Below, piece by piece: positions 1 through 64,000 of a stretch of DNA of 64,000 nucleotides (positions are counted from its first letter, which is position 1; each line of letters begins with the position of its first letter). The position numbers and the translations under genes were made by a program. Origin of the DNA: Spirosoma linguale DSM 74. GTDB lineage: Bacteria; Bacteroidota; Bacteroidia; Cytophagales; Spirosomataceae. Below the pieces are notes generated by a model. The model was given only the letters and a program-made list of their open reading frames with translations. It made no database searches and was not told the origin of the DNA. The stretch lies in NCBI GenBank assembly GCA_000024525.1, contig CP001769.1, positions 3,128,501 through 3,192,500 of the forward strand. The letters are read 5' to 3'.

Positions 1-526
1 CCTCATCCACAAAGAACACCGATACGCCCGTATGTGTTTCCCCGTTCTTTAACACCCAAAAGGACGGCATCAACCCACGATATTTGGGCAACAGGGCCGT
101 ATGCAGGTTTATACAACCGTGAGTAGCTACATCCAGCAGCTTACGTTTAAAGATTTGATTCCCGGCAATCGAGAGAAATAAGTCAGGCTTGTACTCCTTC
201 AGCTTTTCCAGGTTTTCATCTTTATTGATATTCCCATCGATATGAATGAGTGGAATATTTCGATCAGCCAGCACCTTGCGTACGTTGTTTCGGCTATCCA
301 GTTTCGACGCGACAAATTTGAAGCCATAACGCACAAAAAACGGCAGGCCAAAAATATCGTACGTTTTCTTCATCTTTTCACTAAAGCTTTCCCGCTTACC
401 AAACGGCGAAACATCAAACACAACAGTGGCAACAACTTCGGCGTATGGCGGTAAGTTTTTCAGCAAATAATCGATATTACGAGCAAGATAGAACGGATCA
501 TCCTGCGTAAGAATCACAAGGCGCAT
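1..526 (-). CDS. Formyltransferase-family protein, partial (C-terminal end beyond the window)
   Basis: Reading the minus strand from the ATG at 526 gives an open frame that begins MRLVILTQDDPFYLARNIDY and runs off the left edge after about 175 codons. It contains INLHTALLPKYRGLMPSFW followed by a GETHTGVSVFFVDE stretch, which is the core of the formyltransferase fold shared by methionyl-tRNA formyltransferase and sugar N-formyltransferases. The N, H and downstream D of that fold are expected near here; the H of INLH is visible, the rest is cut off. The neighbouring genes make surface polysaccharide, so a sugar N-formyltransferase is more likely than the housekeeping Fmt, but this is inference. 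The start is the first ATG in a frame without upstream extension. The substrate cannot be told from this fragment. Confidence 0.8.
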   Translation of the reverse strand, partial: MRLVILTQDDPFYLARNIDYLLKNLPPYAEVVATVVFDVSPFGKRESFSEKMKKTYDIFGLPFFVRYGFKFVASKLDSRNNVRKVLADRNIPLIHIDGNINKDENLEKLKEYKPDLFLSIAGNQIFKRKLLDVATHGCINLHTALLPKYRGLMPSFWVLKNGETHTGVSVFFVDE

Positions 527-591
527 AAACGAGTATATAACATTGAAGCCACAAAACTACGCATTAGGACCCGAAAGGCAGTATTCGTTTA

Positions 592-2577
592 TCAACGTAT
601 AATCAGTTTTTGGCGAATTAGATGCCCGCTGACGGTTTGAATGTCGGTGATATAAAGACCCGCTTCCAGATTATCGAGCGCCAGCGAAATCGCCTTTTTA
701 GGCGTACCACGCCATGTTTTTACGGCTCTCCCCAGAAGATCACGCACGGTTAATTCAGTAAAAAAAGCCTGATCTGCTTCTACATTCAACATCCGGTCCG
801 ATGCCACAGGATTTGGATAAATCTTAACAAGCGGTTCACCAGGCTCGATACCCAGCACCAGCGGGCGGGCACTAGCGACGTTACTGTAGGCAGATTCGGA
901 AACAGCACTGAACGCCCGTAAACGGTAGTAATAGGTGCCAAAGATATCCGGAATATTCGTATCGTTATACGCGCCGACGGTTCCGCCGAGGGTAGCTATC
1001 GGTGTAAAATTTGCGGGGGTGCCAGTGGCCCGTTCCAGAATCTGGTTTTGGGTCGTTGGCAAGACGGTCCAGCTTAATTGTATCTGTTTTTCGGAAATGG
1101 GCTTGGCTACCAGCGTGGTTACAGCGGGGATCGCATCGGCAATAGCGACGTTGTCAAACGAAAAGGCCCGCATTCCGCGTGTATTCCGAAGCGTAGGCCC
1201 GTCGTAGAACGGCGAAGCGGCATCCGAAAAATAGGCAGGCAGATAGCGGATCGTTTTGGCCGAAGCCGGTTGTTTCAAACTTAAAACAACCCGGTTTCCG
1301 TTGGCCGAACCACCCGTTACCAGGCCCGACTGCCGGTCCAGATAAAAGAAATCCTTCTGCTCCCGGAAGGCAATTTTAGCGCCCGTTGCAAAATTGTAGA
1401 AGGTGGTGTCGTTTTTCCAGACCATCTGCATCTGATCGTCGAAAACCAGTGTGATGGAATCTTTGCGGCTGTTGTAAAAGACTTTTCTTACATCCGGCGA
1501 GTTGATCTGGAGCGTATCCTTCGACCCGTATATATCGCGGGCAATGAGTCTGAACTGCTCGAAAGCCATTCGCTGGTGCGCAATTCCACTGTAATGAACC
1601 CCATCATAACCCGGTGTTCCAACGGTAGCGATGGTTTCTACATTGTTGAAGATGTATTTTGTTCGTCGCTGAAAGTCGCGCAGGGCAGCAGCACTATCCT
1701 GTGGGTTGTTTAAAATATTGATTTGCCCTACGTAAATGCGGGCGTTGCCGTAATCTTCTCTGAATTGATTATAGAGCGTGGCAAACTTTGCCGGGTAGCC
1801 GGGCAGGCCACTTCCCGCATCTTCTTCGCCTTGCTTCCAGATGATCGCTTTCGTTTGTTTGGCAACCCCCGCCCATTGCGCCCGATTCAGCAGATCGCCA
1901 TAGAACGTAATCGGATTGGCGTGATTGAGCGGGTCCCGAACAGATAAGGCACTGATGGGTGTTCCGCCCATGGCTCCATTGATGACACAGGTAGGAATAC
2001 CATAATTTTCAAGAATGAGCCGCTGCAATGTCAAGCCTAACCCACCAACGCTGGCAAAGGGCTGTTTGGCCGGATACCAACTCATCTGAGAGGGTAATCC
2101 AAGATAAGGGTAAGCAACATTTCGCATGTACCTGTCATTGAAATTAAACGAGTACAACCCATCGAAATCACTCAGCGCCAGTGCGTTAGACTGACCATGT
2201 ATGATATACACATCGCCACAGACAATTCGCTGGGAATTAGCGACCAGCAACGAATCCTGTCCTTTAAAGAGATATACCTGAAAGGAGTATTCGGCTGGTT
2301 CGGCTTTAATTGTTGTCGATAAACTAAACGGGGCATTACTGCTCGATGGCTCCAGGCTCTGGCTTACCACTTTCGTCAATACGCCCTCCCGCGCCATTCG
2401 CATCGTTATTTTTGAATAACCGGGCGTATCCATTTTACCACTTACAACAACTTCGGCCTGGTTATTGGCATCGCGTGGATATAACTGTAATTCACGCGGT
2501 AGTCGCTCAAAAACTAGTTGTCCCTGAGCTTGGAAATAGTACAAAAACAATATAACTCCAATGCAAAGTCTATTCAT
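592..2577 (-). CDS. Secreted sialate O-acetylesterase-like (SGNH) esterase with fibronectin III and T9SS type A sorting domain
   Basis: A 661-residue protein with an N-terminal signal peptide (cleavage likely near residue 19, after QAQG). The SGNH/SASA esterase part carries the nucleophile block GQSNA at about residues 128-132 and a downstream DGVHYSG block that would hold the catalytic Asp and His. A fibronectin III-like segment follows around residues 480-570. The last 75 residues begin with KIYPNP and end with LIRQKLIIR, the form of a type IX secretion sorting domain, so the protein is predicted to be exported by T9SS and anchored on or released from the cell surface. It probably removes acetyl groups from glycans; the exact substrate is not visible. 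It stands alone, divergent from the glycosyltransferase genes. A second SASA-type esterase lies in the sialic acid operon at 40592-42157. Confidence 0.85.
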   Translation of the reverse strand: MNRLCIGVILFLYYFQAQGQLVFERLPRELQLYPRDANNQAEVVVSGKMDTPGYSKITMRMAREGVLTKVVSQSLEPSSSNAPFSLSTTIKAEPAEYSFQVYLFKGQDSLLVANSQRIVCGDVYIIHGQSNALALSDFDGLYSFNFNDRYMRNVAYPYLGLPSQMSWYPAKQPFASVGGLGLTLQRLILENYGIPTCVINGAMGGTPISALSVRDPLNHANPITFYGDLLNRAQWAGVAKQTKAIIWKQGEEDAGSGLPGYPAKFATLYNQFREDYGNARIYVGQINILNNPQDSAAALRDFQRRTKYIFNNVETIATVGTPGYDGVHYSGIAHQRMAFEQFRLIARDIYGSKDTLQINSPDVRKVFYNSRKDSITLVFDDQMQMVWKNDTTFYNFATGAKIAFREQKDFFYLDRQSGLVTGGSANGNRVVLSLKQPASAKTIRYLPAYFSDAASPFYDGPTLRNTRGMRAFSFDNVAIADAIPAVTTLVAKPISEKQIQLSWTVLPTTQNQILERATGTPANFTPIATLGGTVGAYNDTNIPDIFGTYYYRLRAFSAVSESAYSNVASARPLVLGIEPGEPLVKIYPNPVASDRMLNVEADQAFFTELTVRDLLGRAVKTWRGTPKKAISLALDNLEAGLYITDIQTVSGHLIRQKLIIR

Positions 2578-2649
2578 TGGCTTTGTTGACTATAAAAAAA
2601 GTTATAATATTGTGCGCATTCTAGTTACCCAAACAAGCGGGTAAAAATA

Positions 2650-2674
2650 CATTCTTTTTTCGCATAAAAGAATG
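2650..2674. repeat. Inverted repeat in the divergent intergenic region
   Basis: CATTCTTTT (2650-2658) and AAAAGAATG (2666-2674) are perfect 9-bp inverted arms separated by 7 bases. They lie between the divergent esterase and glycosyltransferase genes, about 40 bases upstream of the latter. This could be an operator or a short stem; no clear TAnnTTTG promoter element was found beside it. Confidence 0.35.
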
Positions 2675-2711
2675 AAAACAGGCTTATATAAGGCCTATAG
2701 TTCATCTGAGT

Positions 2712-3644
2712 ATGACCGACGTATCAGTCATCATTCTGACACATAACGAGGAAAAACACATTACTCGCTGTATTCAGAGTTTGCTGCCGTTTACGCATAA
2801 AATATTTATTGTCGACTCGTTTTCGACTGACAGAACCGTTGAGATAGCCCGTTCACTGGGTGCTCAAGTGGTTCAAAATGTCTGGGTAAACTACGCCACT
2901 CAATTTAATTTTGGCATAAACAACACCCCTTTTCAAACAGGCTGGCTCATGCGGATGGATGCCGATGAGTATGTTATGCCCGAACTGGCCGACGAAATAA
3001 ACCGACGTCTTCACAGCCTCCCTGCCGAAGTGGGGGGTATTTATGTCAAACGCCGGGTGTTCTTCCTGAACCGGTGGATGCGCCACGGAGGCTTCTATCC
3101 GATCTGGTTACTGCGACTCTGGCGACGGGGTGATGGTTTCTGCGAACAGGTTTGGCACGACGAGCACATTAAACTGACCAAGGGAGCGCCCATTCAGTTC
3201 GATCATGACATTGTCGACCATAACCTGAACAACCTGACCTGGTGGACGCAAAAGCATAATCATTACACCATTCTGGAAATGATTAATCTGCTTAATTACC
3301 GCTATCATTTCGATAAAGCTGAAACAGTTCAACCCAAACTGTTTGGAACACAAGAACAACGGATTCGGTTTTTGAAAGAGAAATACGCGTCGCTACCGCT
3401 TTTTACCAGACCCATATTATACTTTATCTACCGGTATTTTGTCCGGTTAGGTTTCCTGGATGGCCGGGCGGGCTTTGTCTGGTGTTGCCTACAGGCACTT
3501 TGGTATCGTTTTCTGGTCGATGCCAAACTCATGGAGGTAAATATTCGGGTAGGCACCGACAAAGAAGAACTTATCAACTATTTCCGAACGGAATATGGAA
3601 AAGACCTTAGACCAGCCCGACCCGAGCAAGTCAGTCAGCCCTGA
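2712..3644 (+). CDS. Glycosyltransferase family 2 (WaaE/KdtX-like)
   Basis: 310 residues. The N-terminus VSVIILTHNEEKHITRCIQS and the following VDSFSTDRTVEIA are the GT2 (GT-A fold) nucleotide-sugar binding region, and MRMDADEYV near residue 80 gives the DxD-type metal site. The C-terminal half is rich in aromatic and basic residues with hydrophobic stretches (YFIYRYFVRLGFLDG), as in WaaE/KdtX-like enzymes that act on lipid-linked or core saccharides at the inner membrane. Its last 50 bases overlap the next gene, which indicates translational coupling. It is the first gene of a compact polysaccharide set at 2712-5000. Donor and acceptor sugars cannot be told from sequence. Confidence 0.9.
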   Translation: MTDVSVIILTHNEEKHITRCIQSLLPFTHKIFIVDSFSTDRTVEIARSLGAQVVQNVWVNYATQFNFGINNTPFQTGWLMRMDADEYVMPELADEINRRLHSLPAEVGGIYVKRRVFFLNRWMRHGGFYPIWLLRLWRRGDGFCEQVWHDEHIKLTKGAPIQFDHDIVDHNLNNLTWWTQKHNHYTILEMINLLNYRYHFDKAETVQPKLFGTQEQRIRFLKEKYASLPLFTRPILYFIYRYFVRLGFLDGRAGFVWCCLQALWYRFLVDAKLMEVNIRVGTDKEELINYFRTEYGKDLRPARPEQVSQP

Positions 3645-4233
3645 ATTAAGTACGAACCAGGCAACAGAATCTGACTTCCAGAACGGAAAAACGGACTTTA
3701 CGAAGTTCAATATCAGCTGGTACAATCCGGGCCCACGCTGGAAAGTTATTCTTTGGTTTCTGGTAAATGCTTTTTTTTTAAATACGTATCTGCCCATTCC
3801 CATTGCCCTTAAGGTAGCGGTGCTCAGGCTTTTCGGGGCAAAAATTGGTGAAGGATTTGTCATTAAACCAGCTGTCAATATTAAATACCCCTGGTTACTT
3901 ACAGTAGGAAACCAAGTCTGGATTGGTGAAAACGTCTGGATTGATAACCTGAGCAATGTGACTATTGGGAACAACGTTTGTCTATCCCAAGGTGCTATGT
4001 TGTTAACTGGTAATCATGACTACTCGCGGTCTACGTTTGATCTGACCACTCGGCCGATTGCTCTTGATGATGGAGTCTGGATTGGGGCAAAAGCCATTGT
4101 TTGTGCGGGTGTTCGCTGCGAATCACATGCTGTGCTGGCCGTTAATTCGGTAGCTACGCATGCGCTCAAGGCATATGGTATTTATCAGGGAAACCCGGCT
4201 GTCTGGGTCCGTCAACGAAACATCAAAGCGTGA
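3595..4233 (+). CDS. wcaF: WcaF-type polysaccharide O-acetyltransferase (left-handed beta-helix)
   Basis: 212 residues. After a variable 35-residue lead there is a conserved NISWYNPG block, a hydrophobic segment (KVILWFLVNAFFLNTYLPI), and then hexapeptide repeats such as IGEGFVIKP, VWIGENVWI, VTIGNNVCLS and VWIGAKAIV that build a left-handed beta-helix. The block LLTGNHDYSRSTFDL includes the His expected to act in acetyl transfer. The ending IYQGNPAVWVRQR is typical for WcaF-like colanic acid acetyltransferases. It would acetylate a sugar of the surface polysaccharide using acetyl-CoA. The chosen ATG overlaps the upstream glycosyltransferase by 50 bases; no later in-frame ATG exists before the conserved block. 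Its stop overlaps the GTG start of the next gene. Confidence 0.9.
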   Translation: MEKTLDQPDPSKSVSPELSTNQATESDFQNGKTDFTKFNISWYNPGPRWKVILWFLVNAFFLNTYLPIPIALKVAVLRLFGAKIGEGFVIKPAVNIKYPWLLTVGNQVWIGENVWIDNLSNVTIGNNVCLSQGAMLLTGNHDYSRSTFDLTTRPIALDDGVWIGAKAIVCAGVRCESHAVLAVNSVATHALKAYGIYQGNPAVWVRQRNIKA

Positions 4234-5000
4234 AAGTATCAATTATAACTGTTGTCTTCAATGGTGCAGAATTTGTCCGGGATTGCATTGAGTCTGTGCT
4301 CAGCCAAACGTATACCGACATCGAATACATTATTGTCGACGGAAAATCGACCGATGGAACCGTAGCAATTGTCCAGTCGTACGGCACAAGAATTGCCAGA
4401 TTCATATCCGAACCGGATAAAGGCTTGTACGATGCCATGAACAAAGGAATCCAGTTGGCAACCGGCGACGTAATTGGCCTGTTGAATGCCGATGACTTTT
4501 ACCGTCATGACCGCGTCATAGAAAACATGGTAGCCACGTTCGAACGCACAGACAGCGATGCTGTATATGGCGATATGCTTTATGTGGACCGTACAGACAC
4601 CAAAAAGCTCAAACGTTACTGGCGTTCGGGCTGGTATAGCGAAAATGCATTCCTTTGGGGATGGATGCCAGGGCACCTGTCGTTTTTTGCCAAGCGATGG
4701 ATGTATTTACAGTACGGGCTTTTTCGCCTGGACATGAAGAGTGCTGCCGACTATGAACTGATGTTACGATTCATTCACAAGCACAAGGCGAAACTGGCCT
4801 ATATGGACGAGGTTACGATTGTTATGCGGGTTGGTGGTATCAGTAACAGCAGTTTACAAAACCGCCTTCGCGCTAATAGAGAGGATCAATTGGCCTGGCA
4901 ACTGAATGATTTAAAGCCTTATATGTTTACATTTTGGCTAAAGCCTTTACGTAAAATTAAGCAATACATCACAAAGCCGCCAGAAGTACATATTAAGTAA
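4230..5000 (+). CDS. Glycosyltransferase family 2 (WcaA-like)
   Basis: 256 residues, starting from GTG in a GTGA overlap with the upstream stop codon, which points to coupled translation. The N-terminus KVSIITVVFNGAEFVRDCIE, then EYIIVDGKSTDGT, EPDKGLYDAMNKGI and LNADD are the usual GT2 elements, with the last giving the metal-binding acidic pair. The W-rich middle (GWMPGHLSFFAKRWMY) followed by SAADYELMLRFI is common in the group often named after WcaA and mycobacterial glycolipid glycosyltransferases. Together with the two upstream genes it probably builds or decorates one polysaccharide. The sugar specificity is not visible. Confidence 0.9.
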   Translation: MKVSIITVVFNGAEFVRDCIESVLSQTYTDIEYIIVDGKSTDGTVAIVQSYGTRIARFISEPDKGLYDAMNKGIQLATGDVIGLLNADDFYRHDRVIENMVATFERTDSDAVYGDMLYVDRTDTKKLKRYWRSGWYSENAFLWGWMPGHLSFFAKRWMYLQYGLFRLDMKSAADYELMLRFIHKHKAKLAYMDEVTIVMRVGGISNSSLQNRLRANREDQLAWQLNDLKPYMFTFWLKPLRKIKQYITKPPEVHIK

Positions 5001-5171
5001 CTAAACATGCCATTAAATCAGATTTCGCAGGCATGAATTGGTAAAACCATAATTTTTACGCTCCTTCGATTCTCAAACCGGGCAACCGGCTTACGTAGGT
5101 AGCGTTATTAACGAGTTGTTTTTAACACTCAACGAGCTTAAAAGCTTGATAGTCTTTAAACGCCCCGCCTT

Positions 5172-6389
5172 ATGAATATTGATTTATTACTTGCATACCT
5201 GCAAAATAAATTCAATGATGAAGCATTTACGATTGGCCTTTATCAGTGCGTACTGTCTTTTTTAGTTGCCTGTTTTGTGGCCGTGATTGCCATTCCCGTT
5301 GTAATTAAGATTTCGGAATTGAAATCGCTCATGGAGAAGCCAGGCGAGCGCCGGTCGCACTCCACCCCAACACCAACTTTTGGTGGTATTGCCATCTTTG
5401 CCGCCATTTTAATTGGCTATTTTCTATGGCCCAGTCTTGACAGAACGGATATTTACAGCACCTACAGTACCAACCTGTCTATCGTTGGCATGACCATCCT
5501 GTTCTTTATTGGCATTAAGGATGATCTGGTTGGTATCGACCCGGCCAAAAAGTTGATGTTTCAGGTGCTGGCAGCCATGATTTTAATTCTGTTTGGCGAT
5601 TTGCGGGTCGATTACCTGTATGGTATCATGGGTTTTCACCACATACAGCCCGCAGTGGGTGTTCTGTTAACCTGCTTCATCTTTATCGCCCTAACCAACG
5701 CTATTAACCTGATTGACGGCATTGATGGGTTAGCGGGCGGCATTTCAACCATTGCGAGTGCCACATTCGGCGGCTGGTTTTTGCTGACAAACCACTTCAC
5801 GATGGCGTGTCTGGCCTTTACGATGGCTGGTGCCTTGCTGGGCTTTTTACGATTCAACTTCTCGAAGACCAGCAAAATCTTCATGGGTAATACCGGTTCG
5901 CTGATCATCGGCTTTATGCTGGCTTTCTTTGCGGTTCGGTTTGTTAACCTGAATGCGGCTTACCGATACGAGCCAACTGCCTTCTTCAACGCCCCGATCA
6001 TTGCCATTGTCATTTTGATCGTGCCGATTTTCGATACGTTACGGGTCTTTCTGGTTAGAATTCTGGCTGGCCGGTCGCCCTTTTCAGCCGACCGCAATCA
6101 CATGCATCATATTTTGCTGGATAATGGCCTGTCTCATGCCGGAGCAACGGCTGTGCTGTGCGGTATCTCCCTTTTTAACACCGTCTTGTTTTTATTCCTG
6201 CACCGTAATATCTCAAATACCTTATCCCTTGTAATCCTGGGCTGTTTGTTCGGGTTGTATATGATCGTGAGCTTTACGCTTAAGATGCGGGTGATGTACG
6301 TTTCCACTCACCCCCGCCGGAGAAAGGCGGTTTTGCGGAGAGAGTTGCAGAATGGAATTGTCGGACGACGAATTGTTGACTATTTATAA
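5172..6389 (+). CDS. Polyprenyl-phosphate sugar-1-phosphate transferase (MraY/WecA family)
   Basis: 405 residues with roughly ten membrane helices. Family hallmarks are visible: KPGERRSHSTPTPTFGGI in the first cytoplasmic loop, the metal-binding GIKDD at about residue 117, NAINLIDGIDGLAGG near residue 180, and the basic HMHHILLDNGLSH motif near residue 315. These fit enzymes that transfer a sugar 1-phosphate (commonly GlcNAc-1-P) from a UDP-sugar to undecaprenyl phosphate, the first step of O-antigen, capsule or teichoic-type polymer assembly. MraY itself is less likely because no murein genes are near. The gene has its own 170-base upstream region and ends at a strong bidirectional terminator. 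It is likely the initiating enzyme for the neighbouring glycosyltransferases. Confidence 0.9.
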   Translation: MNIDLLLAYLQNKFNDEAFTIGLYQCVLSFLVACFVAVIAIPVVIKISELKSLMEKPGERRSHSTPTPTFGGIAIFAAILIGYFLWPSLDRTDIYSTYSTNLSIVGMTILFFIGIKDDLVGIDPAKKLMFQVLAAMILILFGDLRVDYLYGIMGFHHIQPAVGVLLTCFIFIALTNAINLIDGIDGLAGGISTIASATFGGWFLLTNHFTMACLAFTMAGALLGFLRFNFSKTSKIFMGNTGSLIIGFMLAFFAVRFVNLNAAYRYEPTAFFNAPIIAIVILIVPIFDTLRVFLVRILAGRSPFSADRNHMHHILLDNGLSHAGATAVLCGISLFNTVLFLFLHRNISNTLSLVILGCLFGLYMIVSFTLKMRVMYVSTHPRRRKAVLRRELQNGIVGRRIVDYL

Positions 6390-6402
6390 TCAGACCAGAA
6401 CT

Positions 6403-6446
6403 CACAAAAAAAGCCCTTCGAACATATTCGAAGGGCTTTTTTTGTG
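6403..6446. terminator. Bidirectional intrinsic terminator
   Basis: A perfect 20-bp inverted repeat (6403-6422 and 6427-6446) with a 4-base loop CATA. The stem contains AGCCCTTCGAA and is flanked by runs of A on one side and T on the other, so it ends transcription of both convergent genes, the phosphoglycosyltransferase and transketolase. Confidence 0.93.
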
Positions 6447-6453
6447 AACGACC

Positions 6454-8499
6454 TCAGGACAATACTTCTTTTTTCTCAATACCGTCAGGATTGCCGTCCA
6501 GTACCGATTTAGCCGTGTTTACTACATTTTCCACCGTAAAGCCAAAGTAAGCCATTACTTCTTCGGCGGGGCCGGACAAGCCAAATCGGTTCATACTAAT
6601 CGTTGTTCCTTCATCTGTCACGTATTTATGCCAGCCAATTGGCGAGCCCATTTCTACGGCAAGCCGCTTCCGAATCGAGGGCGGCAATACTTCGTGGTGA
6701 TAGGCCTGATCTTGCTTTTCGAACAACTCCCATGAAGGCATGCTAACAACCCGCGCCTGAATGCCCTGTTTCTTTAGCTCCTCTTGCGCTTCCAGCACCA
6801 ACGACACTTCAGAACCTGTGGCAATCAATATGAGCTCGGGCGTACCATCGGCTTCGCTTAAAATATAAGCTCCCTTCTCCAGGCCACGTGCCGAGCCGTA
6901 TTTTTCCTGATCCAGCACGGGCAGTTTCTGCCGGGAGAGTATTAGTACTACGGGTGTCTTTGGCTGTTGCAGGGCCACTCGCCAGGCTTCAACGGTTTCG
7001 TTGGCATCGGCCGGCCGCAAAACAATAATGTTTGGTATGGTTCGTAGCGAAACGACCTGTTCAACGGGTTGGTGTGTGGGTCCGTCTTCACCCAGGCCAA
7101 TGCTGTCGTGCGTAAATACAAACGTCGCCGACGATTCCGCCAACGCCGTTAGCCGGATGGCTCCCCGCATGTAATCGGAAAAGTTGAGGAATGTGCCGCC
7201 GTACGGGTGCACGCCACCGTGCTGGGCCATTCCGTTCAGGGCTGCTCCCATGGCATGCTCACGTACCCCAAACCAGATGTTGGAGTTTCCGTAATGGCCG
7301 GGCTGAAAACTAATGTCGCCTTTCGTTGGCATCTCATTGGATGAAGCCAGATCGGCGGAACCACCAAAGAGATAAGGTACTCGTTTTTTCAGGGCTTCCA
7401 GGGCTTTGCCAGAGGCCTGCCGGGTGGCCAGTGGGCCATCAGCAGGTGCAAACTTGGGCAGATCGGTTTCCCAATCGTCGGGGAACTTACCCGCAAATGA
7501 CACGTCAAATAGCTCTGCCTGATCCGAGAACTGGTTTCTGTAAGCCTCAAACCGTTTTTGCCAGTCGGCCTGAAGCTCGGCACCCCGCTTGCCTGCTTCC
7601 AACAAATGAGGTTTTACTTCATCCGGAATGACAAATGACTGGTCTGGGTCGAAACCATAAAACGCTTTGGTTTTCCGTAGATTTTCATCGCCCAGCGGGC
7701 TACCGTGTACTTTGCTGGTTCCTTCCATTGGGCTGCCAAAGCCGATAACCGTACGGACGGCAATGATAGACGGGCGATCCGTCTCGGCCTGGGCTGCGCG
7801 AATGGCCGCTTCAATAGCGTCCAGATCGTTGCCATCGGCCACATGCTGCGTATGCCAGCCATACGCATCGAAACGCGCCATTCGGTCTTCCGTAAACGCT
7901 AGATTAGTAGGCCCATCCAGCGAAATGAGGTTATCGTCGTACAAATAAATCAGCTTCCCCAACTTAAGGTGGCCCGCCAGCGAAGCCGCTTCAGACGCAA
8001 TCCCTTCCATTAAATCGCCATCACTCACAATGGAGTAGGTATAATGGTCCATGACTGTGTGTCCTTCCCGATTGTAGGCTGCGGCCAAAAATGCTTCGGC
8101 CATGGCCATGCCTACCCCGTTGGCAAACCCTTGTCCAAGCGGGCCAGTGGTTACTTCAACTCCCGGTGTTAGGTTCGACTCGGGGTGACCCGGTGTGCGG
8201 GAATGAATTTGCCGGAAACCTTTTATATCATCAAGCGACAGATCGTACCCATACAAATGCAATAAGCTGTACAACAAAGCCGAACCGTGCCCGGCAGAGA
8301 GCACAAACCGATCCCGATCCGGCCAGTGCGGGTCTTGTGGATTAAACCGCAAAAAGCGCGACCAGAGAACATACGCCATGGGAGCCGCGCCAAGCGGCAA
8401 GCCAGGGTGTCCGGAATTGGCTTTCTGAACCGCATCAACCGACAAAAGCCGGATGGTATTGATACTGAGTTGGTCGAGGTTGACCGATTGAGTAGTCAT
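6454..8499 (-). CDS. tkt: Transketolase
   Basis: About 681 residues from the preferred ATG at 8499 ([19 protein letters not shown]); a TTG start 15 bases upstream is also open but less likely. Full-length family features are present: [20 protein letters not shown] at the N-terminus, [18 protein letters not shown], the thiamine diphosphate region GDGDLMEG-like ([20 protein letters not shown]), and the C-terminal [20 protein letters not shown] block. It moves two-carbon units between sugar phosphates in the non-oxidative pentose phosphate pathway in the cytoplasm, using thiamine diphosphate and a divalent metal. It is monocistronic, convergent with the upstream gene and separated from it by the shared terminator. 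No oddities are seen. Confidence 0.97.
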
Positions 8500-8890
8500 A
8501 ACGAAAGAAGGCAAACGTTGAAAAAACAGGCAGAAGTTGCTGGTACAGGTAGTCGACCAGCTAACATGTTCTATAATTAACTGCTAAACACATAAGAAGA
8601 TTGAAAAAATTTACCATACACCCAACAACGCATTAATTATCAATAAATTAACGTAGCCAATTAGTTGCTATTCGTTTTGTTTTTAAGCAGGGTACAGATG
8701 CGTAGGGGTGACTAAATCCGTTACCGAATAAGAAGAATGGTACTTTTTATGGGGTTGTTCTGCTTAATTCTCATTAAATTAATAGAGTATACTTCCTGTC
8801 TCCTTTACGATATCTGTACATATTTTTACAGTAAATTGCCTTCTATCGATAACCGTAAAAAAGGCGTTCACTGTTAACGTCTCTCCCTAC
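8500..8890. other. Non-coding gap between divergent genes
   Basis: 391 bases, AT-rich, between transketolase (leftward) and the aminoacyl-tRNA-protein transferase-like gene (rightward). It must contain the promoters of both, but no full TTTG-N19-TAnnTTTG match was found; a TAAATTTT on the minus strand is the closest. No RNA gene or repeat is recognised. Confidence 0.6.
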
Positions 8891-9556
8891 ATGAAAGGAA
8901 GCGAATTGGACTTATTCCTCAGTATAGGCTATTTTCGAATGCAACAGGAAGTGTTCACGTGTCAGTACATCGTCTTCAATGATACCCTTTGTCCGGTACA
9001 TTGGCTCAGACTTTCACTGGCGAACGTTACATTAGGTCCAAAGCAATCCCGACTGCTTCGCATAAATGAGCCGTTTTCGGTAACCGTCAAGCCTTTTGTT
9101 CTAACGCAGGAAGTTGAAGCCCTTTATGCGCTCTACAAGCGATCTGTCGATTTTGACGCCCCCATCTCGGTTGAATTCTGGCTACTGAATGGGGCGCTGA
9201 AATCGGGATTCGATACCTATACCATCGAAGTGCGGGATGGCAGTCGGCTTATTGCCGTAGGTATATTCGATAACGGGGAGACAAGCATTGCGGGCATTAT
9301 GAATTTTTACCACCCGGATTATCGTAAGCAGAGCCTGGGTAAATACCTCATGCTGCTCAAGATAAACCACGCCCGGAGTCAGCAAAAACGTTACTATTAC
9401 CCCGGTTATCTGGTTAGCTACTACCCAAAATTTGATTACAAGCTATTCCCCTGCGAAGCTGCCACCGAGGTATTTGACGAGAATACGGGCCGATGGGTCC
9501 CCTTCTCGTGGGAGACAGTAGATGCTATGGCGACTTTTAAACTGGAACAACAATAG
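8891..9556 (+). CDS. Arginyl/leucyl-tRNA--protein transferase-like protein (ATE/Bpt family, GNAT fold)
   Basis: 221 residues. The N-terminal part GYFRMQQEVFTCQYIVFNDT with Cys residues and LCPVHWLRL resembles the cysteine-containing lead of aminoacyl-tRNA-protein transferases. The C-terminal half, with IAVGIFDNGETSIAGIMNFY, HPDYRKQSLGKYLMLLKI and YYYPGYLVSYYPKFDYKLFP, is the typical acyltransferase-fold end of ATE1 and Bpt. Such enzymes add Arg or Leu to the N-terminus of proteins and mark them for the N-degron proteolysis route. At 221 residues it is close to bacterial Bpt in size. The amino acid transferred cannot be decided. It stands alone, with 260 non-coding bases before the next gene. 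Confidence 0.78.
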   Translation: MKGSELDLFLSIGYFRMQQEVFTCQYIVFNDTLCPVHWLRLSLANVTLGPKQSRLLRINEPFSVTVKPFVLTQEVEALYALYKRSVDFDAPISVEFWLLNGALKSGFDTYTIEVRDGSRLIAVGIFDNGETSIAGIMNFYHPDYRKQSLGKYLMLLKINHARSQQKRYYYPGYLVSYYPKFDYKLFPCEAATEVFDENTGRWVPFSWETVDAMATFKLEQQ

Positions 9557-9818
9557 CAAAGCCCAACTACTACAGCTACACCACAGCCACTTACTACTTT
9601 ACCACGAGAATTTCGGGTCCCTACACTTTTGGCAGGATCAAGTGCCCTTACAGCCAGTGTACAATTTTTTCCGGGCAATGGCGCCCTTTTACTGACTGAT
9701 AGAAATAGAATTTATTACTTATGCCAGATAGTCAATATAAGGATGATGGATCAGGTGATTAAGGATAGATAAATTAGTTTTGTCCTATTATCTTCGACAG
9801 TTGAATACTCACTAACCA

Positions 9819-10778
9819 ATGAAAATAAGAAAAGCAGTAATTACAGCAGCCGCTCGCGGGGAACGATTATATCCGGTAGCCGATACCATTCAAAAAGCCA
9901 TGCTCCCCGTTATTGATACGGATGGCTTACACAAACCAGTCATTCAGGCGATTGCCGAGGAGGCTTTTCTAAGCGGTATTGAAGAAATATGCGTCGTTTG
10001 CGCCCCCGGTGATGGAGAACGTTATATCAATGCCTTCACATCTTTACGAGATAATCTGGTAAAGTCGTACAAAGGAGTCGACTGGGCGCGGGAAGAAGCC
10101 GAAAAAATTGACAACCTCATCAGCCGAATTCAGTTCACCGAGCAGCAGGAGCCACTTGGTTATGGACATGCCGTTTACTGCGCCAGAGAATTTGTCAACG
10201 AAGAACCTTTTCTGCTCCTGCTGGGCGATTATCTGTACGTCTCTAATCTGACCAGCAAGCGGTGTGCCGCACAGCTGATTGAACTGGCGATGCAGGAAGA
10301 CTGCTCCGTATCGGCAGTTAACCCAACCATTGAGCATCAGATCGGTCGTTATGGCACCCTGACCGGCAAGCACGTTGCCAACATGAGCGGGGTGTACCAG
10401 ATTGAAAAACTCATCGAAAAACCGTCGCTGAGCGTTGCCGAACTTGAGCTACAGACGCCCGGTTTACGTGTGGGCTACTACCTCTGTTTCTTCGGCATGC
10501 ACGTGCTAACCCCGACGGTTTTTTCCCTGCTTGAGAAGCAGATAGAAGAAGGAAGCAAGAACGTTCTGTTAACTCCCGCCCTCCAGGCACTGGCCGATAC
10601 AGAAAAATACCTGGCGCTGGAAGTTAAAGGAAACCGGTACGACTTAAGCGGACGCCAGGGCCTGCTTCGGGCACAAATGGCGCTGGGACTGGCGGGAGTG
10701 GCCCATGACGAAACCCTGACCTCTATGGTAGAACTGCTGGCCGAAGCCAATACCAGAAAGGCACAATTGGCTCAATAA
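9819..10778 (+). CDS. GalU-like sugar nucleotidyltransferase
   Basis: 319 residues of the NTP_transferase superfamily, most like GalU (UTP--glucose-1-phosphate uridylyltransferase). Visible are the N-terminal strand KAVITAAARGERLYPVAD, KAMLPVID in place of the usual KEMLPI, PLGYGHAVYCAREFV, FLLLLGDYLY, IGRYGTL and IEKPSL. In GalU the nucleotide loop is GxGTR; here the matching stretch is AARGERLYP, so the first glycine is an alanine and the loop differs. It probably makes a UDP- or other NDP-sugar from the sugar 1-phosphate. The next gene begins about 50 bases on and encodes a sugar kinase/pyrophosphorylase fusion, so the pair is probably one operon with linked substrates. Confidence 0.82.
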   Translation: MKIRKAVITAAARGERLYPVADTIQKAMLPVIDTDGLHKPVIQAIAEEAFLSGIEEICVVCAPGDGERYINAFTSLRDNLVKSYKGVDWAREEAEKIDNLISRIQFTEQQEPLGYGHAVYCAREFVNEEPFLLLLGDYLYVSNLTSKRCAAQLIELAMQEDCSVSAVNPTIEHQIGRYGTLTGKHVANMSGVYQIEKLIEKPSLSVAELELQTPGLRVGYYLCFFGMHVLTPTVFSLLEKQIEEGSKNVLLTPALQALADTEKYLALEVKGNRYDLSGRQGLLRAQMALGLAGVAHDETLTSMVELLAEANTRKAQLAQ

Positions 10779-10830
10779 GGCCTTTTTGGTTATATCCAAC
10801 CGTCCAACTAGTTTCCTAGCATCACTCAAC

Positions 10831-13800
10831 ATGAATGTTTTTATAGAAACAATTACGTCTGCCAATACCACTGCCCGCAACCGATCCTTTTTTGAATTAA
10901 GCCGAAATCTGTCGGCCAGAGATTTATTAAAAGACCTGCGTGAGCTGGATGAGTTCAGAAAATCCACGCCGAACCTGTACGATAAAGTCAGAGCCATTCT
11001 CTTTCTATATGCCGGTTTCCGGTTTTTTCTGATGGAAGACCGGGCAACGCCGGCAATCGGCAAAATTCCCTACGCCGGTTTCGAAGATTTACTGTCCCGT
11101 CGGTTTGAGCAGGCAATCGCTACTTTTTTGCAGGATCTGGATAAACACGGTCCTAATGCCACATTGTTTAGTGCATTAGCCGATAGTTATCATCAGTTAT
11201 CATTCCAGATTCTGGCCGATCAGGTTCGTAAGAGCGTCCGTTCCAGCAAAGGTAATCAGTGGATGTTCCGGGTTGGCCATCAGGCCGAACACCCGATCCG
11301 TATTCACCCCAACCTGCTGCAACGCCCGGACAACTCCCTTTTCTACCCTATCCTGCACGAACAAACATCGGTTCGGATGGACCTGACCCACAGTGGCTGG
11401 TCCGATATTTTCTTTCTGGGAATGGACTACCCCGAAGGCGCCCGGGTTATCAATATCTCGATTGACCTGGGGGTCTTTGGCCGCGACAAAGATATCAGGC
11501 CCCCGCTGCACTGTTATGTACGGGTGATCTCGGAGCCAGTCTTACGCCTGACCAGCGTTGACCTGAACACCACCAAAGATATTCACGACCTCGCCGATCT
11601 GTTTAATTTCGGCAACGATTACCTGAGTCTGGTAAAAGCCGGGGTCATTGCCTCCGGCTTGATTCCTCCTTCTTTTGAAGGAACAAACCAGTCACTGGCA
11701 GAGATCCTGACCCGTATTGTGGCTCCCGGCATGGGTATTGAACTGGTCACGAAAGTAAACGACATTCCAAAGGGTTCGCGCTTTGCGGTTTCCACAAACC
11801 TGCTAGGGTCCATTATCAGTCTGCTGATGCGGGCAACCGGACAAACGCAAAATCTGGAAGGCGGCTTGCTGGAAAGCGAACGGCGGCTGGTAGCATCGAG
11901 GGCTATTCTGGGCGAGTGGATTGGTGGCTCCGGCGGTGGCTGGCAGGATTCCGGGGGCGTTTGGCCGGGCATCAAAGCCATTCAGGGTACGTTTGCGCAG
12001 GAGGGCGACCCCGAGTCGGGCATCAGTCGGGGTACACTCCTCCCCCGCCACCGCGTACTGGAAGGCAGCGAAGTACATCCCGAGATTCAGGAAAAAATCA
12101 TGAACTCGCTGGTGCTTATGCACGGGGGTATGGCCTCTAACGTGGGGCCGATTCTGGAAATGGTCACCGAAAAGTACCTGCTTCGGGGCGATAAAGAGTG
12201 GGCGGCCCGTCAGCAAACAAACCAGATTTTCGACAATATTCTGGGCGCGATCAAGGAAGGAGACATTCGAAAACTGGGCGAAAATACCGCTCGGAACTGG
12301 GAATTTCCCATCAAAACGATTATTCCCTGGGCGTCAACGTATTTTACCGAGCAGATCATTGCCAAAGCAAAAAAACAGATTGGCGACGATTACTATGGTT
12401 TCCTGATGCTCGGAGGCATGTCTGGCGGAGGTATGGGTATGTTTGTTAATCCGGACCGCTACGAGGAGTATAAGCTGCAAGTGCTGGAGATGCTTCGTAA
12501 AACAAAAAACGAGCTGTCCGATTCCCTGCCCTTTGCTATGGAACCTGTGGTGTACAACTGGAGCATTAACCCGAGAGGCACCTGGGCTACCCTGCAGGAA
12601 GGCAATCAGGCGCTCATGCCGGAACAGTATTATGGCATTCAGGTATCGGAACTGGTGCGTAAAGACCCTAGCTCTATCCCGTATGTACGTCGGGCGGAGA
12701 TCGACTTTTTTACGACCTATTGCGATCAGAACAATCTGGCTTACCCGCTGCTGCGCACCATTGTCAGTAACCTCTTTAAAGTATCTGACCCGACCTCTCA
12801 GGGTAACCGGGGTGCCGAAAACGATAAAGCTGACCGTATTAAAAAAGAGAACGGCTTCGACTATATCCAACACGGAGAAATTCGGGAAGAGCTTCAGAAA
12901 GGCCGCATCGGGCTGGCCCGAAACCGGCTGTCGGCAGAAACAACGATTGAGGATGTGCTGCCGGAAGATCTGGTTCAATTCGACGCGCTGGCCGCGTCAA
13001 CCCAAGCTGGTGAGCAGGCGATCCGGTCGGGCCGGGTAGCTATTATGAGCCTGGCTGCCGGGGTTGGCAGCCGCTGGACCAAAGGAGCCGGGGTAATCAA
13101 GGCGATCAATCCATTCGTTGACATAGATGGGGAACACCGGAGCTTCCTGGAAATTCACATGGCCAAGACCCGAAAGGTAGCCGAGCAGTATAACGCGACT
13201 ATTCCGCACCTTGTCGCAACCAGCTATCTGACCCACGAGCCTATCCGGAAAAAACTGGAGCAAACGGGCAACTTCGGTTACGGCGGGCCTGCTTTTCTAT
13301 CGCCGGGTCGTTCTATTGGGCAGCGTTTTGTACCGATGGAACGCGATTTGCGGTTTATGTGGGAAGAAATGCCCCAGGAAACGCTGGACGAAAACAAACA
13401 AAAAGTGCGGGATGCCGTACGTCAGTCGATGATTGCCTGGGCGAAGGCAAAAGGCGAAGGAACCGATTACGTAGACAATATTGCAGCTCAACGGTTTTCT
13501 CCGCTGGGCCACTGGTACGAGGTGTCTAACCTGTTGCGAAATGGCACGCTGGCCAAACTCCTTGCCAGTAATCCACAGGTGGAAACCATCATGCTGCACA
13601 ATATCGATACCCTCGGCGCCAACCTCGACCCGGCCGTTCTTGGGTATCACCTTGAATCTGGCAATGCACTAACGTTTGAGGTTGTTCCCCGTCGGATTGA
13701 GGACAGAGGGGGCGGACTTGCGCGGGTAAATGGCCATGTCCGTCTGTTGGAGGGTTTGGCGCAGCCTCGCGAAGACGACGAACTGAATCTGAGCTATTAC

Positions 13801-14190
13801 AACACCATGACCACCTGGATTCAGATTGATCCGCTGCTCCAGTTGTTTGGCCTAAGCCGCGCTGATCTGCAAAACGGCGACGAAGCTCAACTGGCTAAAG
13901 CGGTGCGCAGCGTAGCCCACCGGATTCCTACCTATGTAACCATTAAGGATGTAAAATACCGCTGGGGACATGGACAGGAAGATATTTACCCCGTTGCGCA
14001 GATCGAGAAATTATGGAGCGATATGTCGGCGCTGGCCGATGTTAAATGCGGCTATATTGCGGTCCCCAGATACCGTGGGCAGCAGATGAAAGATCCGGCT
14101 CAACTGGATTCGTGGGTTACAGACGGTAGTAAAGACTATGTAGCCTCGCTTTGCACATTTTCTACTATCCAATCCGAACCGCAACATTAA
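10831..14190 (+). CDS. Fucokinase-like GHMP kinase fused to a UDPGP-family pyrophosphorylase
   Basis: 1,119 residues from ATG 10831; a TTG at 10786 in the same frame would add 15 residues. Residues 1-170 are a helical lead of unknown role. A GHMP sugar kinase follows: VRMDLTHSGWSDIFF at about 181 (like the substrate loop of Fkp-type fucokinases), IPKGSRFAVST at about 312 (phosphate-binding loop), GGGWQD at 368-373, and GGMSGGGMGMF at 528. After a linker, residues 739 onwards show MSLAAGVGSRW and later NIDTLGANLDP at about 923, the loop and metal site of eukaryote-type UDPGP pyrophosphorylases. The likely job is salvage: phosphorylate a free sugar at C1, then couple it to a nucleotide. In Fkp/FKGP the order is reversed (pyrophosphorylase first). 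The sugar is unknown; a fucose-like or galactose-like sugar is possible. Ends at a long stem-loop terminator. Confidence 0.75.
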   Translation: MNVFIETITSANTTARNRSFFELSRNLSARDLLKDLRELDEFRKSTPNLYDKVRAILFLYAGFRFFLMEDRATPAIGKIPYAGFEDLLSRRFEQAIATFLQDLDKHGPNATLFSALADSYHQLSFQILADQVRKSVRSSKGNQWMFRVGHQAEHPIRIHPNLLQRPDNSLFYPILHEQTSVRMDLTHSGWSDIFFLGMDYPEGARVINISIDLGVFGRDKDIRPPLHCYVRVISEPVLRLTSVDLNTTKDIHDLADLFNFGNDYLSLVKAGVIASGLIPPSFEGTNQSLAEILTRIVAPGMGIELVTKVNDIPKGSRFAVSTNLLGSIISLLMRATGQTQNLEGGLLESERRLVASRAILGEWIGGSGGGWQDSGGVWPGIKAIQGTFAQEGDPESGISRGTLLPRHRVLEGSEVHPEIQEKIMNSLVLMHGGMASNVGPILEMVTEKYLLRGDKEWAARQQTNQIFDNILGAIKEGDIRKLGENTARNWEFPIKTIIPWASTYFTEQIIAKAKKQIGDDYYGFLMLGGMSGGGMGMFVNPDRYEEYKLQVLEMLRKTKNELSDSLPFAMEPVVYNWSINPRGTWATLQEGNQALMPEQYYGIQVSELVRKDPSSIPYVRRAEIDFFTTYCDQNNLAYPLLRTIVSNLFKVSDPTSQGNRGAENDKADRIKKENGFDYIQHGEIREELQKGRIGLARNRLSAETTIEDVLPEDLVQFDALAASTQAGEQAIRSGRVAIMSLAAGVGSRWTKGAGVIKAINPFVDIDGEHRSFLEIHMAKTRKVAEQYNATIPHLVATSYLTHEPIRKKLEQTGNFGYGGPAFLSPGRSIGQRFVPMERDLRFMWEEMPQETLDENKQKVRDAVRQSMIAWAKAKGEGTDYVDNIAAQRFSPLGHWYEVSNLLRNGTLAKLLASNPQVETIMLHNIDTLGANLDPAVLGYHLESGNALTFEVVPRRIEDRGGGLARVNGHVRLLEGLAQPREDDELNLSYYNTMTTWIQIDPLLQLFGLSRADLQNGDEAQLAKAVRSVAHRIPTYVTIKDVKYRWGHGQEDIYPVAQIEKLWSDMSALADVKCGYIAVPRYRGQQMKDPAQLDSWVTDGSKDYVASLCTFSTIQSEPQH

Positions 14191-14213
14191 GTAAGCCAGT
14201 ACCGGCGAGTTGA

Positions 14214-14286
14214 GTGGCACAAAGAATAAGTCTGATATTGATGTCTCTGGTTGGACAATCAATATCAGACTTATTCTTTGTGCCAC
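14214..14286 (+). terminator. Intrinsic terminator with 29-bp perfect stem
   Basis: Left arm 14214-14242 and right arm 14258-14286 are perfect 29-bp inverted repeats with a 15-base loop, followed by GTTTTTTG. It starts 24 bases after the kinase/pyrophosphorylase stop codon. The stem is longer than most terminators. Confidence 0.85.
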
Positions 14287-14328
14287 GTTTTTTGAGCGTA
14301 TTCTTATAGGGAGTCAGTGCAGGATTTA

Positions 14329-15165
14329 GAGCCTGTTTAAAAATGGGGTGAGGCCCTAAAAGAATAGAATCAGCCTATCTTGTGGGTTAATCCGACCAAA
14401 GATGTACCCCACAGACCTGACTGATTCCGCTTGGCAAGTTATCCAAGAAATCTTGGCTGACAAGCGTAAACGAAAGTATTCACTTCGTGCGATTCTCAAT
14501 GCATTACTGTATTTGACCAAAACCGGTTGCCAGTGGCGACAGATGCCCAATGATTTGCCGCCTTGGCCTTTGTGCTACTACTACTTCTGGAAGTGGCGTA
14601 ACGAGGGGACTTGGGAACGACTCAACAAGTCGTTGGTCGAACGTAGACGACAAAAAGCGAAACGGGAAGCTTCACCCAGCGTGGGCGTCATTGATTCACA
14701 GAGCATTAAGTGTAGTGAGTGGGGTGTAGTGCCCAAAGGCTATGATGGCCATAAGAAGGTTAACGGACGTAAGCGGCACATCATCGTGGATACATTAGGC
14801 TTGGTTTTAGTAGTCGTAGTTCATGCGGCTAATCAACATGACAGTCCAGCCGCCAGAGCGGTACTAACTCGGTTAGCTGGTCAAGGTTACGAGCGAATGA
14901 ACAAGATTTTAGCCGATAGTGCGTATGGCAAGAAGTTAGCCCGTTGGCTTAAAAGGTCTTATGGGCTACTCTTGGAAGTGGTAAAGGTGAGCGAGTTAGC
15001 CGGTTTTCAAGTCTTGCCCATGCGCTGGAAAGTCGAGCGAACGTTTGCCTGGATGAATTGGTCGAGACGGCTTAGTAAAGACTATGAATGTGGAGTCAAT
15101 TCGCACGAATCGTTCGTGTATTTGTCCAACATCAACCGGATGCTCAAGCATTTTTAAACAGGCTC
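14329..15165 (+). mobile_element. IS5-family insertion sequence, complete (837 bp)
   Basis: The ends are perfect 17-bp inverted repeats, GAGCCTGTTTAAAAATG at 14329-14345 and its complement at 15149-15165. TTA flanks the element on both sides (14326-14328 and 15166-15168), consistent with the short TA/TNA-type target duplication of the IS427 group of IS5. It encodes one intact transposase whose stop codon lies inside the right repeat. It sits in non-coding DNA after a terminator and does not appear to break a gene. Confidence 0.92.
14402..15157 (+). CDS. IS5-family DDE transposase
   Basis: 251 residues, in one uninterrupted frame. The N-terminal DUF4096-type region (LTDSAWQVIQEIL, then GCQWRQMP and WPLCYYYFWKW) is followed by the RNase H-fold catalytic part: VIDSQSIK holds the first Asp, ILADSAYGK the second Asp, and RWKVERTFAWMNWSRRLSKD the Glu with its YREK-like surroundings. 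Length and layout match IS427-group transposases made from a single frame, without the frameshift used by some relatives. The intact frame and matching ends suggest a recent insertion and a possibly active element. Confidence 0.93.
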   Translation: MYPTDLTDSAWQVIQEILADKRKRKYSLRAILNALLYLTKTGCQWRQMPNDLPPWPLCYYYFWKWRNEGTWERLNKSLVERRRQKAKREASPSVGVIDSQSIKCSEWGVVPKGYDGHKKVNGRKRHIIVDTLGLVLVVVVHAANQHDSPAARAVLTRLAGQGYERMNKILADSAYGKKLARWLKRSYGLLLEVVKVSELAGFQVLPMRWKVERTFAWMNWSRRLSKDYECGVNSHESFVYLSNINRMLKHF

Positions 15166-15327
15166 TTATACTTAGCTGATCATACCGATTTTGCGTTACA
15201 GAGCACAAGATTCATATTAACCGACCGTCCAGTAAACCAGTACTAAATATTTATTGGATGGTAACTCTAAATCTTCAGGAAATACGAATTTGCATACAAG
15301 ATTTTCACTGTAACTTCTACCTAACAA

Positions 15328-15588
15328 ATGATAATGATCTGCTTCAAATATTCCGACTCGTCAGGCGACGTACAGGAATGTAGCTACGGAGGTCCTAACC
15401 TCGAATCAGGCCTGGACATGTTAACTGAGCTGATAAATCATGGCTGGAAATTGACTGATATCCGGATCATTGGCGCCAATAAGAACCTAATCAATCTACC
15501 GTTAAATGCATTTGATGGTAACTACTTCAGTGAGCCATTAGGAAAGCTTCAGCAGGAATGGGAAGATATTCTTCTTCCGGTTTCCTGA
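15328..15588 (+). CDS. Hypothetical protein
   Basis: 86 residues, not recognised. It starts MIMICFKYSDSSGDV and contains a regular alternation of hydrophobic and charged residues (LDMLTELINHGWKLTDIRII), suggesting a small alpha/beta fold without membrane segments or cysteine motifs. It is the first gene after the insertion sequence and lies upstream of a receiver-only response regulator in the same direction, with 300 bases between. The GC content is lower than in the flanking housekeeping genes. It could be accessory, but the codon pattern looks like a real gene. Confidence 0.5.
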   Translation: MIMICFKYSDSSGDVQECSYGGPNLESGLDMLTELINHGWKLTDIRIIGANKNLINLPLNAFDGNYFSEPLGKLQQEWEDILLPVS

Positions 15589-15893
15589 AAGTAAAGCCAA
15601 ACGGAGTTGGGAAACCAATAAGTTGGCTTCCCCCCGTTCTACCCTTTCAACAGGCAGATAGTACAGACTAACTTTCTATACTCGCAAAAGTCCCTCCTTT
15701 TAATTCTCCCGAAGACTACTATTCTTCAAGAAAACTGCAGGAATAAGTTGTATCAACTGATATGGCTCTATACGCTATGGTCAGCAATCACCTATTGTGT
15801 ACGCTTACTAAATCGTATGTTTTGCCTTATATCAATACAACTAGTTTCAACGTTACTCAATGTAACGTCAACTACCTACCGGCAAACTTAAAC

Positions 15894-16370
15894 ATGAATC
15901 AAATTTCCTGTGCGTGCGTCTTTCACGTCGACGACGATGAAGACGATCGTTTTTTGTTGCAACAAGTATTTCGTCAGTATAGTCCAGCGTGTGAAATTAA
16001 ACCGCTGGCCAATGGCGAGGAACTACTGGAGGCTTTAGCAACTGCTCCTGTCCTACCCTCGCTAATTCTGTTAGATTTGAATATGCCCATTATGGGTGGG
16101 TTTGAAGTACTACGCTCTATCCGTCAGGAGCCCAGATACGACTCTATCCCGGTCGTTGTGCTAACAACGTCTGATCAATTGACAGATCGTCAGATGGCTT
16201 CAGAATTAAAAGCTGATGGATTTATTCCTAAACCACCTACGCTGAAGCAATTAAATCAGATTGTTCTTGAGTTAAGACAAAACTGGCTAGAGGGTAAATG
16301 TGCAGCTATTACGCAACCTCTTCATACGCCCCCAACCGACATACCTGCAAAGTCTATATCTGTCAAGTAA
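15894..16370 (+). CDS. Receiver-only response regulator (Rcp1-like)
   Basis: 158 residues from ATG 15894; the open frame continues upstream to 15762, but the extra 44 residues have no family match and lie in AT-rich DNA. The receiver core is complete: the acidic pocket HVDDDEDD at residues 11-18, the phospho-acceptor Asp61 in LILLDLNMP, the switch Thr in VVLTTSD, and the Lys in FIPKPPT. No output domain follows, only a short tail. Such single-domain regulators pass phosphate in a relay or bind a partner. No histidine kinase is near. It is convergent with a second receiver gene 14 bases away. Confidence 0.9.
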   Translation: MNQISCACVFHVDDDEDDRFLLQQVFRQYSPACEIKPLANGEELLEALATAPVLPSLILLDLNMPIMGGFEVLRSIRQEPRYDSIPVVVLTTSDQLTDRQMASELKADGFIPKPPTLKQLNQIVLELRQNWLEGKCAAITQPLHTPPTDIPAKSISVK

Positions 16371-16384
16371 CGTTGAGCGGAAGT

Positions 16385-16783
16385 TCAATCGAGTAGCCAG
16401 CTGAGGCATATTTTTTCTGAAACCAAGTCAAGCTCTACTAAATCGCATGGTTTGGTGATATAATCAGCGGCTCCTGCCTGCTTGCAGGCTTGTGGTTCAA
16501 TTGCCAGGCTGGAATACATGACTACGGGAATGTTCTGGCAGCATTCATGCGCTAAAAATAGTTTTAGCCAGTCCAGACCATCTTCGCCGGGCAAAATAAA
16601 CTCCAACAGGATAAGCTTATAGCTGTGTTCTTCATTTTGCCATAATTGAGAATTTATGAACTCATCACCCGATACAAACCGGTAAATTACCAAATTGGAT
16701 GTTTGTTTTTGCAGCCCCTGCTCCAGGAATAAACAGTCATCATCATCGTCGTCAATAACAATCACTTGTTTTACATTATCCAT
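16385..16783 (-). CDS. Receiver-only protein with Glu in place of the phospho-acceptor Asp
   Basis: 132 residues with a receiver fold: VIVIDDDDDDCLFLEQGL gives an acidic pocket (Asp11-16), YSS supplies the switch Ser, and YITKPCD the conserved Lys. At the phosphorylation site the sequence is LILLEFILPGEDG, so Glu61 (codon GAG) stands where Asp is expected. The protein cannot be phosphorylated at that site in the normal way and may mimic an always-active state or act by protein binding. There is no output domain. It is convergent with the intact receiver gene at 15894-16370 and upstream of a short hypothetical gene on the same strand. Confidence 0.87.
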   Translation of the reverse strand: MDNVKQVIVIDDDDDDCLFLEQGLQKQTSNLVIYRFVSGDEFINSQLWQNEEHSYKLILLEFILPGEDGLDWLKLFLAHECCQNIPVVMYSSLAIEPQACKQAGAADYITKPCDLVELDLVSEKICLSWLLD

Positions 16784-16834
16784 ATTTCATAACATTTCAG
16801 TATAAGCTGCGCCAATCTGGCTATACCCTAAAAT

Positions 16835-17080
16835 TCACCGGGCTGATGCTGTGATCAATAAATCGTGACCTTTTGTATTCAACTCCCAGTCGTTGAACGC
16901 TTCATTCCAGCTGAAGAGCAATTGACGTTCGCTGGCATTCCCATAGTCGTTGGTAACGGGAAATTTTATAGCGTAATGATGTTGCTGTCCATCATTAGTT
17001 TTTGGGAGTTGCTTAAAAGCATCTATTAATTCATCCAGACTTACTTCCAGATTTACTAGGGGATGGGTGTTCATTTTCAT
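16835..17080 (-). CDS. Hypothetical protein
   Basis: 81 residues (79 if the second Met is used), not recognised. It begins with a helical stretch (VSLDELIDAFKQLP) and ends with a strand-rich part containing LLFSWNEAFNDWEL. No signal peptide, membrane helix or metal-binding motif is seen. It lies just upstream of the Glu61 receiver gene on the same strand, 51 bases apart, so the two may be transcribed together, but no function can be named. Confidence 0.5.
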   Translation of the reverse strand: MKMNTHPLVNLEVSLDELIDAFKQLPKTNDGQQHHYAIKFPVTNDYGNASERQLLFSWNEAFNDWELNTKGHDLLITASAR

Positions 17081-17305
17081 GGCTATGTTGGTTTAAGCTG
17101 TATTCAATTAACGAATTGATGACACAGTGGTTCGATAATACCAGTTACTGAGTCAATACAAAACCGAAAAAAATGTTACTGCCTGCCATCGTCCTAACAT
17201 AGAATTAGTCAACGATATGAACCATTACCCCCTTCTTTTCTTAGCATAAAACAATTATCATCTATTTATTTTACAGCTATTTAAACCCGATAAACTGCCC
17301 AAAAA

Positions 17306-17359
17306 AAACACGGACTCACTATAACTTTCCCAGCGGGAAGCCATAGCGAATCCGTGTTT
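17306..17359 (-). terminator. Terminator after the LytTR gene
   Basis: Arms 17306-17317 (AAACACGGACTC) and 17348-17359 (GAATCCGTGTTT) pair with one mismatch, and an inner CTTTCCC/GGGAAG stem adds to it. Read on the minus strand it ends in a run of eight T, so it serves the LytTR gene. Confidence 0.78.
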
Positions 17360-17410
17360 ATCAGGTAGGTCAGACCAGATTACCTGAATTGAATAAGTCT
17401 GAATTGTCGA

Positions 17411-17836
17411 TTATTTATAAGGTCTGATAAGCTGGCTTGGGGCAAGCTGTATAGTCCAGGCTGGGCCCCGCTGAGGTAAACTGCGTCGGTCTTCCTGTTT
17501 TTGAAGTACCGCGAGTAATTCGGCACTACGACGCCGGGCAACCGGCAATGTCGTACCATCACTTAATTCGATTTCCATTTTTCTGGCATCCCACCGAATC
17601 ACCTTAACAATATCTGTGGGATTAATCAGACTGGATTTACTTACTCGAATAAAATCCGGCAACTGCTCAGCAAAGTAGATCAGACTTTTGCTCACCAGCA
17701 GCGGTTTGTCTAATTCTCTTAGATAAATCAAGGTATAGTTACCGCTCCCCTGTAATCTACGAATACTTTGGGCATCCTGAATATGCCGGTAGCCAGGAAT
17801 CTGGATAGGTAATGTTAAGTTAAGTTGAGTTCGCAT
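17411..17836 (-). CDS. LytTR-domain DNA-binding protein without receiver
   Basis: 141 residues. The LytTR fold covers about residues 12-110: IRRLQGSGNYTLIYL near the start, LLVSKSLIYFAEQLPDFIRVSKSSLINP in the middle (in which RVSKSSLIN is the family hallmark), and the ending ELSDGTTLPVARRRSAELL. LytTR proteins usually follow a receiver or a membrane domain; here the domain is alone, as is frequent in Cytophagales. The separate receiver proteins nearby (15894, 16385, 18356) could be its partners, which is inference. The 30 C-terminal residues are basic and probably disordered. The targets are unknown. It has its own terminator and a long upstream region. Confidence 0.88.
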   Translation of the reverse strand: MRTQLNLTLPIQIPGYRHIQDAQSIRRLQGSGNYTLIYLRELDKPLLVSKSLIYFAEQLPDFIRVSKSSLINPTDIVKVIRWDARKMEIELSDGTTLPVARRRSAELLAVLQKQEDRRSLPQRGPAWTIQLAPSQLIRPYK

Positions 17837-18355
17837 AGAAAAAAAAAGTCAAGGTAATCAGCGATAAAACTGATCTACTTTATTGATTATAGCAGGATAA
17901 CCGATAGGTCAAATCCCGATCTTGCCTTTACTTGCCCTGTAGGAAACCCTATAGGTAAGAACGCAGTAAGTGTGGGTAACCACGTTCTTAAGGATGCATT
18001 GTGTGGATAATAAACGGAAGCAGGGTAATTCGCAGCTCAAACAGGTACTTCAATTAGCTTATTTATGGCGACTTTTTCTGGCTGAATGACGTCCATAATT
18101 GAAGCTCTGGTATCACTAATTAACCGGTTTTTCATAACGAGAATGGTTTTTCTGACACGATCTTATGTTGTAAAAGCATGTTGATTTATACTAACTGGAA
18201 GCAGCTACTTTATGTTTAAAACGCTACTAATGAACGTATTAAACTATAAAATCTATAGACAATAAACCTATATACAAACAGATCAAGTTATCTCAGCTGG
18301 CAATGCCTTGACTACGAATCGAATCAGTGATCACTAGTTTATTCGTACGAGCAGA
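17837..18355. other. Long non-coding region upstream of the LytTR gene
   Basis: 519 AT-rich bases without a credible gene. It contains an inverted repeat TAAGAACG (17956-17963) / CGTTCTTA (17983-17990) with an inner GTGG/CCAC pair, and an 8-bp direct repeat GGTTTTTC at 18126-18133 and 18145-18152 (19 bases apart). LytTR proteins bind pairs of direct repeats, so these could be regulatory, but this is only a suggestion. Confidence 0.4.
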
Positions 18356-18805
18356 TTACATACTTGGAGGCAACGTAACTACTCCAGACCAGTAGGCGTT
18401 AAAAACACGGAAATAATGTTCCCACTCCTCTAAATAGACAGGTTTGATAAGGAATGAATGAACTCCGAATTCATAGGCCTGTTTGACGATATCTGCATCA
18501 GGATCACTACTGATAGCGACTATGGGTAAACAGGGATAGGTGTGCTTAATGTGTTTTACCAGCTCATAACCGACCTGTAGAGTAGGAAGATGTACGTCCA
18601 GAAGGACCAATCGGGGAAAAGGTTCTTTACTATTTCCTTTCGCCAAATACACGATGGCCTCATCTGCTGTTGCAGCAAATGAGGCCATCGCCTGGGGCAT
18701 ACTGGCTAACAGGCTGTACTGAATGAGCAGTTGATGATCTTTATTTGCTACAGCCACTAAAAGTGGAAAAGATGCTTTTTGATTCCGTCGCTGGTCATCG
18801 GGCAT
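18356..18805 (-). CDS. Receiver-only protein with altered acidic pocket
   Basis: 149 residues, one receiver domain. The phospho-acceptor site LVLLDVHLP (Asp70) and the Lys in FLIKPVY are kept, and the switch residue is Ser in VAISSDPD. At the N-terminus, where receivers have a pair of acids that bind Mg, this protein has LLVAVANKDHQLL, so the pair seems replaced by Val and Ala. Phosphorylation may be slow or absent. It has no output domain. The gene is flanked by 519 and 829 bases of non-coding DNA and belongs to the AT-rich regulator island. Confidence 0.8.
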   Translation of the reverse strand: MPDDQRRNQKASFPLLVAVANKDHQLLIQYSLLASMPQAMASFAATADEAIVYLAKGNSKEPFPRLVLLDVHLPTLQVGYELVKHIKHTYPCLPIVAISSDPDADIVKQAYEFGVHSFLIKPVYLEEWEHYFRVFNAYWSGVVTLPPSM

Positions 18806-19634
18806 GGGTTTAGATGAATACGCAGCCGGTTGTCTACAGGACGTAACAGCTGCTGTGTGATTTAGATGAAGTGTCTATAAAACGAACTCGAAATTTATAC
18901 CATTGTTTAGAGAATATTGGACAAAACATTGACACAATACTAATCTACTCAATCTATTAGATTACAGAGTGAAAAAGTGAGAGTATGGATCTGTTTGTTC
19001 AATTAGTGGTCGCTACTAATTTTATGCAGTTCACCTTTTTAGAAAATGGCATTTAGCTGTTTCGAATTTAACTGATATTATGACGTAGTTTGTTACATGT
19101 AGTCACATATAATATATCATTAATATTATCTTTTTCCATTTTGTTAAATCGGTAATGCGATATTCAATTTAACATATACTTATAGTTAACCTAATTTAGA
19201 AAATACCACATTACTTACTATACAGTGGTTTGTTTAGTGTTTCAGAAGAATTTACAATGTCATTACCATTGACTAGCGCTACTATTAAAAGCTTTTCCGA
19301 ATGCCTCGTATTAATGAACAGTTCGGCTTCACGACAAAGCATATGGAACTACAAAGGCACTTGATTATTCATTCGGCAAACCGTTTCCAAACGAGTTAAA
19401 AAACACGACTATCGGCGTTATTACACTTATTTTACTATATAGAATTATTCCGGGTTAACAGGACTTATGCCGATTTATAGATCCTGTTAACCCAGGATAA
19501 CAAACGCTTATTTTTCTATAACAATTAAGTCAATAGACATTTCAGGACCATCCGCATCACCGTAGGCTCGCTACAGTTGCTTACTGATTCATCCGCAATG
19601 GATTATTCTTACTGCCCAGACCCTAATCCGTTCG
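18806..19634. other. Long AT-rich non-coding region
   Basis: 829 bases with no credible gene on either strand; a 32-codon frame near 19301 is too weak to call. One clear structure is present: GGGTTAACAGGA (19452-19463) and TCCTGTTAACCC (19482-19493), a perfect 12-bp inverted repeat with an 18-base loop and no T run. It may be a terminator for the hibernation factor gene or a protein site. Confidence 0.5.
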
Positions 19635-19976
19635 TTAATGCTGCCGATAGCTGTTCTGTGAATTAGTGAACTTACGCTCAAGTTGATGCTTAAGCTTACC
19701 CGTTACAGTATGGAGCATCGTATCCCAGTTATCACCCTCTTCTTCGGCAAAAGCACCTGTACCCGGAACGCCATAAACAATGCGCAGTGATTTATCGTTG
19801 GGGCCGCCATGCGCTTCCACGCGTAGAAATACTTCGGCTGTGATCAGATCGCCACTATAATAACGCCGAAGTTTTACCAGTGCCTGGGCTATTCGGTCCC
19901 GAAATGCATCATCCACGGTAATATTAACCGCATTAATTGACAGACGTACATCGTCTAATCCTTTCTGATCGCTCAT
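19635..19976 (-). CDS. hpf: Ribosome hibernation-promoting factor / RaiA family protein
   Basis: 113 residues, the size of short HPF/YfiA proteins without the long C-terminal dimerisation domain. The pattern LSINAVNITVDDAFRDRIAQAL at the start, a central ITAEVFLRVEA strand and the ending WDTMLHTVTGKLKHQLERK fit the beta-alpha-beta-beta-beta-alpha fold that binds the small ribosomal subunit near the decoding centre and keeps idle ribosomes stable. The tail KLKHQLERKFTNS is basic, as expected for rRNA contact. It appears to be monocistronic, with about 100 bases between it and the GlcG-like gene on the same strand. Confidence 0.85.
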   Translation of the reverse strand: MSDQKGLDDVRLSINAVNITVDDAFRDRIAQALVKLRRYYSGDLITAEVFLRVEAHGGPNDKSLRIVYGVPGTGAFAEEEGDNWDTMLHTVTGKLKHQLERKFTNSQNSYRQH

Positions 19977-20078
19977 AATCGTTGACTACGTTTGGTTACT
20001 AAACTATAACTGTACGTAGTACTGTCTACTAGCCAGGAAGTCGGCCGAAGAATAGTATAAATTAGGTTGCGGCCCCCG

Positions 20079-20477
20079 TCAATCCGTCGGTAGAGTGGCG
20101 ATAGCAGCCGCGCCGATTGCCTGGTCCTGTTCGAAATTACCACCAGCAATACCCAATCCGCCAACGACTGACCCTGCCCAACGTATGGGAAAACCACCAG
20201 GCAGTCCGGATATATCGGGATTAGCCTTGAACGACGCCTGAAGGGCGGGAAACTTCTCCCCGATCTCACCTACAACATGGCTTGGCATCTGAAGTTGTGA
20301 AGCCGTTATGGCTTTGTGACGGCTGCTTTCCAGAGCGAAATAACTACAACCTTCCTGCCGTAGCACGGCCCGCACATGCCCACCCGTATCGACTACTGTT
20401 ATTGTAATCGGCAGACCTTGCCGGTTTGCTTCCTGGCTGGTCACCAGAAAAAGTTGATCAATCAGTTCTTGTTTCAT
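20079..20477 (-). CDS. GlcG/HbpS family protein
   Basis: 132 residues from ATG 20477; a GTG nine bases upstream is possible. Family marks are ITITVVDTGGHVRAVLRQEG, SRHKAITASQ, and the glycine-rich LPGGFPIRWAGSVVGGLGIAGG near the C-terminus. Members include GlcG of glycolate loci and the haem-binding HbpS; many are accessory to oxidoreductases, and the substrate is often unknown. There is no signal peptide, so it is cytoplasmic. It lies divergent from a MarR regulator, and a perfect palindrome between them suggests that MarR controls it. Confidence 0.85.
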   Translation of the reverse strand: MKQELIDQLFLVTSQEANRQGLPITITVVDTGGHVRAVLRQEGCSYFALESSRHKAITASQLQMPSHVVGEIGEKFPALQASFKANPDISGLPGGFPIRWAGSVVGGLGIAGGNFEQDQAIGAAAIATLPTD

Positions 20478-20578
20478 GGGAGTCACTTTAGGAATTGCAA
20501 GGGAAAGCGTTTTGTCTTCAACGTACTTTTAGGAGCCCCAGCTGGTTTGGGCCCGGCATCCGTCAAAAACTAACTACA

Positions 20579-20609
20579 TTACAATAGTAAGCAATGCTTA
20601 CTATTGTAA
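20579..20609. promoter_or_regulatory. Perfect palindromic operator between GlcG-like and MarR genes
   Basis: TTACAATAGTAAGCA (20579-20593) and TGCTTACTATTGTAA (20595-20609) are perfect 15-bp arms around one central A. Size and position fit a MarR-dimer operator controlling both divergent genes. Confidence 0.8.
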
Positions 20610-20631
20610 CAAACTATACTTACTAAATTTG
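20604..20631 (+). promoter_or_regulatory. Candidate promoter of the MarR gene
   Basis: TTG at 20604-20606 and TAAATTTG at 20624-20631 with 17 bases between fit the Bacteroidota -33/-7 pattern. The -33 lies inside the palindrome. The -7 ends three bases before the ATG, so the transcript would be nearly leaderless. Confidence 0.55.
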
Positions 20632-20634
20632 TTT

Positions 20635-21111
20635 ATGGAAACGCAATACCAATTGGCCGATCAGGTTCAACAAAAGAATATAGCCGGGCATATACACCGG
20701 TTCTCCCGGACTTTAAGTGGATTGAGTGAACACCGCTGGGCGGCTGATGGCTACCCGGAGGTACGAAGTAGCCACGTCCAGTTACTGACCAATTTGGACC
20801 CAGCAGGCACGCGCAATACCGTGCTGGCCCAACGAGCGCACATCACCAAGCAGACGATGGGCCGATTGGTCAAAGAATTAGCCGAAAGCGGCTACGTTTC
20901 GATCCATCCCGACAAGACCGATAATCGAGCGCATCAGGTACAGTTGACCGACCGGGGCCAGGCGTTTCTTACGTACCTGGCAACAACGCTGGGTGATCTG
21001 GAGCGGGTTTTCGCGCAAGTGGTCGGCGCTGACAAACTATCCGAATTTACCGCCACACTCCAGGCGCTGTTGGCTTTTGTAGATACCCGACGACAGCAGT
21101 TAGGCTTGTAA
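20635..21111 (+). CDS. MarR-family transcriptional regulator
   Basis: 158 residues from ATG 20635 (a TTG six bases upstream is less likely). The winged helix-turn-helix is clear: RNTVLAQRAHITKQTMGRLV gives the recognition helix, followed by SGYVSIHPDKTDNRAHQVQL as the wing and the dimerisation helices at the C-terminus. The ligand cannot be read. It is divergent from the GlcG/HbpS gene with a perfect palindrome in between that overlaps its own promoter, so negative autoregulation is likely. Convergent with PanE on its other side. Confidence 0.92.
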   Translation: METQYQLADQVQQKNIAGHIHRFSRTLSGLSEHRWAADGYPEVRSSHVQLLTNLDPAGTRNTVLAQRAHITKQTMGRLVKELAESGYVSIHPDKTDNRAHQVQLTDRGQAFLTYLATTLGDLERVFAQVVGADKLSEFTATLQALLAFVDTRRQQLGL

Positions 21112-21143
21112 TTCAGTACCGAAACGTACTATTCAGTCAGTTT

Positions 21144-22073
21144 CTATGAAACCCGGCTCAGTTCTGACTTTAACTGGATTAGTTCGCCCAGAAGCCGGGT
21201 TCGATTAGCCAGATTCGGTTTGCCGAGCCGTTGTGCCAGGCGAGCTACGGCTAGATTCAGTGACTCAATTTCTGTTGGATGACCCTGGTTAATATCCACT
21301 AGGGTTGAAATGAGTTGCCCATCCGAACGTTGACTGATTTGCAGCAGCCGACTCTCCACGTCCAGTCGATTCAGCCCTATACCCACTTCATTAGCCACAG
21401 CCAGGCATTCATCGATAATCTCACGGGCTAAAGCCAGTGCCAATGCATTCCGATGAAAAATACCATTATCGACACCAAGGAGTGGACAGATGGCATTGAA
21501 AACACAATTGCTAATAACCTTTTCCCAGACCGCCCGTTGAATGGCTTCCTCAATCCGAAACGGGAACTGCGCTATGTTAAGCTGCTCGACAAGTTCGGCC
21601 AGGCCGGATTCATGGCCCCGAATCACACCGATGGGCGAAGCCGCTACAGGTTTATAACGAACTCGAAACGGGGCTTGTACCTGGCTGGTCGCCAGTAACA
21701 CACAGCGATACACTTCGGGAAAATCAACGTCTAAAAACGGCTCTTCAACTCCCAGGCCATTTTGCAACAGGATTAGGGGCGACTGACCTGTCTTTCCGAT
21801 CAATCGTTGGGCCAGTTCCGGGTTGCCGTATGCCTTTGTGGTCAGCAAAATAAACCCATCTAGTACCGTAAACTGGTCCAGCACCGAAATGGGAACGGTG
21901 GCCTCCTGAGTAATTCCGTCGGTACAATCAAGGATGATCTTAACGTCGTCGGTTTCCGGCCGACTATCCTGACGCCCACGAATCAGGGTAACGTCTTTAC
22001 CTGCCTGCTTCAGCAACACGGCTAAGGTCATACCAATGGCACCGACGCCAATAATGTAGATAGGCTTTTGCAT
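21144..22073 (-). CDS. panE: 2-dehydropantoate 2-reductase family protein
   Basis: 309 residues of the ketopantoate reductase (ApbA/PanE) family. The N-terminal Rossmann motif IYIIGVGAIGMTLAVLL binds NADPH; LLTTKAYGNPE and LLQNGLGVEE are the usual active-site surroundings, and the C-terminal domain has the catalytic Lys in AVWEKVISNCVFNAICPLLG. The enzyme reduces 2-dehydropantoate to pantoate for coenzyme A. Family members of other specificity exist, and the gene is not beside other pantothenate genes, so the exact substrate is uncertain. It lies 9 bases after the methyltransferase gene on the same strand, probably in one transcript. Confidence 0.85.
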   Translation of the reverse strand: MQKPIYIIGVGAIGMTLAVLLKQAGKDVTLIRGRQDSRPETDDVKIILDCTDGITQEATVPISVLDQFTVLDGFILLTTKAYGNPELAQRLIGKTGQSPLILLQNGLGVEEPFLDVDFPEVYRCVLLATSQVQAPFRVRYKPVAASPIGVIRGHESGLAELVEQLNIAQFPFRIEEAIQRAVWEKVISNCVFNAICPLLGVDNGIFHRNALALALAREIIDECLAVANEVGIGLNRLDVESRLLQISQRSDGQLISTLVDINQGHPTEIESLNLAVARLAQRLGKPNLANRTRLLGELIQLKSELSRVS

Positions 22074-22082
22074 GAGATAAGG

Positions 22083-22862
22083 TTAGGGTTCAAATGGTTT
22101 TACGGCGACAAACCGAAGGCGTTTGTAGTCCGCGAACCAATGTCCGTCGCGGAAATTAGTAGGACGAAGCTGGTTGTTTACGGCCGCTAATACGGTTTGT
22201 CGATCCTGATCAGAGAGGTCTGCCAATACATCCCCTCGAAACATGGCAATCCAGTCATTTAGCCCGGTTTCCGGATCAGCCAGCGGGGTATCCCGGTCAA
22301 AAAACTGCGCTAGTGTGACGAAAAAACCAACCGTCTCCAGCAACGTTGTGTATTCTCCAACGCTCGGAAAGAAATTCGGATTTACCGGTTGGAGCATACC
22401 CAACTCGTTCAAGGCCTTCGCTAATGCGTTCAGGATGCGTGCTACGTTACCCCGTCCTCCCAGTTCAGCGACGAAACGGCCGCCCGGTTTGAGTGCCTTG
22501 AAAACAGCCGCCAGGACGGATGGCTGCTCTGTTTCGTTGATCCAGTGGAGCGTAGCATTGCTGAAGATGGCATCGAACGGCTGATCCGTACCAAAATTTC
22601 TGGCATCACCCTCCTGAAAGCTAAGATGGGGAAAAGACTCCCGGGCTTTCGAAATCATCGAAAGCGAGGCATCCAGACCGATGATTTTGGCCCCACTTTC
22701 GGCGATTCGGGCGGTAAGTTCTCCAGTCCCGCAGCCAAGGTCAAGGATACGTTCACCCGGCTGTGGGTCAAGTAAATTCAATACATCTTCCCCAAAATGA
22801 AAGACAAAGGCGTGTTTTTGCTGATAAAGATCCGCATTCCAGGAGCGATTCAATTGATTCAT
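22083..22862 (-). CDS. SAM-dependent class I methyltransferase (trans-aconitate methyltransferase-like)
   Basis: 259 residues. ILDLGCGTGELTARIAESG is motif I for S-adenosylmethionine, IIGLDASLSMISKA gives the acidic residue at the end of the second strand, and FDAIFSNATLHWI and LKPGGRFVAELGG are the following motifs. The N-terminal WNADLYQQKHAFVFHFGEDVL resembles the lead of trans-aconitate 2-methyltransferase and close relatives. The substrate is a small molecule of unknown nature. It is the first gene of a pair with panE. Confidence 0.88.
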   Translation of the reverse strand: MNQLNRSWNADLYQQKHAFVFHFGEDVLNLLDPQPGERILDLGCGTGELTARIAESGAKIIGLDASLSMISKARESFPHLSFQEGDARNFGTDQPFDAIFSNATLHWINETEQPSVLAAVFKALKPGGRFVAELGGRGNVARILNALAKALNELGMLQPVNPNFFPSVGEYTTLLETVGFFVTLAQFFDRDTPLADPETGLNDWIAMFRGDVLADLSDQDRQTVLAAVNNQLRPTNFRDGHWFADYKRLRFVAVKPFEP

Positions 22863-22938
22863 GGATGATAAATGACTAGTAATTATTGATAGACAGCCGT
22901 TGCAAAAAACGTATCAGGCTGGTCAATAAGCTCATCCG

Positions 22939-24858
22939 TTAGGGTAGCGTAGAAACTTCCACGAATGAGTCACTGTACAACCGATGACGAGCCAGTTTAA
23001 AATCAGTGTTTCGTGCTTTGTAGATGTTTTCCACGAACGTCTGCGGGTTTCTATCGATCAGCGGAAACCAACTGCTTTGCACCTGAATCATGACCCGATG
23101 GCCTTTTTTAAAGGTGTGCAGTACATCCTGAAGCTGGAAGGTTACCTCCGTAACCTGATTCGGCGTAAAAGGCTTCGGCCTCTCAAAGCTATGGCGAAAC
23201 CGGCCGCGCATGACATCAGCCCTGACCAACTGCTGATAATTGGCTAATTGCGTTTTAGGATTGGGCAGATAAGGGTGATTTGATTCGTCGGGTGGATACA
23301 CATCGATCAGCTTGACGACCCAGTCGGCGTCGGTACCGGTGGTACTGACTTTCAGCCGGACTTTTATTTCTCCGCCCACGGTCAGATTTTCCGGCAGAAT
23401 GTCCGTTTTAAACGTCAGTACGTCGGGTCGTTCGCTGGCAAATCGCTGATCGGCCGACATATAACTGGCCAACGCACTGAAATCGGGTTCGGCAGTCAGG
23501 CTCGCTTCGCTGTAAGGTACTGGATGAGCTGGATCGCTGGTATATTCCCGAAAGCGAACCGGCTTAGTCGTCTGTGTGCTTAGTTGGCCACTCGCCGTCA
23601 AATACCACCTCAACGAACGGCTGGTCGATGCGGGCCACCCTGATGCGGGCCACCCGGCAAAGGTTCGCCAGGTCTTCAACCCTGTATCGAACAGACAGAC
23701 GTTGGGTAATTCGGTTTTGCCGTCACCAGCTCCTTTTAGATAATGGTGAAAAAAGGGCACTTCAATCGTCCGTTGGTAATAGGTCGCCAGACTGTCGCCA
23801 AAATACAGATCGTTGTGCAGGGTATGGCCCGTTTCTTCCGACCAGCCCCGATGGCCAAACGGCCCCATCACCAGCATAGGCCGTGATTCCGGGCTTTTTG
23901 TGGCCAGCGTCTTGTAAATACTCAGTGGCCCGTACAGGTCTTCGGCATCGAACCAGCCCCCAACGACCAGCATGGCGGGCCGAACGTGCTGCAAGTGAGG
24001 CAAAATGTTGCGCTCCTGCCAGAAGTGGTCGTAATTAGGATGCGCCACCGTTTGCTGCCAGAACGCGTTTCGAGCTAAATATTGCCGGGCATTGGCCAAT
24101 GGACCCAGCTGTTGATGCCAGGTAAACTCGGTCTGGCCCTCCGTTTGAATCCACTCAGGCAGAAACCAGGGCTTGGTCGTCGGTCCGGTTGAGCGGTTGC
24201 CGAACAGCGGGTATGCCAGTAACGCTACCTGTGTGAAGGCTCCATTATGATGAATATCTTCCCGAAAAAAATCGGCAATAGGTGCTTGGGGGGATGATGC
24301 TTTTAGGGCCGGATGCGCTTTGATGGAGCTCGCTATCACATAAAATCCAGCATAACTCATGCCCCACAATCCGACCCGGCCATTGTGATAGGGTACGTGG
24401 CTGAGTAGCCAGTCAATGGTGTCATACGTATCCGTGCTTTCGTCAATCGCGTTAGTGGCTGATGCGTTCGGGCGGTCACTGACCACCGGCGTCATGTTGG
24501 TCCACTGCCCTTCGGAAGCCCATCGGCCGCGTACATCCTGATAGACAAAAATGTACCCATCGGCCTGTAGCGTGGGTGATGGTCCCAGGGAAGCCTTATA
24601 CTGTTCGGTACCATACGGCATCGACCCAAAACAAGTCCGTTGCATCAGAAACGGGTAGGTATTTCCGGTCGATGCACGGCGGGGCACGTAAACCGCGGTG
24701 TACAGTTTAACGCCATCGCGCATGGGTATCTGGTATTCAAATTTTTGATACTGTTCGCGCACCGAATTTCCCAGACAGGCAGTTGCAGAGAGGCATATCG
24801 CTAGAAAAGTGGTAAACGCTGCGATCATCCAGACCGCTCGCCAGTGTATTGGTTTCAT
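22939..24858 (-). CDS. CocE/NonD-family hydrolase (X-Pro dipeptidyl-peptidase S15 fold)
   Basis: 639 residues. An N-terminal hydrophobic segment ends in LSATACLGN, so it is exported and may be a lipoprotein. The alpha/beta hydrolase core contains IPMRDGVKLYTAVYVPR, VYQDVRGRWASEGQW, and the nucleophile elbow GMSYAG. The C-terminal jelly-roll (X-Pro dipeptidyl-peptidase type) covers about the last 200 residues. Such enzymes act as esterases, cephalosporin-type acylases or peptidases in the periplasm. Substrate unknown. Its start overlaps the stop of the MocR regulator gene upstream by four bases, so the two are probably co-transcribed. Confidence 0.88.
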   Translation of the reverse strand: MKPIHWRAVWMIAAFTTFLAICLSATACLGNSVREQYQKFEYQIPMRDGVKLYTAVYVPRRASTGNTYPFLMQRTCFGSMPYGTEQYKASLGPSPTLQADGYIFVYQDVRGRWASEGQWTNMTPVVSDRPNASATNAIDESTDTYDTIDWLLSHVPYHNGRVGLWGMSYAGFYVIASSIKAHPALKASSPQAPIADFFREDIHHNGAFTQVALLAYPLFGNRSTGPTTKPWFLPEWIQTEGQTEFTWHQQLGPLANARQYLARNAFWQQTVAHPNYDHFWQERNILPHLQHVRPAMLVVGGWFDAEDLYGPLSIYKTLATKSPESRPMLVMGPFGHRGWSEETGHTLHNDLYFGDSLATYYQRTIEVPFFHHYLKGAGDGKTELPNVCLFDTGLKTWRTFAGWPASGWPASTSRSLRWYLTASGQLSTQTTKPVRFREYTSDPAHPVPYSEASLTAEPDFSALASYMSADQRFASERPDVLTFKTDILPENLTVGGEIKVRLKVSTTGTDADWVVKLIDVYPPDESNHPYLPNPKTQLANYQQLVRADVMRGRFRHSFERPKPFTPNQVTEVTFQLQDVLHTFKKGHRVMIQVQSSWFPLIDRNPQTFVENIYKARNTDFKLARHRLYSDSFVEVSTLP

Positions 24859-26294
24859 ATCCTTACCTGTTGGTGAATAAGCTGTCCAATCATTTGCAGC
24901 CCCCAGGCCACGCGTTCGTCAAATGGCAGGCCGTAGCTGAGCCGCATACAGTTGGCATACTGCGGCTGAAGACTAAATAAACTGCCAGGCATGATACTGA
25001 TTTTATGCGGAGCCAATTGATCGGCAAGCACCAGTGTATCCACCCGGGCATCGGTTTCTACCCATAAGGTAAAGCCCCCTTGTGGTTCGCTAATGCGCGT
25101 GCCGGGCGGGAAATGCGCCCGAATCGTCTGCTGGTAGCGTTGGCAGTTGCTTTTCAGCCGCTGCCGGAGCCGACGCAGATGCAATTCATACCGGTCGTTG
25201 GCCAGAAAAGTTGCTACGGCCTGCTGGGTGATACCCGGTGAGAACCCGGCCTGATACCGCTTCACCTGAAGCAACGCGTCAAAATAGCGTCCTGGTGCTA
25301 CCCAGCCCACCCGGTAACCAGGAGCCAGAGTTTTACTGACGGACCCACACCATAAGACCAGCCCCTGCCGGTCGAAGGCTTTACAGGGAAGCGGGCGATC
25401 CGGGCCAAAATGAAGGTCGCCATAGAGGTCATCTTCAATGAGAGGTACCTGGTAGGTCTCCATCAACTGCACCAGCCGTTGTTTATGGGCGTTGGGCATA
25501 CAGCAGCCAAGCGGATTGCTGAAGTTGGGTACCAGCAAACAGGCCTGCACCTGTCCGGCCCGTAAATGACTTTCCAGTATGTCCAGATCAACGCCCGTCA
25601 GGGCGTCGGTCGGTAGTTCGAGTACCTTAAGGCCCAGCGATAGAATCGTTTGAAGGATGCCAAAATAGATCGGGCTTTCTACCGCAACCGTATCGCCCGG
25701 CTGGGTAATAGCTTTCAGGCATAACGTCAGGGCGGCTGTACAACCCTCCGTGGTAATGATCTCCTCGTCGGTTAACTGACTACCCCAGAACAGCGCATAC
25801 CGGGCAATCTGTCGACGTAAAGCCGCATTACCCGTCATCAACTCGTACTCAATTCCACCATGAGGTAGCTCGCGTTGGGCCTGCTGGAGCGCCTTCATCA
25901 ACTTACTCACCGGCAATAGCGAAGGAGCGGGAACACTTAGTGAGAAAGGAAGCCAGCCAGGTTGTCGCTGCTGGTGCATCAGTCTTAACAGCATTGACTC
26001 CTGATTAGCTTGAAGAGGCTGGCTGGCTGTGGCCTGGGGTGCCGACCGACGTGGCACATTACCCAGCCGCTCGATCAGCGTTCGGACATAGTACCCCGAC
26101 TGAGGACGGGCTTCGATCAATCCTTCGGCTTCCAGACAATAATAGGCTTGCTGAACGGTATTGATGCTAACGCCCAGTTCCTGGCTAAGCGTACGTACGG
26201 ATGGGAGCTTGTCGCCCTCCGCGAGCGTACCCCCTCGTAACTTATCGCCTAATTGACGAGCGATCTGCTGATACCTGGGAGTCGATACACGCAT
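24855..26294 (-). CDS. MocR-type GntR regulator with aminotransferase domain
   Basis: 479 residues. Residues 1-75 are a GntR winged helix-turn-helix (RGGTLAEGDKLPSVRTLSQE, then VSINTVQQAYYCLEAEGLI). The rest is a fold-type I aminotransferase domain with the PLP Lys in GSVSKTLAPGYRVGWV and the Asp in LIEDDLYGDL. MocR proteins sense PLP or an amino-group ligand and often act on a divergent gene. Here the divergent gene is an aminotransferase-fold enzyme, and the region between holds several copies of CCRTACAG that are likely its sites. It precedes the CocE-type gene in an overlapping arrangement. Confidence 0.93.
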   Translation of the reverse strand: MRVSTPRYQQIARQLGDKLRGGTLAEGDKLPSVRTLSQELGVSINTVQQAYYCLEAEGLIEARPQSGYYVRTLIERLGNVPRRSAPQATASQPLQANQESMLLRLMHQQRQPGWLPFSLSVPAPSLLPVSKLMKALQQAQRELPHGGIEYELMTGNAALRRQIARYALFWGSQLTDEEIITTEGCTAALTLCLKAITQPGDTVAVESPIYFGILQTILSLGLKVLELPTDALTGVDLDILESHLRAGQVQACLLVPNFSNPLGCCMPNAHKQRLVQLMETYQVPLIEDDLYGDLHFGPDRPLPCKAFDRQGLVLWCGSVSKTLAPGYRVGWVAPGRYFDALLQVKRYQAGFSPGITQQAVATFLANDRYELHLRRLRQRLKSNCQRYQQTIRAHFPPGTRISEPQGGFTLWVETDARVDTLVLADQLAPHKISIMPGSLFSLQPQYANCMRLSYGLPFDERVAWGLQMIGQLIHQQVRI

Positions 26295-26331
26295 AGACGA
26301 GTTAGCCAGCTACTGATTTTGGTTTACAGGA

Positions 26332-26471
26332 CAAAAGTAATCGTCCCATCTGTACGTATTACCATACAGATTTTGCAAAATTGGCCCGTACAGTTTGTTG
26401 GGTTTCCTCAATGCTTATTCAGGCAATCTGTATGGGTCCGCAAACCCGAAAGTGTGTCTGTTTCCGTACAG
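26332..26471. promoter_or_regulatory. Divergent control region with repeated CCRTACAG sites
   Basis: Copies of CCRTACAG lie at 26362-26369 (+), 26386-26393 (+), 26428-26435 (-) and 26464-26471 (+), and a 7-of-8 copy CTGTACG at 26350-26356 forms an inverted pair with the first. On the minus strand TACTTTTG at 26332-26339 matches the -7 consensus and would serve the MocR gene. MocR binding to such paired repeats is expected from the family. Confidence 0.65.
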
Positions 26472-26493
26472 CCTTGTTGCTTTTTTTTGCATT

Positions 26494-27693
26494 ATGCAAT
26501 CCCAACCCACTACCGTTCTCGATATTGCTCAACTACGAGCCCATACGCCCGGCTGTCAAGATAGCCTGTTTCTCAATAGTGCCGGCGCTTCTCTGATGCC
26601 GCAGCCCGTCGTTCAGGCGATGCAGGATTATCTTCAGTTGGAAACCCAAGTAGGCGGGTACGAGGCCGAACGGGTATGCCAGACACAGATTGACCGGTTT
26701 TACGAAGAAACAGCCCGGCTATTGAACACCCGGCCCGAACATATTGCCTTTGCCTACAGTGCTACCCATGCTACCTTTCAAGCCCTGTCAGCTATCCCGT
26801 TTCGGGAAGGTGATACCATTCTGACCACGACGAATGATTACGTATCCAACCAGCTAGCTTTTCTGTCCATACAGCAGCGGTTAGGCATTAAATTGCTACG
26901 GATTCATGAACTGCCCAATGGCGACCTGGATTTGACGCATGCCGAGGAGTTGATACGTACGCACCGACCGGTTCTGGTGGCGATAACCCACATCCCAACG
27001 AACTCGGGTCTGGTGCTCCCGGCGGAGGACGTAGGCAAACTATGCCAGCAATACGGAGCCTGGTATCTACTCGACGCGGCTCAGTCGGTGGGGCAGTTGC
27101 CGCTCGACGTTACCCGCATTCAGCCCGACTTTCTGGTAGCCACGGGTCGTAAGTTTCTGCGAGGACCACGGAATACGGGTTTTCTGTATGTATCGGATCG
27201 GGTGCTGACAGCCGGACTTTCTCCCTTGTTTATTGATCGACGGGCCGCTACCTGGACTGAGCCAGACACCTACGCCTTACAACCGGGTGCCCGCCGGTTT
27301 GAGCCCCAGGAGATTTCGCTACTGAGTGTGGGGTTGGCCGAAGCGGTCGGGTATGCCAATCAGGTCGGTATAGAGGCCATTGCCCGGCAGAATCAACGGC
27401 TGATGCACCGGCTCCGAACAGGGCTGGAACAACTCGACGGTATTACCTTACTGGACTGGGGTTCCTGCCAAAGCAACCTACTAACCTTTCACATGGCTCG
27501 CCAGCCGTTAACAGCGCTTGATGCCGCTTTGCGACATGGTCGAGTGGTGTTTACGGTGCAGTACCCCAATTCTGCCCTCATCGATTTTAGGCGGAAAGGC
27601 ATAGATTGGCTGGTTCGATTTTCGCCCCACTATTTTAACACGCTGGATGAAATGGATGAAGTGGTCGATCTGATGGCTCATTTTTTACGGTAA
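26494..27693 (+). CDS. Class V aminotransferase-fold PLP enzyme (cysteine desulfurase/isopenicillin N epimerase-like)
   Basis: 399 residues from ATG 26494; the open frame reaches back to 26395, but that stretch carries the operator repeats and no conserved sequence. Features: LFLNSAGASLMPQPVVQAMQ at the start, YSATHATFQALSAIPF for PLP phosphate contact, ITHIPTNSGLVLPAE, LLDAAQSVGQLPLDV with the PLP Asp, and ATGRKFLRGPRNTGFLY with the PLP Lys. The domain belongs to the NifS-like class V group, but many members are aminotransferases, epimerases or lyases. The reaction is not known. Its control by the divergent MocR regulator suggests an amino-acid-like substrate. Confidence 0.85.
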   Translation: MQSQPTTVLDIAQLRAHTPGCQDSLFLNSAGASLMPQPVVQAMQDYLQLETQVGGYEAERVCQTQIDRFYEETARLLNTRPEHIAFAYSATHATFQALSAIPFREGDTILTTTNDYVSNQLAFLSIQQRLGIKLLRIHELPNGDLDLTHAEELIRTHRPVLVAITHIPTNSGLVLPAEDVGKLCQQYGAWYLLDAAQSVGQLPLDVTRIQPDFLVATGRKFLRGPRNTGFLYVSDRVLTAGLSPLFIDRRAATWTEPDTYALQPGARRFEPQEISLLSVGLAEAVGYANQVGIEAIARQNQRLMHRLRTGLEQLDGITLLDWGSCQSNLLTFHMARQPLTALDAALRHGRVVFTVQYPNSALIDFRRKGIDWLVRFSPHYFNTLDEMDEVVDLMAHFLR

Positions 27694-27741
27694 GCTTCCC
27701 TGAAAATCGCGATTAATTTTACTAAAACCCCAACCTACCCA

Positions 27742-28347
27742 ATGCAGAGCGATTATTTACAAAGCGCGATCCGCCAGTTTGAGTATTATAAATTACTGGG
27801 CGAAAAAACATTGGCTCAACTTCCGGATGATGCCCTTTTCTGGCAATACAACGCCGAAAGCAACAGCATTGCCATCCTGGTAAAGCACCTTTGGGGGAAT
27901 ATGTTGAGTCGTTGGACAGATTTTCTGACCACCGATGGGGAAAAAAGCTGGCGCGACCGGGAGGGCGAGTTCGCTAATGATATTCGGTCCCGAGCCGAAT
28001 TGCTTCAGAAATGGGATGAAGGTTGGCACACGCTTTTAAATACGCTCCAATCGCTCCGGGAAGACGACTTAAGTAAAACCATTTATATCCGAAATCAGGG
28101 GCATACGGTACTGGAAGCCATCAACCGGCAGTTAGCCCACTATCCGTATCACATTGGCCAACTGGTATTTCTGGGAAAAATGCTGGCCCAAAACTGGACG
28201 TCACTCTCTATTCCAAGAGGTGAATCCGGGCAGTATAACGCGCAAAAATTTGCTCAGCCGAAACGTAAAGAACACTTTACGGATGAATACCTAAAATCGG
28301 ATAAACCCATTGATAATAACGGATCAACAACAGAATCAACGCTATGA
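27742..28347 (+). CDS. DUF1572/DinB-like protein
   Basis: 201 residues. The four-helix bundle pattern of DinB/DUF1572 is visible: LQSAIRQFEYYKLLGEKTL, then SIAILVKHLWGNMLSRWTDF with a His, and LAHYPYHIGQLVFLGKML with two more His that could bind a metal. DinB-fold proteins include thiol-dependent transferases, but DUF1572 has no settled role. It follows the PLP enzyme gene after 48 bases and overlaps the next gene by four bases, so it may belong to the same transcript. Confidence 0.82.
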   Translation: MQSDYLQSAIRQFEYYKLLGEKTLAQLPDDALFWQYNAESNSIAILVKHLWGNMLSRWTDFLTTDGEKSWRDREGEFANDIRSRAELLQKWDEGWHTLLNTLQSLREDDLSKTIYIRNQGHTVLEAINRQLAHYPYHIGQLVFLGKMLAQNWTSLSIPRGESGQYNAQKFAQPKRKEHFTDEYLKSDKPIDNNGSTTESTL

Positions 28348-28697
28348 CCCAGGAACAAGCCCTCCACTTTGCCGATGAATGGATCGGTGCCTTTAATGCC
28401 CATGACCTGGACGCCATTATGGCGCACTATGCCGATAAGCTGGAATTTTATTCACCCCTTATTCCGCTGCTAAAGTTCAATGAAACAGGCTGTATAACCA
28501 GCAAAGGTGATCTGGAACGCTATTTCCAAGTAGGCCTGAGCACCTACCCCGACCTGCATTTTACCCTGCACCATGTTTTTGTGGGTGTTCACACGCTGGT
28601 TCTCTATTACACGTCGGTGAATGGCCGACTGGCTAGCGAAGTCTTTCAATTGAATGAGCATGGCCAGGCCGAGAAGGTGTTTTGCCACTATGCCTGA
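28344..28697 (+). CDS. SnoaL/NTF2-like protein
   Basis: 117 residues in the NTF2-like cone fold. ALHFADEWIGAFNAHDLDAI at the start, then YADKLEFYSPLIP and LERYFQVGLSTYPDLHF are the usual SnoaL pattern with its pocket residues; VHTLVLYYTSVNGR ends the sheet. Members are small enzymes or ligand-binding proteins and no substrate can be named. The start codon overlaps the stop of the DUF1572 gene. Confidence 0.85.
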   Translation: MTQEQALHFADEWIGAFNAHDLDAIMAHYADKLEFYSPLIPLLKFNETGCITSKGDLERYFQVGLSTYPDLHFTLHHVFVGVHTLVLYYTSVNGRLASEVFQLNEHGQAEKVFCHYA

Positions 28698-28967
28698 ACT
28701 TATGACAAGTTGCGGTTTAAGTCACACCTTGTTACGCAGACACTATTCGCTTTGGCTAGTTTTCCCGTTGCCTAAGCGGTTTCCCGCCAGGTAAGGATGG
28801 CCAGTCCCCAGTAGTAACGGGTAACCTACCCCTGAGAAAACCGCTGCCAGCAGCAAGAACACGGAGGTTGATAGCTATCTACCTGGTGGACGAGGCCCTG
28901 CATACCCGATGGAACAGGCACTGGCATTCGTAGAGGAAGTAAGAAACAGTTGCAGCCTCAACAACGC

Positions 28968-30110
28968 CTACTGGTTCACAAGCTGGGTTTTAACGGCGGC
29001 CCGGTCGGCCAGATCATCGCTGGCCGTTTTCAAAATAAGGTCGCCCGGCTGCAGATCACCGAAAACCTGAGTCTGCCCCGCCGACTCGTCGCCTTTCTGA
29101 ACCGTTACCCGAATAGCTTTCCCGTCAACCACTTTCAACACAAACGTGCGGTCCAGGGTACTGATAATGGCGGTCTTGGGTACGTATAAACTGCCCTCCG
29201 TTGTAGCACTGACGGGCAAACGGGCCGAGGCAAACATACCGGGTTTGAGTTTACCGCCTTTGTTCTGATAATCAATCTCGACAAGCTCGGAGCGGGTTTC
29301 GGGCCGAACACTGTTGGCAACGCGGTTGATGCGCCCGGTAAACGTTTGCCGGGGAAAGCTGCGGACGGTAAACTGCACCGGATTACCCCGACGAATATCG
29401 CCCAGATAGGCCTCTGGAACGGCAATGCGCAACCGCAGCCGGTCGAGTTGCTTGATTTTTAGCATGGGCACGCCGTTCTGCCCGCCCGGCCCCACAAACG
29501 CCCCCGGCGACAGCCGACGGTCGGTGATGACGCCCGTGAACGGAGCCGTTATTTTCAGATAACTCACCAGTTGCTGTACCGAGTTATAGTGCGCATTGGC
29601 CGCTACAACGGCCAGACTATCGGAAATGGCTTTGGTGCGGGAGGCATCCAGATCAACGGGCGAAATAGCCCCCAGCGTCCGGCTGGTGCGCAGGACACGC
29701 AGAAAAGTCCCTTTGCTGGCTCCGTAAACGGCTTCGGCCGCTTTCACTTTCGAATAGGCTTCGGTCAGGTTCGCGGTTAGTTCGGGCGCTTCCAGTTCGG
29801 CCAGCACCTGTCCTTTTTTCACCTGATCGCCAATATCGACGTGCAGCGCTTTGACGTAGCTGCTCACGCGGGGATAGAGGTCGGTTTCGTAATAGCTTTC
29901 CAGTTCGCCCGGCAGGTTCAGTTCCGATGCCGGACGGGAAGCCGCCACCCGGATGGCTTCGTAGCGGATATCCTCCTCGACCGGTGCTTCTTCCATCTGA
30001 CTTTTTTCGGCCGATGAATTGCCGCATTGGCTGAGCAGAAAGCCCATACCCGTAATAAGTGCCAGGTGCAAACCTGATCGGAAGACTGCATATATGGTCA
30101 TGGTGTTCAT
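28968..30110 (-). CDS. RND efflux periplasmic adaptor (HlyD/MFP family), lipoprotein
   Basis: 380 residues. The lead LALITGMGFLLSQCGNSS ends with a lipobox-like Cys, so the protein is probably lipid-anchored. The order is a lipoyl/barrel-sandwich part (YPRVSSYVKALHVDIGDQVKKG), a short helical hairpin, the second lipoyl half (ITAPFTGVITDRRLSPGAFV), a beta-barrel and a membrane-proximal domain. It links the inner-membrane pump to TolC. It is the last gene of the leftward set TolC, pump, adaptor, which starts from a promoter at 34.86 kb. Confidence 0.93.
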   Translation of the reverse strand: MNTMTIYAVFRSGLHLALITGMGFLLSQCGNSSAEKSQMEEAPVEEDIRYEAIRVAASRPASELNLPGELESYYETDLYPRVSSYVKALHVDIGDQVKKGQVLAELEAPELTANLTEAYSKVKAAEAVYGASKGTFLRVLRTSRTLGAISPVDLDASRTKAISDSLAVVAANAHYNSVQQLVSYLKITAPFTGVITDRRLSPGAFVGPGGQNGVPMLKIKQLDRLRLRIAVPEAYLGDIRRGNPVQFTVRSFPRQTFTGRINRVANSVRPETRSELVEIDYQNKGGKLKPGMFASARLPVSATTEGSLYVPKTAIISTLDRTFVLKVVDGKAIRVTVQKGDESAGQTQVFGDLQPGDLILKTASDDLADRAAVKTQLVNQ

Positions 30111-30117
30111 TGGCTGG

Positions 30118-33100
30118 TTAGTAGGTTAAACTGGACTCGGATCGTTCGGCAAGGGCTTCGGGCGTACCATCGAACACGGTGCTGGTTGGGTCATCCGGGT
30201 CGAGCGAGGGCGAGTCGAAGTCCGTTTTACGCTGAATGGCGGCAAAAACCACGGGCAGAATCAACAGGGCCGCAATGGTTGAAAAGAACAGGCCCCCAAT
30301 TACGGCGCGGCCCAGCGGAGCGGTCTGTTCGCCCGATTCACCCAGCCCACTCGCCATCGGAATCATCCCGGCAATCATCGCCAAGGCCGTCATCAGAATG
30401 GGTCGAAGGCGGGCCGCACCGGCCACGCGGGCGGCTGCCCTGGCATCACGGTAGCGTAACCGCAGCGATTCGGCATTGGTGACCAGCAGGAGCGCATTGG
30501 CTACCGACACCCCTACGGACATGATGATACCCATATACGATTGCAGATTGAGTGTTTGACCCGTTACGAGCAGCAGCGTAAGCGACCCCGCCAGTACGGC
30601 CGGAATACTCACCAGAACAACACTGGCCACTTTGAACGACTGGTAGTTGGCGGCCAGCAGCAGGAATATCACCACAATGGCCAGCCCCAGTCCAAACTGA
30701 AGGCTGCCCAGCGTTTCCTGAAGCAGTAGCGCCAGTCCCCGCAACTCAACCACCGACCCTTTGGGCGGCTGTCCGGTCGCCGTTATGGCCGCCTGTACAT
30801 CGCGCGTTGCTGTACCGAGATCCATCTGGTTGATATTGGCCGACACGGTAATAATCCGGCGGGGACCGATGCGGTCGTACTGACCCGGCACGGTGGTCGG
30901 CGTAATAGTCGCGACATCGCCCAGCGTGGGCCGCAACTGCCCTTTCACGAGAGGAATAGCCTGAATATCGGCAACCGACTTCATCTGATCCTGCTCCAGT
31001 TGAATCTGTACCTGGTAGGCAAATCCTTTCGACTGATCGAGCCACAGGTTCTTGGCCGTAAATCGGCTGGACGAGGTTGCCGCCACCAGCGACTTGGATA
31101 TTTCGTCGATACTCAGCCCCAGTTGAGCAGCCCGTTCGCGGTCTACCTGAATCGACACCGTCGGGTAGCTCAGCGGTTGATTGATCCGCAGGTCACGCAG
31201 ATACGGAATCTCGCGCAAATGGGTCAACAACCGATTGGCGTAGTGTTGTCCTTCCTTGAGGTCTTTACCCCCGACCAGAATTTCGATGGGCGTTTGTGCT
31301 CCCTGGCTCATGATCTTATCGGTCAGGTCGATGGGTTCGAATGAGAGCCGAACATTGGGCATTTTTCGGCTAACCCGCTGGCGAATCTGCTCCTTCAGCG
31401 CGTCCATAGACTCGACCGTGTATTCGTCGGATAGATTGACCTGCAATACCGCTTCGTGCGGACCGGCATTGAACACATACAGGGCACTAGTGCCATAGCT
31501 GGAGGGGGTCATACCCACAAAGGCCGAGGAAATGGCCACGTTTTTTTTGCCGACGATATCACTTATCTGCTTGATTACCCGCTTCGTAAGCTCTTCCGTC
31601 CGTTCGATGCGTAAGCCCTGCGGCCCAACAATTCGCACCTGAAACTGGTGGGCGTGGTTTTGCCGGGGCATCATATCCTGACCAATTCGGGTGAACCCAA
31701 TGCCGATCAATAGCGCACAAACCAGTCCATACACACTAATGACCAGCGTTCTACGGCCCATCAGGCTATCCAAAACCCGGAGATATCCCAGCTTGAACCG
31801 TTCAAAACCCGTCACTTTTTCGGGGTGTTTTTCCTCGTAACGTTCCTGATGAACCTCCGACGGCTGGTTTAAATCGGGCAGAATACTGACTGCATGCGGA
31901 CTGGCATGCGCATGATTTTTAAGCCACCAGTTAGCCACTACAGGCACAAAGACCTGCGACAGGATATAAGAAGCGATAATCGAGAAGCCCACCGATAACG
32001 ACAAGGGCAAAAACATGCCGCGCGGTACGCCGTTCATCAGGAAGGCGGGCGCAAAAACGGCCAGAATACACAAGGTGATGAGCAGCAGCGGAAACGACAT
32101 TTCCTGACAGGCATCCAGAATGGCGCGGGCTTTAGGCTTGCCCATTTCCAGATGCTGGTGAATGTTTTCAATTACGACCGTGGCCTGATCGACCAGAATA
32201 CCAATGGCCAGTGCCAGTCCCGACAGGGTCATGATATTGATGGTTTGACCAGTCAGGTTAAGCAGCAAAATCGCACTCAGGATCGACACCGGAATTGTCA
32301 GGATCACAATGAGCGAACTGCGCCAGTCGCCCAGGAAAAGCAGCACCATCAAGCCCGTCAGAATGGCGCCCAAACCGCCTTCAACGGCCAGGCTATGCAC
32401 CGCCTGCGTCACATACACCGACTGGTCGAACTCGTAGGAAAGCTGCACATCGTCGGGCAGGAGCGCTTTCATCTCGGGGAGTTTGGCTCTTAACGCACTG
32501 ACGACGCTCATGGTCGACGCATCGGCACTTTTGGTAACGGGAATGTACACCGACCGCTTTCCATTGACCAGCGCATAACCCACCATGATATCGGTGGCAT
32601 CCTCCACCGTAGCTACGTCGCGCAGGAATACCGTTGGTCCAACGCCCTTGCGCAGCGGAATATTCAGGAACTCACTGACCTTGTCGAGTACCGTGTTGCT
32701 GGGCGTCATGATGGTGTAGTCGCCCATCTGTACGCTACCGGCGGGCGAAATCTGGTTGTTTTTTACCACTGCCTGCACAATTTCGTCGGGTGTCAGCTCG
32801 TAACTGCGCATCCGTTCTGGATCGACTTTTACCACCACGGTTCGTTCGTTACCGCCAAACGGGGATGGGGCCGACGCGCCCGGAATCTGGGAAAACAGGG
32901 GCCGGATGCGCGTAGAGGCTAAATCCTGCATTTCGCCCAGCGACGCCCGACGGCTGCTAAACACTAACTGCCCTACGGGTAAGCTCGACGCATCGAAGCG
33001 TACCACCGTAGGGGGCACGGTGCCGGGCGGCAGGTAATTCATGACCCGGCTCACCTGGTTGGCCACTTCGCCCGATACCTGCGCCATGTTGACATCTTCG

Positions 33101-33381
33101 TAGAACGAACATTTCACCAGGCAAAGCCCCTGAATATTTTTCACCTCCACCGACTTGATACCCGACACATAGAGCAGCTGATTCTGGTAGCGGGTGGCAA
33201 TAAAGCCTTCCATCTGGGCGGGGGTCATCCCGCCATAAGGCTGGGCAATGTAGATTGTCGGGAGGTTGAGCCGGGGGAAAATATCGACCGGAATCTGGAG
33301 CAGTGCCAGCACCGCAAACAGAATAACACCCGCCAGCGCGACGATTACGGTAATGGGTTTAGCAAGAGCAGCTTTGATCAT
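30118..33381 (-). CDS. RND efflux transporter permease (AcrB superfamily)
   Basis: 1,087 residues with twelve predicted membrane helices and two large periplasmic loops, as in AcrB. The start PITVIVALAGVILFAVLALL and IPVDIFPRLNLPTIYI are typical. In the TM4 relay the sequence is GILVDQATVVIEN (Asp398, then Gln399), where AcrB has two Asp; in TM10 it is GVSVANALLLV with Ala961 where AcrB has Lys940. Proton coupling must therefore use a different set of residues. The substrate (drug, lipid or dye) is not visible. The operon with adaptor and TolC and a two-component system upstream suggests stress- or envelope-induced expression. Confidence 0.92.
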   Translation of the reverse strand: MIKAALAKPITVIVALAGVILFAVLALLQIPVDIFPRLNLPTIYIAQPYGGMTPAQMEGFIATRYQNQLLYVSGIKSVEVKNIQGLCLVKCSFYEDVNMAQVSGEVANQVSRVMNYLPPGTVPPTVVRFDASSLPVGQLVFSSRRASLGEMQDLASTRIRPLFSQIPGASAPSPFGGNERTVVVKVDPERMRSYELTPDEIVQAVVKNNQISPAGSVQMGDYTIMTPSNTVLDKVSEFLNIPLRKGVGPTVFLRDVATVEDATDIMVGYALVNGKRSVYIPVTKSADASTMSVVSALRAKLPEMKALLPDDVQLSYEFDQSVYVTQAVHSLAVEGGLGAILTGLMVLLFLGDWRSSLIVILTIPVSILSAILLLNLTGQTINIMTLSGLALAIGILVDQATVVIENIHQHLEMGKPKARAILDACQEMSFPLLLITLCILAVFAPAFLMNGVPRGMFLPLSLSVGFSIIASYILSQVFVPVVANWWLKNHAHASPHAVSILPDLNQPSEVHQERYEEKHPEKVTGFERFKLGYLRVLDSLMGRRTLVISVYGLVCALLIGIGFTRIGQDMMPRQNHAHQFQVRIVGPQGLRIERTEELTKRVIKQISDIVGKKNVAISSAFVGMTPSSYGTSALYVFNAGPHEAVLQVNLSDEYTVESMDALKEQIRQRVSRKMPNVRLSFEPIDLTDKIMSQGAQTPIEILVGGKDLKEGQHYANRLLTHLREIPYLRDLRINQPLSYPTVSIQVDRERAAQLGLSIDEISKSLVAATSSSRFTAKNLWLDQSKGFAYQVQIQLEQDQMKSVADIQAIPLVKGQLRPTLGDVATITPTTVPGQYDRIGPRRIITVSANINQMDLGTATRDVQAAITATGQPPKGSVVELRGLALLLQETLGSLQFGLGLAIVVIFLLLAANYQSFKVASVVLVSIPAVLAGSLTLLLVTGQTLNLQSYMGIIMSVGVSVANALLLVTNAESLRLRYRDARAAARVAGAARLRPILMTALAMIAGMIPMASGLGESGEQTAPLGRAVIGGLFFSTIAALLILPVVFAAIQRKTDFDSPSLDPDDPTSTVFDGTPEALAERSESSLTY

Positions 33382-33391
33382 GATCGTTGAG

Positions 33392-34831
33392 TTAGCGGGA
33401 AAGTTGTTGGAGGAAAGGCTCTAAATCGCCGACCGTAGCCGCCCGAAAGAGCAGGGCACGCCATACATTGTTCGTGACCAGCGCCTGATCGACCTCCGCC
33501 CGATTCAAAAGCGCACTCGTTTGGGTCAAGGCCTGGATATTGTCGAGACCGGATTCATAGCGGGCCTGCGACTGGATATACGCCTGTTTAGCGGCATCGA
33601 GTTGAAGGGGTGCCTGCTCGGCCCTTGCCTGGGCCAGTTCCAGCTGTAAAACGGCATTCTGGTTGGCGGCCTGAATACCCAGCGCCTGCTGATCGTAAGC
33701 TTGCTGACTGGCTCTGATTCGCTCGCGCTGGGCCGACAGGGCGTATTTGATGCGCCACAGATCGGTGGGTCGCCAGATGGCTGTTACTCCAACGATGTAA
33801 TTGTAGGACCGTAATGGTAAGCCCGCACCCAGCGACGGGTCGATTCGGAAGGTGCCGTCGGCCTGTGCCTGCTCGCCGATACCGGAGCCCCGCCCCTGAA
33901 GCGATCCCAGCACCGAAACGGACGGTAATGCCGACGCTTTCAGGAGCGTTTCACTGGCTCTCCCCAGATCAATCGTTTTCTGAAAAACACGTAGTTGAGG
34001 ATGTATAGACGGATTGCTGCCGGGCACCAGGGGTAATTGGGGAAACCGGTCATAAAAAGCCATCGAGTCCAGTTGTACGGACGGATTGGGAAGCCCGATC
34101 AATTCCGTCAGCCGGAGCACCTGCTGCTGGGCCAACTGCTGACTCTCCAACACTTGCAGGCGGGCGCGGGCCACTTCGGCGTTGGCCACGGAACTGTCAA
34201 TTCCGGGCCGGAGCCCCCCTTCCGTACTGGCCCGGATAATTCGCTGGAGTTCCTGAGCGCGGCCAAGATTGGCCGTTTGCAGGGCAACCGACTTTTGAGC
34301 GTTAAGGGCTAACAGGTACGCGTCGCAAACCCGAACCTGATGCGTAAATAACTCGCCTTCATAATCAGCCTGCGCCTGCTCGACGGCTAACCGGGCCTGA
34401 CTTCGCCGGGCCTGTCGGCGACCAAAGGTGACGGCCTCCCAGTCGACCACCATCGACACCCCGCTGGTCCACGCGGCCTGATTGCTAAACCCATCGGTGC
34501 GCACCCCCGAAATAGGCAGCAGCAGACCGCCATTGGAAACGTAGGCACCCCGCACCTGATTGGATGTTGCGTTGAGCGTTTGCGCCTGCACACCCGCCTG
34601 AGGCAGGAGCGCCATATTCAGGCTCTGGGCATCGGCTTCGGCGGCCCGGATGCTGGCCTGTTTCCCGCGCAGACTGGGGTAACTGGACCGGGCCAGCTCC
34701 AGGGCTTTGGGCAGTGCAAGCTGGGTTATTTGGGCCGAGGACACCGTACCCGATTGAGCTAAACACTGGCCAACCCAGTAGCTGGCGATGGTGGTCAGTA
34801 GCCAAATTTTTCGTTTCCCTCCGCTAAGCAT
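33392..34831 (-). CDS. TolC-family outer-membrane efflux protein
   Basis: 479 residues with a signal peptide ending near QCLAQSG. Two repeats of the outer membrane efflux fold follow; long heptad-like helices such as LPKALELARSSYPSLRGKQA and the second-half counterpart around residue 370 build the periplasmic tunnel. It forms the exit duct of the RND pump encoded downstream. It is the first gene of the operon; just upstream lie a TACTTTTG element and an array of ATTAG repeats that probably bind the adjacent response regulator. Confidence 0.92.
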   Translation of the reverse strand: MLSGGKRKIWLLTTIASYWVGQCLAQSGTVSSAQITQLALPKALELARSSYPSLRGKQASIRAAEADAQSLNMALLPQAGVQAQTLNATSNQVRGAYVSNGGLLLPISGVRTDGFSNQAAWTSGVSMVVDWEAVTFGRRQARRSQARLAVEQAQADYEGELFTHQVRVCDAYLLALNAQKSVALQTANLGRAQELQRIIRASTEGGLRPGIDSSVANAEVARARLQVLESQQLAQQQVLRLTELIGLPNPSVQLDSMAFYDRFPQLPLVPGSNPSIHPQLRVFQKTIDLGRASETLLKASALPSVSVLGSLQGRGSGIGEQAQADGTFRIDPSLGAGLPLRSYNYIVGVTAIWRPTDLWRIKYALSAQRERIRASQQAYDQQALGIQAANQNAVLQLELAQARAEQAPLQLDAAKQAYIQSQARYESGLDNIQALTQTSALLNRAEVDQALVTNNVWRALLFRAATVGDLEPFLQQLSR

Positions 34832-34854
34832 ACCCTTATTTCGTTGAATAAGGC

Positions 34855-34909
34855 CAAAAGTACGGGTGGGATATTAGCGCCAGATTAGAACCAAATTAGT
34901 TCATATTAG
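34855..34909 (-). promoter_or_regulatory. tolC promoter with phased ATTAG repeats
   Basis: TACTTTTG on the minus strand (34855-34862) matches the -7 consensus; no TTTG is found at the usual -33. Instead ATTAG occurs at 34873, 34884, 34895 and 34905, that is at 11, 11 and 10 base steps. Same-face direct repeats of this kind are typical OmpR-family binding sites, so activation by the regulator at 36307-36981 is likely. Confidence 0.62.
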
Positions 34910-34915
34910 AACGGC

Positions 34916-36304
34916 TTAAGCTGACAGTAAGGGAACGATTACTTCCGTGATCGTTCCCCCTCCGGGTCGGGGACGCAGCCGTAGCTTCCCCTGATGAAGG
35001 GCTATGATCCGATGGGCCAGCGTTAAGCCTATGCCGAAACCATCGATTGCCTGCACGTTAGACCCGCGAACCAGGGGCAGCAACACCCGGTCTTCTTCGC
35101 CGGGTGTCAGGCCGATACCCCGATCTTCGATTCGAATACGCGCCCGTTCTTCGGTATCCATTTCCAGGCAAAGCGCCACCGGCTGTCTATCCGAATATTT
35201 GGCGGCATTATCCAGCAGATTCAGCAACGCCGTTCGAAGCAGATACGCATTGCCCCGGATCATGGCGGGCCTGCTTTGTTCGAGCATCCCGTCACTGAGT
35301 TGCAACGATAACGATTGCCCGCTATGCTGTTTGCCAAATGTATCGGCCGCATCGAGTACGACTTCGACTAATTCGAGCGGTTGCCGGTCGAGTTGGGCAT
35401 CCACACTATCAATGCGGGCCAGTTGCAACAGCCCGTTGGACAGAGCGGTAAGTTTATCGAGTTCTTTAACCGCCTGGGCCATACCTCGCTTGAGGCTATC
35501 GGCGTCGGCATCGTAGAGGATTGACGTTTCCAGCCAGCCTTTAATGGTAGTCAGGGGTGTGCGCAGTTCGTGCGACGCCTGAGCAATAAACGAACGTTGG
35601 TTGTCGACCAGCCGCTCCTGCCGGGTAAGCAGCTCATTGAAGGCCTTCGCCAGTACCCCTACTTCATCCTGTGGATTGTTGGCCCGCAGCCGGAAAGTCA
35701 GCGAGCTGGCTGCGGGCGTGTTGATCTGGTCGATCAGGTTGTTCAGTGGTTTGAGGGCCTGACGGGCAAACAAATACCCCATCAGAAGGACCAGTCCGAT
35801 GGATACCGCATTCCCAACAATAAACAGGTCGCGTAACTCTTTTTGTCGCTGATAGCCGTCCTGGTCGTAGGCAGTGGCAATGGCAACATACTCCCGGCCA
35901 TCGGGCGAGGGCGAGACGCCCGCGTAGGTCAGCGCGACGCCATCTTTTGGGTACAAATGACCGGGGCTTTCGTATTGAAACCGAATCAGCCGCTCCCGCC
36001 GAACCCTACTTCGGAAAGCGGGTTCGGCCACAAAATCGTTGGTCTGCTGGCTACTATAAATTAAACTGTCGGACGGGGAATAGACAAACTCAACCTGCTC
36101 GGGCATGGAGGTGATCACGCTGCCCGCCACCGATCCCCTGAGCGTGAGCAGTTGCTCTGTAACGCGGGCTTTTCGGGCTAGCCGGTCTTCGATGGAACGC
36201 TGTCGGAAACTGGCATAGGTGCTGTACACATAGACCGAGAAAATAACCAGAATACTGGCTACCAACGACGAAAACCAAAGAATGAGTTTGTGTTTGATCT
36301 GCAT
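34916..36304 (-). CDS. Sensor histidine kinase with HAMP domain
   Basis: 462 residues. A first membrane helix (residues 8-30), a periplasmic part of about 125 residues, a second helix (about 160-180), a HAMP segment and the catalytic core. The H-box is FIAQASHELRTPLT with His245; the N-box LLNLLDNAAKYSD, RIEDRGIGL and GFGIGLTLAHRI follow. It should sense an envelope or drug signal and phosphorylate the OmpR-type partner encoded just before it. The genes are 2 bases apart and so share one transcript. It lies directly upstream of the efflux operon. Confidence 0.94.
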   Translation of the reverse strand: MQIKHKLILWFSSLVASILVIFSVYVYSTYASFRQRSIEDRLARKARVTEQLLTLRGSVAGSVITSMPEQVEFVYSPSDSLIYSSQQTNDFVAEPAFRSRVRRERLIRFQYESPGHLYPKDGVALTYAGVSPSPDGREYVAIATAYDQDGYQRQKELRDLFIVGNAVSIGLVLLMGYLFARQALKPLNNLIDQINTPAASSLTFRLRANNPQDEVGVLAKAFNELLTRQERLVDNQRSFIAQASHELRTPLTTIKGWLETSILYDADADSLKRGMAQAVKELDKLTALSNGLLQLARIDSVDAQLDRQPLELVEVVLDAADTFGKQHSGQSLSLQLSDGMLEQSRPAMIRGNAYLLRTALLNLLDNAAKYSDRQPVALCLEMDTEERARIRIEDRGIGLTPGEEDRVLLPLVRGSNVQAIDGFGIGLTLAHRIIALHQGKLRLRPRPGGGTITEVIVPLLSA

Positions 36305-36306
36305 AG

Positions 36307-36981
36307 TTAGCCCCGTAAGACGTAGCCCATCCCAATGATCGTATGCACTAGTTTCTGGCTGTAGTCTTTGTCGATTTTTTTGCGCAGGTAATTGATATAC
36401 ACCTCAATCACGTTTGTGCTCGTATCGAAATGCAGATCCCAAACTTTCTCGGCAATGTCGACCCGGCTAACAGTTCGGCCCTGGTTGACCATCAGGTATT
36501 CGAGCAGTGCATATTCGCGGGCGGTCAGATCAATCCGCTGCCCGGCCCGATAAACCGAATGAGCTTCGGTATCAAGCTCCAGGTCGGCCACGCGCAGTAC
36601 GGTTTTCAACCCGCTAAAATCACTGTTTCGCCGGGCCAGAGCTTTGATCCGTAACATCAGTTCCCGGAATTCAAACGGCTTTACCAGATAATCATCGGCA
36701 CCCGCCCCGAAACCACTTTCTTTATCAGGCAGGCTGTCCAGCGCCGTCAGCAGCATAACCGACTGGCGGGGCATTTCCCGTTTGATATGCCGACACAGCT
36801 CGAACCCATTTATGTGCGGCAGGTTAACATCCAGCACAATGACGTCGTACGTTTTGTTGTCGGCCAGGCTTTGGCCCACCAGCCCATCATAAGCCAGATC
36901 TATTTCGTAGCCTTCGCTCTCCACGCCTTTACGAATGAACGAGGCCAGACTTACTTCGTCTTCAACGAGTAAAATTTTCAT
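36307..36981 (-). CDS. OmpR-family response regulator
   Basis: 224 residues. The receiver part has ILLVEDEVSLASF, Asp51 in VIVLDVNLP, the Thr of MLLTALD and the Lys of DYLVKPFEF. The C-terminal winged helix contains DLTAREYALLEYLMVNQGR, VIEVYINYLRKKID and TIIGMGYVLRG. It is the regulator partner of the downstream kinase and probably activates the tolC-pump-adaptor operon through the ATTAG repeats. All key residues are present. Confidence 0.95.
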   Translation of the reverse strand: MKILLVEDEVSLASFIRKGVESEGYEIDLAYDGLVGQSLADNKTYDVIVLDVNLPHINGFELCRHIKREMPRQSVMLLTALDSLPDKESGFGAGADDYLVKPFEFRELMLRIKALARRNSDFSGLKTVLRVADLELDTEAHSVYRAGQRIDLTAREYALLEYLMVNQGRTVSRVDIAEKVWDLHFDTSTNVIEVYINYLRKKIDKDYSQKLVHTIIGMGYVLRG

Positions 36982-37083
36982 GGTACTTCCGTTTTCCTGA
37001 ACGTCCTGCCAAACGACACTGTCCGCTGGCTGACACGTTTGAGCCTGCCAGCGGCACTCACCAAACGCCCCAAATCTATTGAA

Positions 37084-38442
37084 TTACTCGCCTTTCAGGT
37101 GATTTCCTGACTTAGCCAGGTTGTTAAAGAACGACTTTAGCCGCCGTAACCAGTTCGAAAGTCGAATATCGGTTGGTTTTCTGTCCGCAGACAGGCTTCC
37201 GATTGCATCGCCTGGGCTGATGGCAATGGCCCCTGACTTAGGGATGATTAACCGCTGGGATGCATACAAACTTTGGTGCCCCGACATCAGGTAACTGAGT
37301 ACGCAGGATACGGCGGCATAAGGTGCTACCGATGCGCCAAACAGTTCGATTGCCAACATACTTGTTGCAATAGGCGTATTGGTTGTTCCGGCCAACAAGC
37401 TCACAAACCCGATAGCCGCAAACGTGGATTGATCGGCCCCAACCAGTTGAGAGAAGAAGCTCCCCGCCGTTGCGCCGATGAACAGCACCGGCGTAATGAC
37501 ACTGCCGCTCCGGCTGATGCTGAGTGTGATGATTGTAAATAGAGCTTTCAACAGAAACGCGTACCCACTCACATGAATGCCTTTGATACAATCCTCCATC
37601 AAATTCAGGCCCAACCCCAGATAGTCCCTCGAAAACAAAAGCGTTAAGCCAACCAGGATTATCCCGCCCAACAAACCTTTTAAGGGACGCCAGAGCGGAA
37701 TCGCGTTCGTAGCCTGTGTGCTTTGCTGAATGGCCCGAACCAGAGCATAAGCACACAAACCAAAGAAAATTCCGCCTGCCAGCAGCTGTATAAAAAAGCC
37801 CTGACCAAAGGCCGGGATAAACGTCAGCGGATAATAGAAGAAAGTGACACCAAGTACCGAAGAGACCTGATAAGCCGTTACGGAGGCAACAAAAGCGGGC
37901 AACAACACATCGTAAACGATTACCCCAACGGCCAGTACCTCAATCCCAAACAGGGCACCAGCCATGGGAGCCCCAAAAACACAGGCAAACCCGGCACAAA
38001 AACCGCAAAGGACCATTTTCCGACGGTCGATGTCATCGACCCGGAACAGATTGGCGCATACGCTGCCGATGCCTGCCCCAATCTGGGCACATGGACTTTC
38101 TTTACCCGCCGAGCCTCCGGTAGCGAGAATAAGTACGACATTGACGACTTTCGTAGGAATGAAGCTACCCTCCAGCTTACCATAATTTTTATTAATAGCG
38201 TCAATCAGGGCGTCGGTTCCCAGATGTCTCTTCAGAACAAACTGACTCAGCAGATTCGCCACGAAAAAACTGACGGGTAGCCAGTAAAATATATGCTGGT
38301 ACTGATTACTCTGTTCAATGATGTAGTGAAGCGAAAGAATAAATCCCGACGCGACAACGCCCACTACACAGCCAATTAAACTGGCAATGAATAGCCACTT
38401 TAAGACCGAAAAAAACAAGATAACTTCGTCGTTTATCCGCAT
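37084..38442 (-). CDS. ClC-family chloride channel/transporter homologue
   Basis: 452 residues with the ClC helix pattern. The selectivity regions are ATGGSAGKESPCAQIGAG, with the gating Glu115 in GKESP (usually GKEGP), and PMAGALFGIEVL. In the E. coli antiporter the second reads IIEEM with an internal proton Glu; here the residue after the conserved Glu168 is Val169, as in channel-type ClCs. The C-terminal Tyr-bearing helix may be around LYASQRLIIP. No CBS domains are present. The protein may be a channel rather than an H+/Cl- exchanger. It is monocistronic and not clearly linked to its neighbours. Confidence 0.88.
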   Translation of the reverse strand: MRINDEVILFFSVLKWLFIASLIGCVVGVVASGFILSLHYIIEQSNQYQHIFYWLPVSFFVANLLSQFVLKRHLGTDALIDAINKNYGKLEGSFIPTKVVNVVLILATGGSAGKESPCAQIGAGIGSVCANLFRVDDIDRRKMVLCGFCAGFACVFGAPMAGALFGIEVLAVGVIVYDVLLPAFVASVTAYQVSSVLGVTFFYYPLTFIPAFGQGFFIQLLAGGIFFGLCAYALVRAIQQSTQATNAIPLWRPLKGLLGGIILVGLTLLFSRDYLGLGLNLMEDCIKGIHVSGYAFLLKALFTIITLSISRSGSVITPVLFIGATAGSFFSQLVGADQSTFAAIGFVSLLAGTTNTPIATSMLAIELFGASVAPYAAVSCVLSYLMSGHQSLYASQRLIIPKSGAIAISPGDAIGSLSADRKPTDIRLSNWLRRLKSFFNNLAKSGNHLKGE

Positions 38443-38600
38443 CTGGATATAAACCGAAGAATGGTAGGCTCAGTTTATTCTCTCTAGGCAGGACTTACCT
38501 TACCCCCGATTAGTAAGCTGTTCATTTGCTTAATGATCAGGATCTTCGGACAAGGCTTATATAAATATGTTTAGCACCAGTAAACCCATTACGCCTGACG

Positions 38601-39038
38601 TTACCTTTTTAGTTTATCAGGCGAGTAAACCAATCCTTCCACCGCTTCCGGCTGACCATTTCCTGGCTTGACAAAAACACAGGTGAACATCCATTTCACC
38701 AGGCGATAGGCGCTGGTCTTAAAGTCGCCGACCGGTACTTTGATCAGCACTTTATTCCAGCCTTTTTTTAAGCGAACAAGCTCCGTCGAGCGGTTTTCGT
38801 AAGGCTCGTCGGTGTAGGGCTGCTCAGGATCCAGAGGGTGCAAACCGGCATTCGTCCAGCGAGGGGGCATTAGCAGCCGACCATTGACCCATATGTTGCT
38901 GCTCTTGTAATCCCACTGACCCTGTGGCGGACTGGCATCTTTCTCTGACCGGCCATAATTGTGAAAACCAATCCAGGCCCCAACCGTCTGAGCACGGGGC
39001 GAATACACATACGTGTACGCGTAGACAGTATGGTTTGG
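38601..39038 (-). pseudogene. C-terminal fragment of the GH20 gene after an in-frame stop
   Basis: Directly behind the TAA of the GH20 gene and in the same frame the reading continues with PNHTVYAYTYVYSPRAQTVG and goes on for 145 codons to a stop at 38601. Parts such as GAWIGFHNYGRSEKD and WDYKSSNIWVNGR belong to the C-terminal region usual for Bacteroidota hexosaminidases. The likely original codon was CAA (Gln), changed to TAA. This piece would not be made unless the stop is read through or a GTG at 39008 is used for restart. Confidence 0.8.
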
Positions 39039-40595
39039 TTAGGGGTTGGTCAGGTAGGCGCGCACCACATCAGGACCCCATACATGACGCAGGTAGACAG
39101 TAGCCCCTATTGCGTCGATACCCTTAAAATCAGCCACTCCCTGCTCAGGCGGAAAAACAGCTTCCAGCTTTCCCTGATTGGCAAAGGGAGCACTGATTCG
39201 CCAGTGTATGTTGCTTTGCCGAACGTACGGAAACGCAAGCTGACCGAAATGCTGCCGTTTATGAGCCAGTAGCCGATCTTCAAAATCGGCAAAGTCAAGC
39301 GGGTTCTGCACGACGGTACCGGCCTGGGTCTCGGGCAGACCACCGCCACACCACGCTCGTTCGGCAACGGCCAGCATGATCGGGTAAAAGCCGTTGAGCC
39401 GTTCTATTTCGGTTTCGTTCTGCTGTTTGCGGTCGTTCCATACGCAGGCAATGGCACCCAACCGTTCCGGCGAACCCCAGGTCGTATCGCAGATCGTGCG
39501 CTGGTAAACACTGATCAGGTCGGCCTGGGTACTGAAATGATTCAGGTACAGGTTTCGGGAGTCAATAACGGGTTGTCCCGCCGTTGGCTTTACGGTACTC
39601 ATCCATAACTGCCGGATCATTTTTTTATCCAGCCGGGCACCGGGCAACCAGCCGATCACTTCTTTGCCACAATCGCGCACGACCCTGGCCATTTCCGGGA
39701 CAAAGAGCGAGTCTTTAAAGGCCACCTCATCGGTACCGATGTGCAGGTAGGGAACATCAAACAGAGCGCACACCTCGCGCAATAATTGCCTGACCACTTC
39801 TTTCCCTTCCGGCGATTGCATATCGTATCCGGTGGCCCGACGAAAGGCCGCACTATGGCCCGGCATATCGACTTCTGGAATAAGCAGCACATGCCGCTGT
39901 TTACAGAAACTGACCAAATCACGCGCCTGCTGTTGGGTATAGAACTGGCCCGCAAACCGGGCCGTTACCGACGAGTCGGTTAGGTGGGGCACAACCTTAC
40001 TCTCTAGCCGCCAGGCCAGATCTTCGGTCAGGTGCCAGTGAAACGTGTTGATTTTATAGTGAGAGAGCAGGTCGATATGGCGCTTAAGTGTCTCAATCGG
40101 AATGAAACTACGGCCCACATCGTGCATGAATCCGCGGATCGGGAAGGCGGGGAAATCGACAATCGTACAACCGGCAATAGACCTGGTTTTTGAATCCGTC
40201 AGTTGCTGGAGGGTTCGATACCCCCAAAAAAGGCCGGTGGCTGTGAGGGCCTTAAGCGTTATTCGGGTGGGTGACACCATCAACAGATAGCCTTCTCTGT
40301 TTTGCCGAAGGGTGGGCAAATGAGGATCAAGTGCAATCGAAATAACCATTCCCCCGCTCGTTGCTGATGAAGAGGCCAGCCGGACGTCTGCGCCACCAAC
40401 CGTTTTTATAAACTGCCGGACAGAGTCGGCAACCGATTCGCTACCGAGTGAATCGGCCACTACGGCAATCGAACCCCTCAGCCCTGCCGACTGCCCCAAC
40501 CAGGTAACCTGCCGGGGAGCTGGCAGCAACGGTGGATGAGCAGCCAGGCCGTTGAGAGACTGTATCAAAACCAGAAAAAAAATGAGCTGTCTCAT
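39039..40595 (-). CDS. Beta-N-acetylhexosaminidase (GH20), cut short by an in-frame stop
   Basis: 518 residues from ATG 40595, which overlaps the stop of the upstream esterase gene; an upstream extension to 40691 is less likely because a good signal peptide (MRQLIFFLVLIQSLNGLAAH) starts at 40595. The GH20b domain covers about residues 25-150 and the catalytic barrel 155-470; HIGTDE holds the catalytic pair Asp289-Glu290. The enzyme would remove terminal GlcNAc or GalNAc from glycans in the periplasm, after sialic acid is taken off. A TAA at 39039-39041 stops the frame inside the C-terminal domain; the same frame continues for 145 codons. The catalytic part is complete, so activity may remain. 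Last gene of the sialic acid operon. Confidence 0.88.
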   Translation of the reverse strand: MRQLIFFLVLIQSLNGLAAHPPLLPAPRQVTWLGQSAGLRGSIAVVADSLGSESVADSVRQFIKTVGGADVRLASSSATSGGMVISIALDPHLPTLRQNREGYLLMVSPTRITLKALTATGLFWGYRTLQQLTDSKTRSIAGCTIVDFPAFPIRGFMHDVGRSFIPIETLKRHIDLLSHYKINTFHWHLTEDLAWRLESKVVPHLTDSSVTARFAGQFYTQQQARDLVSFCKQRHVLLIPEVDMPGHSAAFRRATGYDMQSPEGKEVVRQLLREVCALFDVPYLHIGTDEVAFKDSLFVPEMARVVRDCGKEVIGWLPGARLDKKMIRQLWMSTVKPTAGQPVIDSRNLYLNHFSTQADLISVYQRTICDTTWGSPERLGAIACVWNDRKQQNETEIERLNGFYPIMLAVAERAWCGGGLPETQAGTVVQNPLDFADFEDRLLAHKRQHFGQLAFPYVRQSNIHWRISAPFANQGKLEAVFPPEQGVADFKGIDAIGATVYLRHVWGPDVVRAYLTNP

Positions 40596-42157
40596 GGAAT
40601 AGCGTAGGAGAATGTAGTGACGGGCAAACCGGCACTGTTGATGAGATTGGCGGTCGTGTACGGTGCCCAGCCATAATATACATGGGTACACGATGCGCCG
40701 TTGGGAAGGCTAAGAAACACCTGATTGCCCCGACATCGGGCTGATACGTCCTGACGAGGGCCGTTGACGTCACCAACTGAAAAGCCACGAATAGACTGGT
40801 TGTCTGCCGTCCGCAGCCCAGTCCCCGTTTGTCGGAAGCGTAGGGTAATCCCGTTTCTGACCCGGGCGACCTCGACGATCTCAGGGGTCAGTACGGCCTG
40901 CTGCCCATACGTTTTGACCAGCGCTTCCCGCGCCAGTCGTTGGCCAACAACCCGTTTGTTGGTTGGGTGAACGTCTGTCGGGTTACCCACATCGCTGGTA
41001 ACGGCCATACCAACATTAGGGAGCCGCTGCGCCAGTCGACGCTGGCTGTCCCGAAACCAGGGCCAGTTCTCGGACTTATACCCTTTTTCGGTACCAATGG
41101 AGGAAAGCTGACAGACATAAAAAGGGAAGTCGCCCTGCTGCCACTGGTCTCGCCAATCCCCTACTAAACGGGCAAACAGGTGTCCATGCTGCTGCGCCCT
41201 CGCCAGGCTCAGGGCATTACTTTCGCCCTGATACCAGAGAACGCCCCGGATGGGCAACCGAAGTAGTGGCACAATAGCCGCCTGGTAGAGAAAGCCCGGC
41301 TTAAACGGGTGATGATACCCCAGTGAATCATGGGGCGGTTTATAGCCTGCCTGAATCAGGTTATCCAGATTTTCGTGGCCGCGCTGAATACACCAGGGTT
41401 CCAGAACGGGATTCTGCCACCAGTCGCCCTTGAATACGGGTTGTATCGTTGGGTCAGCAAGGCCACTGCCGGGGCGCATCCAGGCTTCGGTTGGGGAGCC
41501 GCCAACGGCCACATTGATCAATCCAATGGGAATGTTGAGCGATTGCTGAACCGCTTGCCCGAAATAATACCCGACCGCCGAAAACAACCGGATAGCCAGC
41601 GAGTCGGCTTCCTGCCAGCTCGCCGGTTTGTAAAACGCGTCCGGATGCAGATGCGAAAGTTCGTTCGGTTTATACGCTACGTTGTACGTTGACAGCGCCG
41701 GAAGTTTATTGAAAAGCCGTAGCGACCCGTTTCCGGATTGGCGGAGCGTCTGTGCGGCAAACTGATCGCTGGCCACCGGGAAGGCCATATTCGACTGGCC
41801 CGCACAAATCCACACATCGCCGATCAGTAGGTTCGTCAGTTGAAGGGTGTCCTGATCCGTCCGAATGGTGAGCCGGATGGGTGATGCCAAAGCGGCCTGG
41901 GGACGTAATTGAAGCGACCAGCTTGAATCGGCGCGCACAACGGTCTGACCTTGTTCGGCTCCCAAATGAACCCGCACCGTTTGACCGGGAATAGCCCACC
42001 CGCAGACAGGTATGGTTCTGTCGCGCTGGATGACCATCCCGCTTTGCCAGTCACTGGCCAGACGGAGTTGAGCATAAGCCGGGCAGAGGGATGCCCAGAC
42101 CAGGAGAACGCACACGAACCAATGGCGCAGGTTACTTTTCTGTGGCGACAAAATCAT
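40592..42157 (-). CDS. Sialate O-acetylesterase
   Basis: 521 residues with a signal peptide (VLLVWASLCPAYAQ). The SGNH fold shows GDVWICAGQSNMAF (nucleophile Ser), GGSPTEAW, RGVLWYQGESNA, and the catalytic Asp-His block DVHPTNK. A jelly-roll lead precedes the esterase part. It removes O-acetyl groups from sialic acids so that sialidase, transport and lyase can work. Its start overlaps the end of the MFS gene by 26 bases and its stop overlaps the GH20 start, which indicates tight coupling within the operon. Confidence 0.92.
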   Translation of the reverse strand: MILSPQKSNLRHWFVCVLLVWASLCPAYAQLRLASDWQSGMVIQRDRTIPVCGWAIPGQTVRVHLGAEQGQTVVRADSSWSLQLRPQAALASPIRLTIRTDQDTLQLTNLLIGDVWICAGQSNMAFPVASDQFAAQTLRQSGNGSLRLFNKLPALSTYNVAYKPNELSHLHPDAFYKPASWQEADSLAIRLFSAVGYYFGQAVQQSLNIPIGLINVAVGGSPTEAWMRPGSGLADPTIQPVFKGDWWQNPVLEPWCIQRGHENLDNLIQAGYKPPHDSLGYHHPFKPGFLYQAAIVPLLRLPIRGVLWYQGESNALSLARAQQHGHLFARLVGDWRDQWQQGDFPFYVCQLSSIGTEKGYKSENWPWFRDSQRRLAQRLPNVGMAVTSDVGNPTDVHPTNKRVVGQRLAREALVKTYGQQAVLTPEIVEVARVRNGITLRFRQTGTGLRTADNQSIRGFSVGDVNGPRQDVSARCRGNQVFLSLPNGASCTHVYYGWAPYTTANLINSAGLPVTTFSYAIP

Positions 42158-43400
42158 TGACCGTTGGCCTTAAGAAATACAACTGCACTAGCAACGCCAT
42201 CAGAACGATACCCGACAGCATGGCAAAATCGGAGCCCAGCTGACCCGAATCCATCGACTTGCCCAGCCAGTTGGTAATCAGCGCACCGGCAAATACGCCG
42301 GTCATGTTCATGATACCGTAGGCCGTTGCCCGATGTCGTGAGGAAACGAACTGGCACAGAATCGGCATGTTATTGGCATCGAACATCCCGTAGCCAAAGC
42401 CAAAACACAAGGCCGCCCCTACCACATGGGCCAGTGAATTACCAAAGCCGATGAGCAGCAGGGAAGGTATTGTCAATGACAAGCCAATGGCGCTGGTGTA
42501 CATCCGCCCCCGAATGTTTGTCTGCACCCATCGGTCCGACAGAATTCCGCCAAAAATCACCCCCAGAAAGGACGACGTCGCAATGGTAATCGTAGAAAGC
42601 GGCCCCGCCGTTGCCATGTCGATGTTCAGGTTTGTGGCAAAGAGCGTAGGGAGCCAGTTTTTGGTGGCCCAGCCGGGTAAACTCGGTATCGCGTAATAGA
42701 ACAGAATGACCCAGAAAGAGGTATTCGCCAGCAACAAACCGAGTCCTTTGGTCAAGGGTATCCTGTCGGTTGTCAATGGCTCATCCGACTGGTTCGTCGG
42801 CAGCGAATTCCGGTTGAACTCCCGCAGAAAAAAGCTCAGCACAACGGCATAGACAAGCCCCGCAATACCGAATCCCTGAAAGGCCGCTGGCCAGGAATAG
42901 GACTCCGCTACGGTTGCCCCGAACCCACCCAGCGCCTGCCCCATGTAGAGTCCAGTCATGTGAATACCAATCGCCAGCGACCTTGTTCTGGCCGTGTGGA
43001 AATCAGCAATGAGCGCCAGACCCGCCGGAATATAGAGGGCTTCACTAACTCCCATGATGGCCCGCAGCCAGTAAAGCTGATCAAAGGTCGTGGCGTATCC
43101 CATCGAAAACGTAACCCCCGACCAAACGAACAGGCTCCCCACAATCAGCCACTTCCGGTTGAACCGGTCCGCAACGATACCCGATACGGGGCTCATGCAA
43201 CCGTATATCCATAGGAAAATAGCCATCAGCCGCCCAAAATTTGTGGCCGACTCCAGTTCCCTGATGTCCAGTTGCATGGAGGGCCGCATGGTAGCCAGCA
43301 TTTGCCGGTCCATATAATTCAGCATGGCTACCACCCATAAAAGCCCCACCACTACCCAGGGATACAGTCGCCCCTGTTCATTTACTGCGTTGTTGTTCAT
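42132..43400 (-). CDS. nanT: MFS transporter, probable sialic acid permease
   Basis: 422 residues with twelve predicted membrane helices. The signature between helices 2 and 3 is GIVADRFNRKWLIVG, and SDRWVQTNIRGR occurs between helices 8 and 9. The start GLLWVVAMLNYMDRQMLATM is like the ACS/hexuronate group to which Bacteroidota sialic acid permeases belong. Its place between the Kelch mutarotase and O-acetylesterase genes is the main reason for the sialic acid assignment, as in the nan loci of Bacteroides and Tannerella. It would bring free sialic acid across the inner membrane. Confidence 0.85.
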   Translation of the reverse strand: MNNNAVNEQGRLYPWVVVGLLWVVAMLNYMDRQMLATMRPSMQLDIRELESATNFGRLMAIFLWIYGCMSPVSGIVADRFNRKWLIVGSLFVWSGVTFSMGYATTFDQLYWLRAIMGVSEALYIPAGLALIADFHTARTRSLAIGIHMTGLYMGQALGGFGATVAESYSWPAAFQGFGIAGLVYAVVLSFFLREFNRNSLPTNQSDEPLTTDRIPLTKGLGLLLANTSFWVILFYYAIPSLPGWATKNWLPTLFATNLNIDMATAGPLSTITIATSSFLGVIFGGILSDRWVQTNIRGRMYTSAIGLSLTIPSLLLIGFGNSLAHVVGAALCFGFGYGMFDANNMPILCQFVSSRHRATAYGIMNMTGVFAGALITNWLGKSMDSGQLGSDFAMLSGIVLMALLVQLYFLRPTVNDFVATEK

Positions 43401-43422
43401 TCGCTTAGGTAGCTAGTCTGAC

Positions 43423-44607
43423 TCAGTACTTCGATTGGTCCATGTCAATTTTCCAGATAGCAGGCGTTCGGATACCGGGGGTGACTTCGCCACTCGGTAC
43501 AATAAGGCTTTGCTCCCACCGTACAACCGGGGTTGTCACGGGCGTCGGGAAGGGTAAGCTGTCCACCGCCGACCAGACTTTAGTATCCGTCCGAAACTGC
43601 CAGACCGTTTTGACAAAGCCAGGGTGGTCGATCTGGAGACGATTACGTTCGGTCCGGCGTTTTTCCCTGTCAAGGCCTTCGGGTAGCTGATTTACCTGAT
43701 TCGACAGGGCTTCGATCTGCTGAAGCCGCTTGCCATCGTCACCGCCAAAAACAAAAAGCGAACGGGTACCGATGCCAATAACCTGATGGGCTGCCAGCGG
43801 CTGAGGCATATCGGGCAGTCGCTGCCACCGCTGTCGGTTGATCTGATACGCGTAGACATCGGCATAAACAGTTGTTCGCCCGTTAACCGTCTGCCTTCCT
43901 CCTACCACATACAGCGTTGGCCCGTTTTCATTTGCCTGAACTGTCATGGCCGTATACGCTCTGGCCGGACCGGGAAAGTCGGCCAGTTTTTGCCAGCCCC
44001 CAGCCGGGGTTTCGAGGTCAAGTACGTACAAACCAGCTTCCGTTCCCCAGTCCGACTCCCCACCGAACACATACAGCTTATTCCCTGAAACGGCAGCGGC
44101 AAGGTTGGCCATCGGTATGGGTAGTGCCGGAAGCGACTGCTCGACGAGCATAGCGTCTGACGGATGCCAGCGCAGGCTAAACACGTCGGCGAACCGGTGT
44201 TTGTCGTCATTGCCTCCTACACAAATAAGCTGATCCCGCCAGACCACCGAAGCGCCATAAGCCCGTGGATGAGCCAGTTGATGCGTGGCTTTCCAATGGT
44301 ACGTATTTCCCTCATGACGAAGCACATAGACTGTCGAATGCCAGACTTTGGCACCACCTTGCCAGGGAAAGCCATTGGGAAAATTGGCTCCTCCGGCAAT
44401 GAGCAAAGCGCCGTGACTACAGCCTGCAAAAGCCCCCGCCACGCCCGGATTTAAGGAGCCATTCAGGGCAGGTAGATCCGGGAGCCGGGTATAGCGCAAC
44501 CGGTCCTGTGCACTTGCGGAATGTAACGACAGATAAGTCATAACGAGCACAATGGCAGCGCGTTTAATCGGCGTTAACCACCTTCGATATGGGCATTTTT
44601 GATGCAT
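43423..44607 (-). CDS. nanM: Kelch-type N-acetylneuraminate mutarotase (NanM-like)
   Basis: 394 residues from ATG 44607, which gives a normal signal peptide (ending LSLHSASAQ); a start at 44628 is possible. It overlaps the end of the lyase gene. Kelch repeats appear as LLIAGGANFPNG, LICVGGNDDKHRF, LYVFGGESDWGTE, LYVVGGRQTVNGR and LFVFGGDDGKR and would form a six-bladed propeller. NanM converts the alpha anomer of sialic acid, which sialidase releases, to the beta form in the periplasm and so speeds up use. An Asn-Pro/Gly-Ala-Asn-like start with GGANFP is shared with the cyclically permuted mutarotase family. Confidence 0.87.
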   Translation of the reverse strand: MHQKCPYRRWLTPIKRAAIVLVMTYLSLHSASAQDRLRYTRLPDLPALNGSLNPGVAGAFAGCSHGALLIAGGANFPNGFPWQGGAKVWHSTVYVLRHEGNTYHWKATHQLAHPRAYGASVVWRDQLICVGGNDDKHRFADVFSLRWHPSDAMLVEQSLPALPIPMANLAAAVSGNKLYVFGGESDWGTEAGLYVLDLETPAGGWQKLADFPGPARAYTAMTVQANENGPTLYVVGGRQTVNGRTTVYADVYAYQINRQRWQRLPDMPQPLAAHQVIGIGTRSLFVFGGDDGKRLQQIEALSNQVNQLPEGLDREKRRTERNRLQIDHPGFVKTVWQFRTDTKVWSAVDSLPFPTPVTTPVVRWEQSLIVPSGEVTPGIRTPAIWKIDMDQSKY

Positions 44608-45511
44608 AGGCGTAGAAGTCGATGGCATCCAGATCGTCTAGGAAATGAGGATACTGGTCAGCTGACATGTTGGCAATGGGGAGCCGGAAACCACCACAGT
44701 CGAGGCCCAGCGCCCGCATATAGGCTTTTCCGGTGGCAATACCGCCGTACTTGCCTAAGATACGGACAATGGCGATGGATTTGTCCTGCAACTGGCGGGC
44801 CTTTTCCAGATCGCCCGCGTTAAAAGCGGCCATCAGGTCGTAATAGAGGGGAGCTGCATAATTGAACGTACTACCAACCGCGCCACGGGCACCCATAGCC
44901 ATAGCAGCGAGATAAATTTCGTCCCAGCCCCAAAGGATATCGTATTTCTGATTCCCGAATAATACGCACTGACGAAAATCCATCAGATCGTTGTGGGTGT
45001 ACTTGATCCCGTAAAAATTAGGAAGCCGTCCGTCGATACAGGTCAGGAAGTCGATCATCGACAGATTAGCTCCCGTCAGCGCGGGGATATGGTAGAAATA
45101 AAGGCCCAGATCGGGCGCAGCTTCGCCGATCTGAATGCAAAACTGGGCCAGCAGTTCGACATTGGCGGGTTTAAAGTAAAAAGGAGCCAGCACCGCTATT
45201 GCCTGGAATCCCGCCCGGGAGGCTTCCTGAGCAATCAGTTTACTTTCTACCAGGGAGGTGCCCCCCACCAGCATGATTTTGGTCAGGCCGGGTGCATCGA
45301 CCTGACCCCAGGCCCGGAGCAATTCCAGCTTTTCAGGGAACGACAGCGAAACACCCTCGCCCGTGGAGCCGCCGATAAAAGCGCCCTTGATTCCGTTCTG
45401 AACGAGCAGTTGAGCATACTGCGGAATAGGGGCCAGATTCAGGCTGCCATCCGCGTGCAGGGGAGTAAACGGGGCCGCCACCAGCCCTTCGGTTTTTGGA
45501 ATATATGACAT
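44564..45511 (-). CDS. nanA: N-acetylneuraminate lyase
   Basis: 315 residues of the DapA/NanA superfamily. GGSTGEG at residues 47-53 binds the carboxylate of pyruvate; YFYHIP carries the catalytic Tyr near 140, and the Schiff-base Lys170 is in FYGIKYTHND. The GSTGEG form and the Tyr-His-Ile-Pro block fit sialic acid lyases rather than dihydrodipicolinate synthase. It splits N-acetylneuraminate into pyruvate and ManNAc in the cytoplasm. It follows SusD after a 111-base gap with a hairpin, and its end overlaps the mutarotase start. Confidence 0.93.
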   Translation of the reverse strand: MSYIPKTEGLVAAPFTPLHADGSLNLAPIPQYAQLLVQNGIKGAFIGGSTGEGVSLSFPEKLELLRAWGQVDAPGLTKIMLVGGTSLVESKLIAQEASRAGFQAIAVLAPFYFKPANVELLAQFCIQIGEAAPDLGLYFYHIPALTGANLSMIDFLTCIDGRLPNFYGIKYTHNDLMDFRQCVLFGNQKYDILWGWDEIYLAAMAMGARGAVGSTFNYAAPLYYDLMAAFNAGDLEKARQLQDKSIAIVRILGKYGGIATGKAYMRALGLDCGGFRLPIANMSADQYPHFLDDLDAIDFYAYASKMPISKVVNAD

Positions 45512-45533
45512 ATAAAATGGGGAAAGAATAGTC

Positions 45534-45556
45534 TCCTCCAGGTATGACCCGGAGGA
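45534..45556 (-). other. Intercistronic hairpin between SusD and lyase genes
   Basis: TCCTCC (45534-45539) and GGAGGA (45551-45556) enclose GGT/ACC with a three-base loop, giving a strong short stem in the gap between susD and nanA. No T run follows, so it may mark RNA processing or lower expression of the downstream genes relative to SusCD. Confidence 0.45.
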
Positions 45557-45622
45557 ACTGAAACCAACCTAATCTATGAATACTGTAATTGAAAGCGCTC
45601 GCTACCGGAAACGAAAAACACC

Positions 45623-47146
45623 TCAATAGCCCGGCGTCTGAACCAGCTTCGGGTCTGTATTGAGCATCGAAATGGAAATAGGCAGCACGAGCTTAAACGC
45701 CTGTGTAGCGGGTAGATAAACCGGGTTCACGGCAGCAAACACATACGCATTGCCCGCCCGACGCAAGGCCCACCATCGTTTACCTTCGCCGATAAACTCC
45801 CGGAGGTATTCATCCAGAATCGCGTTCATGTTGGCTTCCTGACTTCCATTGGCATAGGGCGTAAAACCCGTTCCATACGCCCGCGCCCGAATGGCATTGA
45901 TATCGGCGGACGGATCGTTGCCCAGCTTCGTGTTTGCTTCGGCAAGTAGCAGCAGCACATCCGCGTACCGATAGATGGGAAAGTCATTGTCGTAGAGTTG
46001 TATACCCGAATCGACCCGGCCAATAAACTTGGTCAGCATGACGCCGGCAATGGGAAAGCCTGCGGTGTTTCGATACATAACCCGAAACGAAGGGCGAATA
46101 CGCTGATCTTTCGGATTGCTGAGTTTGGCAATCGTCGCGCCGGACATCCCGATCCGGCTGGCACCGCCAACGAGTGGATAGGCCGTATTCACCGCCACGG
46201 CCGGACCCGGAACTGGATCGAAAAGCAGCGTACCGGCCTGCGTCGTGTTCACCAGAAAATTGCCGTACACGCCCTGCGTAGCTTCATTTTTCTCGTAGTT
46301 GATCGCAAAAATGATCTCCTTGTTATTGCTCTTCTTCGTCGGGTCGAAGATGTCGGCGAAGGTAGCCTGCAGGCCCAGCGCTGGCAATGCTTTTACGTCT
46401 TCCAGTGCAGATTTGGCCACCGTGAAATCAGCACTGCCACCGCCCATGTGCGTACCCGACCAGATAAACACATCGCCTTTCAGGGTGAGCGTAGCCGCCC
46501 GGCTCCAGGTAACGCGCTTCGTCGGCAGGGCATTGCTGCCCGTAAACAGCGTCAGCGACTGCTCCAGATCGCTTTTGATCAGTTTCATCACCTCTTCGGG
46601 CGTCGACCGGGCTTTATACAGGTCGGTCAGGCTCCCGACCGACGTAACGGGCTCCGTCGTAATAGGAACGCCACCCCAGGTTCGCAGCAGGGTATAATAG
46701 ACAAAGGCCCGCATACCGTACATTTCGGCGAGGTATGTTTTTCGTTTGGCATCGTCGAGGGGTGCCGCCGGGAACAGCTTAATAACCGTGTTGACCCGGT
46801 CGATCAGGGTGTAAAGCCCACCCCAGTTGTCGAGAGGCACGTTGGTGGCGCTGATGTTATGCGACCAGTATTGCTTTAGTCCCGTTTCTTCCGATTCGGT
46901 AAAAAGACCATCGGCCCAGATGTCGGAACGCATTTCTCCCAGGGTAAACAACGTGCTGTGGTAGTTCCGGAAGGAGCTGTAAACGCCCGTATACAGGGTT
47001 TGGGCGGCATTGGCATCCGACAACACCAGGCTCTGGTTGAGCGACGTTTGCGGAATCACTTCCCGAAGTTGTTCCTGGCAGGAAAACAGGCCGGAACTGA
47101 CCATCAGACAGCCGACTAAAGTAATTGTTAGTTTATTTGTTTTCAT
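45623..47146 (-). CDS. SusD/RagB-family glycan-binding lipoprotein
   Basis: 507 residues. The lead VGCLMVSSGLFSCQEQLREV ends in a lipobox Cys, so the protein is lipid-anchored on the outer membrane. The SusD features are RSDIWADG near residue 75, the TPR-like helical part (YGMRAFVYYTLLRTWGGVPI) and the C-terminal YRYADVLLLLAEANTKLG and FIGEGKRWWALRRAG. It captures the sugar and hands it to its SusC partner encoded 17 bases upstream. Its position in front of the lyase gene points to sialic acid or sialoglycans as the ligand. Confidence 0.95.
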   Translation of the reverse strand: MKTNKLTITLVGCLMVSSGLFSCQEQLREVIPQTSLNQSLVLSDANAAQTLYTGVYSSFRNYHSTLFTLGEMRSDIWADGLFTESEETGLKQYWSHNISATNVPLDNWGGLYTLIDRVNTVIKLFPAAPLDDAKRKTYLAEMYGMRAFVYYTLLRTWGGVPITTEPVTSVGSLTDLYKARSTPEEVMKLIKSDLEQSLTLFTGSNALPTKRVTWSRAATLTLKGDVFIWSGTHMGGGSADFTVAKSALEDVKALPALGLQATFADIFDPTKKSNNKEIIFAINYEKNEATQGVYGNFLVNTTQAGTLLFDPVPGPAVAVNTAYPLVGGASRIGMSGATIAKLSNPKDQRIRPSFRVMYRNTAGFPIAGVMLTKFIGRVDSGIQLYDNDFPIYRYADVLLLLAEANTKLGNDPSADINAIRARAYGTGFTPYANGSQEANMNAILDEYLREFIGEGKRWWALRRAGNAYVFAAVNPVYLPATQAFKLVLPISISMLNTDPKLVQTPGY

Positions 47147-47163
47147 GATGTTCGGCTTGGCGA

Positions 47164-50100
47164 TTAGAGACTGATGGTGGCACCCAATGTTGCGGTTCGG
47201 GGCAATGGGAAGCGGCCCACATCGTTTCCGCCCACTTCGGGAAACGTACCATTATAGCCCGTGAAATAAACCAGGTTGGAGCCCGTCAGAAATACCCGAA
47301 GGCTCTTGACCCGGTTACGGGCCACCCGTTCTAGCAATGAAGCGGGCATATCGTAGCTCAGCGTCACTTCACGCATGGCCAGATAATCGCCCTTCTGCCA
47401 GAAATTGGCGGGGGCCGTCGTGCTGCCACCGGCATCGGTAAAATAGTTCCGGCCGTAGTTGGCCCAGTAATAGCGGGGCAGCGTACCGGTCGGATTCTCC
47501 GGCGACCACGTTTTGGTCACGTCGACCGGCCCGTTCTGGGATCCCTGCACCTGCGACATGCCACGCAGGTACGACTGATTGGCAATAATAAAACCCAGTG
47601 AATAATCGAACTGAGCATACAGGTTGAAGCCTTTCCAGGACAGGTTCGACGAGAAACCACCCTGAATCGTTGGCGTTGTTCGGCCCACATACACGTTATC
47701 ACGGTAGTCGAGCGTATCGTTTTTGTCGGTATCCCGCCAGCGGGCATCACCCAGCAGTTTGATTCGCTTGTTGGTGTAGGGCAGGTAGGTATTCAGCAGG
47801 TTGGCGCGCTCATCCAGCTGGGCCTGCGAGGTGTAGATACCGTCGTAGATGGGGGCATAAATCTCGTCGAGGCCAACCCGTTTACCTTCCTGCAAACCGC
47901 CCACCCAAACCAGCTTGTTTTGGGCGGGATCGAAAATCTGGACAGCCCCCTGCCGATTCCGATCCAGACCATTATTGGGCAGTTTTTTGGCAAAATTCTT
48001 AACATGGAACAGGTTGGCGCTGACGGTCCAGGATACCCCGTTGGCACTCGACGGTTTCAGCACATTCGCCCTTACCTCCAGTTCGACACCCCGGTTCTGG
48101 AGTTGGCCAAGGTTGGTCACGTAGGAATTATAGCCGGTCCAGCCTGGAATAGTGAGCGAGGTGATTTTATCGTACACATTGCGGATGAAGTAATCGGCAA
48201 TGACCGTTACGCGGTTGTTGAGCAGCCCCACATCAAGGCCGAAATTAAGCGTATTGGCCCGCTCCCATTTGAGGTTGGTATTGGTTATACTGCCAGCAGC
48301 AAACCCCGGCTGACCGTTATACGTACCAACACTGCCATATTGAGGAATGGTGGCATAGTCGCCAATAAGGGGCTGGCCCGCGCTGTTGAGCGGGTTGATG
48401 CTGCCGTTTTCGCCGAAGCTGATCCGGGGTTTCAGCGTCGACACGTACCGGCGAAGAAACGAGTTGGCGAAGAAATCTGCATAGTGCATGTTCCAGCCCA
48501 GCGAAACGCCGGGGAAAAATCCGTACTGATTCGTGATCAGCTTCGAGGTACCATCGTAGCGAAGGTTGACATTCAGCAGATAGGTATTGGCGAAGGTGTA
48601 ATTAACCCGGCCAATGACCGAGGCCAGCCGCTGCCAGCTTGAAAACGAAGAGGTTGGTACCCCCACAGCCGCTGTTGAGGCCGATAACCAGGGAATGAAA
48701 TCGGTAGCAGCCAGATTGGCCGTTGCGCCATAATCATAGACCCGTGATTCGAAAAATTCCCCGCCCGCCAGTGCCGACACGGTATGCTTACCGAAATCTT
48801 TGTTGTATTGAAGAAAGGCGTTATAGGTATACTGACTGGCCCGCTGGTTGGTAAACGACGCATTGCGCGTGTTGATCAACGCGCCACCGGTTCCGTTTAT
48901 GTAAGCTTTGGTAAACCCCTCATTCGTGGTATACCGGTAAAATCCCGATGCCGACGCCAGCGCTTTCAACCCCGGCAGAATCGTGTACTCCAGATTCAGC
49001 CCACCGGAATAGCGCTGTTCGAGGGTCTGGTTGAAAAATTTATCCCGGAAATAATTCGGGTTACCCAGGGTGCTGCCATCCACACCGGGCAGTTCGGCAC
49101 CGGTGAGGTCATGCGTCAGCCGAACGGTAGGTGCAATGCCCGTAAAACGCTGAACAATACCGCCACCAACGCCACCTCCCCCATCGGCCGACAAGTACGA
49201 AGGGGTCGTTTTTGCGCTGTAGCCCGACATATTGAGGTTGACAACGAGATTTTTACCCACGTTCAGCCCGCCGTTGAAATTCATGTTCATCCGGCTGAGC
49301 GAGGAGCCAATAAGCGTACCCACATCGCTGATGCTACCCACACCCAGCGAAAAGTTACCCTGATCGTTACCCCCCGAAACATTCAGGTAATGCTCATTCA
49401 GGGTGCCCTGTTGAAGAATCAGATCTTCCAGTCGGCGCTGCGAGATGGAACGATACAACAGACTGTCCGTCTGATTGGCATTGAACGGGTTTTTGTCGAT
49501 CAATAGATGATACTGCGGGTCGCTGAGCAGGTTTCGGTTATTATTCGACACCAGTTGGGTCGAGTACTTGCCGTCGGGGGCTGTCCAGCCCGAGTTGACG
49601 CCCCACCCCCAGGCACCCGTTAGTTGGTTGCGGGCGTTGTTCATCTCAGCGGTATTGTTGTCAGCCTGTGCCGCAGCATACCGGCTGGCCAGCCCCCGCC
49701 GGTTCCAGAGAATGTAGTCTTCCGCACTCATGTAGTCGAGTGGGTTGCGCCGGATGTAGTTGTTGGCCCGCTTGTAGCTATAGGTTACGGACGTGCGGCC
49801 TTTCTTCCCCTTTTTCGTCGTCACCAGAATCACCCCATTCGAGGCCCGTGCGCCGTAGATGGCCGCAGAGGCAGCATCTTTCAGCAGATCAATGCTCTCT
49901 ACATCCTCCATATTGATACCGAAGAGAGAAGGAACGATAACCCCATCCATCACCACCAGTGGCGAACCGGACCCGTTGAAATCGGTGCCGCCCCGGAAAA
50001 CGATAGTGGGCGTTGCTCCCGGCTGCCCCGTCGTTTGCTGCACACGCAAACCGGGCGCGGTTCCCTGCAAGGCCGTACCCACGTTTGTTCGCGGTACCGA

Positions 50101-50517
50101 TTTGAAAGCAGTCTGGTCAATGGTCGATACGGCCCCGGTGAGTGTTTTCCGGCTCTGCTGGCCGTAGCCAACCACAACAACTTCGTCGAGACTTTTGGCG
50201 CTTTCGGCCAGCCGGATGTCCAGCGATGTCTGATTATCGACAACGATTTCCTGGGTGCTCATGCTGATGAGCGAGACCACCAGTACATCGCCCTTGCGAA
50301 CGGCAAGCGAGAACTGACCGTCCTGGTTGGTTACGGTGCCCCGGCTCGTTCCTTTGATTGTGATATTTACACCGGGCAGCGTTTCGCTGGTTCGGCCATC
50401 CCGAACGATACCGGACAGCGGGGCCGTTTGCGCCCAGGCGCTAAAGGCAACCAGCCAGCAGACAATATGTAGTACATATCGAATGCATTTAGGGGAGTAA
50501 GTAGAATGTATTAGCAT
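47164..50517 (-). CDS. SusC/RagA-family TonB-dependent transporter
   Basis: 1,117 residues. A signal peptide is followed by a carboxypeptidase-like beta-sandwich (about 30-110: LSGIVRDGRTSETLPGVNI), the TonB box region with SLDEVVVVGYG, and the plug domain with VPRTNVGTALQGTAPGLRV and ASAAIYGARASNGVILVTTK. The rest is the 22-strand barrel. The protein imports the ligand bound by SusD across the outer membrane using TonB energy. It heads the leftward sialic acid operon and has a full consensus promoter (50553-50583) whose spacer holds a palindrome likely bound by the divergent GntR regulator. Confidence 0.96.
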   Translation of the reverse strand: MLIHSTYSPKCIRYVLHIVCWLVAFSAWAQTAPLSGIVRDGRTSETLPGVNITIKGTSRGTVTNQDGQFSLAVRKGDVLVVSLISMSTQEIVVDNQTSLDIRLAESAKSLDEVVVVGYGQQSRKTLTGAVSTIDQTAFKSVPRTNVGTALQGTAPGLRVQQTTGQPGATPTIVFRGGTDFNGSGSPLVVMDGVIVPSLFGINMEDVESIDLLKDAASAAIYGARASNGVILVTTKKGKKGRTSVTYSYKRANNYIRRNPLDYMSAEDYILWNRRGLASRYAAAQADNNTAEMNNARNQLTGAWGWGVNSGWTAPDGKYSTQLVSNNNRNLLSDPQYHLLIDKNPFNANQTDSLLYRSISQRRLEDLILQQGTLNEHYLNVSGGNDQGNFSLGVGSISDVGTLIGSSLSRMNMNFNGGLNVGKNLVVNLNMSGYSAKTTPSYLSADGGGGVGGGIVQRFTGIAPTVRLTHDLTGAELPGVDGSTLGNPNYFRDKFFNQTLEQRYSGGLNLEYTILPGLKALASASGFYRYTTNEGFTKAYINGTGGALINTRNASFTNQRASQYTYNAFLQYNKDFGKHTVSALAGGEFFESRVYDYGATANLAATDFIPWLSASTAAVGVPTSSFSSWQRLASVIGRVNYTFANTYLLNVNLRYDGTSKLITNQYGFFPGVSLGWNMHYADFFANSFLRRYVSTLKPRISFGENGSINPLNSAGQPLIGDYATIPQYGSVGTYNGQPGFAAGSITNTNLKWERANTLNFGLDVGLLNNRVTVIADYFIRNVYDKITSLTIPGWTGYNSYVTNLGQLQNRGVELEVRANVLKPSSANGVSWTVSANLFHVKNFAKKLPNNGLDRNRQGAVQIFDPAQNKLVWVGGLQEGKRVGLDEIYAPIYDGIYTSQAQLDERANLLNTYLPYTNKRIKLLGDARWRDTDKNDTLDYRDNVYVGRTTPTIQGGFSSNLSWKGFNLYAQFDYSLGFIIANQSYLRGMSQVQGSQNGPVDVTKTWSPENPTGTLPRYYWANYGRNYFTDAGGSTTAPANFWQKGDYLAMREVTLSYDMPASLLERVARNRVKSLRVFLTGSNLVYFTGYNGTFPEVGGNDVGRFPLPRTATLGATISL

Positions 50518-50552
50518 AATCTTCAGTAGACTAAGGAATAAGTATGACTTGA

Positions 50553-50583
50553 CAAAGGTATTATGTTGTACATAAAAGCCAAA
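50553..50583 (-). promoter_or_regulatory. Promoter of the SusC operon
   Basis: On the minus strand TTTG (50583-50580), 19 bases, then TACCTTTG (50560-50553): an exact match to the Bacteroidota -33/-7 consensus. The -7 ends 36 bases before the SusC start codon. Confidence 0.88.
50561..50575. promoter_or_regulatory. Palindrome TTATGT-TGT-ACATAA in the SusC promoter spacer
   Basis: Perfect 6-bp arms with a 3-base centre lie between the -33 and -7 of the SusC promoter. A repressor bound here would block polymerase. The FCD-type GntR protein encoded divergently is the natural candidate. Confidence 0.65.
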
Positions 50584-50658
50584 AAAAGAGGAAATATTTT
50601 TTTCTTAGGCAGATAATGCCGAATATTGTCATACTTAATCGAAGGCGCTGACTTTTTA

Positions 50659-50672
50659 TATTATACATAATA
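50659..50672. promoter_or_regulatory. Second AT-rich palindrome before the GntR gene
   Basis: TATTAT (50659-50664), AC, ATAATA (50667-50672) sits directly before the GntR start codon at 50674 and shares TTAT/ATAA edges with the SusC promoter palindrome. It may serve autoregulation of the gntR-sialidase-epimerase transcript. Confidence 0.45.
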
Positions 50673-50673
50673 C

Positions 50674-51378
50674 ATGGACTACGTACATAGCCAGAATGAT
50701 TTCAAGTTGAATGAGAACCTGACGTTAGTCGACAAAGTGGAGACGGACCTGCTTGACTTTTTCAACGACAAGCAGTTTAAAGCGGGCGATGTAATTCCGA
50801 AGGAGATCGAACTAGCGGCTCAGTTGGGTGTGAGCCGCACAGTTCTGCGCGAAGCGTTGTTACGGCTGCGGATGCGCGGCATGCTCGATACCAAGAAAAA
50901 ACGGGGTACGGTCATTACCAATCCTGACCTGCTCTCGCTGATTGAAAAAACATTGTATCCCGGCATTCTGGACAACGCCACCCTGCGCGATATTTTCGAG
51001 TTACGCATGGTTATGGAGATCGGTATGGGCGATCTGATTTTTGAGCGCGTAACTCAGAATGACATTGACGAACTCTACGCTATCGTTGCCGATGAACCGG
51101 TCAATACCGAAGACATGATCTTCGATTCGGAACAGGAAATTCGCTTCCATGGCAAGTTGTACGACATTACCGGTAACGAAACGCTGCGCCGGTTTCAGCG
51201 CATGCTGCTACCCATTTTCAAGTATGTGCACGAAAGCGGCATCCTGAAAAAACAGGTGCAGCAAAAGAAGTTTGTCTCCCACCGGGGCATTGTCGACGTT
51301 ATCCAGCATGGTACGCCCGAGGCCTTCCGAAACGCCATGCGCAACCACTTCGAGAATCACTTTCAACGCTTATTCTAA
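50674..51378 (+). CDS. GntR-family (FadR/FCD) transcriptional regulator of the sialic acid locus
   Basis: 234 residues. The N-terminal winged helix contains FKAGDVIPKEIELAAQLGVS, then RTVLREALLRLRMRGML and a KKKRGTVI wing. The C-terminal FCD domain (DIFELRMVMEIGMGDLIFER, and His-bearing parts EIRFHGKLYDITGN and SHRGIVDVIQ) binds a metal and a small acid. The protein is encoded between the SusC operon and the sialidase/epimerase genes, so it probably represses both in the absence of sialic acid or ManNAc-type inducers, as NanR does in enterobacteria. It shares a transcript with the sialidase gene 7 bases downstream. Confidence 0.93.
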   Translation: MDYVHSQNDFKLNENLTLVDKVETDLLDFFNDKQFKAGDVIPKEIELAAQLGVSRTVLREALLRLRMRGMLDTKKKRGTVITNPDLLSLIEKTLYPGILDNATLRDIFELRMVMEIGMGDLIFERVTQNDIDELYAIVADEPVNTEDMIFDSEQEIRFHGKLYDITGNETLRRFQRMLLPIFKYVHESGILKKQVQQKKFVSHRGIVDVIQHGTPEAFRNAMRNHFENHFQRLF

Positions 51379-51385
51379 CCCCGGT

Positions 51386-52579
51386 ATGCTCCACTCCTTT
51401 CTACTGGCCGCCAGTCTTAGCCTGAGCCAGCCCCTCCCACCGGCACAAGGCATTCGACCCGATAGCACTACCAATCAACCCATTGCCGAAACGACAGTTT
51501 TCCGGAATGGCGAAGGGGGCTATCTCTGCTACCGGATTCCGGCCATTGTAAAAACACCGACCGGAACCCTGCTGGCGTTTGCCGAAGGGCGTCGGACGGA
51601 TTGCGGTGATTTTGGCGATGTCGATATTGTTTTGCGAACGAGTAAAGACAATGGGCAGTCCTGGAGTCCGATTCAGACCGTTGTCGACTTTGGCACCATG
51701 CAGGCGGGTAATGCTGCGCCGGTGTTTGATGTAAGCGACCCGCGCTTTCCGGCTGGCCGACTGTTTTTGCTCTATAACACGGGAACGGATTCGGAGGCCA
51801 ATGTCCGAAAAGGGCTGGCCATTCGGGAAGTGTGGTACAAAACCAGTACGGATGGCGGGCAAAGCTGGTCGGAGCCGGTAAACATCACCACGCAGGTATC
51901 GCGCCCCAACAGGCCCAGCGTGAACCCTGCCTATGCTTTTCCTGAAGACTGGCGCTCGTACGCCAACACGCCGGGCCATGCGCTGCAACTGCAGAAAGGG
52001 CGGTACAAAGGGCGGATTTTTGTGGCGGCCAATCATTCCGAAGGCCCGCCACAGCAACAATTTCGGGATTATCGGGCGCATGGTTTTTATTCCGACGATC
52101 ACGGCAAAACCTGGAAACTAAGCCCAACCATCCCCTATCCCGGCGGCAACGAAAGCACAGCCGCAGAAACGCCCGGCGGGGGCCTGCTGCTGAACGCCCG
52201 GAACCAGTCGGGCGATGTCAAAAACCGCCTGTTGGCCTTCTCATCCAACGCGGGAGAAAGCTGGGAGCCGGTCGTTGTCGCTACTGATTTACCCGACCCG
52301 GTTTGCCAGGGAAGTATGCTCAATTACCAGCCGCGCCGTGGGGCCTACGTGCTCCTGTTCTCGAATCCGAACAGCCAGACCAGCCGTACCAATCTGACGG
52401 TTCGCGTAAGCCGGGATGGGGGCAAAACGTGGTCACAAGGCAACTCTATTTATGCCGGTTCGTCGGCCTATTCAGACCTGGTTGTTCAGCAGGACAACAC
52501 AATCGGCGTACTGTACGAGAAAGACAACTACACCAAAATCACCTACGCCCGTTTCCCCTACGACTGGCTGGTCAAGTAA
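51386..52579 (+). CDS. nanH: Exo-alpha-sialidase (neuraminidase, GH33)
   Basis: 397 residues from ATG 51386; the open frame reaches back to 51272 inside the GntR gene, but a good signal peptide (MLHSFLLAASLSLSQPLPPA) starts here. The arginine motif is YRIP (usual F/YRIP), followed by Asp-boxes SKDNGQSWSP, STDGGQSWSE, SDDHGKTWKL, SSNAGESWEP and SRDGGKTWSQ; NESTAAET carries the catalytic Glu region, and YSDLVVQQDNTIGVLYE the end of the propeller. It releases terminal sialic acid from glycans in the periplasm or at the surface. It is co-transcribed with the regulator and the epimerase. Confidence 0.95.
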   Translation: MLHSFLLAASLSLSQPLPPAQGIRPDSTTNQPIAETTVFRNGEGGYLCYRIPAIVKTPTGTLLAFAEGRRTDCGDFGDVDIVLRTSKDNGQSWSPIQTVVDFGTMQAGNAAPVFDVSDPRFPAGRLFLLYNTGTDSEANVRKGLAIREVWYKTSTDGGQSWSEPVNITTQVSRPNRPSVNPAYAFPEDWRSYANTPGHALQLQKGRYKGRIFVAANHSEGPPQQQFRDYRAHGFYSDDHGKTWKLSPTIPYPGGNESTAAETPGGGLLLNARNQSGDVKNRLLAFSSNAGESWEPVVVATDLPDPVCQGSMLNYQPRRGAYVLLFSNPNSQTSRTNLTVRVSRDGGKTWSQGNSIYAGSSAYSDLVVQQDNTIGVLYEKDNYTKITYARFPYDWLVK

Positions 52580-52591
52580 CCGTTCCAACAT

Positions 52592-53845
52592 ATGCTTACT
52601 CTCAATACATATACCCAGCTTTACCGCGATGCATTACTGAATGATGTCATTCCGTTCTGGCAGACCCATTCGATCGACCGGCAGGCGGGCGGCTTTTTTA
52701 CCTGTCTTGATCAGAAAGGCAACGTTTACGACACCGATAAATTCATTTGGCTTCAGGCACGTCAGGTCTGGACCTTTTCCATGCTTTACAACCGGGTGAG
52801 CGACACGTCGCCGGAGCAGTCCTCCGACTGGCTGGCTGTAGCGAAGCACGGGGCCAGTTTCCTGAAGAAACATGGCCGGGCCGACGATGGAAGCTGGTAC
52901 TTTTCCCTGACGCGCGACGGTCGGCCGCTGGTACAACCCTACAATATTTTCTCGGACTGTTTCGCAACGATGGCGTTCGGGCAATTATCGGTAGCGACGG
53001 GGAATGACGAGTACGCTCATATTGCACAATCGACGTTTGAGCAGATTCTGCGTCGGCGCGACAACCCGAAAGGCAAGTGGAATAAAGCCATTGCCGCCAC
53101 CCGACCGCTCAAGAATTTTGCGCTTCCGATGATTCTGTGCAACCTCTCGCTGGAAATCGAGCACCTGCTCGATCGTCAGTTGGTCGACCAGACTATTGAC
53201 GAATGCATTCACGAGGTTATGAATGTTTTCTACGACCCGGACTTAGGCTTGATTCGAGAGAACGTAACGCCCGATGGGCAGTTTTCAGACAGTTACGAAG
53301 GGCGTCTGCTGAATCCGGGCCATGCCATTGAAGCGATGTGGTTCATCATGGACCTGGCTACCCGGCGCAATGATCAGGCCCTGCTCGAAAAAGCCGTTCG
53401 CATTACGCTGGCTACTCTGGACTACGCCTGGGATACCAAGTATGGCGGTCTGTTTTATTTTATGGATAGTCAGGGACACCCAACCCAGCAGCTGGAATGG
53501 GACCAGAAACTATGGTGGGTCCACGTTGAAACACTCGTTACGGTATTGAAAGGGTATCAAAAAACGGGAAACCAGGCATGTTGGGACTGGTTTGAGCGCC
53601 TGCACACGTATACCTGGCAGCATTTCCCCGACCCTGCACATGGCGAATGGTACGGCTACCTGAACCGACGGGGCGAGGTGTTTTTACCGTTGAAGGGAGG
53701 AAAATGGAAAGGCTGTTTCCACGTACCACGGGGCCTGTATCAGTGCTGGCAAACCTTAAAAAGCCTAGATCTAAACCAGTCCGCAACGACTGACCGCCCT
53801 GAAGGGGATTTACACGGCTATTTTTCCTCACCCCCAGCCTCCTAA
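52592..53845 (+). CDS. N-acylglucosamine 2-epimerase (AGE family)
   Basis: 417 residues of the (alpha/alpha)6-barrel AGE/renin-binding protein family. DRQAGGFFTCLDQKGNVYD, KFIWLQARQVWTFSMLYN, NPGHAIEAMWFIMDLA and EWDQKLWWVHVETLVTVLKGY contain the conserved His and Arg residues of the active site. It turns ManNAc into GlcNAc, the route used by Bacteroides in place of the enterobacterial ManNAc kinase and ManNAc-6-P epimerase. It lies 12 bases after the sialidase gene. Because no kinase follows, GlcNAc phosphorylation must be done by a gene elsewhere, such as a ROK kinase. Confidence 0.93.
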   Translation: MLTLNTYTQLYRDALLNDVIPFWQTHSIDRQAGGFFTCLDQKGNVYDTDKFIWLQARQVWTFSMLYNRVSDTSPEQSSDWLAVAKHGASFLKKHGRADDGSWYFSLTRDGRPLVQPYNIFSDCFATMAFGQLSVATGNDEYAHIAQSTFEQILRRRDNPKGKWNKAIAATRPLKNFALPMILCNLSLEIEHLLDRQLVDQTIDECIHEVMNVFYDPDLGLIRENVTPDGQFSDSYEGRLLNPGHAIEAMWFIMDLATRRNDQALLEKAVRITLATLDYAWDTKYGGLFYFMDSQGHPTQQLEWDQKLWWVHVETLVTVLKGYQKTGNQACWDWFERLHTYTWQHFPDPAHGEWYGYLNRRGEVFLPLKGGKWKGCFHVPRGLYQCWQTLKSLDLNQSATTDRPEGDLHGYFSSPPAS

Positions 53846-53867
53846 ACATGAGTCATCCCACTTTGGG

Positions 53868-53896
53868 TTACTCCCCGTTCAGGAGGTTGGGAGTAA
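53868..53896. terminator. Stem-loop between convergent genes
   Basis: TTACTCCC (53868-53875) and GGGAGTAA (53889-53896) form an 8-bp stem with a 13-base loop between the epimerase and GH42 genes. It probably ends transcription, although the T run is weak. Confidence 0.5.
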
Positions 53897-53903
53897 TAGA
53901 TAC

Positions 53904-56009
53904 TTAATTGACCTCAATAATCTTAATCCCCCAGGGTTCCAGTTCCAGCTTGCCGTTCTTCAGCACCGATTGCCCTTGTAGCAATTCGCGGCCGTTGGCA
54001 AAGGGGTAGGTTACGCTAACCGGTTTGGCCGAATAATTGAACACGTACTGGATCGTCTTGCCCTGCTGGTTGACGCCCTGCCGGGTAATGATGGGAAACG
54101 CAAGCGACTGGGCATCACCCCAGAGGTTGGCTTTCTTCACCGCGTCGGCCAGTATTTTTTCGGTGATGGCGTCGTCAGTCCAGCAGCCTATGTAGGTGGC
54201 CAGGCCCTTGCCAAAGGCATTCTGGGTAACGGCCGCGTACTTGCCCCAAACCGGATGATCGTAATAGGCCATCACCTTCGCCGTGGTGGGCGTGATGAGT
54301 TCCATCCACGTTTTCACCTTGTTGTGCTCAGCCCCCACGCCATACGGGTCGCCTTTCAGCGTTACGTTCTGGGGCGTGGTGAACTGACTGTAGGTAATGC
54401 CCAGAGCCTCGCCGATGATGGCCGGCTGCACCTGCGTGCGAACCTTGACGTTCTGGTCGGTGAAGCCACTTTTGAAAGTATAAACAATGTGGCCGCCATT
54501 TTTGACGTAGTTGTTCAGTCGGTGCAGTAGCTCATCGGAGGCTGCGTACAGAACCGGCACAACGATTAGTTTATACTGTTGCAGGTTGGTACTGCTGGGA
54601 TCGACAAAATCGACGCCCACATTCATGCGGTAGAGGGCATCGTACATAGGCCGCAAAATATCGTTGTACGTGTCCCGATTATACCAGCCGAACCGGAAGG
54701 CGTTAAAGGCGGTCAGGGCTTCGTTGCTGAAGAGAACCGCTACCTGATTCGTTTTTTTGAGGTTGACTAGCTGCGGACTCAATCGCTCGAAATCCTTACC
54801 AATGGTTTTGGCTTCATCAAAAGTCGGGTTTGGCTGGAAATCATGGCTCAGCAGGCCCTTCCAGTACGTTTCTATCGCATTATGAACGGAATGCCACGGC
54901 CAGTAACTAACCATGTTAGCGCCCGACGCCAGGTGGCTGAAGGCCTGTAACCGTAGTTGACCGGGGTACGGCAGCCACTCCGCAAAACCCTGCGCTTCGG
55001 TTTCCAGCACCAGGTAATTCCGGCCCCGGTTCGACCCATCGACTTTCATCGACCGGGCCAGATCACCGCCCAACGCTATTTCGATGCCGGTCAGCGCGTT
55101 CTGAGTGGGGTGGTAGATGTCGATACCGGCAATGTCGAGCGGTTTGGCGGCTGCAAAATGATCCACGTCGGGCTGAATCCCGAAGGAATACCCCCGCCAT
55201 TCCAGGTCGAAATTCTGGGTAACAAACTGGCCGGGCCGCTTGTATTCGTTGACGATGGCAGCTTGCCAGGCCAAAAAATCCGTCACCAGCTTCCGCTGAA
55301 ATTTGGCGAATTCGGCCGTCTGACTGCCGTTGATCGAGCCGACCATCGACGGAAAATCGTCCCAGCTATTGATGCGGTTACTCCAGTAGTCGAGACCAAA
55401 GGCTTTGTTAAGCGAATCCAGCGAGCCAAACTTGGCTTTAGCATACTCGACAAATTGCTTTTGTACGTCAGGCCCGGCGGTATTATACGCCTTCGTTTCG
55501 TTATCGATCTGATAGCCAATAATGGCTGGATGGTCTTTCACGTGCTCCATGATCTTGCGAATGACCCGTTCGGCATGGAAGCGGTAATGCGGATTGGTTA
55601 TGTCCATGTTCTGACGCTGGCCGTAGCGGTTCGGGCCGGTCGGGGTGATAGCCAGCACATCGGGGTATTTGCGAACCAGCCAGGTAGGCACCGCGTAGGT
55701 CGGCGTACCGACGATGACCCGAATACCGGCTTTGTGCATGGCGTTCAGGACACGGTCGATATGCGAAAAGTTAAATACGCCATCCTGCGGTTCCACCGTC
55801 CCCCAGGTCGACTCGGCAATGCGGACCACGTTGATACCCGACTCTTTCATCATCGCAATATCCTTATCCAGCCGTTCGTAGGGCATGTACTCATCATAAT
55901 ACGCCACGCCATACAGCAGCTTTGCGGGCGGGGTGGATTGTGTAAAACCCGTCAGAGAACGGAATAAACAGATGGTAAGCAGTACATACCGGGCGATTGT
56001 GGTTTGCAT
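53904..56009 (-). CDS. Secreted beta-galactosidase (GH42)
   Basis: 701 residues with a signal peptide (ending RSLTGFTQS). The catalytic TIM barrel begins with LLYGVAYYDEYMPYERLDKD, the acid/base Glu is in IGYQIDNETKAYN near residue 173, and NYLVLETEAQGFAEW supplies a nucleophile-region Glu. A trimerisation-like middle domain (VAVLFSNEALTAFNAFRFGW) and a small C-terminal sheet follow. GH42 enzymes remove terminal beta-galactose; here the protein is periplasmic or secreted, which would fit removal of the galactose exposed when sialic acid is cut off. It is convergent with the sialic acid genes and not in the same transcript. Confidence 0.92.
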   Translation of the reverse strand: MQTTIARYVLLTICLFRSLTGFTQSTPPAKLLYGVAYYDEYMPYERLDKDIAMMKESGINVVRIAESTWGTVEPQDGVFNFSHIDRVLNAMHKAGIRVIVGTPTYAVPTWLVRKYPDVLAITPTGPNRYGQRQNMDITNPHYRFHAERVIRKIMEHVKDHPAIIGYQIDNETKAYNTAGPDVQKQFVEYAKAKFGSLDSLNKAFGLDYWSNRINSWDDFPSMVGSINGSQTAEFAKFQRKLVTDFLAWQAAIVNEYKRPGQFVTQNFDLEWRGYSFGIQPDVDHFAAAKPLDIAGIDIYHPTQNALTGIEIALGGDLARSMKVDGSNRGRNYLVLETEAQGFAEWLPYPGQLRLQAFSHLASGANMVSYWPWHSVHNAIETYWKGLLSHDFQPNPTFDEAKTIGKDFERLSPQLVNLKKTNQVAVLFSNEALTAFNAFRFGWYNRDTYNDILRPMYDALYRMNVGVDFVDPSSTNLQQYKLIVVPVLYAASDELLHRLNNYVKNGGHIVYTFKSGFTDQNVKVRTQVQPAIIGEALGITYSQFTTPQNVTLKGDPYGVGAEHNKVKTWMELITPTTAKVMAYYDHPVWGKYAAVTQNAFGKGLATYIGCWTDDAITEKILADAVKKANLWGDAQSLAFPIITRQGVNQQGKTIQYVFNYSAKPVSVTYPFANGRELLQGQSVLKNGKLELEPWGIKIIEVN

Positions 56010-56101
56010 CGAATTATGGGAAGAGATTTAGTGGTTTTGTTAACGTGAAATCGAGATTAGAATCGGCCAGTCCAATGAATACTCATAATCCCGAATCAAC
56101 A

Positions 56102-58255
56102 TCACTTTACAACGACCCGCACACGGTCCAGGTTCAGGATGCGGGTATAGGGTGTTTTGGTGTCGCCTTCCCGCTGTGAAGCTACCCGTAGCGTTGGGAA
56201 ATAGGTGCCGGGTTTGGAAAACGTGTGCGTCGCTTTGACCGTAACGTGGGAACCTGTTTTATCCGTTGGCGTCAGGGGAGCGGCCACCGGAAACGCATTC
56301 GCCAGCTTGCCACTATTTTCGGGCAGACCTTCAAAGTTCCAGCCTGCCGCCACGACTTTACCCCTGTTTTTGGGTACGGCAACGTCAGCCGTGAAGGTGA
56401 CGGTTTGCCCTACTGAAATTTCGGCCCGTTTACTGCCATTCGCTTTCAGGCTGACGACGGGCTGGATACCCCGGCGCTCGTCGGCCGTTTGCGGAATAAT
56501 CACCTGACCGTTGTCGATGGTATACTTCGTGGTAGCGGCTGGTTCAACACCCTTCTCAACCCAGGCACTCAAATCCAGCAAGGCCTGCTGCAATACCCCC
56601 AGGTAACTGACGGTATGCGTTGGGTCATCTTCCACCGCCACATCGCCGTGCAGGGCGTGATCGGTATACCAGAGTCTGAACCGGGCGTCGGTGCTATCAC
56701 CCAGCACGTCTTTTACCCGGCTGCGGTACCAGTCAGCCTGCCAGGCAAAGGCTTCGCGGTCCCAGAGCGATTCGAGCAGGATCATTTTGCCGTTGAATTT
56801 ACCCGTCGGCAACACGCCCGCAGCACCACGGGTAAACAAGGGGCCTAACTGCATGGGCCGCTGAGGGTATAGTGGTTTGCCGGATGCATCGCGAAACTGG
56901 TTCCAGACGGGGTACTGCGGGCCGGGGTCCTGATGGCGGTGATACGTTTGTACGGCTAAAAAGTTAGAGTTGTCCACCTGTACGCCATCGCCCGGTTTGA
57001 TCAGCGCCAGCACAGCCGCATCGGCAGGACCCAATACCACTTTATCACCGGCAATTTTGGTCAGTTGCAGGCTTTTTCCCGCAGCGGCCCCGCTTTTGAT
57101 GAGCAGATCGCCACCTAGAAAATCCATGTCCGGCAGGGTGTTTTCGAGTTGAAAAGCTACGGGCATGCTACCTTCAACTCCACCGATACTTTTCCAGGCA
57201 GCATCGGCCGTGCCCCGGTCGTGTTCGGACAACGGTTGGGTGATGCCCAAACTGACCGCCTGCGTAATCGGAATCCCCGCTTTGATCTTGCTCACTTGCT
57301 GGATTCGGGCTTTGAGCAACGATGCCGTTGGGTTTGCGCCCAGGTAACCTGGCTTCGACCAGAAGTCTTGCGTAAAATAAGTCTTATCCGCCCCGACGAT
57401 ACCCTGATAGAGCACCAGAAAGCCATGAATCCCCATGTTTTTGTAGCCATACCAGGCTTTTGGCGGAAAGCCCATAGCCGTTACTTCACGCAGGGCTTCT
57501 TTTTCTTCTTCGTTCAAACCTGCGTACATATCTCCACTACCACCCGGTTCCAGCGCATCAATGATCTGAGGGAATTTATCCTTCAGCACCCGCATGGCGT
57601 TCATCCTGACCGTAAAGACGTTCGGAATGGCGACGGGCGAACCCAGTACGTACGGAACGGCTCCATCCCACACACCTTGTGTATTTTCCATACCACCCAC
57701 GGTTCGGAAGGCTCCCCCACTCCCCCCGAAACAATAGCCATACGTCCGGTGTTTGCCATATAACTGAGCGGCCACAATCCGGGAGAACTGGGCCGAGGTC
57801 GCGTTCACGCGGTAAGCTCCGATGGTTGGGTCGGCAGCCATCGGTTTGGAAAAGTCGATAGCGCCCCCTTCGTTGGTTTCGATAAAATAAGCGCCGTGGT
57901 TTACCGCAAAGCCAATCTTGTCTTCCTCACCGGCTGCCCCCTGCGAGAGGTTTTCATTATCGGGAAAGGGGGTGATGTACTGGAAGAAGCGGCCCTGGTA
58001 ATTCTCTTTAGCGGGGAAGTAAAACGAAAACCGAGCGCCGGTTTCGGTAAAGCCACCATGTACATAGCGGTGGCGCACCGGCTTATCCCGCCATTCATCC
58101 ACATCGACATACGGTTCTTTAAACAGCGGATCGGTGGTGGTAAACTGTTTCGCCAGTTCGGGGCTTAGCCGGGTCAGGTTGGTTTGTGCGCTGGCCGCCA
58201 AAACGGTACAAAGCAACAGGCCAAGCAGGATTTTATAAGAGTTGAACGATGCCAT
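56102..58255 (-). CDS. Secreted tannase-like alpha/beta hydrolase with C-terminal PKD-type domain
   Basis: 717 residues from ATG 58255, which starts a clean signal peptide (ILLGLLLCTVLAASAQ); an upstream start at 58330 is open. The core has YVHGGFTETGARFSFYFP, a nucleophile elbow YGYCFGGSGGAF (GGSGG in place of GxSxG), and WYTDHALHGDVAVEDDP with a candidate catalytic His. A beta-sandwich of the PKD type (VTFTADVAVP to HTFSKPGTYFPTLRV) covers the last 110 residues. The fold is closest to tannase/feruloyl esterase, but the bond cleaved is unknown. It is divergent from a Nudix-type regulator with a shared palindrome, so expression is likely inducible by a plant- or glycan-derived compound. Confidence 0.72.
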   Translation of the reverse strand: MASFNSYKILLGLLLCTVLAASAQTNLTRLSPELAKQFTTTDPLFKEPYVDVDEWRDKPVRHRYVHGGFTETGARFSFYFPAKENYQGRFFQYITPFPDNENLSQGAAGEEDKIGFAVNHGAYFIETNEGGAIDFSKPMAADPTIGAYRVNATSAQFSRIVAAQLYGKHRTYGYCFGGSGGAFRTVGGMENTQGVWDGAVPYVLGSPVAIPNVFTVRMNAMRVLKDKFPQIIDALEPGGSGDMYAGLNEEEKEALREVTAMGFPPKAWYGYKNMGIHGFLVLYQGIVGADKTYFTQDFWSKPGYLGANPTASLLKARIQQVSKIKAGIPITQAVSLGITQPLSEHDRGTADAAWKSIGGVEGSMPVAFQLENTLPDMDFLGGDLLIKSGAAAGKSLQLTKIAGDKVVLGPADAAVLALIKPGDGVQVDNSNFLAVQTYHRHQDPGPQYPVWNQFRDASGKPLYPQRPMQLGPLFTRGAAGVLPTGKFNGKMILLESLWDREAFAWQADWYRSRVKDVLGDSTDARFRLWYTDHALHGDVAVEDDPTHTVSYLGVLQQALLDLSAWVEKGVEPAATTKYTIDNGQVIIPQTADERRGIQPVVSLKANGSKRAEISVGQTVTFTADVAVPKNRGKVVAAGWNFEGLPENSGKLANAFPVAAPLTPTDKTGSHVTVKATHTFSKPGTYFPTLRVASQREGDTKTPYTRILNLDRVRVVVK

Positions 58256-58352
58256 AGTGGTTAACTTATATGAAGCTATCAGAAGACGAATTAATAAACT
58301 GAAAACGAAGAAGTTAACACGCAATAGCATCCCTCGCTAGTCAATTGATGAA

Positions 58353-58360
58353 CAAAGTTA
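58353..58360 (-). promoter_or_regulatory. -7 element of the tannase-like gene
   Basis: TAACTTTG on the minus strand matches TAnnTTTG. Its -33 position falls in the right half of the 58375-58399 palindrome and lacks TTTG, as expected for a controlled promoter. Confidence 0.65.
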
Positions 58361-58374
58361 TTGAAATCATTTTG

Positions 58375-58399
58375 TTATTATCTCGAAATGAGATAATAA
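58375..58399. promoter_or_regulatory. Palindromic operator centred between divergent promoters
   Basis: TTATTATCTC (58375-58384) and GAGATAATAA (58390-58399) are perfect 10-bp arms with spacer GAAAT. Its centre at 58387 is 27 bases from each of the two facing -7 elements. A dimer of the Nudix regulator encoded at 58509 is the likely ligand. Confidence 0.78.
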
Positions 58400-58413
58400 A
58401 TTATACAATGTTC

Positions 58414-58421
58414 TATCTTTG
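58414..58421 (+). promoter_or_regulatory. -7 element of the Nudix regulator gene
   Basis: TATCTTTG matches TAnnTTTG. The place of its -33 is covered by the palindrome at 58375-58399. The start codon lies 88 bases downstream. Confidence 0.65.
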
Positions 58422-58508
58422 CAACGTCAATCGCTAACGGGTACCCGCATTGAGCCTGTTATCGCGGTTGATGCATTACGGTTCGATTAATAAACGCTGC
58501 CCATTCCT

Positions 58509-59264
58509 ATGCAACATGTAAGTCAGCAAGCCTATATGCCCCAGCTTAGCATTGATTGTGTGATCTTCGGCTACCAGGCAAAACAGCTGAAGGTTCTCAT
58601 CCCGAAACTTGATCTGGCTGGCGAATTCTGGACACTGCCAAGCGGTTTTGTGTATCAGTATGAAGACATTGACGAAGCGGCCATACGGATTTTAGGAGAC
58701 AGAACCGGCATCAACGACATTTACCTGGAACAGTTTCGGGTGTTTGGCAAAGCCAGCCGCGACAATGGCCGTTTTATCGATCGGCTCATTGAGCTCAATC
58801 AGGATAAGCTGGAAAAGAAGCGGCAGAACCCAACGGATTACGAGTGGATTACCAAACGATTCATTTCAATTGGCTTTTACGCGCTGGTCGACATCAACAA
58901 GGTCATTCCACAAAAAACCAGTTTGGATGCCACTATCGACTGGTACGACATTCACGAACTACCGACCATGATTTTAGATCATAACGACATCGTTCAGGAA
59001 GCGCTCAGTACACTCCGCCGTGATCTGGATCAAAAGTTGATTGCGTATAATCTGCTGCCCGAAACCTTTACAATGAAAGAACTTCAGCAGTTATACGAAG
59101 CAATCTACGACCAGCCCTTTGCTGCCAACAATTTTCCCCGGAAGATTCTGGAACAGAACGTACTGGAACGTTTGGAGAAGAAATTCACCGGTGCCGCCAA
59201 CAAAGCACCCTACTTATACCGATTACGACAGCCATCCGTGCCCGACTCGCTAGTGACGCAGTAA
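58509..59264 (+). CDS. Nudix-type transcriptional regulator (NrtR/AraR-like) with degenerate Nudix box
   Basis: 251 residues. The N-terminal Nudix fold starts LSIDCVIFGYQAKQLKVLIP and has GEFWTLPSGFVYQYEDIDEA where the Nudix box lies; the catalytic REUxEE part reads RILGDRTG, so the metal-binding Glu residues are missing and no hydrolysis is expected. The C-terminal winged helix (about 165-235) contains LPETFTMKELQQLYEAIYDQ and FPRKILEQNVLERLEKKF, the usual end of Bacteroidota Nudix regulators of sugar use. It probably binds the palindrome in front of its gene and controls the divergent hydrolase gene. The ligand is unknown. Confidence 0.88.
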   Translation: MQHVSQQAYMPQLSIDCVIFGYQAKQLKVLIPKLDLAGEFWTLPSGFVYQYEDIDEAAIRILGDRTGINDIYLEQFRVFGKASRDNGRFIDRLIELNQDKLEKKRQNPTDYEWITKRFISIGFYALVDINKVIPQKTSLDATIDWYDIHELPTMILDHNDIVQEALSTLRRDLDQKLIAYNLLPETFTMKELQQLYEAIYDQPFAANNFPRKILEQNVLERLEKKFTGAANKAPYLYRLRQPSVPDSLVTQ

Positions 59265-59290
59265 GGTAACTTATGCCCGTAAAACCCATA

Positions 59291-59781
59291 ATGCTTAATC
59301 AATACGTTTAACCGTACCCTGACCGTCTGTTTACTGTTTTCTTTCCTCACCCTCCAGGCACAGAACACGCCGAGACTCGTTTCACCGGAATTTATGCCGA
59401 TTAATCCGTCATTTTCAGACTAAAGTCATCTACTGCTAAGAACCTACAGGTAGTTGGCTCCTGGAAAGCCGATAAGCCAGTACCGATGACCAAAATTGAT
59501 TCGGTCACGTTTGTAGCCAAAATTAGTCCACTGCCTTCCGACTTGTATGAGTACCGCTTCAATGTTGACGGCACGATGAACTTAGACCCCGGTAACGGTT
59601 TCGTCACGACGGGCGGCACGGTTGTCGAAAACCGGGTATTGATTCCCGGCAAGCTAGGCAACCTCCTGGCGACTCAACCAGTACCCACGGCAATGTGACG
59701 GCCGTCTGGTATCCTTCGCCTACCCTGGGAGCCACCCGACGTATGCATGTTTACACCCCACCCGGTTATGAGGAAGGAAAT
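59291..59781 (+). pseudogene. Decayed esterase gene (E-set/CBM48-like lead plus start of alpha/beta hydrolase)
   Basis: Pieces of one protein appear in shifting frames. An ATG at 59291 opens a short frame; a signal peptide-like LTVCLLFSFLTLQAQNTPRL is in the next frame (from 59319); VIFRLKSSTAKNLQVVGSW, then LPSDLYEYRFNVDGT and GGTVVENRVLIPGKLGNLL are back in the first frame (59408-59685); and HGNVTAVWYPSPTLGAT up to HVYTPPGYEEGN is in the third frame (59686-59781). The last shift looks like loss of one C in a C run. The hydrolase domain that should follow is gone. The family resembles secreted putative esterases that attack plant or glycan esters. It is not expected to make a protein. Confidence 0.72.
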
Positions 59782-59904
59782 AGACTTAAAGGTACTTTTC
59801 GACGAGATTACCCGTATCTTGATTAACCGGACGGCGCCAGCTGCCTCGCTTTCGGTTATCAGCTGACCCCTTACCTTACTGAGGGATGCAATGAAGTGCT
59901 TCTT

Positions 59905-60555
59905 ATGAACTACAAACTGGTCATTTTCGATTTTGACGGCACCCTTGCCGACTCGTTTCCATACTTTTTACGCACGATCAATACGCTGGCAATCCACTAT
60001 AATTTTAAACAGGTAGAACTTCAGCACATTGATCAATTACGGGCGCTCGATGCGCGGCAAATGATGAAACTGGCCAAATTACCGGCCTGGAAAATTCCAT
60101 TTATCGCCCGTTCGTTCATCCGGCTGATGGCCCGTGATATTGATCAGATACAATTATTTGCCGGGGTACCTGCCTTACTGAATCAACTGACTAACGAGGG
60201 CGTTCAACTGGCGATTGTGAGTTCAAACTCAGAAGCCAACATTCGCCGGGTTTTAGGACCCGACAATGCAATTCTTATTCAGCATTATGCCTGTGGAACG
60301 GCCCTCTTTGGGAAACAGCGTAAATTCAAAAAAGTGATGTCTAAGTACCGGGTGAAACCCAGCGAAACATTGTGCATTGGCGACGAAATTCGAGATATCG
60401 ACGCAGCTCGAAAAGTTAATGCCGCCATTGGTGCGGTTTCCTGGGGATACACGCATGTCAGCGCGTTAAAAATTTACTCGGACGTCATACTATTCGACTC
60501 ACTAAACGACATCTTAGCCACAGTGCTTGGCGACCATTTACAAAACAAACCTTAA
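59905..60555 (+). CDS. HAD-family hydrolase (phosphoglycolate phosphatase-like)
   Basis: 216 residues from ATG 59905; a GTG nine bases earlier is open. Motif I is VIFDFDGTLADSFPYFL, motif II is LAIVSSNSEANI, the motif III Lys is in RKFKKVMSKYRVK and motif IV is TLCIGDEIRDIDAAR, so the catalytic set is complete. The cap is the small helical type between motifs I and II. The substrate is probably a small phosphate such as phosphoglycolate or a sugar phosphate. It lies behind the decayed esterase gene and ends convergent with a short gene. Confidence 0.9.
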   Translation: MNYKLVIFDFDGTLADSFPYFLRTINTLAIHYNFKQVELQHIDQLRALDARQMMKLAKLPAWKIPFIARSFIRLMARDIDQIQLFAGVPALLNQLTNEGVQLAIVSSNSEANIRRVLGPDNAILIQHYACGTALFGKQRKFKKVMSKYRVKPSETLCIGDEIRDIDAARKVNAAIGAVSWGYTHVSALKIYSDVILFDSLNDILATVLGDHLQNKP

Positions 60556-60572
60556 TCGTTATCGAGCCATTG

Positions 60573-60842
60573 TCAAAACCGATGCTGTACAAAAGTAGAG
60601 TCAGGGCTGAAAAGAATATCGGGGGCGGGCCTTTCTTTATAGGCCTCCCATTCGGCTAACGGAGTTGGTAACGCTTGGCTGACGTCATCGATTAGTTTTT
60701 CCAGAAATTGCCTTTCCTGCTGATAGATATTGACTACCAGTTCATTCTGGGCATTTTTGGCCTTCTGGCCTTCCGTCATTACGGTTTTCCATCGGTCGAT
60801 AAGTTTGCTGGCAACGGTCGATAAAACAGCTTGATCATTCAT
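60573..60842 (-). CDS. Hypothetical protein
   Basis: 89 residues, not recognised. It is mostly helical (LSTVASKLIDRWKTVMTEGQ, NIYQQERQFLEKLIDDVSQA) and ends in a proline-rich tail with FSPDSTFVQHRF. No signal peptide, cysteine pair or membrane helix is seen. It lies between a HAD hydrolase gene (convergent) and an MFS gene on the same strand, 95 bases away. The length and composition fit a small cytoplasmic protein, but the coding claim rests on the open frame alone. Confidence 0.5.
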   Translation of the reverse strand: MNDQAVLSTVASKLIDRWKTVMTEGQKAKNAQNELVVNIYQQERQFLEKLIDDVSQALPTPLAEWEAYKERPAPDILFSPDSTFVQHRF

Positions 60843-60937
60843 GAGCAGATTGGCCGGATTCCATCACAGCCGTGGGTTCAGTGAAACAGTATTTCTGAAA
60901 AGAACACGAATCGGCTTAAAAGGTTAAACCCGATTAT

Positions 60938-62113
60938 CTAAGCGTCAGCTGTCTTCAGCCGTGAACCAAGCAGTAAAACCAGCATAGCCAGGCTACTCCA
61001 GAGTAACAATTGCCAGGTCACCAGCGTCCATCCGCCCCAGGCCCAGCACTGAATGCCCACAAACGTTCCAATGGCTCCACCAATGAAGTAGGAGGTCATA
61101 TATACTGTATTGATACGGCTATGCGCAGTGCTGTCGAGTGTGTAGATAAGCGCCGTGTTCGTCACCTGTATAGACTGTGCGCCCAAATCCAGCAGCAGGA
61201 CAGTAAGAATGAATGCCGTAGCTGAGAGCGGAAATACTTTTACGATCAGTACGCTAAAAATGAGCAGGAACGCCATAAACAGACGTATCTGTTTAGCATT
61301 GCCTTTGTCGGCCTGTTTACCGAATACCGGCGCCAGCAGGGCGGCTCCAATGGCTAGTAAGCCGAACAGGCCAATGGTACCCGTCTGATACTGAAAAGGC
61401 GGGCCACTGAGGTGAAACGTAAGCGTAGTCCAGAACGAACAAAACGTTCCGAACACCATAGCCCCCAACAGAGCCGTATTGCGTAGTAGCGGAAAACGGC
61501 GAACCTGTGCAAGCGTCGATGATAGCAACTGTCCGTAACTGCCTGTGAATGCAGAAGCCACATTGGGCAACGAAAGCTGAAGAGCCAGCGCAACAACGCC
61601 AACCATCCCCGCCGAAATACCGTATACATACCGCCACCCGAACCATTCGGCGATGAAACCGCTGAAGACCCTCGCGAATAATACCCCTACCAGAATGCCA
61701 GTGAAGATAATACCAACAACCCGCCCCCGATTTTCCTTAGCCAGACTTGCTGCCATTGGGACAATAATCTGCACCGAAACGGCGAAAAGGCCAATAAAAA
61801 AACTCATGATGTTTACCAGCAACAAACTACTGGCCAATGCCATACACCCAAGTGCGATGACGAGCAGAATCTGCAAAAACAACATCAGTCGTTTTCGATT
61901 GATTTTATCCCCAAGGGGTGTCAGAAAAAATAGCCCTACACCGTACCCGGCCTGAGCGAGCACAGCCACCCTGCCAACTTCGTTTTCAGTTGCCTGAAAT
62001 GTGCGGGCCATATGAGGAAGTATAGGTTGATTATAATAAATATTGGCGACACACACCCCTGCCGATACGGCCATAATGGCGATCTGACCGGATGTTAACG
62101 TTTTGCTATTCAT
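60938..62113 (-). CDS. MFS transporter (drug/metabolite exporter type)
   Basis: 391 residues with twelve predicted helices. The first helix region GQIAIMAVSAGVCVANIYYN, the loop TPLGDKINRKRLMLFLQILL between helices 2 and 3 and ENRGRVVGIIFTGILVGVLFARVF in helix 5 fit the DHA1-like group that exports drugs or sugars (AraJ/YdhP-like). No binding partner gene is near, so the cargo is unknown. The start lies 46 bases after the terminator of the 23S gene, on the same strand; its own promoter should lie in that gap. Confidence 0.88.
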   Translation of the reverse strand: MNSKTLTSGQIAIMAVSAGVCVANIYYNQPILPHMARTFQATENEVGRVAVLAQAGYGVGLFFLTPLGDKINRKRLMLFLQILLVIALGCMALASSLLLVNIMSFFIGLFAVSVQIIVPMAASLAKENRGRVVGIIFTGILVGVLFARVFSGFIAEWFGWRYVYGISAGMVGVVALALQLSLPNVASAFTGSYGQLLSSTLAQVRRFPLLRNTALLGAMVFGTFCSFWTTLTFHLSGPPFQYQTGTIGLFGLLAIGAALLAPVFGKQADKGNAKQIRLFMAFLLIFSVLIVKVFPLSATAFILTVLLLDLGAQSIQVTNTALIYTLDSTAHSRINTVYMTSYFIGGAIGTFVGIQCWAWGGWTLVTWQLLLWSSLAMLVLLLGSRLKTADA

Positions 62114-62158
62114 GCAGCAAAAGTAAGAATGGTTATTTATCAGGCCCTATTAAACGAT

Positions 62159-62186
62159 AAAAGCCACCCCAACAGGAGCGGCTTTT
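62159..62186 (-). terminator. Terminator of the rRNA transcript
   Basis: In the minus-strand RNA the arms AAAAGCCGCTCC and GGGGTGGCTTTT pair over 12 bp with two G-U pairs and a TGTT loop. On the plus strand the same places would be A-C mismatches, so the stem serves the leftward rRNA. Confidence 0.8.
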
Positions 62187-62234
62187 AGATACTAGTTATG
62201 TCTTGTTCCAATCGAGCAAGAAAGTAGATAATTC

Positions 62235-64000
<1,766 letters not shown>

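Follow-up and report, generated by a model that had tools for sequence, protein, structure and literature searches.

The window, a 64,000 nt stretch of the Spirosoma linguale DSM 74 genome, carries two adjoining genes on the forward strand. The first (9819..10778) codes for a 319 aa GalU-like NTP_transferase protein, in which residues 12-26 (9852..9896) hold the triphosphate-binding signature, A-R-G-E-R in the window copy, and the loop lysine, K26. The second (10831..14190) codes for a 1,119 aa fusion protein (AF2 model, pLDDT 88.7, pTM 0.89) that begins with a helical lead (residues 1-173, 10831..11349) and continues with an L-fucokinase-type GHMP kinase (residues 174-590, 11350..12600), a variable linker (residues 591-667, 12601..12831) and a UDPGP-family nucleotidyltransferase (residues 668-1110, 12832..14160). 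The kinase was assigned by profile and structure comparison, and the nucleotidyltransferase by a PF01704 match of 54.5 bits (curated cut-off, 22), while the linker has only one invariant column in 77 and a mean majority of 0.475. The phosphate loop of the kinase, IPKGSRFAVST (residues 312-322, 11764..11796), is altered compared to the PxGSGLGTSS of Fkp, and the nucleotide-binding loop of the UDPGP half (residues 741-757, LAAGVGSRWTKGAGVIK, 13051..13101) includes G744, R748, W749 and K757, all invariant (55/55). At E values up to 1, the only Pfam models matched by the fusion were PF01704 and, weakly, a GHMP C model; there was no PF07959 stretch. An initial annotation had described a two-gene unit in which a GHMP kinase precedes a pyrophosphorylase, and had contrasted it with Fkp, where the pyrophosphorylase comes first and is of another family; the unit, its domain order and the contrast are borne out, the Fkp domain being PF07959 and that of the fusion a C-terminal PF01704. 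The architecture is real, and is apparently that of an undescribed bifunctional sugar-1-kinase/pyrophosphorylase.

A single genome-contig scan gave 584 confirmed candidates, and the 80 loci listed among them form the main sample. The fusion is 54-99% identical across these 80, and their record titles include Bacteroidota, Hydrogenedentota, Verrucomicrobiota, Planctomycetota, Acidobacteriota and others, some being MAGs with doubtful taxonomic labels. Within Spirosoma, 15/36 genomes (S. linguale included) have a fusion match, which in one genome (G016) is in three pieces and in another (G006) has an internal TAA. PF01704 was found in 16/59 relatives, exactly the 16 fusion carriers, with the domain inside the fusion. 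Full-length fusions are present in 7/296 genomes of the same phylum, 26/288 of the phylum of a genome titled Akkermansia muciniphila, 11/294 of the phylum of Tautonia sociabilis (and six more matched in at least two pieces) and 4/297 of the phylum of an acidobacterial MAG, partial matches to Fkp and UGP proteins being left out of these counts. The titles of L024, L008 and L082 (Williamsia MAG, Flavobacterium sp. SUN052 and Thalassobius MAG) are odd for sequences with 60-88% identity to the Spirosoma protein, and may represent wrong labels or transferred genes.

In 77 of the 80 listed loci the fusion gene is immediately preceded by the GalU-like gene, in the same orientation (tblastn). Two of the other three (L025, L026) have no upstream DNA, and L076 has a response-regulator-like frame instead. 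In a second set of loci, which shares at least two genomes with the first, the partner is upstream in 48/54; it was absent within about 1.5 kb (E 1e-4) at L215 and L220-L223, and L217 starts at a contig end. The partner is therefore not always needed, since it is missing upstream both at L076 and at five loci of the planctomycete set that do have upstream DNA. The fusions of L220-L223, where no upstream partner was detected at E 1e-4, are divergent versions, and that of L223 is apparently split over two frames. The divergence of fusion and partner is correlated (r 0.85, 49 loci), as it would be for any co-inherited pair.

Neighbouring ORFs (at least 100 aa) were clustered at E 1e-8 and 60% coverage, in flanks reaching 10 kb if the contig was long enough, and no third conserved gene was found beside the pair, the widest neighbour cluster occurring in 8 of the 80 listed loci. 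Upstream of the unit, a protein encoded at 8891-9556 has matches to GNAT and arginyltransferase C-terminal models but falls short of the arginyltransferase cut-offs of NCBIfam, and is found at this position in the window and closest relatives only. Directly after the unit is an IS5 family transposase gene (14402-15157; over cut-off), and small response-regulator-like frames, recognized by eye, are found at 15762-18805. One plasmid, from Hymenobacter volaticus, carries the unit, flanked there by two-component genes; no such cluster exceeds 8 of the 80 listed loci. As there is no conserved cluster, and inspection by eye suggests no relation among the adjoining genes on the same strand, the neighbours were rejected as a clue to the sugar.

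Structure alignment with full-length FKP (9iit_A) pairs model residues 3-589 with FKP residues 490-949, and the helical lead is superposed on the helical linker of FKP. The lead had been left with no assigned role; it has this counterpart in structure but none by profile (it is outside the hhalign alignment to FKP and has no Pfam family over cut-off). According to the FKP study, R592, W599, D601, E751, Q761 and D762 contact the sugar or cause a loss of activity when mutated, with a more than 3000-fold drop in kcat/Km for fucose in W599A and D601A and no activity in E751A or D762A (PMC11982464). They correspond to R182, W190, D192, E362, Q372 and D373 of the fusion, each kept in 55/55, and by equivalence with FKP, D373 is the general base. 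The adenine-site residues D644, M645, I669 and L722 of FKP correspond to D244, L245, L267 and L324, also conserved in 55/55, and no other part of the fusion is as conserved as the kinase, with 107/417 invariant columns. The phosphate loop reads IPKGSR(L/F)AVST in the family versus IPxGSGLGTSS in four Fkp proteins, the changes being G to R, G to A and T to V (55/55), while T602 of FKP is replaced by Ile (I193, 55/55) and the Trp is preceded by a one-residue insertion. From these differences, the kinase could be changed in donor or substrate, or be inactive. A pyrophosphate-using kinase, an idea prompted by the altered loop, was set aside because the adenine-site equivalents are kept in 55/55.

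Because the FKP sugar-contact residues are retained in 55/55, a sugar with an L-fucose-like shape is predicted, and the comparison suggests one resembling L-fucose, D-arabinose or L-galactose. The initial annotation had left the sugar open; the choice is narrowed by the retained contacts. Galactose is less likely, since S. linguale encodes a galactokinase that passes the TIGR00131 cut-off. The same genome has a canonical GalU (L005:67-987, C1 near 5,041,300-5,043,000; 380 bits, over the TIGR01099 cut-off), directly adjoined by a GHMP kinase gene (L005:1021-2061). The product of the latter resembles plant glucuronokinase by motif; NCBIfam and Pfam assign it only to the GHMP superfamily, and it was therefore given no weight as evidence for glucuronic acid, a substrate considered because of the glucuronokinase reading.

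In a report on the UGP of A. nidulans, K135, H228 and K403 are basic residues, D258 is the metal Asp, and N256, E307 and N329 belong to the sugar site (PMC10470519). With these assignments, the equivalents of the first four in the fusion are K757, H894, K1087 and D926, each present in 55/55, and those of the sugar site are N924 and E974 (both 55/55) and N991 (52/55). The position of UGP N331 varies (M 34, N 10, L 9 and Q 2 of 55). Since the phosphate and metal residues are kept in 55/55, the UDPGP half looks catalytic. The uracil-binding Gln is placed at residue 823 or 827 by MAFFT, 827 by HMMER and 831 by hhalign, and a Gln is found at 827 in 4/55 and at 831 in 36/55. Loss of this Gln, based on a hand placement at 825, had been taken to hint at a different base, a point that was withdrawn given the disagreement between the three programs. 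The known PF01704 enzymes use UTP, which by family makes UTP a candidate nucleotide and a UDP-sugar a putative product. The search of the Tautonia phylum also retrieved two stand-alone UDPGP-family proteins (L225 and L226), the top scorers of seven relatives compared with the UDPGP half (75.5 and 93.6 bits) and a possible outgroup.

The partner scores 148.8 bits against TIGR01099 (GalU), below the cut-off of 326.8. Residues Q109, G114, D137, E200, K201, P202 and R273 are invariant among the 50 aligned partners, which also share a highly conserved additional loop (PGLRxGxYLCFFGMH) ahead of G226. At position 15, where canonical GalU has Thr, the partners have Q in 19, E in 16, A in 9, V in 3, G in 2, L in 1 and Thr in 0/50. 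The segment bearing the loop Lys26 is deleted in 18/50, D275 is replaced by N in 18 and by P in 1, and R16 occurs with K or R at position 26 in 31/50. The window copy, with ARGER in place of GxGTR, keeps R16, K26, D137, E200-K201 and D275. Among canonical GalU loci of relatives, 30/30 retain the GalU residue at all of these positions (frames picked by the AAGxGTR pattern, which 0/30 failed). In the second set, the Lys segment is missing from 41/47 readable partners, among them L107-L110 from the search of the S. linguale phylum. At the 18 Lys-deleted loci the fusion's own loop is intact, with R748 and K757 kept. Some active relatives such as MurU carry Glu at the position of Thr15, and GlmU has Asn at that of D275, so neither change alone need inactivate the protein. 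Judging from these alignments, selection maintains the nucleotide-sugar pocket of the partner even as the triphosphate loop disappears, a pattern that would mark a sensor.

A precedent is GMPPA, which is reported to be without catalytic activity, to bind GDP-mannose and to inhibit its paralogue GMPPB (PMC11228364). A GMPPA-like pattern, in which the pocket is kept and the catalytic loop lost, is clear in 18/50 partners and is not seen in the window copy. We read the partner as a putative product-sensing pseudo-pyrophosphorylase comparable to GMPPA, at least in the Lys-deleted lineages; the window's own partner may be active. The upstream gene had been put down as a GalU-like enzyme, and both its presence and its GalU-like fold are borne out, but with 18/50 copies Lys-deleted it cannot be taken as just another working enzyme.

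On balance we slightly favour the view that the fusion is a bifunctional sugar-activating enzyme accompanied by a GalU-derived, nucleotide-sugar-binding regulatory subunit. The kinase half would use ATP to phosphorylate C1 of a free L-fucose-like sugar (L-fucose, D-arabinose, L-galactose or a relative), and the UDPGP half would convert the sugar-1-phosphate and an NTP (UTP by family) to an NDP-sugar and pyrophosphate. The GalU-like neighbour, derived from a pyrophosphorylase, would sense the product or UDP-glucose and tune the fusion, a role like that of GMPPA over GMPPB; in lineages that keep the triphosphate loop, including that of the window, it may still be catalytic. The functions of fusion and partner are deduced throughout from folds, gene pairing, and kept or lost residues, taken from sequence or predicted structure. 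The catalysis by the two halves, their sugar and nucleotide, a complex with the partner and the way in which control would run are all inferred in this manner.

Alternatively, both nucleotidyltransferases may work, either making two nucleotide sugars or with the fusion loading an NDP-sugar while the GalU-like enzyme unloads UDP-glucose and pyrophosphate passes between them. The residues kept by the window partner, the presence of R16 with K/R at 26 in 31/50 copies and the strong pairing (77 of the 80 listed loci) are all consistent with this. It is nevertheless unlikely, given that the Lys26 segment is deleted in 18/50 partners, in which pairing and the remaining pocket are preserved, and is also missing in 41/47 of the readable second-set partners. 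The deletions in 18/50 make a control role at least as likely as a second working enzyme, and the canonical GalU of S. linguale means that UDP-glucose supply needs no second enzyme.

The unit could also be a rebuilt Fkp, in which a UDPGP half has taken the place of the fucose pyrophosphorylase and GDP-L-fucose is still made. The Fkp-like kinase pocket, the uracil-binding Gln that is not clearly kept and the finding of PF07959 over cut-off in 0/59 relatives would fit such a replacement. It becomes quite improbable when fusion-bearing genomes are considered, as 14/32 have PF07959 over cut-off, comprising 11/12 genomes chosen for a second kinase match and 3/20 others (six genomes behind selected loci gave 0/6), and given the UTP use of the known PF01704 enzymes. 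The coexistence of both systems speaks for a function of the unit distinct from that of Fkp. Finally, the changed phosphate loop might indicate that the kinase half is no longer a sugar kinase but a regulatory or scaffold domain, leaving the fusion in effect a nucleotidyltransferase, which is very unlikely for the most conserved part of the protein (107/417 columns), in which D373, E362, R182, the sugar contacts and the adenine-site residues are each kept in 55/55.

The preferred reading, an activating enzyme with a regulatory partner, can be taken further, to a new control unit in which a chain of kinase and eukaryotic-type pyrophosphorylase is governed by a GalU-derived pseudo-enzyme of another family that reads the nucleotide-sugar pool, the unit making an undescribed NDP-sugar of an L-fucose-like sugar (e.g. 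UDP-L-fucose or UDP-D-arabinose) for surface glycans. This bolder version is rather doubtful, and was given lower odds because the argument from the uracil-binding Gln was withdrawn. Few bifunctional sugar-salvage enzymes are known, and these combine fucokinase and GDP-fucose pyrophosphorylase. The fusion family would be a second way to build such an enzyme, spread over several phyla of complex-polysaccharide degraders, and it predicts an activated sugar missing from pathway annotation. The partners, from intact to deleted loop, would be a natural series of a catalytic enzyme turning into a control subunit, and if the fusion acts on free sugars it could be used in synthesis, as a single protein leading to nucleotide sugars.

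The initial annotation knew of no described system of this build, and no description of a fucokinase-UDPGP fusion was found in searches of open-access full texts, in which the term UDP-L-fucose turned up in one paper. The main text of a 2025 survey of FKP evolution is without words beginning UDP, UGP or Planctomycet, and its diversity section treats only fucokinase and GDP-fucose pyrophosphorylase domains. FKP of Bacteroides fragilis is alike in its kinase fold and active-site residues, in the helical subdomain beside the kinase, and in the joining of kinase to pyrophosphorylase; the fusion differs in having its pyrophosphorylase C-terminal to the kinase and of PF01704 rather than PF07959, in its altered phosphate loop, and in its separate GalU-like partner gene. 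Eukaryotic-type UDPGP enzymes (PF01704) share the fold and the phosphate, metal and most sugar-site residues of the UDPGP half, which is distinguished by its attachment to a kinase, a lengthened nucleotide loop, and roughly 45-60 extra residues around 839-885 (compared with the seven relatives aligned). Bacterial GalU resembles the partner in fold and nucleotide-sugar residues, but the partner has half the model score, no signature Thr, the Lys segment deleted in 18/50, and an extra loop. Human GMPPA/GMPPB is alike in the proposed role only, as a non-catalytic pyrophosphorylase relative that binds a nucleotide sugar and controls the catalyst (PMC11228364); GMPPA is a paralogue of its catalyst, whereas partner and fusion come from different families and their complex is putative. 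DrGKUP, a zebrafish glucuronokinase/putative pyrophosphorylase, likewise joins a sugar-1-kinase to a pyrophosphorylase-like domain, but its pyrophosphorylase domain is N-terminal, about 260 residues long and of bacterial type, and the protein is reported to have kinase activity with little pyrophosphorylase activity (PMC3938481).
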